Source: Zanthoxylum bungeanum (lineage: Eukaryota; Streptophyta; Magnoliopsida; Sapindales; Rutaceae). From it: a stretch of DNA of 64,000 bases. A model generated the notes under the pieces. It did no database searches and was not told the DNA's origin. It saw only the letters and a program-made list of their open reading frames with translations. The DNA lies in NCBI GenBank assembly GCA_019454045.1, contig SKCR01031857.1, positions 32,269 to 96,268 on the forward strand, read 5' to 3'. How positions within the stretch are numbered: the first letter of the stretch is position 1; the number at the start of each line of letters is the position of its first letter. Below, one piece after another: positions 1-64,000 of this stretch. Both the position numbers and the translations under genes were made by a program.

Positions 1-1719
1 TAGACGCATGTGCACATGTGGAGGACTGAGGGGACGCTCTCAGATCCTCGAGCAGCACTAGGGGCTACAGGGTCCCGAAATCCTGATTTTTAGAGATGCC
101 CAGTTGAGTTATGGTCATGGGCATCGAGTACACCCAGTTGAGTTATGGTCCTGGGTGTAGAGAGACGTCCAGTTGAGTTATGGTCCTGGAAGTAGAGCAG
201 TTTCCAGATTTCCAGTGCACAGTTTTCAGATTTTCAGTGCCTAGATTTCAGAAATCAGATTATAGTTCACGGTTTTCAGAAACAGAGTTTAGAAACAGTT
301 TTTCAGATTTCAGTTTTCAGTTTTAAGATACAGTTTACAGTTTCAAGATACAGCTTTCAGTTTTCTTTAGATACAGATCTCAGTTTTCAAGTGTAGTTTT
401 CAGTCTTCAGATACAGTTTTCAGAAAGAGCTTTTCCAGAAAGAGAAAGTAAAGTAAAGTTTTCAGCAAAGAAACTTTTAGATAACAGTTTTTCAGAAAGA
501 GTTTTCAAAGAGTATCTTCTAAAGACATAGCATGTTGAAGTAAAGTATGATTTGCAATTATTGCATATAAATCATGTATTATAGTAAGTTATTTGAAATG
601 CATATAGTTGATGGTAGTGCATTATAGCATGAGTACATTTAGATGCATGTAGCTAACATTGATACATGGTATCATCATTATGTTTATATGTATTTGTAGA
701 TGATGTTGGTATGAGATGTAAGGCTATATGAGAGATTTTCCTTGTGAATATTTAATGTGTGATAAATATTTGAAGGAAAGAACATATGGTAAGAATACTA
801 TAACATGTTGCAATGATTACATGTGTATGTATACATGATCAGTGATAGTAGGTTAAGTGTCTGACAGAGATAATATTTTAGTACAACCGACTTGATGATA
901 TTTCAAAGAAGGTAAGAATAAGAGGTTTTAAATTAAAGGCCAGAACTAGATACAAAGTAAATATATAGAAAAGTGGAAAGATATTAAAGTAACGTAGTGG
1001 ATACGTAATGAGTCTTGGTACAATAGATGGATTTATAGAGCTTAATGACTATAGTATAAATGTTTAAAATTTAAGTATGAAACAAGATGTAAGAGTGTGT
1101 GAATTAGAACAAAAATCTTGTAATAAATGGTAACATCTAAACTTGAATAAGAGTTTTTCAGTTAAACTAGATTTGAGAATTATGTGAGACTATATAGACA
1201 ATTTAAGTCATCAATATATTAAGAAATAAACCTTGTATGAGTTTGTATGTTTAAGTTAGGAGCATAGTTACTTACTGAGTCATTATGACTCACACCACAA
1301 CAGTTTATAGTTTTACAGGTCAGTAGCTGTCATATCGAACCAGCAGATGTTCGGTGAAGACTTCGAAGACGGTGGATCGCCCCAATTGCAGTAAAGAGAG
1401 TCCTGGGTCGAGTTATGGGTCCTCACGGCCCTTTGTATGGTTTTTGCATTTGTATCTCATTTATATAAGTGATGTAATAGTTTAGTTTTATTTTTTAGTC
1501 CTGGCCGGAGGCCAATTGATTTACTTTTGTTCATTGAGTTTGGGCCTGAGGCCTTGATGTTGAGAGTTGATGATTGTGTTGTATTTGGATGCTGGCTATA
1601 GGCCAGGTTGCATGATGTTCTACATACAAAATGCCGAAATTTCATCAGAAACAGAGGCTTATGGAGATGGGTTCTCCTGTCTCCTGCCGGTAGCATCCTG
1701 GCCTAGGCGGGATGTTACA
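1..1719 (+). repeat. A1: 3' part of a large gypsy-type LTR (family A)
   Basis: This is the 3' portion of an LTR related to the 3.6-kb LTR at 15615-19242. The shared landmarks are 'TTACTTACTGAGT' followed by 'ACTCACACC' (about 1270-1293), a short GGATC/CCCAATTGCAGT stretch (about 1374-1393), and a terminal block reading GAGGCTTATGGAGATGGGT, then TCTCCTGCCGGTAGCATC, then GATGTTACA. The LTR ends at 1719 with ACA. Divergence from the A3 LTR is high. It holds no protein-coding gene; the small ORF on the minus strand at 1457-1696 lies inside the LTR and is not supported. The LTR interrupts a minus-strand Tat-like LTR that begins at 1720. Confidence 0.75.
95..520 (+). repeat. Short tandem repeats inside the A1 LTR
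   Basis: Three copies of a unit of about 34 bp containing CCAGTTGAGTTATGGTC lie at about 100-200. They are followed at about 200-520 by a degenerate array based on CAGTTTTCAG/CAGATTT. A remnant of the first unit (GTCGAGTTATGGGTCCT) recurs near 1406. These repeats are not seen in the other A-family LTRs of the window, so they probably expanded in this lineage only. Confidence 0.7.
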
Positions 1720-2463
1720 GTGCGTGTGTGTTGAGGAAAAAGAGAGACGAGATGGAGAGAGGTGGGGTTTATATTATTTGGTTGTGACCGTGTCTCCAGA
1801 ATAGGGTTGATTTAGTGTGTGTTTTATAGTTGTCAATTAGGGTTTGCATGGATAGGGATTTGTAATATCTAATTAGTGTCACAAAACGAAAATATGTATT
1901 TGATTGGGGGACAAATTTTGGTGAATTAGGAAGGTTGAATATTTGATTGGCTTGGTTTAGGAATACAATTTGTTAGATCAGGAAGTCAATATTTTTAATT
2001 GGTTATGATTGATTTTAATTAGGCAAAATATTTCTTTAATTTAGTATATAATATTTTAAGTTAGGAAGTTACAATATTTTAATTTGGTATATCAATTAAT
2101 TAATATTTTATTTAGTTAATGTTTAATTTAATTAATATTTGATTTAATTTGGATGTAATTTAGGGGCTATGGGCGTGTGGGCCTCTCTTGGTGGGCTAGG
2201 TGTTGTGTTGGTTTGGTGAGTGGGGTTAGGTGGGTGGCAAGGGTTTTGGGCCAAGGAAAAATGGTTTGCGGGTTTTTTCTGGGCCAAAGGTGCTCTAAAC
2301 GGAGGTCCAACAAGTGAGCTTGACGCTAAACAAGTGAATAAGGATCTAACGAAATACCAATTCCCTTCCGACGACCGTTTCCCGCAATATCCTTAACTAA
2401 AAAGGTAGTGCCTCAAACTGAGACTCATCATCGGGTTTCACATGCAAACATGCAATGCCTACA
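1720..2463 (-). repeat. Tat-like LTR fragment (relative of element C), 5' end
   Basis: Read on the minus strand from 2463, this begins TGTAGGCATTGCAT and continues with ATGATGAGTCTCA, CACTACCTTTT and CGGAAGGGAATT, in the same order as the start of the element C LTR (23394 onward). Further on, both contain a 'GGCCCACACGCCCA' stretch, an AT-rich block with 'TGACTTCCT' and 'AATTTGTCCCCC', and an 'AACACAC' stretch. It is cut off at 1720 by the A1 LTR. Its LTR start abuts a truncated copia B LTR at 2464, so the Tat-like element had inserted into copia B. Confidence 0.8.
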
Positions 2464-4006
2464 ATATGCTTTGGTTTTGGTCGTCCAGGGCTTTAACCGG
2501 TTTCTATGTACGCCTCTTCTGGGTATATCGAGAATCGTAGTGTGTTGGGTGTGATGTCAAGACGGAAGTATCACTCCAGTCATAGTGGAGATGATGGTCA
2601 CGTAGGATACGGGACTGGTTCTCTTAAATGCTGCAGCTATCGGGATATTATAACAAGGTCATGTATATCCGATTATAGAGACTATTTACCAGACATCCGA
2701 CATGTGCTTCGTACGGGGTAGACACAATTCCAGCCTCAGGCCTAGCACGTGATCATCCGATACTGGATCGACATACACAATACTACGTATACTACGCCTG
2801 ATATAGATTCTTATTCCTGTAAGGATATTTCTGGAGAATTTGGTAGGCATGTCGCTTTGCTAGAAGCCAACCTTGTCTTGTAAATCGGTAAAACGTAGTA
2901 CTTGGTACTTACGTGTTCGGATAGTCCGACGACTGAATTTACTGTCAAAATATCCGGGGATCTCATGGGTCGCTTCCCGAAGATTCACCGATGACGTATG
3001 ACTCACACTTTTATTAATCTGGGATTAATCAGATGAGAGAGAATTAATTTGGGATTAATTGCAGAGATATTTTATTTGGGATAAAATATCATTTAAAGAG
3101 AGAACGATTAATTTGAAATTAATCGATTAAAAAAATATATTCGATATATTATACGAAATTGTATTTCGACGCGAAATTAAAATTAGATTTTAATTCGGGC
3201 GAACGAGTTAATTAAGAATTAATTTGTTAGCGTCGTGAATAGTGATTTCACTAGGCATAATCATTTAATTACGTCGCAACGGAAAATTCGTTAATTTGGA
3301 ATTAGCAAACCCGATACCGGGATTATTTGCGAGCGCATTCGTATTTCGAATTCGAATGCGGCACGCAAGTCAAATCAAGCGTCAAATCACTAGTCGCATC
3401 AAGCGTGAAATCGTTAGTCACTTTGAGTGATGTGACAACTTGTCACTTAATTTGATGGATTGAGTGATGTGACTTGATGGGAGTTGTTGAAGCTTTTAAT
3501 GGCTTGACTTTTCTGGAAAAAGAAAATCAATAATTAATTTTGGAAATTGATTTGTGTATTAGATACACAAAATAGCCAACAACCACACAACTCTCCTCTC
3601 TCTCTCTCTTTCTTCCTCATTCACGCCCATGGAGGGGTTTTTTTCTTTTGTTTTTGGTAGCCCACTGCCGAGAGACAAGGAGAAAAATGGGAAGCAAAAG
3701 TCGCGATTTTGTGGCAAAATCGGGAGTGCTAGCACTCTACGAAGTCATGCGAAGGTGATAGGGAAGTCCACCCATGAGCTTGAAATCATTTGACTAAGCT
3801 TGGAGCTTGGAAGTTGATCCACAAAGCCGAAAATGGAGGAGGTAGTAGCAGCTCACTGCCGAATGCACAAGTGGGCAGAAAAGAAATTTTTATTCGTTGC
3901 CGCGTCGCTCAACCGATCGATGTGAGTATTCCGCAACTCCCTTGAATGTATTCACATGTGTTTCTTGCTTGATAATTGATCCTTGGGACCTTAGAGAATT
4001 CCAACA
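2464..4006 (+). repeat. Copia B 5' LTR, first ~500 bp missing
   Basis: It matches 9326-10832 of the 3' LTR from ATATGCTTTGGTTTTGGTCG to the terminal GAATTCCAACA. The part corresponding to 8822-9325 is absent because a Tat-like element is joined at 2463/2464. Mismatches and small indels against the 3' LTR are frequent, indicating an old insertion. Confidence 0.85.
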
Positions 4007-4007
4007 A

Positions 4008-4020
4008 TGGTATCTTGAGC
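4008..4020 (+). other. Primer-binding site of copia B
   Basis: TGGTATCTTGAGC starts one base after the LTR end. It resembles the TGGTATCAGAGC site complementary to initiator tRNA-Met that most plant copia elements use, with changes after TGGTATC. These are probably decay. Confidence 0.65.
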
Positions 4021-5639
4021 CAATATTGAGCATGAAAATATTTAGGGCTTAAAATTGGGTAAATTGTATTTCAGCATGATTTAATGAAATTGGATGATTT
4101 AGTATGCTTAAATGTTGATGAATTAATGATTGATTAGATCAATTTCATGAAATTATGATTGGATCATTTTTGCCCAAATTATTAGGCTTGGCCGAATTGA
4201 ACTATGTCCTAAATGTCTTGGATTTTTTGTTTCGTTGATCATTGGATGAGTTGGAAACGATTGGATATGTTGATTTAATGTCGATTGAGGATTAATTGGA
4301 TTGAAACCGAATCGGACATAAAATCACCACATAGCCGAGACATATATAGCATGAAATGAGTTTGATTTTTGATGAAATGTGTTGGACATGTTTTGTTGTT
4401 GATGAGCATGATTAATTAGGCTAATTGATGTTTTAGAAAAGTTAATTGGGTAATTAATTATGTAATGCACTTTGTTTAATTAAATTATGAAATTAGATTT
4501 TTATGGTTTAATTAAATTGGGCTTAAAATTGGATTTGGGCTTGTTATGTTGTAATTGGGCTTATTGGGCTTGGTTGTACCAAGATGGGTTTAGGCAAAAT
4601 TGGTTGGATCCAATTGGGCCCAAAACCGTTTCCATAAAGCCCAAATGCGACTAATGGACCTTTAAAGTTTAATTGGGCCTAATGAGCCTAAATTGATTTC
4701 TAGGCTTATGGGGTTAATCCCGGATTGGATTTTGGTTATTTGGTTTGACCCGAGTTGACCAAAAGTCCACGACTTAAGAAATTAATTAAAAGCCCATTGG
4801 AATTTAATTAAATTGACGTTGGACGTTAATCGAGATTGAGACCCGTAACGATTAAATTTGGAATTTAAGTCGTAAAGGTTTATTAATAAAGTGTAATATT
4901 TAATTTGGAATTAAATAACGAATTAGTATTAAATACAAATTGAATTGGATTTAATTATGTAGTTTAATTTAATTCGAGAATTCATACTTTGATATTTAAC
5001 GGGATCCTAGCCCACTAGGAAACACGGTTTCCCGAGTACTCGACAGAGGATTAGAGGCTCGCCGAAAAATAGTGGGAGGCAAGAATTGAATTTGCAATAT
5101 TCGTTTGATTACTTGCCATACGCGCTCGAACAAATATCATTCGTCAAATATATTAAATGTTAGTTGGACTAATATTTAAACGTTGTTTTAATTAACAGTT
5201 GGACTGTATTCAAACTATTCATTTATATTTGATTATATAATTGGATTATAATAATCAATATATTTGACTTAATTAATTATAGTTGATTAAAATAGTTGGA
5301 CTATAATAATCATTATAATAAATAGTACCTAAATCGTTGATTAAATAGTTGGACTATTAGAATCAAGATAAAATTGAAAAATTGACATTTAAAACATAAT
5401 CCTAGGGAAAATATATTTAAATGGTTTAATTTTCAAAATTTGGAAATATTTTAGGATGGTCATGGAAAATAATAAGTTACTTTATTTGATAAAATAACAT
5501 ATTAAGCCTAAGCCCGGAGTTAAGCAAATAGTAGAGCATAATCTTTGGAAGATTTATGTGATGATAACTTTAGTGCTTAATCCATTAAGTTTGTCGCAGT
5601 ACACTCCTTAATTTCCTTGTCAGAACTAAGGGTTAGATT
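4021..5639 (+). other. Copia B leader and eroded 5' gag, no intact gene
   Basis: This is a long AT-rich stretch. Its first part (about 4180-4800) is rich in TTGGGC/AATTGGGCC words. It contains no ORF of note and no recognisable domain. By position it is the 5' leader of copia B plus the most decayed part of gag. Confidence 0.5.
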
Positions 5640-6060
5640 ATTAAAGTATGATAATGAAATTGAAGGATCTTCATAAATCTTTATTTAGATTTTAGAAGTA
5701 CTAAATTGCAATTAATAACTCTTGGAGAGTTAATGACTATTCTCAAGGAGATAAAGTCAAAGTTTGCAATAAGGCAAGTAGCGCAAGGCGCACCTTACTT
5801 CGATATTCTAGAGTGCCAAGGCTTGGCCAATGGCTTCTGGAATATTGAAAAAGGGCAAAGGCAAAATCATTATAATCTTCTGGGAAGATAAATGACATAT
5901 TCCAAAATGTCTGCCTAAATTGTGGCAAACAGGATTGCGGAAGCGTGACTGCCGTTTAGACAAAGCAGACATGAAGGAATTAAAGACGAGCAAAACTCTG
6001 ATTTCAAATATGTTTGTCAACATTATGTTCACTACTAGTATTAAAATTAGATTTTAAATA
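5640..6060 (+). pseudogene. Copia B gag relic
   Basis: By position this is the end of the Gag nucleocapsid protein of the Ty1/copia element. Short open stretches translate to lysine-rich sequence (5706-5891). They are followed by a cysteine-bearing stretch near 5910-5950 (CLNCGKQDCG in one frame) that could be the damaged zinc knuckle. No single frame stays open for more than about 60 codons. The assignment rests mostly on its place between leader and integrase, so it is tentative. Confidence 0.45.
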
Positions 6061-6439
6061 CTAAGTGTGGAACATAAAATATATGTATTGATGTTCAGAA
6101 TCTGTTTTGAACAGGATACTGACTTCAATAGAGATTAATCTGCGAATCGAAAACGGGACAAAAGTCGTTGTTTTAACCGTAGATACCTAAATTTAGGAAC
6201 TACCTTCGGGTATGTACTTAAATTTATAAACTGTTATAATGTAACTAGTTTGACTAGAAACATTATCTCTATATCAGTGTTTAACCCGCTGCGGGTGAAC
6301 CTTTATATTCTAGAACACTAAAGTGTTTTATTTTATAAAGATGATATTGAGATAAACACATTAGATGTGAATAACAAAATTTATATTTTGAATATAAATA
6401 AATCTCAAACATATAACATGACAAACAAATAGCTCAAAC

Positions 6440-7190
6440 TGATTTGATCAGAAGAAACTTAATGTGGCATTGTTGTCTAGGACACAATCAAACAAGAATC
6501 TTATATCCACACTTTTGAAGAGTGGGTACTCGGACTGATTTGATTCTATTCAAATAAAGTCTACGAATCTAGTTAATTGGGCAAAGTGCCTAAAACACCT
6601 TTACTTGGTAAAAATGTAAATGCCACCAATCTGTTAGCCATAGTTCATAGTGAAGCAAGTGGGTCCATGTCTAGCTAGGCTAGAGATGGATATGGATATT
6701 TCGTGACCTATACGGATATGGCATCGCGTTATGGTTATGTGTTTGAAACACAAATCGAAAACTTTTAAAGTTTTCGACACGAAACAGACAAACAGATCGG
6801 CTGAAGTATTAAACCGTCACGGTAAGACCGTAATGGAAAATACTTAAGCAATAAGTTTCTTATATACTTGAAAGAGTATAGTATTCTTTCAAAGATGACT
6901 TCTCTCGGAACACGTCATTTTGACGGTGTGTCCGAACCGAGTAACCGAATTTTGTTGGACATGATAAGGGTAATCATGAGTCGCTCTGAGCTACCATTTC
7001 CTTCAACGGATAAGCATTAACAGTGCAATACTTATTTTGAATAAGGTTCCATAAAAGTCTGTTTGACAGATATCATATTAGATATAAACAGGAAAGAAAC
7101 TGGGTTTCTCATTCCTGAACATTTGGGTATGCTAGGCATATGTTTGGATGATACCAAACTAAAACCCAAATTGGACAAGTGCCAATTGTA
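6440..7190 (+). pseudogene. Copia B GAG-pre-integrase and integrase relic
   Basis: Near 6460 the translation reads LMWHCCLGHNQTRI, matching the W-H-x-x-L-G-H histidine motif of the GAG-pre-integrase domain. Next comes GKVPKTPLLGKN (about 6570-6613), then the catalytic-core start DGYGYFVTYTDMASRYGYVF (about 6687-6746), where the first catalytic Asp of copia integrase is expected. At about 6953 NRTLLDMIRVIMSRSELPF matches the conserved stretch after the catalytic Glu. Stops and frame changes separate these blocks, so no functional integrase can be made. Confidence 0.8.
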
Positions 7191-7539
7191 GGTTATCCTA
7201 GGGATACCAAAGTATAGTACTTATATAACTCACTAGAGAACAATGTAATTGTTACTCGCCATGCGGTTTTCCTAAGAGGAATACCTATATGTAGTGGTAA
7301 GTGAGAGGATAGTAAAACTCGATGAAAAATCGGAGTAATACTATTCCAGGCACAGATCCTTAATGGAACACAAAAATAGTTCATCAATGATGAAACTATA
7401 CCAATAATCTTCGAATACACAAGAACCGCGTATGTCGGAGAGAGTCAGAAGACAACCTGGGGTATGGGTTTCTGATCTTACCTCGTAAAGATGTCAATCT
7501 TTTGGGGTATACCAACTGACTATTTATAAGGAAGTGATA

Positions 7540-8806
7540 CAAGGTATTGACTCCCTATTATGGCAAAGTGCCATGAATCCGAAATGGATTCCATGTATAT
7601 CAACCAAGTTTGGACACTAGTTGATGTACCGCAAGACATTGTTCCTATTGGTACTATAGAAGTCTTTGAGGAAGACATACATGGAAGGCAACATACCAAC
7701 GTTCTAAGCTAGGCTTGTAACGGAAAGGTATCGTTATCAACATTGTGTTGATTACGATTCAACTTTTTACCTGTTGCCATGGTAAATCCATTTGGGTAAT
7801 GCTTGCTAATGCTGCATGTTTCATTTATGAAATATGACAGCTTAACGGGAAAATCGCTTTCCGGAAAAGGAAACCTTTTGGAGGATGTTTACAACATCCT
7901 GTCGGTTTTTTCGTACCATAACAAGCAAACAAGGTTTGCAGGTTATTCGATCCATGTTTGGATTCAAGCAAGCATTAGGTTCTTGGAATTATCGTTTTGA
8001 TGTAATCATAATGGTTTATGATTTAATTCAAAACGAGAATGATTCTTGTGTATATAAGAAGGTTAGTGGGAGCGCACTGACAATCATTGTCCTATAAAAT
8101 AATGATAATATGTCATTTCTTGGAAATGATATTCCCATAATAAAAACAATCGGTGAAAGCTTGGCTTTCATAAAAACTCTCCGAGAAATCGTACATTGAA
8201 AAATGTACGCGACCTGGTGTCTCATATGCTTTGAGCATATGGATTCACAAACAGGACAATCCAGTGATAGTCACTGGATTTATGATAAGAACATCCGTTA
8301 GTATCTTAGAGAACTAAGGATGCTGTCTTAAACTATGGAGATGGAGAACTTGAAGTGACTGTGATCACTACTGCAAGTTCCCTAAACCGATAAAATGACT
8401 ACAAGTCGCAAACGGTACTATACAGTTTGAATAACGGAACAGTGATCTGAAAATCTTCCAAGCAAGATACTGTTACCGAATAAACAACAAATGCGGGTTA
8501 TTGCTGTAGCTGAGGCGGCAATAGAAGCCATTTGGGTCAATAATAAATCTAATTAGATTAGATATAATTCTGTTAGCAGCTGAGCTGGGCTACAGCACAG
8601 GCTAAAGCATTAATGGTCTCATCAATGATCGAGATACATACTTCGATATTCATCTGATTCGTTCAGATCATACATCGTGGTGATGTGATGATCGAATAAA
8701 TCGCATCAGATGATAATCATACAAATCCGCTGACGAAAGCCTTTTCTCAGCAGTTTGAGCCAACCGTACATAGTTCGGGTGTAAGACACTCGAGTGACTG
8801 GCTATA
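7540..8806 (+). pseudogene. Copia B reverse transcriptase / RNase H relic
   Basis: RT starts near 7580 with SEMDSMYINQVWTLVDVP, the conserved block at the beginning of copia RT. At about 7937-8097 one frame reads RSMFGFKQALGSWNYRFD and then NENDSCVYKKVSG, the segment just before the YxDD catalytic motif. The YVDD itself is lost: the next codons read IVL and a stop. RNase H pieces follow at about 8485-8530 (AEAAIEAIWV) and 8655-8790 (HLIRS, then a DNHTNPLTKAF stretch typical of the copia RNase H end). The gene is broken in many places. Confidence 0.8.
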
Positions 8807-8821
8807 GGCCAAGTGGGAGAT

Positions 8822-10832
8822 TGTTGGACAATTATGACCCATAGCGTCACTATTTGTACAGATCATGGTGTTGTTGTACAAATTAACTATGTGACAAAGG
8901 AGATTGCACTCTTATCATTTGTGATTAGATCACCAAGATGTATAAATGATAGGAGGTCCCTATAATTTATTCCTGGATTGAGAATGATATGATACAGTAT
9001 CAATCCACGAAGGATAAATCATTAAATATCCCTAGTCAGAGTATTATCGAGATTGGACATCGATAAATACGTAAAAGACTAGTATTACGCTTGTGCGCGT
9101 TGTGAGGGCATAACGACATAGTTCTCATATATTTGGGTATAGGATACTCATGCAAGTGTAATAGGGGGTTGTGTTTACCGATGGTACGGGAAACAGCTTC
9201 GCTCTGGATAGAACCCCTCGGAATTCCATTGGTAGTATGACTATGTGTCTATGGAAGTCCGAAATCAGGGTAGGTGTATTTGGTCTTAACTTGAGACTTG
9301 CACCACTAATACTTGCGACAATCAATATGCTTTGGTTTTGGTCGTCCAGGGCTTTAACCGGTTTTTGTGTATGCCTTATCTGGGTATATCGAGAATCGTG
9401 TGTGGGTGGTGTGATGTCAAGACGGAAGTATCACTCCAGTCATAGTGGAGATGATGGTCACGTAGGATACATGACTGGTTCTCTAAATGCTACAGCTACC
9501 GGGATATTATGACAAGGTCATGTATATCCGATTATAGAGACTAGTTACCAGACATCCGACATCTGTTTCGTACGGGGCAGACACAATTCCAGCCCCAGGC
9601 CTAGCACGTGATCATCCGATACTGGATCGATATACACAATACTACGTATACTACGCCTGATATAGATCTTTAAACCTGTAAGGATATTTCTGGAGAATTG
9701 GGTAGGCATGGCGCTTTGCTAGAAGCCAACCTTGTTTTGTAAATCGGTAAACCGAATTTACTGCCAACATATCCGGGGATCTCATCGGTCGCTTCCCGAA
9801 GATTCACCGATGACGTATGACTCGCACTTTTATTAATCTGGGATTAATCAGATGAGAGAGAAAATTAATCTGTGATTAATTGCGGAGATATTTTATCTGG
9901 GATAAAATATCATTTAAAGAGAGAGAACTATTAATTTGAAATTAATTGATTAAAATAATATATTCGATATATTATACGAAATTGGATTTCGACGTGGAAT
10001 TAAAATTAGATTTTAATTCGGGCGAACGAGTTAATTTAGAATTAATTCGTTAGCGATGTGAATAGTGATTTCACTAGGCATAATCATTTAATTACGTCGC
10101 AACGGAAAATTCGTTAATTTGGAATTAACGAACCCGAGCCCGGCATTATTTGCGAGAGCGCATTCGCATTTCGAATTCGAGTGCGGCACACAAGTCAAAT
10201 CAAGCTTCAAATCGCTAGTCGCATCAAGCGTCAAATCGTTAGTCACTTTGAGTGATGTGACAACTTGTCACTTGATTTGATTGATTGAGTGATGTGACAT
10301 GATGGGAGTTGTTGAAGCTTTTAATGGCTTGACTTTTTTGGAAAAAGAAAATTAATAATTAATTTTGGAAATTGATTTGTGTATTAGATACACAAAATAG
10401 CCAACAACCACACAAATCTCCTCTCTCTCTTTCTTTCTTCCTCATTCACGCCCATGGAGGGGCATTTTTTCTTCTGTTTTTGGCAGCCCACTGCCGAGAG
10501 ACAAGGAGAAAAATGGGAAGCAAAAGTCGCGATTTTGTGGCAAAATCGGGAGTGCTAGCACACTACGAAGTCATGCGAAGGTGATAGGGAAGTCCACCCA
10601 TGAGCTTGGAATCATTTGACTAAGCTTGGAGCTTGGAAGTTGATCCACAAAGCCGAAAATGGAGGAGGCAGTAGCAGCTCACTGCCGAATGCACAAGTGG
10701 GCAGAAAAGAAATTTTTGTTCATTGCCGCGTCGCTCAACCGATCGATGTGAGTATTCCGCAACTCCCTTGAATGTATTCACATGTGTTTCTTGCTTGATA
10801 ATTGATCCTTGGGACCTTAGAGAATTCCAACA
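8822..10832 (+). repeat. Copia B 3' LTR (complete)
   Basis: It starts TGTTGGACAATTATGACCC directly after the polypurine tract CAAGTGGGAGAT, and ends AGAATTCCAACA. Length is about 2.0 kb. It contains a block of TTAATTTGGAATTAA-type palindromic words (about 9835-10135) shared with the other two B LTR copies. The 113-codon ORF inside (9171-9512) is not conserved as an ORF in the other copies and is not called as a gene. Confidence 0.9.
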
Positions 10833-12158
10833 TCGGGGCCCTTATTATGAGGTACTAATCATCAAAAAATGACTGACCCACTACTCTGTCGATATGGTGT
10901 TGTTCGTACACTATCTGGTTAGTGCGCGTGACTTTACCATTGGACGTTTGATATGTATTTTGAAGGGTATGCATTTGATTTTTTATTAATTTTTCCAAGA
11001 TATATTTTTAATTTAAACATATTTGGTTTTTGGGGAAAAGAATGATTTCAAAAGAAATGCGTTTTGATTATGATGTATTTTGATATCGTTTATGATATTT
11101 TATGATATGATATGTTTCCGTCACGACGTTTGTATATGGTTTTCTTGGTTTTATGATATTGATTCCGCTGTGGATCTTGTATAGGGCTATGTCCAACTAC
11201 AGTGGACTGACCCGCCACCCTCTGTCGACATGAGCTTGTTTCGTTCGTTGTCCGATCTGTGCACGTGATTTGACACTAGGCGCTTGTTATGTTTCGTTCA
11301 GTCGAGTTTATATTGGATGCTTGATATAGTTTTACGATGATGATGAATTTTGAAATTGATTTTTGTTTACATTAAAATATTTTTTATAATGAGACTTCGA
11401 GATGGTTTTTTGAAAGAGATTGTTTTCGTTTTCCATTTTGATGACGACGGAAATTGGCAGATTTCAGACTATCAACAACATAAGATCAATATGATTATGT
11501 GTCACTTGTGGCTGTGATTATTGATGTATTTGTAGGTATAAAAGTTCACGTTCGTTATAGGAGCATGTATGTATGTTAATAGTTTAGACATGAATTTTTT
11601 GAGTATTATGATGGTTATGTATGCTTTATTATCAGCCATACAATGTTTTATGTGCGATTAGATATGTGCTTATATAAACTTTGATGTTGATAGCGTTTAC
11701 GAATATGATATGAAATGACACAATATGAAATGAATGAGTCCCGTTTCAGATTACAGACGAAATAGATAGTATGAAATTCATATTATGTTTTTTTTGTTTT
11801 TGATACTGTATTTTACTACCTGCAAAAAAACCTGTGTTATGATGACTGTGATTAACTGTATAGGATTTGTGTTAAGCTTTCTGTTTCTAAGATGGATGAA
11901 TTTGAAACAGTTTAAGTGTGTTCTTATGAATGAATGTGAATTGAAATGACAAGTTTGATTTGATTATGGTATGAAATATTTGATTTGATTTATGTTGCTT
12001 TAAAATAGCATAGTTGTATTGATGTTTGAGATACGTAACTTTTGATACTATGTAAAGTGAGATAATGATAAGATTATCATGTACCTGCGTTCGGTTCCAA
12101 ATGATTAGACATAAGGACGGAGAAATTTCGAGGATGAAATTTTATAAGGAGGGGAGAA
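10833..12158 (+). mobile_element. A2: internal region of a non-coding family A element
   Basis: It aligns with A3 internal DNA from about 19975 to 20985. Shared blocks include CCCACTACTCT, TGATATGTATT, GATATGATATGTTTCCGTCAC, CATGAGCTTGTTTC, GTTTCGTTCAGT and the final AGAAATTTCGAGGA. It ends with a purine tract ATAAGGAGGGGAGAA (12144-12158) just before the LTR start. No ORF with domain similarity is present. The left part of this element has been displaced by copia B. Confidence 0.8.
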
Positions 12159-12918
12159 TGTAGTATCTCGAATATGTTTTGGAAAATTTCTATAAGGTTT
12201 CCGAATTAAAGTTGTGTTTTCGGAACTAGATAATATTCGAAAATAAGACCTTATATCATGGAAAATAGTTCGGAATATTTTAATGTGAAGCTTCATCACG
12301 TTAGAAAAAGCGTTGTTTCGAGAACTAGTTACGCGATTCATATTTATATTGTTATACTCATAAAATTTTGTTGTATTAACTATAAATAGCAAATGAACTC
12401 CGATTGATCTGATTCTTAAACCATTAGACTCATTTTTCAGAGACGAACAACTTTTGTGTTGAACGTTTTTCAAAATTTTATTAGAAGAGCTTCCATAATA
12501 TGAATTTTTGAGAAAGCCCCATGGTAGGAACCTAACTGCAATTTTACGGGGGTCAGAATATAATATCCAAAATATTTTCTATAAATAACCCAAGGGTTTC
12601 ATAATTCACGAAAAATGGCATAACCTCACAAAACTCCCCACCCGACCCCCATCTCCAAAAACACGTTTGAGAATCCCCTGATCGCGCCGATGGCCTACCG
12701 ACCATCACTGGTCAGCGCGATGGTCCATATGGGAGCGCCTGCCACCCTTCCGCCTCGTGGTGGTCGGCGACACCCCTAGGACGCCAACAACGATGAGAAG
12801 AAGATGGAGAGCTGCGCATGAATGGGTATCCCGATCTCGGTTCATCGCTTTATTTCACGACCCGACTCACCAGTCAAATTAAAGCTCTCAGAGAGTACTA
12901 CAAGTTGGCGGTGATGAA
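12159..12918 (+). repeat. A2 3' LTR, first 760 bp
   Basis: It starts TGTAGTATCTCGAATAT and follows the A3 LTR (15615 onward) through GTGAAGCTTCATCACGTT, GCGTTGTTTCGAGAAC, GAACTCCGATTGA and AGTACTACAAGTTGGCGGTG. Similarity stops at about 12918; the remaining 2.8 kb of LTR is absent from the flank. It is either truncated or interrupted by the gag-like element that follows. Confidence 0.85.
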
Positions 12919-13613
12919 ACATGTCAGACCCTATAATTAACCAAAAAAGTGTGAACTTCATATTCAATAGAGCTGGCAAAATACCTTGGTTAATTGATAG
13001 TCACAGAGGAAAGATGGCACGGCCGACGACTATAGTCTACCAGTTGCCTGTCACCAATAACAGACCCTTGGAAGACCAATCTGTGTCCGAACTAGGCAAC
13101 CTTGTAAACCTGATGTAATATAAGGCGTGATTCATTGACCAAGGAGAAGACAATGAAACCTACAATGCATCTAAGGCCGTTGGGGGTTAACTACATCAGA
13201 TGTAGGTTACAGAACACAAAGATGTAATATAGTAAGGGGTGAATGAGGAACCAAAGGCCCCGGAGATGATACTCCCTAAGAAAAATGCTACCACAAGGGA
13301 CATCGGCGGGGTTGGTCTCCTAGAGAGATGCAATCTCATGGAGGGGCTGCAAGTAGACATCTTGATGAATATCAGTATCTTTCTTCAAGCACTAAATCTT
13401 GTCGTCATAAGAAACTGAAGATGCCATAGTAACAGGAGAGTTGAGAGCTTGGATTCGGAAGAGAGAGTGTTGAGAAAATAAGGTTTCGCAAGAGGAGGGA
13501 ACATAAAGGTTCAAGAATTGAAACTTTGAAATAATATAGTTGATAAGGATTGTCAAATTGATATTTAAGGGATGAGACTGCCGAGTTCCCACGGAGATGG
13601 GGCAGAAGCCCAT
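12919..13613 (-). pseudogene. Degenerate gag-like ORF of a gypsy-type transposon
   Basis: Reading the minus strand from ATG at 13613, one frame continues to about 12919 with only a handful of stops (TAG/TGA/TAA where CAG or similar would fit). It starts MASSVSYDDKI. It includes EYHLRGLWFLIHPLLYYIF and later LTPNGLRCIVGFIVFSLV, a pattern I associate with the N-terminal domain of plant proteins annotated 'putative gypsy type transposon' (Transposase_28-like): a short 'hG..FP.hPhl' helix followed by 'QLtPN.hR.h.gF'. Frame conservation across about 230 codons despite stops shows a former coding region. The family name is an inference. Confidence 0.55.
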
Positions 13614-14099
13614 AGCACTTAAAAAAGCCTATTAGAGACTCATTTTGAATTTGTTTATTCCTACAATTTCTTAAAATGATGCGAATAAAAGGGGAACTGT
13701 TTGGGGGAAGAATCAAGCACATGACACGTGGCCAAACAAATTCCAAAGGGGATTGAGATCCCTCGTCACGACCTGGCAACAAAACTTATCATTAGAATCT
13801 GAGGGCAGAAACTACCATCAGAGTGTGAAGGCAAAATCTATCATCAAAATCTGAAATCAGGACCTCATCAGAGTCTGAATTTAGAGCTACTTGATAGGAG
13901 TTCTAACTCAGACTTGGTTCTGACAAAGGCAAGCAAAGGTAATGCAAAGATTGAGCCCGAGATATCAACTTCTTAATAACACAAATTTGTTATACAAGGA
14001 ATGATACAACCAATTAATTGCTTTCTGTTTCTTTAAGTTGGACAATCATTTAGAATGAGGACATTCTAAGATTCTAGGGAGTTGGTCAGTTAATAGGAA
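13614..14099 (-). other. Unassigned DNA between gag-like relic and copia G LTR
   Basis: No recognisable domain. Around 13790-13930 there are several short 'ATCTGA..CATCA' words in loose tandem (for example CATCAGAGTCTGAATTT). The minus-strand ORF at 13405-13782 overlaps the gag-like relic in another frame and shows no known domain. This part could be upstream leader of the gag-like element or flank of copia G. Confidence 0.35.
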
Positions 14100-14694
14100 A
14101 TGTGAATAGAATGTAACCGTTATCAATTTATTTTCATTGTAATGAGATATTAAAATAGTACAAAAAAACCCTAAAGCAAGGGATCAACCTTTTATTATCA
14201 AGCAAAATAGAAAATTCTTTCACTGTCTTTGTATTTTGTTGAATTTTATTTTTTGTGAGATTAATTACACAAATAATTATGCAAATCAAAATGAAAAATA
14301 AGAAATTTAATCGAGGTTTGTGAATCATACGGTGTCCTTAAATAACGACCTTCTCCCAAGATACAATAGTTATTGAGTAGCTACTGAACACCACAATACC
14401 ATTCTAGCGAACAAGAAAAGTGTTTGTACTCTATCACTCTAAACTTTCAAGACTATATCAAATATTGCTATAGAGAGAATGATTTTTTTTTTAAAAAATT
14501 TCTTACAATAAATGAAAGGTCATATTTATAGATGAAGAAAAAGAAACAAAAGCATGATGAACCATTCACATAGAATAATTCAAGAACCAAAAACATATAA
14601 ATATTTAAACAAGCAATTATTAAAATCAAATTAGACAAAAAACGTATGCCATTTATTCGTCTTATTTAAGTATTTTCTTTTAATATTTTTAATA
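14100..14694 (-). repeat. Copia G 3' LTR (approximate limits)
   Basis: The copia polypurine tract CATGTGGGAAAT (minus strand, about 14706-14695) precedes this, at the place where D and E have CAAGTGGGAGAT. Minus-strand features fit an LTR: a TATA-like CTATAAATATG near 14525, then a transcript-start-like region with an 'ACACTTTTC' word. The far end could not be fixed because the second LTR is outside the window. Confidence 0.5.
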
Positions 14695-15232
14695 ATTTCC
14701 CACATGAATGAAATTAACGTAAAATAAGATTTGGTGATAGAGTTCAATAGTCGAAACCTGCATAGGATAGGTAAGCATGAAACTTTGAACATTCCCTTGT
14801 GAAAATTCATTTACTTTATTGCTGATTAGTAGACATGGTGTCTTTGAAATATTCTGCGTTTTGTGTAAACGATGATATATTTCACACATGAATTTTCGTG
14901 ACACATTTCTATTCTCATTATTATGTTCTTTCTAGCCTAGAATATCTACGCGGTTCTGCAAGAGTTTCAAAATAATTAGGCCATATAAAATTCAACTTTA
15001 AAGCGACCACACTTCTCTATCACACAGGTGATTTCTTAGTCAACTGTAACCTGTATTACTCCGCTCGGATTTATGACGCATAAGAATCATTAAAAGCATA
15101 ACTTATTCTTTACCCCACGGGTATCACTGTTTTATCATAGTGATCTATCTCAGTCTTTACAATTAGGTTGTCCCATTTGAAGCTAGATCTTGAGATCTCC
15201 ACTCAATTAGATTGGGTTTCCATTGTATTGGC
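14695..15232 (-). other. Copia G 3' leader between RNase H and LTR
   Basis: This is the non-coding stretch following the RNase H stop on the minus strand. It carries the usual spacer of Tork/Ale-like copia elements before the polypurine tract. The small ORF at 14689-14904 is in this spacer and has no similarity that I recognise. Confidence 0.5.
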
Positions 15233-15609
15233 TCATTCTTTTATGGGATTTAGTCTCATTCCCCTCGATGATTTATTTATTAAATCTCTATTTAACCCTT
15301 TGGTTAGCAGATCCGCTATGTTATCCTTTGATTTCACATAATTAACAGAGATAAATCCAATTGAGAGTAATTGTATTATGGTATTATGTCTACAACATAT
15401 GTGTCCAGACTTACCATTATACATGTTGCTTTGTGATCTTCCAATCACCGATTAAATATCACAATGAATACAGATTGCAGGCACATGCTTTGGTCACCTT
15501 GGAATATCCTCTAAGAATTGGCGTAGCCATTACGCCTTATCGCTACAATTATCCAGTGCAATACACTATAATTCCATAGTGGATCTAGCTATAACTATTT
15601 GCTTCATAC
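15233..15609 (-). pseudogene. Copia G RNase H, C-terminal part
   Basis: Reading from 15609 down, blocks match copia RNase H: KQIVIARSTMEL (stop) CIALD, then WLRQFLEDIPRWPKHVPAIC and IHCD. After a stop comes SQSNMYNGKSGHICCRHNTI, then FISVNYVKSKDNIADLLTKG and LINKSSRGMRL to the natural end at 15233. The upstream half of the same gene lies 47.5 kb away at 63089-64000, where it ends in STGGYVFTLTGV. The two halves are contiguous in the family's protein, showing that the A3 element inserted here. Confidence 0.85.
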
Positions 15610-15614
15610 AGCTG
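15610..15614 (+). other. Left target-site duplication of element A3
   Basis: AGCTG at 15610-15614 pairs with AGTTA at 63084-63088. The two differ by two transitions (C/T and G/A), as expected for an old 5-bp duplication of AGCTA-like target sequence. The copia G reading frame (GV|AV) fits this target. Confidence 0.6.
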
Positions 15615-18600
15615 TGTAAATCCCGAATATTTCGGAGTAATTCTAGAAGATTTCTGAATTAAAGTTTAGGTTTTAGAACTGGATTATGTTCGAAAATAAG
15701 AGTTTATGTGTTGGAAAATAGATCCAAATATTTTAAAGTGAAGCTTCATCACGTTGGAAAATGCGTTGTTTCGAGAACCAGTTACGCGATTTCTGTATAT
15801 AGTTTTATGGGGGAAAGTTTGTTGTATTGGCTATAAAATAGCTAACGAACTCCGATTGAGCTGATTCCTGAATATTTGGACTCATTTTTCCGAGATAAAC
15901 AACTTTCGTGTTGATCACTTTCCAAAATTTATTTCAGAAGGGCTTCTAAAATATGCATTTCCGTGGAAGCAACTTGATAAGGACCTGACTACAATTTCGC
16001 AGAGGGTTAGATTGTAATTTCTAAAAAAATTTCTATAAATACCTTGAAGTTTCTTGAAATTACAAAAATGGAAAAAGAACCCAAACTCCTCTCACTCTAC
16101 CTCTCTTCCTCATTTGAGTGTTTTGGTCTAGCAGCTCGTCGGCCGGCCGTAGTGACGACAACATGAGGAACATCTGGTCACCCTGCGTCCATTGGTGGTC
16201 GGCGACGACGCTAAAAATACCGAAAAATGATGAAGAAAAGAGAGAGATGTGGGGGCATGGGTTTTCCAATCATGGCTCGTCGCTTCATTTCACGGCCTGA
16301 GCCACCCATCAAATCGAAACTCTCAGAAAGTACTACAAGTTGGCGGTGATGGTTTTTCCATTCCTTGAACGGTTGTACGCGAATCGAGAGAAGAAGTGGC
16401 AGCGAACAGTAGCCCATGAATGAACAGTAGCTCTAATTGAAATTTCATCGATTCTAACGCGTTCGTGGGATCTTTTGGAGTCCGTATATTCCCTCGAAAT
16501 CTCGGTAAGGCCTTCCGGTAAAAACTCGCTAATTTCAAGTTTATCGTTAAATGTTCAAATGTATCATGTAGCTTCATAGAGCACCGTAATGATATAAATT
16601 TAATTTTCTGCGTATGAGTATATTTAATATGTGTATTTGGTAGAATCCGAATGAAAACGAAATGAAATTGATTGATATGATATATTATATAAGTTTCTGG
16701 TAAAAATGAATTTAGTGTGTATTGATGTTTTCCTAAGTGTAATGATATATATGAGATATATATAATGATATGATAATGTTTAGATAATCCGGGAAGGTTC
16801 TGAGGGTTCAGGTTCATTCCGTAGCGTTTGCGGAAACGTTTTCGGAAGATTTTTCAAAAATGCATAAACAGAGCATTTAAGTTAACTGATGACTTGGATT
16901 AGTTTGTAATGATGTTTTAATATTATTGGAACTGAAAACATTGAAATAAGACTTTATTTGGTTGTCCCGGAAATATCCAAAATTTTATCCAAGTTAAGTC
17001 AAGAATTATGTAAAGTTACGATTTTGACGGTGTTTCGCCATTTGTTTTGAAAGATTGACTAGGACCTAGAGCGCTACCAAAGTCGGATAAGTAACACATG
17101 CGATGAGTACTTGAATTGTTGATTCATTTATATATTTATATATAAATGACTGATATGTTTAGGATAAGACGAGGATAATTAAGAGATGGTCTTGAGAAAA
17201 AGTTCGAGATTATGTATAGTTAAGTTTTTCGGCCACCACTTGTATGGAATTTTGCTAATGCTATAATGTGAAGTGAAATATTTGATGAGTTTGATGTCTA
17301 TATGTATGTATTGATGTATATAAGTGTATTGACTCGTAAGGGTATCTGTATGTATAAGTATATGTATAAGCACATATATAAGTATATGTATGTGATGATG
17401 AGATATGTATAATTTGAGTATACATGAGCGGTAAATGGACTAAGTTGTGATTTCTAAATTTGTATTAGCATGTGTATGTGTGCGCTATTTGAATAAGTTT
17501 GTTATTGACTAATGCATGTGATTTAGCTTTATAGAGGTTGCAGTGGTATAAGCTAAGCCCTTCCTCTGTGATAAAGTACGTGATTGATAGGATGCATATA
17601 TCAATGGTTATGTCTATTTGGTAAGATATTGTATCAAATATTTTCAGTTAAGAATTCTGAAACAGAGTATGTTTGAATGATAAGTAAATGATAGGAGGAC
17701 TGTTAAAGGCTATGGTATCTGAATTCGAAGTAATGTATATATTCGTATGTTTGATATATATACGTATTTATATGACTATTTAATTAATAAAGTAGTGTTT
17801 GTCATGTATGTTCTTGTGTTTGAAAAATTGTGCAATGAGTTTGTGTTACATGATATGTGTGCATCTGTGTATATTTAATTAGTTGAATATTCTGTGGTGT
17901 AGTAGTCTTGCTGGTTAGGAATCCGTTCAGATGGTATTCATCTCATACTTAATCTAAAATAGGTAATGAGTCTCATACAAGCATTGTATGTGTAAGAGAG
18001 CCATATGTTTGTATTGTTTGGTTATATAGCCATATGTATGTATTGTATGGTTATATGTTCTTTGATGTATTGACTGTTATGTATGTTTCATTGTCGGTTA
18101 CACGATGATTGTATGTATGTCTAAGTGTATATGTGTGTATGATAAATCTTGTGATATATATGGACTGTGTATGCTTGCGTGGAATGAAAGAATGACCTGA
18201 AAACTGGAGTGCGTATAAGATGTTATGAAATGTGTTTGCTGAGTTTTTTATTGTATGTACATACATCATGAAATAGACTGGATGTGTTTGTAAGAATTCT
18301 GAAATTGGATTTGCATGAACGTAAGAGAAGTAAACTAAAATTTCTGAACTGATATGTATGAATGAATATATAATGAATGTAAGTTATCGTAAGGCTATCA
18401 GAATCGAATAAAGATTGTTTCGAATTGAAGAAAGTTTGATTCGAATTGAAGAAAGTGTGATTGACTTACCGATTTGATGATATTTCAAAGATGCTTAATT
18501 GTGATAAAGTATAAAAGTGTAACTTCACGTTTCATATGAATGAAATGAACTCTATGTTAAATGACATACTCTGTTGATATTCGAATTTGTGCTTTTTATG

Positions 18601-19242
18601 CTTTGGATGTTTGACCATTAGTTTGGCATATATGTTATATATATGTGTGTGTGTGAGGAGTTTGGCATGTGCAATGAATAGAGGAAGGTAAAAAGTTGAT
18701 AATTATAATAACTTGGTTTTTTCTGAAAAAGCTTCTGATATGATTGACTTGTATGTTTTGTTTGCACTACGAGCATGGTTACTTACTGAGTTTTTATAAC
18801 TCACACCAAACCAGTTTGCTAGCCTTGCAGGTTGGCTATAGGATGGTCAACCATTTCAGCTTTGGAAATCATTCTCGAGACACGGATCACCCAAGTTGCA
18901 GTCAACCTCGCAAGTGTCATAGAAGTTTAGGGTCTATGATTAATATGTTATTTATCATGCTGAGCATGCTGTTTTGTATTACTAAGTAAAAGTTTTGATT
19001 GCATATGATGTTGTGGGCATAGAGCCCTTAAGTGCTGACTTTGATTTTGATGTGTTTTGTGTGGACCTGAGGTCCTTTTGTATATTTGATGTCTACTTAG
19101 GTTCCGTTTTGATGCTGGACTATGATCCAGGTTGTCCAATTTTAGGATATATCATGTCCGTTTTTCTATAAATTTGAGGCTTATGGAGATGGGTTAATCT
19201 TGTCTCCTACCGGTAGCATCATGCGTCTGGCAGAGTGTTACA
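15615..19242 (+). repeat. A3 5' LTR (complete, 3.63 kb)
   Basis: It starts TGTAAATCCCGAATATTTCGG and ends CAGAGTGTTACA, next to the primer-binding site. The middle (about 17260-18250) is rich in GTATATGTATG-type words giving long TG/TA-biased stretches. Near 16040 lies 'TTCTATAAATACC', a TATA-like site shared with the A2 and A3 3' copies. ORFs within (for example 16323-16817) are on the opposite strand and follow LTR sequence; none carries a domain. Confidence 0.9.
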
Positions 19243-19246
19243 ATTG

Positions 19247-19257
19247 TGGTATCAGAG
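19247..19257 (+). other. Primer-binding site of A3 (initiator tRNA-Met)
   Basis: TGGTATCAGAG begins four bases after the LTR end and matches the complement of the initiator tRNA-Met 3' end. Confidence 0.85.
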
Positions 19258-20948
19258 AAAAGGTTTATGTGTCGGTGACTGGAACTACAGTGTATCCGAT
19301 TGTCTGAATAAGTTTTCTATACGTATAGACATATAGGTCCCATGTTTATAACTTGATTTGATTTCTGGTATATGATATGATATGCAATGATTTTGATTTG
19401 ATATGGTAGGTTCGGATTATCGGTACATGTTTGTATGTTATGAATGTATGTATGTATATATGTATACTAAGTTAAAAATATATCGTTTATATAGGTATAT
19501 GAATATGTATGTGATGTGAATTCAATGTGTTTTGAGGTACGAGAAATTCTATAATGTTGATAGTCTAAATTGTGAACAGATATCTTTGTTTTTTTTATGT
19601 TTCGATATTTTGATTTATGTTTTGAGAACTTGGTATTTGATTCGTGGCTTAAAAGTGTTTTGAAAAGAAAAGGGAAAGAAAAGAAGAAAGAAAAAAGATA
19701 GATTTATGATATTTTTGTTTTGACTATAAAAGATAAAGAATATATATCCGCCTCAACGCTTGATTCATGTTTTCATGTTTTTTGATTTATCGATATGTTT
19801 CCGTCGAGGTGTTTGATGATATGTTTCCGTCTCGGCGCTCGAAAATAATTTTGATGTTTTCAAACCATAAAACTTTGTTTCCGTTAAGACGCTTGAAAAT
19901 CATTTTCCGTCACGGTGCTTAACAGTTTTATGTTTTTAACCATTTGTGACATTTGTATATGTTTCGTTTTGGTTTGGACGGGCCGCTTGTTATGGGGTCT
20001 TGACCGTCAGAAAATGGCTAGCCCACTACTCTATAGACATGGTCTTATTCGTACACTGTCCGGTCGGTGCGCGCGACTCGAATAGTGGATGCTTGATATG
20101 TATTCAAAGATTTATTTTTGATTTAAACATATTTGTGTTTTGGGGGGAAAATGATTTCAAAAGAATTATGTTTTGATAATGATACATTTCGATATCGTTT
20201 ATGATATTATATGATATGATATGTTTCCGTCACAACGCTTGTAAATGGTTTTTATGGTTTTATAAATTTGTTTCCGCTGTGGTGCCTGTGTAGGGCTCTG
20301 TCCAACTGCAGTGGCCCGACCCGCTACCCTCTGTCGACATGAGCTTGTTTCTTTCATTGTTCAATCTGTGCACCCGATTTGGACACTGGGCGCTTGCTAT
20401 GTTTCGTTCAGTTGAGTTTATATTGGACGCTCGATACATAGTTCGATCATGCTATGTTGTCAGCCATATAATGTTGTATGTGCAATTACAAATATAATAT
20501 GAAATGGTATGATGTGAAATGAATGGGTTCCATTTCAGATTGTGGACAAAATGAATAGTATGAAATTCGTATTATATTTTCCATTTTTGATATTGTGTCT
20601 GACTGGAACCTGTGTTGTGTTCCTCATTTTTTATGATGAATGTGATTAACTGTATAAAATTCGTGTTCGACTTCCTTTTTCTATGATGGATGAATTTGAA
20701 ACGGTTTGAGCAAGTTCCTATGAATGAATGTGAATTGGAATGATGAGTTTGATTTGATTCTGATATGAAATGTTTGATTCTGGTATGAAATGTTTGATTC
20801 GATCTATTTTGTTTTAAAATAGCATGGTTTGTACTGATGTATGAAATACGTAACTTTTGATAATGTGTAAAGTGAGATAACTTGCGAATACATATAAGAT
20901 TGTAATGTATGTGCGTTCGGTTCCTAATGATTGGACATAAGGACGGAG
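19258..20948 (+). other. A3 internal DNA, no coding region
   Basis: It is AT-rich and has no domain-bearing ORF. At about 19790-20290 a loosely repeated unit around TTTCCGTCACGGCGCTTG recurs at irregular spacing (for example 19798, 19826, 19879, 19904, 20225 and 20272). The A2 copy keeps the same words (11115 onward). The short ORF at 19946-20176 has no similarity that I recognise. Confidence 0.65.
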
Positions 20949-20985
20949 AAATTTCGAGGACAAAATTTTTATAAGAAATGGAGGA
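20949..20985 (+). promoter_or_regulatory. End-of-pol signature and polypurine tract of A3
   Basis: AATTTCGAGGACAAAATTTT followed by the purine-rich AAGAAATGGAGGA stands directly before the 3' LTR start TGTAATATCCC. In Tekay/Del-type chromoviruses the last pol codons and the polypurine tract look like this, so the element probably kept only the 3' edge of an ancestral pol gene. Confidence 0.7.
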
Positions 20986-21064
20986 TGTAATATCCCAAAT
21001 TTTTCGAAGTAATTCTAGAAGATTTCCGAATTAAAGTTTAGGTTTTGGAACTGGATGATGTTTG
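20986..21064 (+). repeat. A3 3' LTR, piece 1
   Basis: TGTAATATCCCAAATTTTTCG to GGATGATGTTTG corresponds to the first 80 bp of the 5' LTR. It is cut by copia D. The last five bases (GTTTG) are the left target duplication of D; the right copy is GTACA at 42715-42719. Confidence 0.85.
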
Positions 21065-23393
21065 TGTAGGGGGATTTTAGGGGGTATAACTAGGGATGGC
21101 AAAATCGGGATCGATCCGCCGACCCTGGTCCGGATCCGGAAGAGATTTCTTCACCCCGGGTCCGGTTCCGGACCCGGGAAAATATTCCCATGTCCGGATC
21201 CGGATACCCGGTTCACTTTTTTTTTTTTAATTTTTAATTGTATTATTTTATATTTTATTTGGATTTTGTCAATTTAATTAGTTTTATTTCAATTATTTTA
21301 TATTTTTTAATTATATTTAATTATATTTTTTTATATATATATACATATTATTTTGTATTTTCATTATTTTTTAATTATTTTTTAATTTTTTTTTTTTTTT
21401 CCGGACCCGGGTCTATCCGAGCCGGACCCGTGTGAACCGGGTCCGGATCCGGATACACCCGGGTCCGAATTTTAAAGACCCGGGTCCGGTTTTTTAATCC
21501 CGGACTTGGGCCGGGTCCGGGTATAGTTGCCATCTCTAGATATAACCGGGTAACGCAGCAGAACGCGGAAAAATAATTTTTTCCGATTTCAATAATTTTT
21601 CTTAGGCAATTAAAATAAACTTATTTCTTCTAATTACTCAATACTTAAAAACTGAATTTTTTAGCCAAAACAGATTTTTTCCCTAATTACCGCGAGACCC
21701 CAACAATTTTCATTTTGATCATTTTAATCCTAATTTGTCAAATAAAAATTTAAGTGATTTCAAATCACTACCAAAATGATTTCTACATATCATATACATA
21801 AAAATACAACTCACAACACAAAATCCCCAAAATCTCAATATTACCGAATGCATCACAAATTCTCATTTTTGTGTATTTTGGTCCAAATTTGTTCAAAACA
21901 ACTTTAGATGATTTTCAATAAACACCAAATGATTTGTACATCTTATATACACCATTATACAATACATATATGAAAATCCCCAATTTTGGTTGAGGTATGA
22001 ATCCTGATTTCTTAAATTAATACAATTAAGAAAATTAACCAAAATTAAACAAATCCAACACTTTAATCTAATCTCTACAATACCAAGCAAGTCTCACAAC
22101 TTTGAAATAACTCAAGAAAAATTCTAGTTCATCAATGAGTGGCCTAACAACTCTAGAATGGTAACAAGATCATCAAATGTCAAAAGTGTGCTTATACACC
22201 ATTAATAAGCTTACTTTGTTAAACATACATGCATACATCTTTCATTCATGCTTCCAACCATCATAACACAAACATAAGAGAGTAGAAAAACTTAAGAATA
22301 ACACATGCTGTAGCCAATAATAAAAGAAATAATTTCCCTTCTAATGGAAAATTGGAAATACTTACTTATTTCCAAGTTTTCTTTGACTTGTTCTTGGTTT
22401 CTTCTCTTTTCTCTCAAGTCTCTTTTGTTTTATGTTTTTGGAGGCTTAAACAAGTGTGGAGCAAATGAAAAAATAAAACCCTTAAATGCTTAGGGTTGTG
22501 GCCTAATTTTGAGAGAAAAATAGAAAAAAGATATTTTCCAATTGTCCAAACAAAAATTAAAGAAGTCAAATTCATTTTTAACACATTTACTTTAATGTAA
22601 AGTCAAACTTATACACTAACTAATCATTTTCTAACTTTATTAAAATAGTAGATATTTATATTCTAATTATTCTAATTATTTAATAATTACATAATTAAAT
22701 AATTAATTAAATACAAATACCTTAAATATATGTATTATATTTACTCTAAATAATCCAAATACATATATTAATGATATATGTCAAATATCTTAATTTCATA
22801 TTTAATTAATGTGTATTTAATAAAATCATATATTAAATACAAATACACATTAATTAAGAAATTACTAAAAGGTCCCTATGCATGTATTTTTCATTTAACT
22901 GTTAAACGATTTATAAATAATCAATATTATTCATAAAAGTTGTCCTAGTGATTTACGAGTATATTTCATTTAGTGAGACTCTCTAGGTTCAGGCATATCC
23001 GTCAAGAATTTCAATTTCGTGTCCATAATCTACCTACCCGTAAATTATGACGAACATATATAATCTCACTAAACCATACAGGTCTAGGTCATTGCATACG
23101 TATAATCCTTCCGAAAAAGGTATCCGAATTATTCAAGAGATATAGATATAAACGTCAAATCTCTATAGATATAATCTCGTCGACGTTTCTATTAGCAATC
23201 TCTTAATAACACTTAGAACTCACTTCTACAGTGTATCACAGACCAATGGATTTAACAGATTGCTAATTCTATATTGAATACCGATGTTCCATACACAGAA
23301 CTGACAGATTATATCTTGACACACACAGGATATCCCGAGGATCAGTCCACACCCAACGAACAGGCGGAGGTCTAACCTAAATAGGTCAGTGAC
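21065..23393 (-). repeat. Copia D 3' LTR, distal piece (contains MITE)
   Basis: On the plus strand it begins TGTAGGGGGATTTTAGGGGG and follows the 5' LTR copy (40329 onward). Shared blocks include TTTTTCCGATTTCAATAATT, GCTTACTTTGTTAAACATAC, AGAGAGTAGAAAAACTTAAG and ACACCCAACGAAC. It is interrupted first by the MITE at 21091 and finally by element C at 23394. No gene. Confidence 0.88.
21091..21538. mobile_element. hAT-like MITE with CCGGGTCCGGATCCGG subterminal repeats
   Basis: The terminal inverted repeats are TAGGGATGGCAA (21091-21102) and TTGCCATCTCTA (21527-21538), 11 of 12 matching. They are flanked by 8-bp target duplications GGTATAAC/GATATAAC (7 of 8). The other LTR of copia D shows the empty site (GGGGTATAATCGAGTAATG, 40344 onward). 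Both ends carry many CCGGGTCCGG and CCGGATCCGG words in inverted arrangement; the centre is nearly pure A/T. There is no transposase, so it is non-autonomous. The 8-bp duplication and TIR sequence point to the hAT superfamily. Confidence 0.85.
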
Positions 23394-24819
23394 TGTAGGC
23401 ACTGCATTTTTGCATATAAGTCCCTATGATGAGTCTCATTTGGAGACACTACCTTTTAAGTCACGGAGGTCACGGGAAGCGGACATCGGAAGGGGAATTT
23501 AGAATAAACAAGGTTCACTGTTTTCGTTCGTGCTGCGTTCGTGTATATGTTCGAACGCCAAACAGATTACGGGTGTTCGTGTCGCGTTCGAGGAAGCGTT
23601 CGAACGGTGTCGGTAATTCTGTTTTGCTGCTAGCCTCACATTAAGCCCAATTCGCCCAAACCTTGGCCCACACGCCCAAGCCCACTTAAAACACATATTT
23701 AACACATGGTGAAATCAAAACAAATCTAAAAATCACATACCAAATTAAAATAAACATTAAAATCAATCAAATATTTTAATTCCTTAATTAAGATATTCAC
23801 CCACCAATTACACAAGATTCCTTCCTATCTAAACTAAATTAAAAAGATGTCATGCCTAATTAAAATCAATTATAACAAATTAAAGATTTTGACTTCCTAA
23901 TTCAACCAAATTTGTCCCCCCCTCTATCTTTGACTTTCCTTGCTCAACACAAAATCAAATCCCTTCCTTGTGAGACAAGGTGAAGCCCTAGTCATTCTCT
24001 ATATAAACAACCCCTAACCAAGACATGAGGGCCCTAGCTCATACACATAAGATACACAACTCACACGAAAATCACAACACACATAGAGACCTCCAAAACT
24101 CCCCCATTGCCGTGAACCTCAAGCCTTCCTCCATCACCATCTATCACCTTCACGCCTAAAGCCATCACATAGCCCCCATTTCCGCATCTTTAACCCACTG
24201 CACTGCCCCTTTCACAGCCCTAATTCACACCAAAATAGCCCATACAGCAGTCCTAAGACACACATAAAATAGCCCCCGAACCACACCGTAACACCACCGA
24301 AAATCACGCCCAAAACAGTAGCCAAAACATCCCAAAAACAGTAACTAAAATACAGCAGCAAAACTGTAGCAACGGCAGCGAATTGGAGTCAAAAGCAGCA
24401 GCAAAAGACGGAGAACGACGACTCAAAACAGTAAGACAACGAACGAGTGCAGTGAACCAGTGAACCGGAAGAGTTGCGGAGCATCCACCCTTCCGACGAT
24501 CGTGTACCGTACATCCGAGAGGTGATTTAAAAGGTTAGACCTCAGGGTACTTTTCTCATTAGTTTATATTCATTTTTTATTGAATTCTATTCGCATGAGA
24601 GTCGTTTGTGGATGCATGTTGTGGCTTGAATGAAGTGGAAAATGTGTCGCCTCTTGTGGTATATAGGATGGAAACCTGGACATAAATTTCATAGCCGATT
24701 CCGAATGGACGGTAATGTGATCTGTACTCGGGATATAACTCCACGTAAAACTTGAGTAAACGGCACATTCTTTTGTTTTATGTTGCTTTGATTTATTTAT
24801 TTATTCTGCATGTTGCTTA

Positions 24820-25185
24820 TTTATGTATGATTCAATCGAGCGCATGGGCTTAGTAAGTGGAATGAAAGATCCCCTATGGGGAGGGGTTAAAGCCCTTTAC
24901 CACGATGCTTCGCCGCGCCGGTTGATGTGTGTCCGGTTGAATGCAAAATACGTTCAATCGGGCATACTACGTTTGATATTATTGCTTTTAATTCTTTGTA
25001 TGAATGATTCAATCGAGCGCATGGGCTTAGTAAGTGGAATGAAAGATCCCCTATGGGGAGGGGTTAAAGCCCTTTACCATGATGCTTCGCCGCGCTATTG
25101 ATGTGTGTTCGGTTGACTGTAAGATACGTTTGATCGGACATACTGAGCTTGACATTATTGTCTTTATTCTTTGTGTTACATGCAT
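24820..25185 (+). repeat. Tandem 180-bp duplication in the C LTR
   Basis: A unit of about 180 bp beginning ATGATTCAATCGAGCGCATG occurs at 24823 and again at 25003. The same pair occurs in the 3' LTR at 33780 and 33960. The repeated ORF it creates (YDSIERMGLVSG) is a by-product of the duplication; I see no sign that it is translated. Confidence 0.85.
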
Positions 25186-25189
25186 CAGG

Positions 25190-25520
25190 TCTGGTTCCGT
25201 TCGAACGCGTTCTCAAATGCTACACGAACGCGAACCTTCTGTTTACCGTTCGAACGCATTTTCAAACGCTACGCGAACGCACACGCACTTCCTTGGTCTC
25301 ATCATGCATCGGGTCTGGTTCCGTTCGAATGCATTCTCGAACGCTATAACGAACGCAAACAACCTTCTGTTTACCGTTCGAACGCATTTCAAAACGCTAC
25401 ACGAACGCGTGTCTTCTGTCTGGTCTCATTCGAACGCGTTATCAAACGCCATACGAACGTGAACCTTCTGTTTACTGTTCGAACCGCGTTTACGAATGCT
25501 ATACGAACGCGAACACACTG
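25190..25520 (+). repeat. GTTCGAACGC tandem array in the C 5' LTR
   Basis: Several copies of a unit of about 45-60 bp are built from GTTCGAACGCGTT, CAAACGCTAC, ACGAACGC and CTTCTGTTTACC. GTTCGAAC is a perfect palindrome. The 3' LTR has the matching array at 34150-34475. Related GTTCG words also occur near the LTR start (23525-23605). Confidence 0.85.
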
Positions 25521-25731
25521 AACTGAGACATATTCATCACATGGCATGTATAATTGTTTCTTAGGTGATTTTTTTATAAAACCCTATATAGTCATTCTTA
25601 TCTTTGTGCACATCATAATGAAAAGCATGTTTATTCCATTGGTTGCGTCATTTGCCTTAGTCTTGATTTAACGTATTACGATTCATATACCTATGTCATG
25701 ATGACTTCGGAGTATTATTTCTTGTGGTATA

Positions 25732-27815
25732 TGTTGGACAAAATGACCCATAGCGTCACTATTTGCACAGATCATTGTGTTGTTGTAGCAAATTAACTAT
25801 GTGACAAAGGAGATTGTACTCTCATCATTTGTGATTAGATCACCTTAGATGTATAAATGAAGAGAGGTCCATATGATTAGTTCCTGGATTGAGAATGATA
25901 TGAGACAGTATCAGTCCACGAAGGATTAATCATTAAATATCCCTAGTCGTAGTATTATCGAGACATGACATCGATAATGCGGAATAGGCTAGTATTGCAC
26001 TTGTGCGCGTTGTGAGGGCACAACGGCATAGTTCTCATATATATAAGTATATGATACTTATGCAAGTGCGATAGGAGGATGTGTTTCACTGATGGTACGG
26101 GAAACAGCTTCGCTCTGGATAGACCCCTCGGAATCCCATTGGTATTATGACTATGTGTCTATGGGAGGCCGAAATCAAGGTAGGTGTGTATAGTCTTAAC
26201 TTGAGACTTGCATCGCTAATACTTATGATAATCGATAGAATTTGGTCTTGGTGGTACAGGGCTTTAACCGGTTCTGCGTACACCACTTCTGGGTTTATCA
26301 GAGAGTTGTAGTGTATTGGGTGTGATGTCGAGACGGAAGTATCACTTCAGTCATAGTGGAGATGATGTCACGCAGGATACGGTATTAGTGCTCTTAAGTG
26401 CTGGCCGGCCATCGGGATATTATGACAAGGTCATGTATATCCGATTATAGAGACTAGTTACCAGACATCCGACATGTGCTTCGGACGGGGCAGACACTTA
26501 TCCAGCCCCAGCCCTACCACGTGACTATCCGATACTGGGCTGATATACACAATACTACGGTATACTACGCTTGATACAGATCTATATATTCCTGTAAGAA
26601 TATTTCTGGAGAATTAAGTAGGCATGGCGCTTTGTTAGAAGCCAACCTTGTCTTGTAAATCGGTATAAACGTAGTACGAGGTACTTACGTGTTCGGATAG
26701 TCCAACGATCGTATTTACTGCCAACATGGGTCGCTTCCCAAAGATTCACCGATGATGTATAACTCGCACTTAATTAATCTTGGATTAATTAGAAGAGAGA
26801 GAAAATTAATCTGGGATTAATCACGGAGATATTTTATCTGGGATAAAATATTAATTAAAGAGAGAGAACGATTAATTTGGAATTAATCGATAAAATAATA
26901 TATTTGATATATTATTAGAAATTGGATTTTGACGCGGAATTGAATTAGATTTTAATTCGGGCGAACGAATTAATTTAGAATTAATTCGTTAGCGACGTCA
27001 ATAGTGATTTCGCTAGGCGTAATCATTTAATTACGACGCGATGGAAAATTCGTTAATTTGGAATTAGCGAACCCGAGCCCGGGATTATTTGCGAGCGCAT
27101 TCGCATTTCAAATTCGAGTGCGGCACGCAAGTCAAATCATGCGTCAAATCGCAAGTCACATCAAGCGTCAAATCAAATGTCACTTTGAGTGATGTGACAA
27201 GTTGTCATTTGATTTGAGTGATTGATGTGGTAGTTGAAAGGCATTTATTGTTTTGCTTTTTGACTTTTTGGTTTTTGGAAATGAAAGTGGTAAGTGGTTT
27301 ATTTATTTTTGGAAAATATATAAACCAAAATACTATTTTATTTTTATCATCTCCTTTTCCCTCTCTTCCACACGGTTTCACGTGAAACCCTTTTCCCTCT
27401 CTTTTCTTCTTCCTCTCCTTCACGGTTTTGGAATCGATTTCTTTCTCAAATTTTATGGTTTGACCGAATTTGTGAGAAGCAAAGGAAGAAGAGTAGTGCT
27501 AGCACACCTTGGGTTATACATAGGTGATAGGGAAACGAATTTATGAGCTTGGAATCCATTTTTGGAGCTTGAAGCTTGGAGCTTCAATGGAGGTCTCCCA
27601 TGGCCGAATTTTGAAGGCATCAAAACAGCCCCAACCGAGCATCACAGCAGCTCAATGGAGTCCAAAACCGAGCTTCAACAAGGAGGAAAATGGATCTTGT
27701 TCTTCGCATCCAAAACCGTTCAATGTGAGTAAAGTTTCCGCCTTATTCCTTTGTGTATTCATGCGAATTTTATGCTTGATTTCATGATTCTTGGGACCTA
27801 TATTAGAAACCAACA
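25732..27815 (+). repeat. Solo LTR of copia family B
   Basis: It begins TGTTGGACAAAATGACCC and ends GAAACCAACA. It is flanked by exact duplications GTATA (25727-25731 and 27816-27820). The 3' LTR of element C shows the empty site (TGTGGTATATCGGATGG near 34677-34693). Most of it follows 8822-10832, but the last 600 bp (from about 27235) differ considerably. It is a remnant of unequal recombination between the two LTRs of a B-type element that inserted after C. Confidence 0.92.
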
Positions 27816-28372
27816 GTATATCGGATGGAAACCCAGACATAAATTCCGTAGTCGATTCCGAATGGACGGTAGTGCGGTCTGTACTTGGGATACAATTCCA
27901 CGTATCACTTGGAAAAGTGCTCACATGTATGCTTGTATGGTTAGTATGTATGCTTGTGTTTTCCGTGAACATGATATGCTAAATGAAGTTGTATGTTCGT
28001 TGTTACTTTGTGGTATTTTCAAGCATGCAATCTTAGATGTGAGATATATGTGAAATGTATGTATAAGTTTTATTTTGTACATGTGAATTTAGAAGCATGA
28101 TACTCTTGGAAATAAGTGCTACTTAAGCCTGATTAAATTATTACATAAATCCTGTCATTACAAGTGGCATAAGTAAGGGACCATTCTGAACCCAATGGTT
28201 TGAGGTCTTCCCTTGCAAGGGGTGAGTGCGGCCTTAAATCTCATTTTCCCGGTTCACACCGGGTGGCGACTCCATTATTCTCCGGTTTAGTCCCCCGTGG
28301 CTACTCCGTACTCCCGACCAGGCCGCGAGCCTGGGACAGCATGCGTCGCCCAGTTTCTGTGTTCCCATAGTC

Positions 28373-28390
28373 TGGCGACTCCACTGGGGA
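28373..28390 (+). other. Primer-binding site of element C
   Basis: TGGCGACTCCACTGGGGA starts three bases after the LTR end. This form (TGGCGACTC..CTGGGGA) is the one I know from Tat/Ogre-type elements. I did not verify the cognate tRNA. Confidence 0.7.
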
Positions 28391-28471
28391 TAGAGAATCG
28401 GCCCCGAAATATTGTCTTGTAATGCTTGGATTTATGTTTTAATTGACCGTGTCTATAGTGGATAAAATGAG

Positions 28472-28718
28472 GGTTTAATCAAAGGCATTTTGAGGCTAGG
28501 TAATGGTTCGGTGTCTTCCTTCACTCACTACCTTTCTAGAAGGAAAAGCTGTGAAGGCACCTAGATAGCCATCTACTCGTAGCCTATTGTGATGGACTAA
28601 TTTGGAGGACTCGTTGTTTATTCCTGACACCAAGCGATAAGAGCCTAAGAGGCTTGGGTATTTAAGTGAGCCTCGCTCCACCTTCCCTCTGGGGAATCTA
28701 CAACGGGAAATCCATTTG
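28472..28718 (+). other. Leader segment of C shared with copia E
   Basis: This stretch lies in the untranslated leader between the primer-binding site and gag. It matches the minus strand of 60162-59891, in the leader of copia E. Shared words, in the same order, are CACTCACTACCTTT, GGACTAATTTGGAGGA, GTTTATTCCTG, ATAAGAGCCTAAGAGG, TCGCTCCACC, CCCTCTGGGGAAT and ATCCATTTGA. It has no coding potential. The elements belong to different superfamilies, so ordinary descent does not explain the match. Confidence 0.8.
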
Positions 28719-29543
28719 ACAGTCCATCACATACCATAGCTCATTGGCACGTACCTTAGTGTATAAAAAAGGGTGCGCTCACTTGGTTGCTCGAACCCTT
28801 GATTGGGGAGACCTAGTTGTGGGCCATCCTTCGCCGATGAGAGCCTTTGTCTACACTCTTATGAACCCACCCATAGACCGGGATTGTATGGTTAAAGTAA
28901 CAATTATTTCCTTGAGTATGTGCTTGTGGACCATCCTCATTTGGACGCAGTTGGACCATTGTCAGAAATGCGGACTTGCTGGGCCATTTAAACTGGGGCG
29001 AGTTCGTACCTTATGACCATTGGACCCAAAGCTTCTGAAATGTTGATGGGCCATTCTGTAGAAATGATTACGTTATGTTTGCATTATCTTTCTTCTATGC
29101 TTGTGTTTGGGAACATCGTCGTTTGGATCCATTTGCATCATTTGTCATGGGATATGGGCTTGTTGGGCCATTTAAACTGGGACAAGAACGTATTTCATGA
29201 CGATTGGGCCAAAGGCTTCTAAGTGTTGATGGGCCACTTTGTGCTTGTGTTCGGAACATTACCATTTGGATTTAGTTGGGCTCCTTGTCATGAGATGTGA
29301 ACTCGTTGGGCTATTTAAACTGGGATGGGTTCACTCCTATGACTATTAGCCCAAAAGATTCTAAAATGATAACGGGCCGATTTGTTTGAAAGTTTTAATT
29401 GATTTAGTATGTTATATGTGTTACATGCATCTCATGCACCCCATGCATACATACATCATGTTAACCCCTGTGTTCTGAAAGCCATCATAGATTCCCGTTG
29501 GGTTAGGGAAAAGGGAAGACTCACCAGAATACTGGGAACAAAC
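28719..29543 (+). other. Rest of element C leader, no gene
   Basis: This stretch contains a loosely repeated 130-bp theme: 'GGGCCATTTAAACTGGG' or similar occurs at about 28980, 29164 and 29309, with 'GTGCTTGTGTTYGGAACAT'-like text between. The ORFs at 28744-29016 and 29013-29222 follow these repeats and show no known domain. Confidence 0.55.
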
Positions 29544-30844
29544 ATGAGTGAATCAGATATTGAGGTATCCCGTATGGATCAGTTGGAAAACGGTCTCGCC
29601 AAGGTCACTGAACAATTGCAAGCCTTGACTACTGCCATGACAAAATGGCTGTGCCCCGTGCTGGGGGAAATTCTGAGAATGTGAGGCGTGAGGAGCCTCC
29701 GAATGGGTTGGGGGATGATATCCCCACTTTTGATGATGACATGGCAGAGTATGCAACAGGTAAAATGGTTGGGTCTCAGGTAGAATTTCAGAAGCTTCGG
29801 GATCAGGTTGAGTCAGTTACCCGCAAGATGAGGGGTAAACATGAAGAGTTGTTAGACTATGAGGCAATGACCTTCGGAGAACAGCTGCCAGCTCAGTTTA
29901 AAATGCCCGACATGGCCTTGTTTAATGGGAATGGAGACCCGAGGGTCCATCTGCAGTAATATGTCTCAGTCATGAGTTCAATGGGCCTATCACAGCGCCA
30001 AGTCCAAAAGATGTTTGGGATGTCACTCGAGGGGGCACATGTGGTTTGGTATCATAGCCTTAAGAAGAAGGTTAAGGAAGATTGGAAGGAACTAGCTGAT
30101 GCTTTTCTGAAACAGTATGTTACAGACTTAGAGATTGATTTGTCACTTCGTGATTTGGAGAACACTGAGCAGAAGCCAGAAGAAAGCTTCAAGGAGTATG
30201 TAGACCGCTGGAGAAGCCAGCTTCTGAAAATGCACACTCGGCCCTCTGAGAAGGACCAGATTAAAATGATTATCAAGGGCACTAAGCCCTCGATCTATGG
30301 CAAGTTGAGGAGGATGACTTCAATGATTGCGGATTTCCAATAGTTGAGGGAAACTGTCATGGATATTGAGGAAGAAGAGGCTGAAAACAGAAAATTTTAT
30401 GGCCAGAATAGAAGGAATTTTGGGGGACATCTCGAAGCCAAGAGTGCTGAGGTCACTGCCATCAGGAACAGACGTTTCTCCAACTTGGGTAGACCTCTAT
30501 CTAAGGTGCTTGAGAAGTTGAAGGGACAAGGACTCCTAAAACCCTTAGAGCCTAAACCACTTCCAGATCCTATACCACCCAACCTTGACCTAAGCCTATA
30601 TTGTCACTTCCATCAGAGGAGAGGCCACGAAACTGACAATTGCACCCGCCTTAGGCATGAAGTCCAAAACCTCATCGATGCTCACAAAATACCTGACCCA
30701 GAAAGAGAACAACCCAACGCACACAGAAATCCCCTACCCAACTATATGATCAACTCTGGCCTACCCGAAACCCTTGTCCTCCAAACTCTCAACCACTCAG
30801 TTTCATTCATAGGAATAGGGGATGACAACGGTGGAGAACCATAG
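29544..30844 (+). pseudogene. Element C gag (Ty3/gypsy, Tat type), broken
   Basis: This encodes the capsid/nucleocapsid protein that packages element RNA. ATG at 29544 opens MSESDIEV in one frame. Near 29640 the reading shifts to the frame that continues from 29645 to 30844. FKMPDMALFNGNGDPRVHL (about 29899) is the conserved start of the Retrotrans_gag domain, and ESFKEYVDRWRSQ (about 30181) lies in its C-terminal part. A CHFHQRRGHETDNC stretch (about 30601-30642) is the modified zinc-finger-like motif of Tat elements. Two in-frame stops (TAA at about 29957, TAG at about 30341) and the shift inactivate it. Pol, which should follow, is absent. Confidence 0.85.
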
Positions 30845-31080
30845 GCCAATGAAGAAGGCAATGCTGCGAATGATGAAGTTATTCCTCCTAGTTTATTTGA
30901 TCCTGCTTTTTTTAAATAAAGACATTGGTGTTGTCTCTTCGTTCGAACCTCTTCTTAATAATAATAAAGACGTTCATTTTGCTTACTTGCCTGAATCTCT
31001 TCCTTTCAACCAGCAACATGAGTATATTTGAGAAAAGCATTCAACCCTGGTACTATGAAATTCAGTGATGTTTAGAACAC
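30845..31080 (+). other. Element C, short spacer after gag
   Basis: It may hold the first codons of a lost protease/pol frame (a 'DEVIPPSLFDPAFF' stretch at about 30874 in one frame). No domain can be named. The remaining 6 kb or so of pol expected in a complete Tat element is missing. Confidence 0.4.
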
Positions 31081-31620
31081 GGGGAATCTTCGGGAGCAAC
31101 AACAGTACAGTCAGTTTCAGAAATGAACCAGTATCAGCTTGGGGGTGAGGCCCACATCATCCACATCAGCATCAGTTTGGGGATGAGTCCCAGGGCCGTG
31201 GCCCACATCAGTTACAGTTTGAGGATAAGTCCCAGGGCCGAGGCCCACATCAATATCAGCTTGAGGGCGAGGCCCACATCAGTATCAACATCAGTTTAGG
31301 GGCTGAGGCCCACATCAGTTTTAGTTTTGGGGATGAGTCCCAGGGCCGAGGCCCACATCAGAATCAGTATCAGTTCTACCGGGTATGGCATTCCGGGGGC
31401 GAGGCCCACATTGGTTCAGTATTAGTTCTGTCGGGTATAGTACTCTGGGGGGCGAGGCCCACATCATTATCAGTAACGGTTCGGAAATGGACCATTATCA
31501 GATCTCGCCGAAAATGGCACTCCGAAAATGGAGCACGGTTCAGAAATGGACCATCATCTCATCTCGTTGAAAATGGCACTATGAAAACGGAGCGCGGTTC
31601 GGAAATGGACCAAGGAAGGC
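31081..31620 (+). repeat. Tandem repeats of element C, array 1
   Basis: Degenerate units of about 30-60 bp are built on CATCAGT.TCAG.TTGGGG and GAGGCCCACATCA (31130-31470). They grade into units on CGGAAATGGACCATTATCAG and CCGAAAATGGCACTCCGAAA (31480-31615). The position is between the coding region and the 3' LTR. Confidence 0.8.
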
Positions 31621-31784
31621 CTAACCCATTGGAATATGATACATATACATGCATACATATCACATACATGCAATGTTTGTTTTGTGTCCGCAGGTTTGTA
31701 GCGGCAAATACCATCTCATCAAATAAACGGTTCAAAAATGAGCCACATTCTCGCTAAGCACGGTTTGGAAATGGACCGCTATCA

Positions 31785-32150
31785 CAACAGATGCCGAAAA
31801 TGGCGTTCTAAAATAGAGCACACATAGCAGACGCCGAAAATGGCACTCCAAAAATGGAGCACCCACAACAGACGCCGAAAATGGCACTCCAAAATGGAGC
31901 ACTCACAACAGACGCCGAAAATGGCACTCCAAAATGGAGCACTCACAACAGACGCCGAAAATGGCACTCTAAAATGGAGCACTCACAACAGATGCCGAAA
32001 ATGGCGTTCCAAAATGGAGCACACACAGCAAAGGCCGAAAATGGCGTTCCAAAATGGAACACACACAGCGAATGTCGGAAATGGCGCTCCAAAATGGAGC
32101 ACACACACAAAAGATGCCAAAAATGGCACCCCAAAATGGAGCACGGTTCG
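31785..32150 (+). repeat. Tandem repeats of element C, 40-bp array
   Basis: About nine copies of a 40-bp unit (GCCGAAAATGGCACTCCAAA followed by ATGGAGCACTCACAACAGAC) run head to tail, with 0-6 changes per copy. Neighbouring copies in the middle are nearly identical, a sign of recent expansion. Because 40 is not a multiple of three, three units form a 120-bp period that leaves several frames open on both strands; the resulting KWSTHN.. ORFs are not genes. Confidence 0.92.
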
Positions 32151-32315
32151 GGAATGAACCAGGGGTCGCAGCACCTCACCACCAAATCAACTCAACTCAA
32201 CACATGGTAAGTCAAGATGGCAGCTAGTGAGCTAGGTAAGTGAAAATACATTGCATAACTTTGATAGGATTGTCACTGTTACACATTACACAAGTCCCAT
32301 CAAAGTGGGGGCGAC

Positions 32316-35232
32316 TGTAGGCACTGCATTTTTGCATATAAGTCCCTATGATGAGTCTCATTTGGAGACACTAACTTTTAAGTCACAGAGGTCACGGGAA
32401 GCGGACATCGGAAGGGGGAATTCAGAATAAACAAGGTTCACTGTTTTTGTTCGTGCTGCGTTCGTGTATATGTTCGAACGCCAAACAGATTATGGGTGTT
32501 CGTGTCGCGTTCGAGGAAGCGTTCGAACAGTGTCGGTAATTCTGGTTTTGCTGCTAGCCTCACATTAAGCCCAATCGCCCAAACCTTGGCCCACACGCCC
32601 AAGCCCACTTAAAACACATATTTAACACATGGTGAAATCAAAACAATCTAAAAATCACATACCAAATTAAAATAAACATTAAAATCAATCAATATTTTAA
32701 TTCCTTAATTAAGATATTCACCCACCAATTACACAAGATTCCTTCCTATCTAAACTAAATTAAAAAGATGTCATGCCTAATTAAAATCAATTATAACAAA
32801 TTAAAGATTTTGACTTCCTAATTCAACCAAATTTGTCCCCCCCCCTCTATCTTGACTTTCCTTGCTCAACACAAAATCAAATCCCTTCCTTGTGAGACAA
32901 GGTGAAGCCCTAGTCATTCTCTATATAAACAACCCCTAACCAAGACATGAGGGCCCTAGCTCATACACATAAGATACACAACTCACACGAAAACTCATAC
33001 ACATAAGATACACAACTCACACGAAAATCACAACACACATAGAGACCTACAAAACTCCCCCATTGCCGTGAACCTCAAGCCTTCCTCCATCACCATCTAT
33101 CACCTTCACGCCTAAAGCCATCACATAGCCCACATTGCCACATCTTTAACCCACTGCACTGCCCCTTTCACAGCCCTAATTCACACCAAAATAGCCCATA
33201 CAGCAGTCCTAAAACACACATAAAACAGCCCCCGAACCACACCGTAACACCACCGAAAATCACGCCCAAAACAGTAGCCAAAACATCCCAAAAATAGTAA
33301 CTAAAATACAGCAGCAAAACAGTAGCAACGGCAGCGAATTGGAGTCAAAACCAGCAGCAAAAAACGGAGAACGACGACTCAAAACCGTAAGACAACGAAC
33401 GAGAGCAGTGAACTAGTGAACCGGAAGAGTTGCGGAGCATCCACCCTTCCGACGATCGTGTACCGTACATTCGAGAGGTGATTTAAAAGGTTAGACCTCT
33501 TGGTACTTTTCTCATTAGTTTATATTAGTTTTTTTATTGAATTCTATTCGCATGAGAGTCATTTGTGGATGCATGTTGTGGCTTGAATGAATTGGAAAAT
33601 GTGTCGTCTCTTGTGGTATATAGGATGGAAACCTGGACATAAATTTCATAGCCGATTTCGAATGGACGTTAATGTAATCTGTACTCGGGATACAACTCCA
33701 CGTACCACTTGAGTAAACGGCACATTCTTTTGTTTTATGTTGCTTTGATTTTTTTATTTATTCTACATGTTGCTTATTTATGTATGATTCAATCGAGCGC
33801 ATGGGCTTAGTAAGTGGAATGAAAGATCCCCTATGGGGAGGGGTTAAAGCCCTTTACCACGATGCTTCACCGCGCCGGTTGATGTGTGTCTGGTTGAATG
33901 CAAAATACGTTCAATCGGGCATACTACGTTTGATATTATTGCTTTTAATTCTTTGTATGAATGATTCAATCGAGCGCATGGGCTTAGTAAGTGGAATGAA
34001 AGATCCCCTATGGGGAGGGGTTAAAGCCCTTTACCATGATGCTTCGCCGCACCGGTTGATGTGTGTTCGGTTGACTGTAAGATACATTTGATCGGACATA
34101 CTGAGCTTGACATTGTTGTCTTTATTCTTTGTGTTACATGCATCAGGTCTGGTTCCGTTCGAACGCGTTCTCAAACGCTACATGAACGCGAACCTTCTAT
34201 TTCCTGTTCGAACGCGTTTTCAAACGCTACGCGAACGCACACGCACTTCCTTGGTCTCATCATGCATCAGGTCTGGTTCCGTTCGAACGTGTTCTCGAAC
34301 GCTATACGAACGCGAACCTTCTGTTTACCGTTCGAACGCGTTTCAGAACGCTACACGAACGCGTGTCTTCTGTCTGGTCTCGTTCGAACTCGTTATCAAA
34401 TGCCATACGAACGTGAACCTTCTGTTTACCGTTTGAACGCGTTTACGAACGCTATACGAATGCGAACAAACTGAACTGAGACATATTCATCACATGCCAT
34501 GTATAATTGTTTCTTAGGTGATTTTTTTATGAAACACCATATAGTCATTCTTATCTTTGTGCACATCATAATGAAAAGCATGTTTATTCCATAGGTTGCG
34601 TCATTTGCCTTAGTCTTGATTTAACGTATTACGATTCATATACCTATATCATGATGACTTCGGAGTATTATTTCTTGTGGTATATCGGATGGAAACCCAG
34701 ACATAAATTCCGTAGCCGATTCCGAATGGACGGTAGTGCGGTCTGTACTTGGGATACAATTCCACGTATCACTTGGAAAAGTGCTCACATGTATGCTTGT
34801 TTGGTTAGTATGTATGCTTGTGTTTTCCGTGAACATGATATGCTAAATGAAGTTGTATGTTCGTTGTTACTTTGAGGTATTTTCAAGCATGCAATCTTAG
34901 ATGTAAGATATATGTGAAATGTATGTATAAGTTTTATTTTGTACATGTGAATTTAGAAGCATGATACTCTTGGAAATAAGTACTACTTAAGCCTGATTAA
35001 ATTATTACATAAATCCTGTCATTACAAGTGGCATAAGTAAGGGACCATTCCGAACCCAACGGTTTGAGGTATTCCCTTGCAAGGGTGAGTGCGGCCTTAA
35101 ATCTCATTTTCCCGGTTCAAACCGGGTGGCGACTCCATTATTCTCTGGTTTAGTCCCCCGTGGCTACTCCGTACTCCCGACCGGGCCGCGAGCCCGGGAC
35201 AGCATGCGTCGCCCAGTTTCTGTGTTCCCACA
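32316..35232 (+). repeat. Element C 3' LTR (complete)
   Basis: It starts TGTAGGCACTGCATTTTTGC after the polypurine tract AAAGTGGGGGCGAC and ends GTGTTCCCACA. It carries the same 180-bp duplication (33780 and 33960) and GTTCGAACGC array (34150-34475) as the 5' LTR. It shows the intact site for the solo B LTR insertion. Confidence 0.92.
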
Positions 35233-35237
35233 GTGAC

Positions 35238-35753
35238 GTGACTTCCATCAAAGTGTGGATGATATCTCATATATCCACAATGGTATCTCAAGTAAAAGAA
35301 TCACTATGCTACTCAACCCAAGAAGGTTCTTATTGAAGTTGGTGTAGCATCCATTAAGAATCTTCAGTTAGTCGTTCAATGTTTATCTGATATAAACACC
35401 TACATATCTATACGAGTCTCCAAGACACATGGTTCATTGAGAATCTGACATTGGAATCCAAGATTCCAATATACGACATGTACCGGTCTCAACGGATTTA
35501 CTTACTGACCAAGTAATGTAAACCTTGACCAGGAGCAGTTAAAAAAATGATACTGTTATGATACAACTCAATGTCAGTTGCGACGCTTTTACAACTGTAT
35601 AATAACTAATCATTCTAAGGTCAATTACGTCTTTACCATATATAAAGTGATGTTATAAATTAGAAACTATTTATTTATTCATAATAAAATATTTACATAA
35701 GTGTTTACAGGGAATACATAAGAAAATTGGCGCTCCGAGCACCAACCCTAACA
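35238..35753 (-). repeat. Copia D 3' LTR, proximal piece
   Basis: On the minus strand it starts TGTTAGGGTTGGTGCTCGG directly after the polypurine tract. It matches 42200-42714 of the 5' LTR (CATATATCCACAATGGTATC, GTGTAGCATCCATTAAGAAT). It is interrupted by element C at 35237. Confidence 0.88.
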
Positions 35754-35774
35754 AATTCTCCCACTTGCTCTAGT

Positions 35775-36240
35775 GCCAATATCGATTGTATCTCATACCC
35801 ATCGACTCCACATGTTTATCAAATAACTTCAGAGGAATGGTATTGGTAAGTAGGTCTGCTACATTATCTTCACTCGGGACCTTGCAAACAACAATGCCCT
35901 CTCACGACATAATCTCTCGAATGATGTGGTACTTCTGTTCCATATACTTTGACTTCTGATGCGCCATCGGTTTCTTTGCTTGCACAATGGCTCCATTATT
36001 ATCACAATATAACGAAATCAGATTCTTGATACTTGGAATAACTCCCAATTCTATGATAAAGTTTTTATAACAGCTTCTTTTGTAGCTTCAGAAGCTACAA
36101 TATATTCCGCCTCTGTGGTGGAATCAGCTGTGGACCCCTGTTTGGAACATTTCCAACAAACTAAACCTCCGTTTGAAAATCTGAATCCGTATCCCATTAA
36201 CCTATAATTCATTTCCTCCATAAATCGGAAACTTATCCTT
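35775..36240 (-). pseudogene. Copia D RNase H relic
   Basis: Minus-strand translation shows VASEATKEAV at about 36100, the copia RNase H active-site neighbourhood (EYIAASEA-KEA). Toward 35875 it shows VPSEDNVADLLT, the conserved end of the domain. Frames change between the two blocks. It lies between the RT relic and the 3' LTR. Confidence 0.7.
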
Positions 36241-36317
36241 AGTACCTTTAAGATACTTTAGGATATGTTTAATGGCCATCCAATGGTCATTACTTGGATT
36301 GGACTGATATCTGCTGG

Positions 36318-36761
36318 TCACACTAACTGCGAAGCTGATATCATGCCTAGTATGCCCAAACACGAAACATAAGGCTGATTAGACATTCTAATATTCTCAT
36401 CATCTGTTTGTGGATACATATTCTTCGAAAGATGTAAGCCATGTCTGAACGGTATATTTGTTATCTTACACTTACCATAATTATATCGTTCTAAGATCTT
36501 ATCTATATACGTTGATTGGGATAACCCAATAAGGTTCCTTTCTCTATCTGTATAGAGTTTTATGCCTAAGACATAAGAAGCTTCACCCAAGTCCTTCATG
36601 GAGAAATTCTTACAGAGGTAAGCTTTGACGCCCTGCATCATCCGGATATCATTCCCAATGATCAGGATGTCGTCAACACAGAGAACTAAAAATACCACCA
36701 TACACCCACTGGCCTTCTTATACACACAGGATTCATCCGAATTCTTGAGAAAACCAGACAA
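36318..36761 (-). pseudogene. Copia D reverse transcriptase, C-terminal half
   Basis: An open frame of 147 codons contains NSDESCVYKKASG and then VLCVDDILIIGNDI, where the first residue of the catalytic YVDD box has become Cys (36680-36669). MKDLGEASYVLGIKLYTDRE and LSQSTYIDKILERY follow, all typical of copia RT. The frame stops at 36318, before the end of the domain. Confidence 0.85.
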
Positions 36762-36879
36762 TTTGATTATCTCGTCGAATCAGAGATTCTAACTTCGTGA
36801 AGCTTGTTTAAGTCCATAAATGGACTTCTTAAGCTTACATACCATGCCTGAGTTTTCGTTGGATACAAAAACCTCCGGC

Positions 36880-37322
36880 TGTTCCATATAGATTTATTCG
36901 TCAAGAAATCCATTTAGAAAAGCCGTTTTGACATCCATCTACCAAATCTCATAATCATGGTAAGCGGTAATAGATTATAAAATCCTAATAGACTTTAGCA
37001 TCGCTACTGGCAAAAAAGTTTCATCGTGGTCGACACCAGGTCGTTGCGTGTAACCTTTAGCTACCAGCTGGACCTTAAAGATTTCAACCTTTCCATCCGG
37101 CCCACACTTCCTCTTGGAAACCCATTTACAACCGATATGAATAATTCCTTCAGGAAGCTGAACCAAGTCCCAAACTTGATTCAAATGCATAGAGTCTAAT
37201 TCTGATTTCATGGCCTCTTGCCACTTCACAGAGTCGATGTCCAACATTGCTTCTCTGTAGGTAAAAGGGTCAGTCTCTTCAACTAAGAGAATATCAAGAC
37301 TCATTTCTTGTATCAAATACAA
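36880..37322 (-). pseudogene. Copia D reverse transcriptase, N-terminal half
   Basis: The frame from 37322 has VKWQEAMKSELDSMHLNQVW and CKWVSKRKCGPDGK, then VQLVAKGYTQRPGVDHDETF and LPVAMLKSIRIL, the canonical opening blocks of copia RT. A stop near 36975 and a frame change separate it from the downstream half. A short stretch just past the stop (about 36960-36895) still resembles 'DVKTAFLNG..DE'. Confidence 0.85.
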
Positions 37323-37507
37323 GCGTTCAGGAGGTCTAGATACCCTTTCAAACCTACGGAGTGTGGGTAATGAAGGTTCTTCATCTACTTGAACTTCAGG
37401 TTCCGATATTGGTTCGTTGGTCTCAGGTTATACTTCATCAAGTTCAACCTGTCTATGATTACCTCATTCAGTCAAAAATTCTACCTATAGAAATTTTTCG
37501 AAACGAG

Positions 37508-37894
37508 CTACAAACACATTTCGTTTGAAGGATATCCAACAAACCTAAACTTTTGCCCTCGAGGAAAAAGTTTATTTTGCTGAGCCACCCCCACGTATGC
37601 ATGACAACCCCAAACCCTAATATAATTAAGATTCGATTTCCTACCGGTCCATATCTCATACGGAGTCGTAAAAATAACTTTAGAAGGAATTTTATTCAAA
37701 AGATGTGCGGCAGTTAAAAGAGCATAACCCCATAAGTAATAGAGAAAATCTGTAAAACTCAACGTAGATCGAATCATATCCAATAATGTCCGATTTCTCC
37801 TCTTTAACACTCCATTATGTTGTGGATTACTAGGAGAAGTATATTGAGTGAGAATCTCATTATCCTTTAAATAATCAGTGAACTCTCCACTCAT
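37508..37894 (-). pseudogene. Copia D integrase, central and C-terminal part
   Basis: One frame of 128 codons: MSGEFTDYLKDNEI, TSPSNPQHNGVLKRRNRTLL and SKVIFTTPYEIWTGRKSN, then VWGCHAYV. This is the copia integrase core after the second catalytic Asp. The expected catalytic Glu in 'NGVxERRN' reads Lys (NGVLKRRN). The N-terminal part and GAG-pre-integrase domain (about 38390-37895) are decayed. Confidence 0.85.
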
Positions 37895-38398
37895 ATATTC
37901 ACCGTCTCGATCCGATCAAAGACATTTAATATATTGACCAGTTTATTTTTCTATTTTGTTTCAGAATTCTTTGAACTTTTTAAAGGTTTTCGATTTATGT
38001 TTCATCAGATAAACAAAACTGTACCATGACACATCATTGGTAAATGTAATAATGTATGAAAAACCATTGTGAGCAGTCTGACTCATAGGACCACATACAT
38101 AAGAATGTACGAGCTCCAATAAGTCAGTGGCTCAGTGTCCCACATCCGAAAATGGGGCTTTGGTCATTTTACCCCAAATACAAGATTCACAGGTTGGATA
38201 AGGTTCAATGGTGAGATCCCGAATCAAACCATTCCTAACCAACTAGGTTAGGCGTTTCACGCCTATATGACCTAACCTCATATGTTAAAGTTCAATATTA
38301 TTTATTTCAGATAGTTTACGTTTATTAATTCCAGTATTCAAGATATCTCGAGAAGTGTGCAAAATATAATGACCATGCTCATTTGGACAAACAAGGAT

Positions 38399-38890
38399 CT
38401 AAATATTATTTCTATCATATAAATACAAGGAACAATTCTTAATATTTACATGATATTCCATTGCATCTAATATAAAAAGTGATATAATATTTTCTATGCA
38501 TCCTCGTACAACATAGTATTCATGCGGAAAAAGTCTCCCACTGGGTAAAGGAATCTTGCATAAGCCCACTGCAATCACATCCAGAGAGTCACCACTCCCG
38601 AACCGTAACTGCATCTCTCCATATTTCAACCGTCTACTTTCCTTCAGCACCTGCAACAAATTGTAAATGTGAACAGGACAAACAGAATCTAAAATCCAAC
38701 TAGATGTGACAGCTTCACAAGCTAATGAGATATCAATAACAGGAAAAATAAAAGTATTTGAAGTCGATACTCTTTCCTTTCTGATCTAGGAAAGGTAGTT
38801 AGGACAGTTCCTCTTCCAGTTCCCGACCTTCATGCAATTGTGGCACTTGTCTTCATAAGCTCTCTTGGGCTTCACTATCTTAGCCTGCAG
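38399..38890 (-). pseudogene. Copia D zinc knuckle and protease relic
   Basis: At about 38850 the minus strand gives CHNCMKVGNWKRNC, a CCHC knuckle whose His is replaced by Asn. Downstream, SSWILDSVCPVHI is the retropepsin active-site region with DSVC in place of D-S/T-G-C. GEMQLRFGSGDSLDV, then YYVVRGCIENIISL, are typical protease C-terminal blocks (38659-38399). Stops interrupt it. Confidence 0.75.
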
Positions 38891-39062
38891 AGGAACATTG
38901 AAACCCTTATTTTTCTTTCCCTTCATCTTCTTCCCCTTCGACTTAGAGTCGGCACTCCCTTCTTCAAATCATCCTCTATTATGAGAAGCATCCTATGCAA
39001 CTCACAATAAGTACAATGAATCTCGTTCATGTTGAAGTACATAAAAAACTGACGATACGACG

Positions 39063-39566
39063 TTAAGAGAAAACCAAGAATGACACTTCTTCCCAGAGTA
39101 TTATTGAGAGGAAATCACTCTGCCTCATTTGCTCGATCAGATCGATCAAATGAAGCACATGTGTGCTCACAGCCTGTCCCTCGTCAAGTTTAGAATGGAA
39201 CAGTTCCATCGCTACTCTGTGAACCAAGACTTGTTCTTGGTTCATTAACGATTGACGGAGTTGTGTCATCATGCTATATGCATCAAGCATCTCAAAATAT
39301 TTCCTCTTCAGTTCAGAAGCCAGAGAACTGAGAATATATGATTTAACCCTTAAATCATCATCTTTCAATTTTTGAAAAGTCTCAATCTCTTCTGGTGATG
39401 CATAATCAGATATGGCAAGGGGTAATGGACCCTCTAAAACATATCCCAGCTTCTCGGATCCGAGGACAATCCTCAAATCCATATCTTAGTCAGCAAAGTA
39501 CTCTGCGCCGTTTAGCTTATTCGTATCCAATATACGAGCAAAGGGGTTGTTCGAAGGAGTTGCCAT
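39063..39566 (-). pseudogene. Copia D gag
   Basis: ATG at 39566 opens MATPSNNPFARILDTNKLNG, then a TAA stop, then the same frame continues as MDLRIVLGSEKLGYVLEGPLP. It runs through RKYFEMLDAYSMMTQLRQSL and MELFHSKLDEGQAVSTHVLH, the UBN2-type Gag of Ty1/copia elements. The frame ends at 39063. A single early stop and a 3' break are visible, so the protein is not made whole. Confidence 0.85.
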
Positions 39567-40328
39567 CGTAAATCTATCATATAGATAGCGAATAAACGGT
39601 TAACAGACAAAAAAATTTCATATAGTATCAAAATCATTAAATAGATCATGGATTTTTAATATAAAAATGACTCTCCCACTATTTCATGCAAAATTGTAAT
39701 CCCAAAACATAATATATAACATGCAATAATCAAATTAAATGTAATAGTGAAAACTGGACCCCATGAATATATTTCAGCTCACAGCTTTGGCACGTTCTTG
39801 CTTACATATATTCATTAGGTAGACAACTCATTGTCAATCACTCAGCAGTGATTCCTGGGTTCCGGTCATGATCTTTTCTCACTGTGATAGCTTTGGCATG
39901 CTCACAATGAGGCGTACCAAGGTTAAACTTATCAATGATAAATTCAAGATACTTGCATAACCTTGACAGCTTTTACACGTTCAGGATTCCGCTTTTGCTT
40001 GAATTTACCTTATATCATATATTTATCCGGTATAAATAAATTCATGCTGGCTATATCCGCACAGATTTGGCACGTTCTCGGATACAATCACATAAAATTT
40101 ATCTATAAGCCGTATTGACATGACAGACCAAGAAATATTCATCAAATACATATTAATTATAAAACCATATTTCAAATAGGGATTTTCCGCAAAAAAAACG
40201 TTATTCACTTTATTTAATCAAATTAAATAAATACATGCATGCATTAAACAAAGATTAGATTAAACATCAAATATAAAAGCATAATCATATCATGTGTTCA
40301 GAATATGATTCTGGCTGTGATACCTCTC
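39567..40328 (-). other. Copia D leader with primer-binding site
   Basis: The primer-binding site lies at 40324-40313 (minus GGTATCACAGCC, one change from GGTATCAGAGCC). Further on, the words 'TTTGGCACGTTCT' or similar appear at about 39784 and 40068 in a loosely repeated arrangement. No gene. Confidence 0.65.
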
Positions 40329-42714
40329 TGCATAGGGATTTTATGGGGTATAATCGAGTAATGCAGCGGAACAAGGAAAAACAAATTTTTCCGATTTCAA
40401 TAATTTTTCTTGGGTAATTAAAATAAACTTATTTATTCTAATTACTCAATACTTAAAAATTGATTTTTTTACCGAAAAATAAATTTTTCCCTTAATTTTC
40501 GTGAGACCCCAAAGATTTTTATTTTGATCATTTTAGTACTAAATTGTCATATACAAATTTAAGTGATTTCAAATCACTACCTATATGATTTCTACATATC
40601 ATATACATCAAAATACAACTCACAAGACAAAATCCCCAAAATCTCAATATTGCCGAATGCATCACAAATTCTCACTTTTGTGCATTTTTGTCCAAATTTG
40701 TTCAAAATAACTTTAGATGATTTCCAATCAACACCAAATGATTTTTACATCTTATATACATCATTATACAACACATATATGAAAAGCCCCAATTCTGGTT
40801 GAGGTATGAACCCTAATTTCTCAAATTAATGCAATTAACAAAATTAACAAAAATAAAACAAATCCAACACTTTAATATAATCTCTACAATACCAAACAAG
40901 TCTCAACACTTTGAAACAACTCAAGAATAATTCTAGGCCATCAATGAGTTTCCTAACAACTCTAGAATGACAACAAGATCATCAAATGATCAAAAGTATG
41001 CTTATACACCATTAATAAGCTTACTTTGTTAAACATACATGCATACATCTTTCATTCATGCTTCCAAACAACATAACACAAACATAAGAGAGTAGAAAAA
41101 CTTAAGAACAACACATGTTTAAGCCAAAAATAAAAGGAACAATTTTTCTTCTAATGGAAAGTTGGAAATATTTACTTATTTCCCAGTTTTCTTTGATTTC
41201 TTCTTGGTTTCTTCTATTTTCTCTCAAGTCTCTTTTGTTTTATGTTTTTAGAGGCTTAAACAAGTGTGAAGCAAATGAAAAAAAAAAATAAAACCCTTAA
41301 ATACTTAGGGTTGTGGCTGAATTTTGAGAGAAAAATAGAAAAGATATTTTCCAATTTTCCAAACAAAAATTAAAGAAATCAAATTCATTTTTAACACATT
41401 TACTTTAATATAAAGTCAAAATTATACACTAACTAATCATTTCCTTACTTTATCCCAATGGTAGATATTTATATTTTAATTATTTAATTAATTAATTAAT
41501 TAATTAATTAAATATAAATATCTTAAATATATGTATTATATTTACTCTAAATAATCCAAATATATATATATATATATATATTAATGATATATGTCAAATA
41601 TCATAATTTGACATTGAATTAATGTGTATTTAATAAAATCATACATTAAATATAAATACACATTAATTATAAAATAACCAAAGGTCCCTATGCATTTATC
41701 TTTCGTTTAACCGTTAAACGATTATAAATAATCAATATTATTCATAAAAGTTTCCTTAGTGCTCTACGAGTATATTTCATTAGTTAGACTCTCAAGGTTC
41801 AGGCATATCCGTCATGAAATCCAATTTCGTGTTCATAATCTACCCACCTGTAAATTATGACGAACACGAATAATCACACTGAACCAAATAGGTCGAGGTC
41901 ATTGTATACATATAATCCCTCTGAAATAGGTATCTGGATTATTCAAGAGATATAGATATAAACGTCAAATCTCTATAGATATAATCACGTCGATATTTCT
42001 ATAACAATCTCTTAATAACACTTAGAACTCACTTCTACAGTGTACCACGGGGCCATAGATTTAACAGATTGCTAATTCCATATTGAATACATATGCTCTG
42101 TACATAGAGCTGACAGATTCTATCTTGACATACAAAGTATATCCTGAGTCTCAGCCCACACCCAACGAACAAGTGGAGGTCTGACCTAAATAGGTCGGTG
42201 ATGTGACTGCTATCAAAGTGCGGATGATATCTCATATATCCACAATGGTATCTCAAGTCAAAGAATCATTATGCTACTCAACCCGAGAAGATTCTTATTG
42301 ACGTTGGTGTAGCATCCATTAAGAATATTCGGTGAGTCGTTCAATGTTTATCCGATATAAACATTTAAATTTCTATATGAGTCTCTAAGACTCATGTTTC
42401 ATTGAGAATATACCATTGGAATCCAAGATTCCAATATATGACATACCGATCTCAACAGGTTTACGAACTGACCAAGTAATGTAAACCTTAACCAGGAACA
42501 GTTAAAGAAATGATATTGTTATGATACAACTCAATATCAAATGCGACGCTTTTGCAACTATGTCATAACTAATCATTCTAAGGTCAATTACGTCTTTACC
42601 ATATATAAAGAGATGTTATTTAGAAACTATTTATTTATTCATAATAAAATATTTACATAAGTATTTACGGGGAAATACATAAGAAAATTGGAACTTCTAT
42701 TACCAACTATAACA
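40329..42714 (-). repeat. Copia D 5' LTR (complete)
   Basis: On the minus strand it starts TGTTATAGTTGGTAATAGAAG and ends AATCCCTATGCA. Length is 2.39 kb. It includes simple repeats (TTAA)n at about 41481-41511 and (AT)n at 41560-41581. It lacks the MITE and element C and so documents both empty sites. The 79-codon ORF at 40563-40802 is not a gene. Confidence 0.9.
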
Positions 42715-42719
42715 GTACA

Positions 42720-44168
42720 AAAATAATAGATTATGAGTTGGAAAATAGATCGAAATGTTTTAAAGTGAAGTTTTGTCACGTTAGAAAACGTGTGGTTTCA
42801 AGAATAGATTATGCGATTTCCGTATATAGTTTAATACATGGAAAGTTTGTTGCATTGGCTATAAAATTACAAAAGAATTTCGATTTAGCCGCTTCTTGAA
42901 CCGTTGGACTCATTTTTCCGAGATGAATAATTTTCGTGTTGATCACTTTTCGAAATTTACATAATAAGGGCTTCTAATATGCAAATTTCAGTAAAATCCC
43001 TATTGTATGGACCAGATTATAATTTCACGTGGTCAGATTATAATTTCCAAACAATTTTCTATAAATACCTTGAAGTTTCTTGAAATTGAAAAAATGGCAA
43101 AAGAACTCAAACTCCTCTCACCCAACCCCTCTTCCTCATTTGATAGTTTTGGTCCAGCAGCTCGTTGGCCGGCCATTCGGCCACGGCCGACCATCGCGAT
43201 GACACCAGGAGGAATGTCTGGCAACCCCGCGTCCAACGGTGGCCGGCGACGATGCTAGAAATGCTGACAAATGGTGAAGAAGAGAGAGAGATGTGTGGGT
43301 AGAGATTTTCTGATCCCGTCTCATTGCTTTATTTTACAGCCCGAGCCACCCACTAAATCGAAGCTCTTAGAGAGTACTACAAGTTGGCAGTGATGATTTT
43401 CCCATTTCGTGGACGATTGCACACAAATCAAGAGAAAAAGTGATTTTGAACAGTAATCCATGAATGAACAGTAACTTCGATTGAAATTCAGTCTATTCCA
43501 ACGCGTTCATATGATCGCTTAGAGTCTGTATATGCCCTTGAAATCTCAGCAAGACCTCCCGATAAAAACTCACTAATTTCAAGTTTATCGTTTGATGTTC
43601 GGTTGTATACGGAGATTTGTAGAGTAGCGTAATGATATAAGTTGAATTGTCTGAGTATGAGTATATTGAATATGTGTATTTGGTAGAATTCGAGTGAAAA
43701 CGAAATGAATTGGATCGAATTGATAGATTATGTAAGTTTTCGAAAAAAGTGGGTTTAGAGTGTATTGATGTTTTTCTAAGTGTAATGATAGATATCCAAT
43801 ATATATGATGATAAAATAATGTTTAGATAATCCGGGAAGGTTCGGAGGGTTCAGGACCTTTTCGTAGCATTTACGGAAACGTTTTCGGAAGATTTTCCAA
43901 AAACGCATAAACATGGGATTTAAGTTAACTGATGACTTGGATTAGTTTGTAATGATCTTTTAAGATTATTGGAACTGAAAACATTGAAATCAGACTTGAT
44001 TTGGTTGTCTCGAAAAGATCCAGAATTTCGTCAAAGTTATGTCAAGAATCAGTAAAGTTATGATTCTGACGGCGTTTCGCTATTTGTTTTCACAGATTTG
44101 ACTAGGACCCGAAGCGCTCGCGAAGCCAGATAAGTAACCCATGCGATGAGTACTTGATTGTTGATTAT

Positions 44169-44204
<36 letters not shown>

Positions 44205-45492
44205 GATTAATATGTTAGGATAAGACAAGGATAGTTAAGAGATGGTTTTGAGAACAAAGTTCGAGATTATGTATAGTTAAGTTAATCGACCACCATATAT
44301 ATGGATTTTTATTAATGCTATTGAAGTTAAATATTTGATGAGTTTGATGTCTATATGTATGTATTGATGTATGTAAGTGTATAAACTCATAAGGGTATAT
44401 GTATGTGTATGTATTTGTATAAACACATGTATAAGTATATGTACATGTATTCGTATATGTATGTGATGATGAGATATGTATAATTTGAGTATACATGAGC
44501 AGTAAATGGAATAAGTTATGACTTTTGAATTTGTATTAGCATGTGTATGTGTGCACTATTTGAATAAGTTTGTTATTGACTAATGCATGTGATTTAGCTA
44601 AATAGAGGTTGAAGTTTTATAATCTAAGTCCTTCCTGAGTGATAAAGCTACGTGATTGATAGGATGCATATATGAATGATTATGTCTATTTGGTAAGATA
44701 TTGTATCAAATGTTTTCAGATAAGAATTCTGAAACATAGTATGTTTGATTGATAAGTAAATGATATGTGGACTGTTAAAGACTATGTATCTGAATTTGAA
44801 GTAATGTTTATATTCGTATGTTTGATGTATATAGGTATATGTATGACTATTTTGATGATAAAGCAGTGTTTGTCATGTATTTGCTTTTGTATCATGTGAT
44901 GAGTTTGTGTTACGTGATATGTATGCATGTGTGTATGTTTTATTGGTTGATGATTTTGTGGTGTAGTAGTCTAGCTGGTTAGGAATCCATTTTGATGGTA
45001 TTCATCTCATACCTATTCTAAAATAGGTAATCAGTCCCATACAAGCATTGTATATGTAAGCCAACTATATGTTTGTATTGTTTGGTTATGTAGCCATATG
45101 TATGTATTGTATGGTTATGTGTCTTTGATGTATTAACTATTATATATACTTCGTTGTCGGTTTCATATCATTGAATTGGACTCTATGTTAAATGACGTAC
45201 TCGGTTATATTCGAATTTATGCTTTTTATGCTTTGGATGTTTGACTATTAGTTTGACATATACATATAAAAGGACTTTGGCATGTGCAATTAATAGAAGA
45301 AGGTAAAAGGTTGATAATTCTGAACTCGTAACAACTTAGTAATTCTAAAAAGTTTATGATATGATTGACTTGTATGTTTTATTTGTAATACAAGTTTAGT
45401 TACTTACTGAAGTTTTAAACTCACACCAAGCCAGTTTGGTAGTCTTGTAGGTTGGCTGCCGGATGGTCAATAATTTTAGATTTGGAAGCCTG
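42720..45492 (+). repeat. A3 3' LTR, piece 2
   Basis: It continues the 5' LTR from about position 15700 (ATTATGAGTTGGAAAATAGA) to the GGTTGGCTGCCGGATGGTCA area (corresponding to about 18870). Relative to the 5' LTR it lacks about 450 bp near 45165 (the counterpart of 18095-18545). It has a longer (TA)n run at 44171-44203. It ends where copia E starts at 45493. Confidence 0.88.
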
Positions 45493-47373
45493 TGTTGGGA
45501 AGCGGCCGCGAGTGCGCAGCGAAACATTAAATAAATCAAATTATGATGCCGCTATCCCTTTGCCCAAGACCCATTTGTTTTGATTATTCTACAAGCCTAG
45601 GCATGTTACTATATATTCTAAGCATAAAAACTCATAAAACATGCAAAGAACATAAAACTAAACATGCTAACAATCATAAGAACTCTATTTAAAATAAAGA
45701 AAGAAAAAGACTTACTTGAACCGAAGACTCCTCCAGTCCTCCCTCCAATCTACAAGCTTTTCTCGAACTCAACAAGCTCTTCCATGTTCCAAAGAGCCAC
45801 CCAAGTGTGTGGCCTCCAAAGGTGCACACACCAAAGCCAAAACTCAACGGCAAGACTACGCCTTGAGTGCACGGGTATTTTGCCCTTGGTGCTAGCCTAG
45901 GCAAATAACTCAAAACTTTTAACTCGAGGTTCCTCTAGTCAATTAGACTTAAGGATCCTCAAAATAAGTGGCTTACTCTTAAACTTTAGAGTTGCTCACT
46001 TATACAAAATTAATTAAGAATCCGATGTGGGATAATGCTAATTTAATCTTAGCCATTGGATCTTAATTTAGTGGTTTAATGAGATTATAAAACCTTAATA
46101 AGAGTTTGGGCTGAATTGGAATTCAAAACAAATAACAAATAAAAAAAAATTACTATTCACATTACTATTCACATTATTTATTTATATATTTATTTATTCC
46201 AATTCGTAAAGTGTCTCTATCGTCATTCACCAATCCCTAAGCCACTATAGAACCTCATAAATGATCTGTTCAATAATTAAACATATTGAACCATTTATGA
46301 ACAATTCCTACAGCAATCATATATGCTGTTAAATTTGTACTGTGCACTGTTAACCATTGATTTCGACTTTGTTGTGTGTGACCTTTTCGGTTCCCCTCAA
46401 GTGGACATGAAATGAATCGTGATAATTTAATCGAACATAAATTATCCTCCGATCAGATGGTCTTTCGATTTCAATGACCAAGGTTGACTTCTAGCAACAT
46501 GCCAAGTCCCCCAAATGAGAAGGAAAGATATATATACCCATCCCGTATGCGATTTACATATGATACGGTCCCTCGCCTCACTGTATCCCCACCGTTTGAC
46601 CTAGGGTATGGAAAATGTTTACCCATATAGTCAAAGGTATGATGTTGATAGTGTCATGAATCGTGCTAACCCAAGAATCTAACATGATTCTTCCGCTGCG
46701 GCCACAGTCTCAAGCACTGATCACACATATCAACTCGCGAACTAGAATACTACTCTTATAACAAAATATTATCCGAGAGAGTGGCGATTCTCTGTTGTAT
46801 CTTTACAAACTTCATGTGTTTCAACAAATGACCCAATCATACCCTTATGACCAGATCTTTTAAACCGGGGAAGGAGAATATCAAAGTTATTTGATCTACA
46901 CAAAAGATTGTAAAGACCTCAAGTCTAAGGACTAGTCATACAATCGATACATGAAAGTTCTCACAGACACATGTGATAAACACTCCATGTGAAAACTTTC
47001 GACAGTCAGTTCGATGGACACGAGCAACTCATGCATCCATGTGAAACAACAAGCGGACATATCTTCGCTAGTAGTCTATGAGATCGGCTACCCCACTTAA
47101 GGGTGGATCATATCATCATGCTAGTCTCTCCGCTTTGTGAACACCCAGATTATTCATAAAACTATGACTAGGAACGTTTAAGAGTAATGATTCTCATAAG
47201 GCGTGGAAGCCATCATCTTATTACTCCAATGGCTTTATTACAGTGTTTGATGATTCATATAATTTATGTAAGACACGTATAATAAAAATTGCCATTTTAT
47301 TAATTAATGAAAATATTACAAATACATGTACATATAACTCATCCACAAGTTGGGTATAGGGCATATCCTAACA
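45493..47373 (-). repeat. Copia E 3' LTR
   Basis: On the plus strand it begins TGTTGGGAAGCGGCCGCGAG and ends GGCATATCCTAACA. It matches 60697-62663 except for a missing segment of about 75 bp (right copy about 61210-61285). The ORF MLTIIRTLFKIKKEKDLLEP at 45664 occurs at the same place in the other LTR (60868), showing that it is LTR sequence. Confidence 0.9.
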
Positions 47374-47387
47374 ATCTCCCACTTGCA

Positions 47388-47798
47388 CTATATCCAACTA
47401 GTATGAATCTGGACACCATACTCCCGGGTGTGCCTATCATGCTTTTGTTGAGTCAGCCCTTTTGTCAGAGAATCTGCAAGATTATCTTCTGTGGGTATTT
47501 TCTCTATAATAACTTCTTTTCTCTCAACAATCTCCCTGATGAGATAAAATCGCCTGAGTACATGCTTGGATTTCTGGTGGGACCTTGGTTCTTTTGATTT
47601 AGCAATGGCGCCCGTGTTACCACAGTACATCGTGACGCCATTCTTTATTGCGGGAAGCATTTCTAGCTCCGTGATGAACTTCTTTATCCAGACTGCTTCT
47701 TTAGCTACCTCAGATGCTGCAATATACTCGGCTTCAGTGGTGGAGTCTGCTGTAGTTGAATGCTTTGAGCTTCTCCAACTGAAAGCACCGCCATTCAA
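47388..47798 (-). pseudogene. Copia E RNase H
   Basis: A long open frame has GGAFSWRSSKHSTTADSTTE, then AEYIAASEVAKEAVWIKKFI, and near the end KHVLRRFYLIREIVERKEV and IPTEDNLADSLTKGL. These are the conserved copia RNase H blocks, with the acidic residues after TTADSTTEAEY kept. It is intact over this stretch, but the upstream frame is broken, so it is part of a defunct polyprotein. Confidence 0.88.
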
Positions 47799-47810
47799 AG
47801 TAAACAGATA

Positions 47811-48909
47811 TCATGTTTGCGATCTGATGTCATCCTTATCGGTCTGAAAGCTCGTATCACAGTAACCAATGACTTTCATCTCAGAACAATCTCCGTGTGT
47901 CAAGAATACATCCTTAGTTCTTCTCAGATACTTGAGGATTGTTTTGAAAGCTGCCCAATGTTGCTCACCAGGATTTGCCTGATACCTGCTCGTTATGCTA
48001 AGAGCATAAGAGACATCAGGTCTTGTATATAGCATGGCGTACATGATCGATCCTATTACTAAAGCATAAAGGATCCTACTCATACGCTCTCTATCTGAAT
48101 GAGTATGTGGACATTGCTCCTTAGATAATTTGATTCCATGACAAGTAGGTAAATAACATCTTTTGGAATCTTCCATTTTGAATCTTTTCAAACTTTATCT
48201 ATGTACGTAGATTGAGAAAGTCCTAACAACCTCTTAGATCTATTACAGTAGATCTTAATGACGGGGATATAGGTTGCTTCTCCCAAATCTTTCATGGAGA
48301 AATTCTGAGATAACCATTGCTTGGTGGCTTGCATCATGGGAATATCATTCCCGATGATTAATATATCATCGACATATAATACAAGAAATACAACAACACT
48401 CCCACTACTTTTACTGTAAACACAAGGCTCGTCTACATTTTTGATGAAGTCAAATTCTTTGATTGTCTCATCAAATCATAAATTCAACTTCTGGAGGCTT
48501 GTTTGAGTCCATAAATGGATCGTTTAAGCTTGCTATCTTTATTATGTCATCCTGAGATGTAATCAATCCCATCAGGTTGGTCATATAGACTTCTCTACGA
48601 GGTTCCCATTAAGGAAAGCTGTTTTGACATCCATCTGCCAAATCTCATAATCAAAGTGTGTGCAGCTAGTGCCAGTAAAATTCGAATGGACTTTATCATT
48701 GTAACAGGCGAGAATGTTTCATCATAGTCAATTCCTTGGATTTGTCTATAACCTTTCACCACCAACCTAGCCTTATAGGTTTGGATGTTGCCTTTTGCAT
48801 CAGTTTTACGCTTGTAAATCCACTTGCAGCCTATGGGTTTTATCCCTTCAGGTGCATCCACCAAGTCCCAGACTTGATTCTGATACATAGATTCTATTTC
48901 GGATTTCAT
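47811..48909 (-). pseudogene. Copia E reverse transcriptase
   Basis: From 48909: KSEIESMYQNQVWDLVDAPE, CKWIYKRKTDAKGNIQTYKA and QIQGIDYDETFSPVTMIKSI. The catalytic YVDD is intact at 48376-48365 (context LYVDDILIIGND). From 48191 down, another open stretch has LYALVIGSIMYAMLYTRPDV and SRYQANPGEQHWAAFKTILK of the RT-RNase H connection. At least two frame changes separate these stretches (around 48600 and 48190), so the protein is not made intact. Confidence 0.88.
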
Positions 48910-48918
48910 AGCCTCAAG

Positions 48919-50160
48919 CTACTTGACTGAATCAATGTCACGCATTGCTTCGTCATAACTGGTGGGATCGTCACTATCAATGATCTGATCATGTTCCTCA
49001 TCAATATGGAAACCATATCTTTCAGGCTCATGTCTTTCCCTACCAAACCTTCTAAGTTCATAACCTTGTGGTTGTTCCGTCGCTGCCCTTTTGAGGGGCC
49101 TGTGGTTTAGTTTTATGTTAGTTTGTTCTTCTCGTACCTCATCGAGGTCAAGTCTACTCCCACTATGTTTCTTAATAAGGAATTCATTCTCTAGAAATTT
49201 AGCATTTCGTGCGACAAATATTCTTTGTTCATTTGGGACGTAGAACACGTATGCTCTTGAGTTCAAGGCATATCCTACAAACTTACATTTAACTGCCCTA
49301 TCATCCAATTTGTTAGTTTGTGTGAGCTTAACATATGCGTCACATCCCCAAATTCTTAGATAACTAAGACTAGGACGTTTCCCAGACCATAACTCATATG
49401 GTGTTTGACTAACAGTCTTGGAAGGAACTTGGTTTAGTAGTAGTATTGCAGTTTCTAAAGCAAAACCCTAAAATGAAAGAGGTAGATCCATGCATGGCAT
49501 CATTGATCAGACCATATTTAATAATGTCCGATTTCTCATTTCGGAGACCCTATTAGGCTGTGGAGTTCCCGGAGGAGTCCACTGGGAAACAATGCCATTT
49601 TCTCTCAAGTAATCTTGAAATTCGTTGCTTAAGTAGTCACCACCTAGGTCAGACCTCAGTGACTTAATACTTTTATTAAGTTATTTTTCTACTTCAGCTT
49701 TGAAGTCTTTTTATTTCTCAAAGGCTTCAGATTTGTACCGCATAAGGTACATATACCCATATCGCGAGTGATCATCGATAAAGGTAATGAAGTAGGAGAA
49801 TTCACCTCTAGCGATGACTGACATTGGTCCGCATACATAAGAGTGTATGAGTTCTAATGTCTCCGTTGCACGCTATCATTTACCTTTGAAGGGTGATTTG
49901 GTCATTTTACCAAGTAAACAAGACTCACAAGTTCCATAAGGTTCATATTTGAAGGGTCTGAAATACCCATTCTAATGTAGCTTAGTTAATCTTGTTACAT
50001 TGATATGACCTAAGCGACTGTGCCATAGAAGTGATTCATTGAGATTATTCGAGTTAACGTTGTATATATTAGAGGTTGAACATTCTTTGTTAGTTTGTAA
50101 GACATAGATACCATTATTCAAAATATCATCTCTATATTTTATTTCATTGAAATAAATAGA
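48919..50160 (-). pseudogene. Copia E integrase
   Basis: At about 49690-49500 the minus strand reads SLRSDLGGDYLSNEFQDYLR and ENGIVSQWTPPGTPQPNRVS, the core around the second catalytic Asp. The first Arg of the usual ERRN is Met (EMRN). It is followed by TPYELWSGKRPSLSYLRIWG. The frame from 49308 gives DDRAVKCKFVGYALNSRAYV and then an acidic linker that ends SYDEAMRDIDSVK before RT. Several stops lie between. Confidence 0.82.
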
Positions 50161-50184
50161 ACATTCATTACAACTTATTAGGCA

Positions 50185-50434
50185 TTAAAAGCCTTTATTA
50201 CATAAAGAAGAAATTGAAATGATGTTCTTTACTTGAGAAGGTACATAAACACAATCTTCTAAGTCTAAAACTAAACCATTCGGTAAAACTAATGAATAAG
50301 TCCTCACGCACAATGCAGCCAGTTTTGCTCCATTACCCATCCGTAAGTCAACCTCCCCATGACGGAGTCTCCTACTGTTTCTCAGGCCCTGCACATTATT
50401 ACACAAGTGAGTCCCACAACCGGTGTCAAACACC
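50185..50434 (-). pseudogene. Copia E protease, downstream half
   Basis: FDTGCGTHLCNNVQGLRNSR contains the retropepsin DTG active site. Further on come EVDLRMGNGAKLAAL and LPNGLVLDLEDCVYVPSQVK, typical of copia protease. The residues expected just upstream (STWVL) are found 8 kb away, at 58424 onward. Element F therefore inserted between the WV and DTG codons. Confidence 0.85.
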
Positions 50435-52618
50435 TGATGGGTGGAAAATATATCAATATTTACCGCCCATTTTACTTAATATTTTATTTAGTTTCTCGGG
50501 TTTGATGAACGTTTTGATGTGTTTTAGTTTATTTTGCAGATAAAATAATATTGGGACTTAATGAAATCATTTAGGACGAAATATGGGTCAAATAAGGGCC
50601 AAAATTGGACTTGACATATTAATTTTGGAGATTGGAAACATGAAAGGGCGTTTTAACGAAGTGCAGTTTTCGAAATTCCAATTTTGTGCATCTGTCGTAA
50701 TTTGGGCATAATATTTTACTCCGATATCGGATTGAGCTGATTCAAGTTCCAGATTAAAGAACACTCAAAGATCTAAAGCTTTGAAAGAAAAAATAATTTC
50801 GAATTCTGAAGATTTCATGCCCGAAATTGATGAACCATCCAGAAGTGTGTTGTGTGTAATTATTAAAGTCACTTTCAATCATTTTCAAAGAAAAAAATAA
50901 ATTAATAAATAAATAATAAAAATTATCAAATCATCACCAAACATGATAAGAGATTAGTGGAGCAATTAATAATGGATTTGGTGGAGCAATTAGTAGAGCA
51001 ATTAGTGGAACAATTAATAATTGATTTGGTGGATGATTTGATGGAGGCAAAATTTTGCCTATAAATACCAAGCCATTTCATTTGTAAAATTCATACTTTC
51101 TTCTAAGGAATTCCTTAAGAATACTAAGAAGATTGTATCTTGTTTGTTTATTTATAGCTTTTAGTAATTAATTTCCGCTTTCAGGCTTTCTTTTCTTTAC
51201 TTTTCAGTTTTTACTTTCCGCAATTTACTTTTACTCACAGTACTTTTTTTCTTTAATTTTTAGTTTTTACTTTTCAGTAATGAGGAGGTAACTCCCCTTT
51301 GCTGGGGTAAAAGGTAAAAATTTTATTACTAATATTTAGATTAATCTCCCTTAATTATAATATATAAACTACTTAAAACCTGACTTAATGAGGATACCGC
51401 CATATTGGTCGGTTGGTAATTATTTAAATTGGTTTTAACCTGACTAAACTGGATACCGCCTGATTTGTCGGTTGGTAATTAATTATTAATTTGACTTAAT
51501 TTGGATACCGCCTATATGGCTGGTTGGTAATTATCATGCAAAGTTAATATATTATATTAAGGGAGATATCTAAAATAGAAGTAATAAAAGTGGATCCTTT
51601 TACCTGAGCATTTTCTTTTATTGTACTTTTACTTTATTTAATTTTCAACAATTTACTTTTCAGCAATTTACTTTTCAGCAATTTACTTTTCAGCATTTAC
51701 TTTTCAGTAATTTACTTTTCAGCATTTACTTTTTCAGCATTTAATTTTCAGTATTTAATTTCAGCATTTACTTTCCGTCATTTACTTTTTCAGCAATTTA
51801 CTTTTCAGCTTTTACTTTATGTCTTTTACTTTTTCAGCATTTTTATTTTATGTCTTTTACTTTTAGTTTTTACTAGCCCTAGTTATGTGTTAGTTATCTG
51901 GGGTTGTGATGAATTCTAATATCATCGATTTATAATGGGTTATTTTATAGTTTGGGTAAGTTAAAGGTTTACTTATTAAGTCTTAAGCTTAATGCTTCTT
52001 GTTGTCTGATCATCAATAAGATTGATGTGGTAAATCTAAAATGAACTAGATATAGGGATTTTAGGTTTCAGCCTTAGACTTAATAGCCCATGATCTTCCT
52101 TGAGGATAGATAACCCTTTAATAGATTTCCTTACAGGATAGACATATACCTGTTGGGCGGGGGTAGCCATAATTGGAACTTAAACTTAATGAATCCAGAT
52201 AATTTGGTTGACATAGATATATGGTTTAATTGAGTTAAACTGGGTATTTGCATCTGACCATCGACAGAGGCTTTTGCATAATTTCGTGTTCCAGGTTAGT
52301 GAACCGATTTATTACACAAACATAAAATAATCACTTCATCTTTTGAAAGATATTAGAATGATTCACAATCCTAGATCTTTGTGTCTTTTGTTATTTTCCT
52401 TAGTATTTTCTTTTGTTTATTTTATTTATTTTAATTAAGGAAAACCACATTCAACCAATCAAACAATCATTCTCTTCTCCATTTAATTAGATATTTGTAA
52501 ATAAATATATTCAATAATTAATAACAATAGTAGGAATTAAGTCCTCGTGGGATCGATATTTTTATACTACTTGACCGATACGTGCGCTTGCGTTATACGT
52601 GTGTGTTTACGCCGGTCA
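50435..52618 (+). repeat. Element F 5' LTR
   Basis: It starts TGATGGGTGGAAAATATATC and ends GCCGGTCA. A TATA-like CTATAAATACC is at about 51059. It contains three copies of GGATACCGCC..GGTTGGTAATTA (about 51390-51535) and an array of ATTTACTTTTCAGCA words (51640-51870). Confidence 0.92.
51230..51870 (+). repeat. Pyrimidine-rich TTTACTTTTCAGCA array in the F LTR
   Basis: Around twenty degenerate copies of a 14-17-bp unit (TTTACTTTTCAGCAA) occur, most densely at 51650-51800. The matching array in the 3' LTR is at 57050-57670 with slightly different copy number. Confidence 0.85.
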
Positions 52619-52624
52619 AGTTTT

Positions 52625-52642
52625 TGGCGCCGTTGCCAGGGA
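52625..52642 (+). other. Primer-binding site of element F (tRNA-Asp type)
   Basis: TGGCGCCGTTGCCAGGGA starts seven bases after the LTR. It is the site typical of Athila elements, complementary to a tRNA-Asp end. Confidence 0.85.
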
Positions 52643-52753
52643 CTTATTTTTCTTGAGTTATTAATTTTGAAGCTATCTAATTTACTTGTATCTAATTTTC
52701 TTTATTTTTATCCGTAATTTTTATTTCTTTCTTTTATTTCAGGTGGTTGAAAA

Positions 52754-52927
52754 ATGGAACTATATTGGGAGATTGAAAGATTACGAGCCTTACAAGAAGA
52801 TACACCCCACATCTGGGAGCAACAGTCCGGTTTTCTGAAGCCTGTTGCCCAACCCAACGACTATCACTGGATGCCAGAACCAAGCAATACTACATTTGCT
52901 CAACAGAACGTAATGGGGGAGATGTGA
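52754..52927 (+). pseudogene. Element F gag, 5' remnant
   Basis: ATG at 52754 opens MELYWEIERLRALQEDTPHI and runs 57 codons to TGA at 52925. The next frame (52926 onward) continues with the gag knuckle region, so a frameshift or internal deletion separates them. Most of the Athila gag (normally several hundred codons) is absent. Confidence 0.6.
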
Positions 52928-54035
52928 CATATGTAATGGTAACCACCCGAGAGATTATTGCGAGTACAACTACAATCCAGGGTGGCAGAGCTATCAAAAT
53001 CCTTCATGGTACGAAGAACCATCACATTTTCCATCTTATCCACCATCCTACAATGATTTTCATCAACAATCAGAACAATCAGAAGAAGATCAGATGATTG
53101 ACATGCTCAAAGATATTTTCAAGAAACGAGATGAAAAGTTGGATACAATGCTTGAAACATTCTAGAATCAACTCGAAAGTATTCAGAGTCAAACAGAATC
53201 CATACAGAGAATAACAGATCAGATCAGACAATTAATAGAAAACCAGAACTTCATACCTCAAGAAGCATTTTTAGATGACACTGATGAAGCCTTCGAGTAC
53301 CCAGAGATCCATAATGACACCTTAACAGAGGAGGAGGCTGAGCAGTATCAACAACCAGAGGTATCAGTTCAGGAGCCCGAACCGGCAAAGTCTCGATTTG
53401 ATTTTTATTATTCTGACTCTGACGAGGATGAAGCTGATCTATTTGTACCAACTGTACCAACAACGGAGGATCAAACTTTCAATCCTCAAAATGAAGATCT
53501 TGGAGCATGCTTTTCCATGATGTTTGATGAAGATCTACCTGAACCATCCATTCCAGTCGTATCAGAGGATAAAAATCTAATGTCAGAAACATCTTTACAT
53601 CCTCAGGCAGATACTTATGGAGCATGTATTTCACATATGACGGATAAAGAATTGAATACAGAAATTTTAAAATTCATCTGTGAAGAAAAGGTGGAGCAAG
53701 AAGTAGAGCAAATGGAGGAGCAATTGTCAGAAAAAATTGAAGATCCAGTGAATTCAGGCGAAACATCACTGTTTTGGGGAGCACAATTTAGAGATATCGC
53801 CCAAAAGCTTGACATAATGGAACTTACATTCCAAGTCAAGCACCATACGAGACCTCATGATTTTCTTTCTTTCTTTTCAGGAACCAATGTAGCAACAAAG
53901 ATTAAAAAGGTTTCACGAGCACTGAATGAGACAAAACTCTTTTTATCACTTTACCGTTGGAAGAGACCTTTCAAAAGCAACGCTCATGAGATTGTCTTTA
54001 ATCGGACATCCAAAACAACGCTAAAACCTCATTGA
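52926..54035 (+). pseudogene. Element F gag C-terminus fused to a frame of unknown function
   Basis: One frame is open for 369 codons apart from a single TAG at 53163. It starts with CNGNHPRDYCEYNYNPGWQS, which matches the C-terminal 'C..H...C...NPGW' region of Athila Gag (a variant zinc knuckle). A Gln/Glu-rich, probably coiled-coil stretch follows (53040-53250), then an acidic segment (FYYSDSDEDEADLF at about 53400). The last 170 codons (from MMFDEDLPEPS, 53517) include EKVEQEVEQMEEQLSEKIED and the block FWGAQFRDIAQKLDIMELTF, then LSLYRWKRPFKSNAHEIVF. I do not recognise this last part. The frame ends at TGA 54033, 257 bp before the LOG-like ATG. Confidence 0.6.
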
Positions 54036-54292
54036 CAGATAGATTTCAGTCACGTCTGGCTAAAGACGAAAAATTTAGCTCTAGTAGGGAGGAAACCCAT
54101 GCAATTTATTATCTTTATTTTCGTAGACAGGATCCAGACCTTTTGACCTTTCATGATTTCTTTTGTTGTTTAGCTAACAAACGTCCTCTGGAAGATACTA
54201 GTGCTATTATTACTCACCCGTTTGGGGTACTATAAATTCAACTCATCATTGCACTTTGGAAGGCATCCAGATTTAAGAAAGAATATATAAAA
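54036..54292 (+). other. Spacer with Athila-type 3' motif upstream of the LOG-like gene
   Basis: GTCTGGCTAAAGAC (about 54046) then TTTAGC and GGGAGGAAACCCATGC (about 54088) resemble the 'GTCtaGCTAAaGAC...TTAGCGC...GGGAGGCAACCCA' sequence found in many plant Athila-type elements between pol and the third ORF. The open frame at 54032-54235 has no ATG start and no recognised domain. This spacer would be the 5' untranslated part of a transcript encoding the LOG-like protein. Confidence 0.5.
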
Positions 54293-54946
54293 ATGGAAGC
54301 CACTTCAAGAAGACGAGTTGAAAATATCTGTCTGTTTTGCGGTAGTAGTGTTGGTGTTAAGCCACAATACATAGAAGCAGCACATGAATTGGGTCGAGTC
54401 TTAGCTGCAAGGAATATGCACTTAATATATGGCGGAGGCAATCTTGGACTAATGGGGATCGTTTCAAAGGCTGTACAGGAGGGAGGCAGTCACGTTTTGG
54501 GAATCATCCCAAAACCCTTGACAGAGGCAAATCTTATTAGATCATCAAACGGAGAGGAACTGATCGTGCCAGGTATGTCTGAACGATTGGTAGAAATGAT
54601 TAATCGTGCTGATGCTTTTATTGCTTTGCCAGGTGGCTTGGGTACATTGGAGGAAATTTTTATAGTGCTATCTTGGGCGAACCTGAACATACACCAGAAA
54701 TCGCTTGGACTATACAACGTTGAAGGATTTTATGATTTTATTTGTGTGTTTCTTGATGATGCCCGGAGAAATGGGTTCGGGTCAAAACCTTTAAAAGAAC
54801 TCCTCTTCACTGCCATAACTGCTCCAAATCTAATTGACCAAATCTTAACCTATGAACCACAAATTGACCCTATCATTTCAAAGATAAATTGGTCTGAGGA
54901 AGATCGTGGTAAGAGGCGTCGGATTAATCTGGATCTTAACCTTTAA
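54293..54946 (+). CDS. LOG-like: LOG-like cytokinin riboside 5'-monophosphate phosphoribohydrolase, captured in element F
   Basis: A 217-codon ORF without stops or introns. LOG enzymes release active free-base cytokinin and ribose 5-phosphate from cytokinin nucleotides, in cytosol and nucleus. Visible motifs are FCGSS (15-19), YGGGNLGLMG (46-55), SERLVEM (96-102) and PGGLGTLEE (113-121), the family's PGGxGTxxE signature with its catalytic Glu. The conserved Arg is kept at 98, but the Lys usually next to it is Leu. Length equals that of ordinary plant LOGs. The C-terminus differs: GKRRR (206-210), a nuclear-signal-like patch, then LDLNL (213-217), an EAR-type LxLxL tail. ATG context is good (AAAAATGG). 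Plant LOG genes have several introns, so this copy was probably captured via RNA. It takes the place of the Athila third ORF. Whether it is expressed or active is unknown. Confidence 0.92.
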   Translation: MEATSRRRVENICLFCGSSVGVKPQYIEAAHELGRVLAARNMHLIYGGGNLGLMGIVSKAVQEGGSHVLGIIPKPLTEANLIRSSNGEELIVPGMSERLVEMINRADAFIALPGGLGTLEEIFIVLSWANLNIHQKSLGLYNVEGFYDFICVFLDDARRNGFGSKPLKELLFTAITAPNLIDQILTYEPQIDPIISKINWSEEDRGKRRRINLDLNL

Positions 54947-55480
54947 TTTCCTTTAGAATTTTAGCTAACCAGGTACTATCTTCTACACTCTTCTTGTACT
55001 GTTTAAGACATTGAGGACAATGTCTCATTTAAGTTTGGGGGAGGGAATTAGTTGATCAGTACCTTGTTTTTAGTTTGTGTGTTGTTTTTATTTTTGGTCC
55101 AAAATTTTTCGAATACTACAAAAAAAATTGAAAAAGTTTCAAAAATTACAAAAATATTTTGTGTTTTTATTTTGACTAAAAATGTGAAATTGGTAAAAGA
55201 TAGCTGAGTAAGGAGTTTCCACTTCTGAGACGTATCTCAAACCTATTTCGAAACAAGTTAATTTTTGTTTATTTCATTTTAAATTATTTAATTTGTAAAT
55301 TTTCCATAAAATGGACTAAAATGGATCTTCATATGCTCAATTAGCAGATATTATCAACATACAAAGTAACATACATACATGAGTTGTAATTGAAAAGTTT
55401 ATAATATTTAGTGCTCTAGTTTAATTGGAGAAAGCATCTCAAAAAGTGATGGAGTAAAAAAAAAAAAAAGTTTGAGATCC
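54947..55480 (+). other. Element F 3' region with first purine tract
   Basis: Just after the LOG-like stop, GACATTGAGGACAATGTC (about 55008) and AAGTTTGGGGGAGGG (about 55032) form the first, internal purine tract seen in Athila-type elements. The rest is AT-rich with no gene. Confidence 0.65.
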
Positions 55481-55710
55481 GAGTTATTAAGTCTGTAAGG
55501 GTGTTTTAACACCTAGTGCCCTAAAGCCAACTGGTTTGGGAGTCACTGGCCCAAAGCTCGCTACAGGGATCAAAGATGCTGCAAAAATATATATATCTTA
55601 AGTCTGAGTAATTAAGTCCGTAGGGGTGTCTTAACACCTGGTGCCCTAAAGCCAACTGGTTTGGGAGCCATCGACCCAACACTCGCTACATAGATGGAAG
55701 ATATTGTATA
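55480..55710 (+). repeat. Tandem duplication of ~120 bp in the element F 3' region
   Basis: Two copies, at about 55484-55590 and 55604-55705, share GTGCCCTAAAGCCAACTGGT, TTTGGGAG and CTCGCTACA, with perhaps 15% difference. The first copy begins GAGTTATTAAGTCTGTAAGG. Inverted GTGTTTTAACACC within each copy could form a hairpin. Confidence 0.8.
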
Positions 55711-56261
55711 TAAATAAAAAAAAATCAAAAATCAAAAAAAAAAATTCAGAAAAATTATTCCATTGCTGCAAAAAGATGTGAATTCTGATAAAACTTTAGG
55801 ACAAAAATATTACTCTCTTATCAACTGCACTTGTGACTGTTGTGGGCAAAAATGAGTTGATTAATATTTTGTCAACTGTGTATATGGAGAATGGTAAAAA
55901 TAATCGGAGAATTTACTTATTCGGTAATTTAGAATGAAACAAAACAACCATTGACTTGGAGTAGAAGTTTCACCTGATTAATCACTAACTTCTTTATTCT
56001 CTTTTATCTTGCCTTTTTACTTTTGTGTGCATTAGTTTTATTATTTTTTTTACTTTTGTAAAATGTTTGTGGGTATCGTTGCTATAAGCCCTCACGAGAC
56101 TATAACTCGTCCACTAGGGACACCTAGGGGTTTAAAGGCTTGTTGCATATGCTAAATGCAACCGTGATCCCTACGAAAGTGGCTTAGTTTAATTTTAATT
56201 GTTTCTTATATTTTATTTGTTGTTTTGCTCGAGGACTAGCAAAATGTTAGGTTTGGGGGTG
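55711..56261 (+). other. Element F 3' region with the polypurine tract
   Basis: There is no gene. Near the end GAGGACTAGCAAAATGTTAG followed by GTTTGGGGGTG (56251-56261) is the polypurine tract directly before the LTR start TGATGAGTGG. Confidence 0.7.
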
Positions 56262-58424
56262 TGATGAGTGGAAAATATATCAATATTTACCGCCCATTTT
56301 ACTTAATATTTTGTTTAGTTTCTCGGGTTTGATGAACGTTTTGATGTGTTTTAGTTTATTTTGCAGATATAATAATATTGGGACTTAATGAAATCATTTA
56401 GGACGAAATATGGGTCAAATAAGGGCAAAAATTGGACTTGACATATTAATTTTGGAGATTGGAAACTTGAAATGGCGTTTTAACGAAGTGCAGTTTTGGA
56501 AATTCCAGTTTTGTGCATCTGTCGTAATTTGGGCATAACCTTTTACTCCGATATCGGATTGAGCTGATTCAAGTTTCATATTAAAGAAGACTCAAAGATC
56601 TACAGCTTTTAAAGACAAAATAATTTCGAATTCTGAAGATTTCATGCCCGAAATGGATGAACCATCCAGAAGTGTGTTGTGTGTAATTATTAAAGTCACT
56701 TTCAATCATTTTCAAAGCAAAAAATAAATTAATAAATAAATAATAAAAATTATCAAATCATCACCAAACATGATAAGAGATTAGTGGAGCAATTAATAAT
56801 GGATTTGGTGGAGCAATTAATAATTGATTTGGTAGATGATCTGATGGAGGCAAAATTTTGCTTATAAATACCAAGCCATTTCATTTGTAAAATTCATTCT
56901 TTCTTCAAAGGAATTCCTTAAGAATACTAAGAAGATTGTATCTTATTTGTTTATTTATAGCTTTTAGTAATTAATTTCCGCTTTCGCTCTTTCTTTTCTT
57001 TACTTTTCAGTTTTTACTTTCCGCAATTTACTTTTACGCACAGTACTTTTCTTTCTTTAATTTTCAGTTTTTACTTTTCAGTAATGAGGAGAATGAGGAG
57101 GTAACTCCCCTTTGCTGGGGTAAAAGATAAAACTTTTATTACTAATATTTAGATTAATCTCCCTTAATTATAATATATAAACTAGTTAAAACCTGACTTA
57201 ACAAGGATACCGCCATATTGGTCGGTTGGTAATTATTTAAATTGGTTTTAACTTGACTAAACTGGATACCGCCTGATTGGTCGGTTGGTAATTAATTATT
57301 AATTTGACTTAATCTGGATACCGCCTATATGGATGGTTGGTAATTATCATGCAAAGTTAATATATTATATTAAGGGAGATATCTAAAATAGAAGTAATAA
57401 AAATGGATCCTTTTACTTGAGCATTTTCTTTTATTGTACTTTTACTTTATTTAATTTTCAGCAATTTACTTTTCAGCAATTTACTTTTCAGCAATTTACT
57501 TTCAGCATTTACTTTTCAGTAATTTACTTTCAGCATTTACTTTCAGCATTTAATTTTCAGTATTTAATTTCAGCATTTACTTTCCGTCATTTACTTTTCA
57601 GCAATTTACTTTTCAGCTTTTACTTTATGTCTTTTACTTTTTAGCATTTTTATTTTATGTCTTTTACTTTAAGTTTTTACTAGCCCTAGTTATGTGTTAG
57701 TTATCTGGGGTTGTGATGAATTCTATTATCACCAGTTTATAATGGGTTATTTTATAGTTTGGGTAAGTTAAAGGTTTACTTATTAAGTCTATACTTAATT
57801 CTTCTTGTTGTCTGATCACCAATAAGATTGATGTGGTAAATCTAAAATGAACTAGACATAGGGATTTTAGGTTTCAGCCTTAGACTTAATAGCCCATGAT
57901 CTTCCTTGAGGATAGATAACCCTTTAATAGATTTCCTTACAGGATAAACATGTACCTATCGGGCGGGGGTAGCCATAATTGGAACTTAAACTTAATGAAT
58001 CCAGATAATTTGGTTGACATAGATATATGGTTCAATTGGGTTAAACTGGGTATTTGCGTCTGACCATCGACAGAGGCTTTTGCATAATTTTGTGTTCCAG
58101 GTTAGTAAACCGATTTATTACACAAACATAAAATTATCACTTCATCTTTTGAAAGATATTAGAATGATTCACAACCCTAGATCTTTGTGTCTTTTGTTAT
58201 TTTCCTTAGTATTTTCTTTTGTTTATTTTATTTATTTTAATTAAGGAAAATCACATTCAACCAATCAAACAATCATTCTCTTCTCCATTTAATTAGATAT
58301 TTGTAAATAAATATATTCAAGAATTAATAACAACAGTAGGAATTAAGTCCTCGTGGGATCGATATTTTTATACTACTTGAACGATACGTGCGCTTGCGTT
58401 ATACGTGTGTGTTTACCCCGGTCA
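56262..58424 (+). repeat. Element F 3' LTR
   Basis: It starts TGATGAGTGGAAAATATATC and ends CCCCGGTCA. It lacks one GTGGAGCAATTAG-like repeat copy present in the 5' LTR (about 50985-51010). The 75-codon ORF at 57417-57644 (FQQFTFQQFTF) is a translation of the pyrimidine-rich array. Confidence 0.92.
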
Positions 58425-59312
58425 GCACCCAAGTAGAAGGTTCAGAGTTTTGAGAATATAGTTCAATCATATACAACATACCTGAAGCATTAGGCTTATT
58501 AGCCTCTTGGGCTTCCCTAGCTTCCTTGGTTTTCAAGGATCTGCAGTCTTTCTTCCAATGACCCTTATTTCCACAAAAGAAACATTTCCCCTTTTCATTT
58601 TTCTTCTCCACCTTACCATTGGGCTTTAGCTGATCTGGAGCCTTGGCCTTGCCCTTATTTTTCTTTGGGCCTCGTGGCTTCAGGTCCGTACTTGTAAGCA
58701 TGACATAGGTTTTAAGCTCCGATTTCAAGTCATTCTATGCTTGCTTTATCAGATTGTGCAATTCTGCTAAAGTAGCTTCTTTATCAGACAGATGAAACTA
58801 CATAATAAAGTTAGAGAAGTCTTTTGTTAAGGACTGAAGAATTAGATCGCGACCTATCTCATGATCCATGATGAACCCGAGGTTGGCCAATTTTTCAATT
58901 TGGCCAATCATCTTAAGCACATGTCAACTAACAGATCATTCCTTATACCTTGTTTGGAATAAGGCACATGACACTTGGAATCTCACGGTATGAACGGAAG
59001 TTGCATACAACTCCTTCAAGTGAAAGATGATGGTTTGAGCATCCATATCTTCGTGAGCTTTCTGAAGTTCGTCCGACATAGAGCCAAGCATTATGCAAAC
59101 TGCTTGCTCATCATCATCGACATGTTTCTTCCAAGCATCAAATGTATTTTGGTCACATCTTCTGCGGGTTCATTGGGAAATGGTCTTTCAAGAACATATA
59201 AAATATTTTCTTGTCGTAAGACAATTTTAAGGTTTCTAAACCAGTCATTATAGTTGTCCCCTTTGAGCTTATGCTCATCAAGGATGGAATGAAGTGATAC
59301 TCTATTTTCCAT
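58425..59312 (-). pseudogene. Copia E gag and protease N-terminus
   Basis: ATG at 59312 opens MENRVSLHSILDEHKLKGDN and then YNDWFRNLKIVLRQENILYV, the typical start of Ty1/copia Gag. The frame breaks near 59091. From 58728 a second open stretch contains the zinc knuckle CFFCGNKGHWKKDC (CCHC intact, 58584-58543). It runs to SEPSTWV at about 58430, where element F begins. The protease active site continues at 50434. Stops and shifts between 59091 and 58728 inactivate it. Confidence 0.88.
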
Positions 59313-60683
59313 TTGAATGTTTGTTAAATATTTTAAACTACATGTTAAGAGAGAATGTTAAAATTAGGAATATGTTTTCATTAATGTTTCATAATAACAT
59401 CGGATTTTAATATTATGAAGTTTCTCCCACTCAATTGTTTTAAAATTTTAAGCAAATCGCATCAAACCTCATATGATGGATTTCTTGTGGGAAAGGATCC
59501 CATTATCATCATTTCATAACTCCGACTAGGGCCGGTCGTTATAAAATACGATAATTAGGTAGGTTCCCAACCAATTTATGATATAAATCACAATTCATTG
59601 ATCATTGGGTTGGGCAATCAAACACGCCATAACTTATGCTAGTCGTCGTGGACACCTAACCTTTGCCACTAAGTTATAAGACCATGCTTAAGGGTCGATG
59701 CGTCTTATGAATCAGAAAAGTCAAACCATTGTCAATAGTACGATTTAGGGACAAATTGATATTGGTCAGTCTGGTAAAGCCTAGTCCTGCCAAAACGGTT
59801 TAAGCCCTTTGGGTCTATACTTTACAATGGCAGGTAAATTTTAGACTTAAATTATTATTGGGGATTTTAGCATGTTTAAGTGAATAATTTTCAAATGGAT
59901 TCCTCCATTGAAAATTCCCCAGAGGGAGGGTGGAGCGAACTCTCTTAAATACTCTTACCTCTTAGGCTCTTATTGCCTTGGTGACAGGAATAAACAATAG
60001 ATCCTCCAAATTAGTCCAACACTTTAAATATTCTTTAAGGTAATCTTTGAGTAAATGATTATCTAGATGTCTTCACAACTTTTCCTTTTTGCTATAAAAA
60101 GGTAGTGAGTGATGGAAGACAACAAATCATTATCTAACTCTAGCAATACCTTTGGTTAAATTAACTTTAGTTTGGAAAGTTTTATTAACGCCTTGGTCCC
60201 ACCCCACTTGTATCTTTTATAATGAATTTTATTATAAACAAGTGATTTATATTTATTAGCCTTAAAGGTAATAAATCTCTAAGTTCATCAGAGAATAATT
60301 ACTTAGCTAAGGGATAAGCAATACACTCTCTATTTCCTTAGAAAGTCTCTAGATGCTTGCACCCTAAAATAATCATGCAAATTCTAATTATACATAGAAT
60401 CATCGAGCATATGAGTTTTAATATGTTGGAATTATTTTAGGCATTAAATAACTTTGATTAATATTTAATTATGATATTTTATTTATTTTATTCAAATAAA
60501 TTTACTATTCACGTTTTTTTACAGATGCGTGAAATTTAAATGCAATTTCACAATTCAAATCTTAACCAAATCATGCAAAACTTGTGCCTAAAATTAAGTT
60601 CAGGGTGTTAGCTTTCCAACGAGCTTTTTACACACCCAATTTCGAGTTCAAATGAGAGAGAAATAATCAAAACAAAAAATGGC
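59313..60683 (-). other. Copia E leader, no gene
   Basis: A long untranslated leader (1.4 kb) lies between the primer-binding site and gag. It includes the segment shared with element C (59891-60162). No coding potential was recognised. Confidence 0.75.
59891..60162 (-). other. Leader segment of E shared with element C
   Basis: The minus strand matches 28472-28718 of element C. It begins about 520 nt downstream of the E primer-binding site; in C the distance is about 80 nt. Both copies lie in sense orientation in an untranslated leader. By eye, roughly three quarters of positions agree over about 240 bp, with a few indels, for example near 60090 and 60035. Confidence 0.8.
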
Positions 60684-60695
60684 GCGCTGATACCA
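60684..60695 (-). other. Primer-binding site of copia E
   Basis: Minus-strand TGGTATCAGCGC begins one base after the LTR end. It matches the initiator tRNA-Met type site with one change (AGCGC for AGAGC). Confidence 0.8.
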
Positions 60696-60696
60696 C

Positions 60697-62663
60697 TGTT
60701 GGGATGCGGCCGCGAGTGCGCAGCGAAAAATTAAATAAATCAAATTATGATGCCGCTATCCCTTTGCCCAAGACCCGTTTGTTCTGATTATTCTACAAGC
60801 CTAGGCATGTTACTATATATTCTAAGCATAAAAACTCATAAAACATGCAAAGAACTTAAACCAAAATATGCTAACTATCATAAGAACTCTATTTAAAATA
60901 AAGAAAGAAAAAGACTTACTTGAACCGAAGACTCATTCATTCCTCCCTCCAATCTACAAGTTTTTCTCGAACTCAGTAAGCTCTTCCACATTCCAAAGAG
61001 CCACCCAAGTGTGTGGCCTCCAAGGTGTACACACCAAAGCCAAAACTCAACGGCAAGACTACGCCTTGAGTGCACAGGTATTTTGCCCTTGGTGCTAGCC
61101 TAGGCAAATACCTCAAAAATTTTAACTCGAGGTTCCTCTAGTCAATTATACTTAGAGATCCTCAAAATCAGTGGCTTACTCTTAAACTTTAGAGTTGCTC
61201 ATTTATATAAACCCAAGATATGAAAGGTTTGGTGCAAAAATTTGTAAAGAATTCATTGGGTTTATATAGGTGCTCCAAAGACAACAAAATTAATTAAGAA
61301 TCCAATGTGGGATAAATGCTAATTTAATCTTAGCCATTGGATCTTAATTTAGTGTTTTAATGAGATTATAAACCCTAATAAGAGTTTGGGCCGAATTGGA
61401 ATTCAAAACAAATAACAAATAAATTTTTTTTACTATTCACGTACTATTAATATTACTATTCACGTTATTTATTTATTTATTTATTTATTCCAATTCGTAA
61501 AGTGCCTCTATCGTCATTCACCAATCCCTAAGCCACTATGGAACCTCATAAATGATCTGTTCAATAATTAAACACATTGAACCATTTATGAACAATTCCT
61601 ACAGCAATCATATATGCTGTTAAATTTGTACTGTGCACTCTTAACCATTGATTTCGACTTTGTTGTGTGTGACCTTTTGGGTTCCCCTTAAGTTGGACAT
61701 GAAATGAATCATGGTAATTTAATCGAACATAAATTATCCTCCGATTATATGGTCGTTCGATTTCAATGACCAGGTTTACATCTAGCAGCATGCCAAGGCC
61801 CTCAAATGAGAAGGAAAAATATATATACCCATTATGTATGCGATTTACATATGATACGGTCCATCGCCTCACTGTATCCCCACCGTTTGACCTAGGGTAT
61901 GGAAAATGTCTACCCATATAGTCAAAGGTATGAAGTTGATAGTGTCATGAATCGTGCTAACCCAAGATCTTACATGATTCTTCCGCTGCGGCCACAGTCT
62001 CAAGCACTGATCTCATATATCAACTCGCGAACTGGAATACTACTCTTATAAGAAAATATTATCTGAGAGAGTGGCGATTCTCTGTTGTATCTTTACAAAT
62101 TTCATGTGTTTCAACAAATGACCCAATCATACCCTTATGACCGGATCTTTTGAACCAGGGAAGGAGAATTTTAAAGTTATTTGATCCATACATAAGATTG
62201 TAAAGACCTTAAGTCTAAGGACTAGTCATACAATCGATACATGAAAGTTCTCACAGACATATGGGATAAACTCTCCATGTGAAAACTTTCGGCGGTCAGT
62301 TTGATTGACACGAGCAACTCATGCATCCATGTGATACACCAAGCGGACGGATTTCCGCTAGTAGCCTATGAGATCGGCTACCCCACTTAAGGGCGGATCA
62401 TATCATCATGCTAGTCTCTCCGCTTTGTGAACGCCCAGATTATTCACAAAACTATGACTATGAATGTTTAAGAGTAATGATTCTCATAAGGCGTGGAAGC
62501 CATCATCTTATTACTCCAAGGGCTTTATTACAGTGTTTGATGATTCATATAATTTTTGTAAGAAACGTATAATAAAGATTGTCATTTTATTAATTCATGA
62601 AAATATTACAAATACATGTATATATAGCCCATCCACAAGTTGGGTATAGGCATATCCCTAACA
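60697..62663 (-). repeat. Copia E 5' LTR
   Basis: On the plus strand it begins TGTTGGGATGCGGCCGCGAG and ends CATATCCCTAACA. Length is 1.97 kb. It matches the 3' LTR at 45493-47373. The ORF at 61561-61917 (minus) lies within it and is not a gene. Confidence 0.9.
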
Positions 62664-63083
62664 CCATGCTCGAGACGCGGATCACCCAAGTTGGAGTCAT
62701 AATCGCAAGTTTCCTAGCAGAAGTCTTAGAAGTTTAAGGTCTATAATTAATATATTATTTTTCGTGCTGAGTACGCTGTTTTGTATTATCAAGTAAACGT
62801 TTTGATTACATTTGATGTTGTGGGCACAGAGCCCTTGAGTGTGGATTGAAGTTGTGGGCATGGAGCCCTTAAGTGTTGATTTTGAGTTTGATGTGTTTTC
62901 TGTGTACTTGAGGTCCTTTTGTATATTTGATGTCTTCTCAGGTTCCTTTTTGATGTTGGACTGTGATCCAAGTTGTCCAGTTTTAGGATACATCATGTCC
63001 GTTTTTCAATAAATTTGGAGGCTTATGAGATGGGTTAATCATGTCTCCTGCCGGTAGCATCATGCTTCTGACGGGGTGTTACA
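62664..63083 (+). repeat. A3 3' LTR, piece 3 (terminal)
   Basis: It continues from CTCGAGACGCGGATCACCCAAG (counterpart at 18870) through TTTTGATTACATTTGATGTTG to CTGACGGGGTGTTACA. It contains a small local duplication of 'GTTGTGGGCA..GAGCCCTT.AGTGT' (62817-62875) absent from the 5' LTR. The right target duplication AGTTA follows (63084-63088). Confidence 0.88.
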
Positions 63084-63088
63084 AGTTA

Positions 63089-64000
63089 CACCTGTCAGTG
63101 TGAAAACATATCCACCAGTAGATTTTGAGTCTTTTATATCATCTATCTATTTTGCATAAGTATATCCTTCCAGGACATCTGGATATCTTGTATAATACAG
63201 CCCATAACTACGAGCAAATCATAAGTACCTGAGCACTCTTACTATCTATTTCCAGTGATCATTTCCTAGATTAATAGTGTATCCGCTTAATTTACTACTA
63301 TGTAAACTATGTTGTAAAACTTATTATGTACATAAACTTCCAATCACTCTGGAATACTCCACTTGAGATACCACCCTCTCTTTTATTTTTAGATAAATGA
63401 AGACTTGTATCTATTGGTGTTCTAGCCATACTAGAGTTATCCTTGTTAAATTTCTCAAGAATCTTTTCCACATAATGTGATTGACTTAGTATGCGTCCAT
63501 GCGTTGTTCTTAAGATTTTAATCCCCATAATTACATCGGCTAGTCCCATATTTTCATGTCAAATCTTGACTTCAACATGTCTTTGGTAGATTTAATAATC
63601 TTATCATTACTACCAATAATGAGTGTGTTATATACATAGAGGCATAAATGATATACCCATTTTTTGTATCATCGACATATACGTATTTGTCACATTTATT
63701 GATATTGAATCCATTTTACATCATTACACTGTCATATTTTCATGCCTTATTTTTGGCTTGTTTTAAGCCTTATAAATTTTTTTTATCAATTTACATACTT
63801 TTTTCTTTTTTCTCTTGCCAATGAGCATAAAACCCTAAGGTTGTTCCATGTAGATTTCTTCATCTAAATCTCCATTGATAAAAGTTATTTTTACATCCAT
63901 TTGATGATCTTCAAGATCCGCAAAATTACAATTGTCAATACTATCCTTATAGAGTTTATTCTCGTCACAAGATAATACGTATCAAAGTAGTTTAAGCCTT
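63089..64000 (-). pseudogene. Copia G reverse transcriptase and start of RNase H
   Basis: Reading leftward from 64000: NYFDTYYLVTRINSIRIVL, NGDLDEEIYMEQP and YVDD (63679-63668, intact). STKDMLKSRFDM follows, then MGLADVIMGIKILRTTHGRI and LSQSHYVEKILEKFNKD (63549-63450), then ARTPIDTSLHLSKNK. It ends in PDVLEGYTYAK and SKSTGGYVFTLTGV at 63089. Several stops and frame changes occur. The protein continues at 15609, beyond element A3. Confidence 0.85.

What the first reader, a model, noticed from the sequence alone, without database searches (positions are those of the whole stretch)
54293..54946. Intact, intronless LOG-type cytokinin-activating gene carried by an Athila-like retrotransposon
The 217-codon ORF keeps the LOG signatures (FCGSS, YGGGNLGLMG, PGGLGTLEE, catalytic Glu and Arg) and has no stop or frameshift, whereas every gag/pol region around it is broken. 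It lies between a bona fide Athila primer-binding site/gag remnant and the 3' purine tract, inside LTRs and a target duplication, so it is part of the element. Its position corresponds to the third (env-like) ORF of Athila. A retroelement that carries a hormone-activation gene could alter local cytokinin pools or be a route for gene duplication. Known: LOG enzymes activate cytokinin nucleotides, and plant LOG genes have introns. Inferred: capture through RNA, and selection keeping the frame open.
Basis: partly seen in the sequence, partly recalled or inferred. Interest (0 to 1): 0.92.

Follow-up and report, generated by a model that had tools for sequence, protein, structure and literature searches.

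The report
LOG gene carried by plant retrotransposons
A family of plant jumping genes carries an intact copy of a hormone-activating type of gene that natural selection has kept, often next to a virus-like gene, so it looks like a lasting part of the element rather than a chance passenger.

Summary
ORF 54293-54946 encodes a 217-aa protein of type-I LOG fold inside an LTR element (LTRs 50435-52618 and 56262-58424, 96.9% identical) inserted in a Copia element. The gene is not a one-off: the host genome (3.96 Gb) shows at least 210 places with it, and 20 of 20 fetched with flanks have LTRs of this family on at least one side. In 20 copies chosen by another gene, dN/dS is 0.24. Host LOG loci have split exons, so capture probably went through RNA. 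LOG-like genes in Gypsy elements were already in print (Citrus, Populus): a known kind. This copy itself need not be under selection (neutral chance of an intact frame 0.16-0.40; 26 of 40 sampled copies broken). Not found in print by my searches: (i) element-type LOGs form one group apart from host LOG7; (ii) a C-terminal basic plus LxLxL (EAR-like) tail (119 and 99 of 125 rows; 0 of 31 host-type rows); (iii) a longer class with LOG about 260 nt after an ORF matching carlavirus nucleic-acid-binding families (20 of 20 loci); the pair recurs in an Orobanche gene model and, by locus tags, in Xanthoceras. Enzyme activity and the tail's role are untested.

The parts
54293..54946 (+). LOG-type ORF (217 aa), intronless
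   Evidence: model and fold match
54584..54586 (+). codon of conserved Arg98 (motif GMSER)
   Evidence: alignment; R in 75 of 81 genome copies, stop in 4, Q in 2
54629..54655 (+). PGGLGTLEE motif (residues 113-121)
   Evidence: E120 in 81 of 81, E121 in 80 of 81 copies
54908..54943 (+). C-terminal tail GKRRRINLDLNL: basic stretch plus LxLxL (EAR-like), not in host-type LOG7 rows
   Evidence: residues 204-217 under pLDDT 50 in the model
50435..52618 (+). 5' LTR (TG...CA), 2184 bp
56262..58424 (+). 3' LTR (TG...CA), 2163 bp
50430..50434 (.). target-site duplication, 5' copy (ACACC)
58425..58429 (.). target-site duplication, 3' copy (GCACC, one difference)
52625..52643 (+). primer-binding-site-like TGGCGCCGTTGCCAGGGAC
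   Evidence: that this fits Athila/Tat elements is recalled
52754..54035 (+). broken gag-like ORF of the short class (zinc-knuckle-like CDICNGNH...C), one frame change and one TAG
   Evidence: the corresponding frame is open over 450 codons in copy L013
56247..56261 (+). purine-rich stretch before the 3' LTR (PPT-like)

Best explanation
The ORF is a LOG gene that belongs to an abundant, recently active family of Athila-like LTR elements. Shown: LTR-flanked copies, no introns, LOG fold, purifying selection on the family, one group of element-type LOGs apart from host LOG7, a C-terminal tail that host LOG7 lacks and, in the long class, linkage to an ORF of the carlavirus nucleic-acid-binding type. 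Inferred: the gene came once from a spliced LOG7-like mRNA in an ancestral element and was passed on with it, and these copies are moved in trans. Inferred mechanism (about 45%): the protein still hydrolyses cytokinin ribotides, with its catalytic Arg and Glu kept; the basic tail takes it to the nucleus; and the element gains because cells that make it stay in a dividing state in which new copies reach the germ line. The LxLxL tail may add recruitment of TOPLESS-type co-repressors. The window copy itself is one inserted copy, probably drifting.
For: LTRs of this family at 20 of 20 fetched copies, both sides in 16. LOG at 92.7-94.8% nt where matching LTR pieces show 71-94% (these copies were chosen by LOG similarity). 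Differences by codon position 0.057/0.024/0.098 and dN/dS 0.242 in 20 copies chosen by the neighbouring ORF; frames +1 and +2 of the same alignment give 0.59 and 2.05. Codon-model omega 0.171 on 34 intact copies (chosen by LOG similarity). 43 picked element-type LOGs on one side of a branch (100/100) from 25 host LOG7-like proteins and two Arabidopsis LOGs; the same split on all 156 listed rows of 200-270 aa, 125 against 31. Basic tail 119 of 125 against 0 of 31, LxLxL 99 of 125 against 0 of 31. E120 in 81 of 81 copies, R98 in 75 of 81. Host LOG exons in separate blocks. LTR K2P down to 0.0015, median 0.0098 in 16 copies.
Against: The HxRKxxM motif of host LOG7 (31 of 31 rows; kept in only 13 of 125 others) reads SERLVEM here, so substrate or activity may have changed. 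No expression, localisation or enzyme data. Direct LTR context was seen in one genome only. The stem of the group is long (0.78) and its place next to Asteraceae LOG7 may be long-branch attraction. Most sampled copies are broken (26 of 40, 14 of 20). A benefit to the element is not shown.
Confidence: 0.7

Rival explanations
1. The protein no longer acts as an enzyme.
For: NLDLNL tail in 74 of 81 copies of this genome; HxRK mostly lost in the element-type rows, most of which have the tail (kept in 13 of 125); EAR consensus LxLxL or DLNx(x)P (start of the PMC9956375 abstract in the listing).
Against: Glu120/121 and Arg98 stay nearly invariant, which a mere scaffold does not need; relatives in Xanthoceras, Acer and P0035 have a basic tail without LxLxL.
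Confidence: 0.25
2. The protein serves the element's own cycle: with its basic tail it binds element RNA or cDNA or helps bring it to the nucleus, together with the neighbouring nucleic-acid-binding ORF.
For: No RT was seen in the ten copies whose open frames I read (six, four), yet LOG and the neighbour ORF have dN/dS well under 1 (0.242; 0.285).
Against: The LOG active-site residues are kept; the short class, the window's, has LOG without the neighbour ORF.
Confidence: 0.2
3. Chance, neutral passenger: the gene was caught by accident and copied along.
For: This copy's intact frame is compatible with neutrality (0.16-0.40); 26 of 40 and 14 of 20 sampled copies are broken.
Against: dN/dS 0.235-0.242 in copies not chosen for the tested part, third-position excess, wrong-frame readings 0.59-2.05; relatives named from several eudicot families keep motifs and length.
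Confidence: 0.04

Closest known systems
LOG/YgdH-bearing Gypsy elements of Citrus and Populus (PMC9289625, section 12 read; it cites Steinbauerova et al. 2011, not held, whose abstract I recall as naming two Athila-like elements with similarity to LOGL4)
   Same: LOG domain inside Ty3/Gypsy LTR elements
   Different: That section mentions no partner ORF, C-terminal tail, selection test or single origin of the LOGs; the 2011 paper and the supplements were not seen
Host LOG7 cytokinin riboside 5'-monophosphate phosphoribohydrolases
   Same: PGGxGTxEE, Arg and Glu; nearest host rows in the tree
   Different: Host-type rows keep HxRKxxM (31 of 31) and have no basic or LxLxL tail (0 of 31). Introns were seen in four LOG loci of this genome that match AtLOG3, not in LOG7 itself
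AlkB-bearing Gypsy elements of Phalaenopsis (PMC9289625, section 12)
   Same: A captured enzyme domain kept by a Gypsy family
   Different: Another enzyme; found there in two orchid species only
Bs1 of maize and other gene-transducing LTR elements (PMC7264820, part 1 of 3 of the text read)
   Same: Host coding sequence carried in sense between LTRs
   Different: There described as one or a few copies; here at least 210 places, with dN/dS about 0.24
Carlavirus cysteine-rich nucleic-acid-binding protein (passages of PMC8839810), for the neighbour ORF of the long class
   Same: Pfam PF05515 and PF01623 above cut-off; basic stretch directly before a four-cysteine cluster
   Different: Cysteine spacing C-X2-C-X4-C-X3-C here, C-X2-C-X12-C-X4-C in the virus protein described; carried by an LTR element

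Membership tests
Type-I LOG phosphoribohydrolase | PGGxGTxxE motif with catalytic Glu | tested here: met
Type-I LOG phosphoribohydrolase | conserved Arg before the motif | tested here: met
   R98, (its catalytic role is recalled)
Type-I LOG phosphoribohydrolase | HxRKxxM motif as in host LOG7 | tested here: not met
   SERLVEM in the window; 31 of 31 host-type rows have it, 13 of 125 others
Type-I LOG phosphoribohydrolase | LOG fold | tested here: met
Type-I LOG phosphoribohydrolase | hydrolysis of cytokinin ribotides | not testable with these tools
   needs an enzyme assay
LTR retrotransposon | paired TG...CA LTRs, target duplication, PBS and PPT | tested here: met
   the duplication differs at one of 5 bases
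LTR retrotransposon | further LTR-flanked copies | tested here: met
Athila lineage | place of reverse transcriptase in the Athila clade | not testable with these tools
   no RT seen in the window element or in the ten copies whose open frames I read
Athila lineage | PBS, gag with zinc knuckle, extra ORF in the 3' part | tested here: inconclusive
   that these mark Athila is recalled
Carlavirus-type nucleic-acid-binding protein (neighbour ORF of the long class) | Pfam PF05515 / PF01623 above gathering score | tested here: met
   30.2 and 27.8 bits against 23 and 20.9; 37 and 36 of 39 relatives at E 0.01
Carlavirus-type nucleic-acid-binding protein (neighbour ORF of the long class) | C-X2-C-X12-C-X4-C spacing | tested here: not met
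   C-X2-C-X4-C-X3-C in L028 (viral spacing from PMC8839810)
EAR-motif protein | LxLxL or DLNxxP | tested here: met
   LDLNL at the C-terminus
EAR-motif protein | binding to TOPLESS and repression | not testable with these tools
   needs a binding assay

The most novel reading that the evidence does not exclude
A widespread eudicot LTR-element lineage carries a two-gene set that acts on its host: a nuclear, EAR-tailed cytokinin-activating enzyme captured once from LOG7, and a nucleic-acid-binding protein related to the carlavirus silencing-suppressor type. Together they hold host cells in a dividing, weakly silenced state and so favour new germ-line copies.
Probability: 0.22. Interest if true: 0.93.

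Novelty: new variant of a known kind. Interest (0 to 1): 0.7.

Why it matters
Keeping an extra protein domain is described as a rare event for LTR retrotransposons (abstract of PMC9289625, listing). Here a gene of the hormone-activation type has been kept under selection, has changed (a new tail, a mostly lost motif), and in many copies is tied to a virus-type gene. If the proteins work, a repeat family present at 210 or more places could influence cytokinin pools or gene repression. Genome annotations that list such copies as ordinary host LOG genes, apparently including a 'LOGL10' of Populus that falls inside the group, would need another look.

Tried and rejected
Scans of viral contigs and genome contigs for relatives found none. 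The AF2 model of the neighbour ORF was too poor (pLDDT 59.9, pTM 0.28), so no fold search was made with it. A PDB profile search with that ORF gave nothing below E 0.28. Rejected: selection shown by the intact frame of this copy alone. Rejected as sole evidence: dN/dS from copies ranked by LOG similarity, because that choice favours low dN; two samples chosen otherwise were added. One search printed no omega figure and no result; one search did. I did not search for RT itself; the largest open frame among 150 integrase-stub places is 907 aa, which alone does not exclude broken full-length relatives. Steinbauerova et al. 2011 is not held. Paper searches for LOG in retroelements; for the carlavirus-type protein in retroelements. 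I saw their listings (capped); in them only PMC9289625 was seen to report the first, nothing the second. Tail and motif counts first made on rows I had sorted by hand into 43 and 25 were repeated on all 156 listed rows of 200-270 aa (27 of 183 dropped for length).

Full report
What is there. The ORF at 54293-54946 is as described: 217 codons, no stop, Pfam Lysine_decarbox 109.9 bits and LDcluster4 63.7 bits, closest solved chains At2g37210 (2a33) and At5g11950 (1ydh). The AF2 model from 25 aligned sequences has pLDDT 83.3 and pTM 0.81 and matches type-I LOG structures (2a33_B TMt 0.93); residues 204-217 are below pLDDT 50.

The element. LTRs 50435-52618 and 56262-58424 are 96.9% identical over 2152 aligned columns (37 transitions, 30 transversions, K2P 0.032). 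At recalled rates of 1.3e-8 or 7e-9 this is 1.2 or 2.3 million years. The element sits on the plus strand inside a Copia-like element on the minus strand; with the element and one copy of the 5-base duplication left out, the flanks read WVFDTGCGTH in an open frame (recalled as the Copia protease motif). The window copy is of a short class: PBS, a gag-like ORF (broken here; the frame is open over 450 codons in L013), LOG, a non-coding stretch, PPT-like tract.

Many copies in LTRs. The window lies in a held genome of 3.96 Gb. A search with the protein scored 150 places, the window's own included, each matched over residues 1-217 or 2-217 at 89-100%, 143 of 150 without a stop; the first look had 70149 candidates, so copy number is a lower bound. 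With the 40 other places and the 20, none of which lies on a contig of that list, 210 places were seen. The host LOG list shows near-identical pairs, so the assembly may hold both haplotypes or be polyploid, and some copies may be alleles. I fetched the next-best 20 with flanks. All 20 have LTR sequence of this family on at least one side, 16 on both. Ten are of the short class and ten of a long class. LTR K2P of the 16 runs from 0.0015 to 0.040, median 0.0098: recent activity; only two of the 16 are older than the window copy.

Selection. In 21 copies chosen by LOG similarity the median pairwise dN/dS is 0.159 (210 pairs), and a codon model on 34 intact copies gives omega 0.171. Since that choice favours low dN, two other samples were taken. 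(a) 40 copies from the list, which ranked by a C-terminal segment: 14 of 40 have an intact frame; codons 1-135, not used in the ranking, give dN/dS 0.235 over 780 pairs, 0.194 among intact and 0.254 among broken copies. (b) 20 copies chosen by the neighbour ORF: LOG is present in 20 of 20 (one, L096, matches only over 368 bases), intact in 6, dN/dS 0.242 over 190 pairs. Differences by codon position in (b) are 0.057, 0.024 and 0.098, and reading the same alignment in frames +1 and +2 gives 0.59 and 2.05 (in (a) 0.70 and 1.54). Sample (b) was chosen by copies whose neighbour ORF is well kept, so it too is not a random draw. The lineage is thus under purifying selection while single copies decay. 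For the window copy alone nothing is shown: with its LTR divergence a neutral frame survives with probability 0.16-0.40 depending on the indel rate; its dN/dS to the other 20 has median 0.285; and three of its residues occur in none of 40 others: G83R, L150I, V163G.

Origin. Canonical host LOG genes exist in the same genome: 29 of the 150 rows match an AtLOG3 fragment at 53% or more, 23 of these ending at residue 47 or 48, and the four fetched loci show exons in separate blocks. The other 121 rows, of the element type, are 38-44% identical to that fragment. In a tree of 70 proteins (43 element-type and 25 host LOG7-like rows, sorted by me from the lists, plus AtLOG3 and AtLOG8) the 43 are one side of a branch with 100/100 support and a stem of 0.78, next to LOG7; 12 of the 25 are named LOG7 or LOG7-like by their source. 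The nearest host rows are Asteraceae LOG7, which may be long-branch attraction. A quick tree of all 156 listed rows of 200-270 aa splits in the same way, 31 rows with HxRKAEM and PGGYGT against 125. The 43 include rows named from Xanthoceras, Acer, Populus, Paulownia, Reevesia and Diplodiscus; that those lie in LTR elements was not seen here, apart from the published Citrus and Populus cases and the gene pairs below.

A new tail. At least 3 K/R in 4 residues within the last 18: 119 of 125 element-type rows, 0 of 31 host-type rows; LxLxL within the last 11 residues: 99 of 125 against 0 of 31 (on the hand-sorted sets 42 of 43 and 31 of 43 against 0 of 25). In this genome NLDLNL closes 74 of 81 copies. 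The EAR motif is defined as LxLxL or DLNx(x)P (start of the PMC9956375 abstract, listing). The HxRKxxM motif is in 31 of 31 host-type and 13 of 125 other rows; the window reads SERLVEM. E120 is kept in 81 of 81, E121 in 80 and R98 in 75 copies. The 81 are the 41, of which 40 were chosen by similarity and seven have a stop, and the 40.

A virus-type partner. Long-class copies carry gag (PF03732, 84.5 bits), a protease region, a stub that I read as the integrase C-terminus, then an ORF of 182 aa, then LOG. That ORF matches PF05515 Viral_NABP (30.2 bits, cut-off 23) and PF01623 Carla_C4 (27.8, cut-off 20.9); 37 and 36 of 39 relatives match at E 0.01. It was found in 9 of 10 long-class loci, dN/dS 0.285 over 36 pairs; five of the nine have indels and two a stop (gag 0.186, protease stub 0.235; these loci were chosen by LOG). 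In the genome 150 places were scored, all covering at least residues 1-180 of 182, 146 without a stop. LOG begins about 250-271 nt after it in 20 of 20. The pair is not confined to this genome: an Orobanche minor gene model holds both domains (P0235), and in Xanthoceras the two have consecutive locus tags ACOSQ2_032186 and ACOSQ2_032187 on a contig of the same length. Two more pairs of hits share a contig length (4511 and 8723 bases), which suggests but does not prove one contig each. Described carlavirus proteins of this type have a basic stretch followed by C-X2-C-X12-C-X4-C and are called nucleic-acid-binding proteins and silencing suppressors, in one virus linked to cell proliferation (passages of PMC8839810). 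Here the spacing is C-X2-C-X4-C-X3-C, so kinship rests on the profiles, and the direction of transfer is open.

Non-autonomy. No RT was seen in the open frames of the ten copies I read. The stub query is 100% identical in 143 and 99% in 7 of 150 scored places, with open frames of at most 907 aa. So the amplified long class seems to lack RT and the integrase core and to be moved in trans; this is inferred.

What is known. PMC9289625 (section 12 read) reports YgdH/LOG domains in Gypsy consensuses of Citrus sinensis, C. clementina and, with a looser filter, Populus trichocarpa, in line with Steinbauerova et al. 2011 (not held; I recall its abstract naming two Athila-like elements similar to LOGL4). 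Its main text has no mention of 'carla', 'NABP' or 'nucleic acid binding'; supplements were not seen. A later survey counted extra ORFs of at least 250 codons (PMC6317226, passages), so a 217-codon LOG and a 182-codon partner fall below its limit. My searches showed no paper on that partner in retroelements, within an open-licence library only.

Noticed in passing
L028:3538-4083 (+) and 8 further long-class loci; not in the window: ORF matching carlavirus nucleic-acid-binding families directly upstream of LOG; 150 near-full-length places scored in the genome.
   Followed up: yes
window 54908-54943: LOG has a basic plus LxLxL (EAR-like) C-terminal tail not seen in 31 host-type rows.
   Followed up: yes
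window 55458-55707: Two tandem copies of a 125-bp unit (78% alike) in the 3' non-coding part of the element.
   Followed up: no
window 51595-51862 and 57408-57670: Both LTRs hold an array of short TTTACTTTTCAGCA-like repeats.
   Followed up: no
window 29972-30343: Another retroelement gag (PF03732, 50 bits) on the plus strand.
   Followed up: no
G000, list: Host LOG exons occur in near-identical pairs, as if the assembly held both haplotypes or a recent polyploid.
   Followed up: no
G000, list: The integrase stub of the long class is 100% identical in 143 of 150 scored places, the rest 99%: a sign of a very recent burst.
   Followed up: partly
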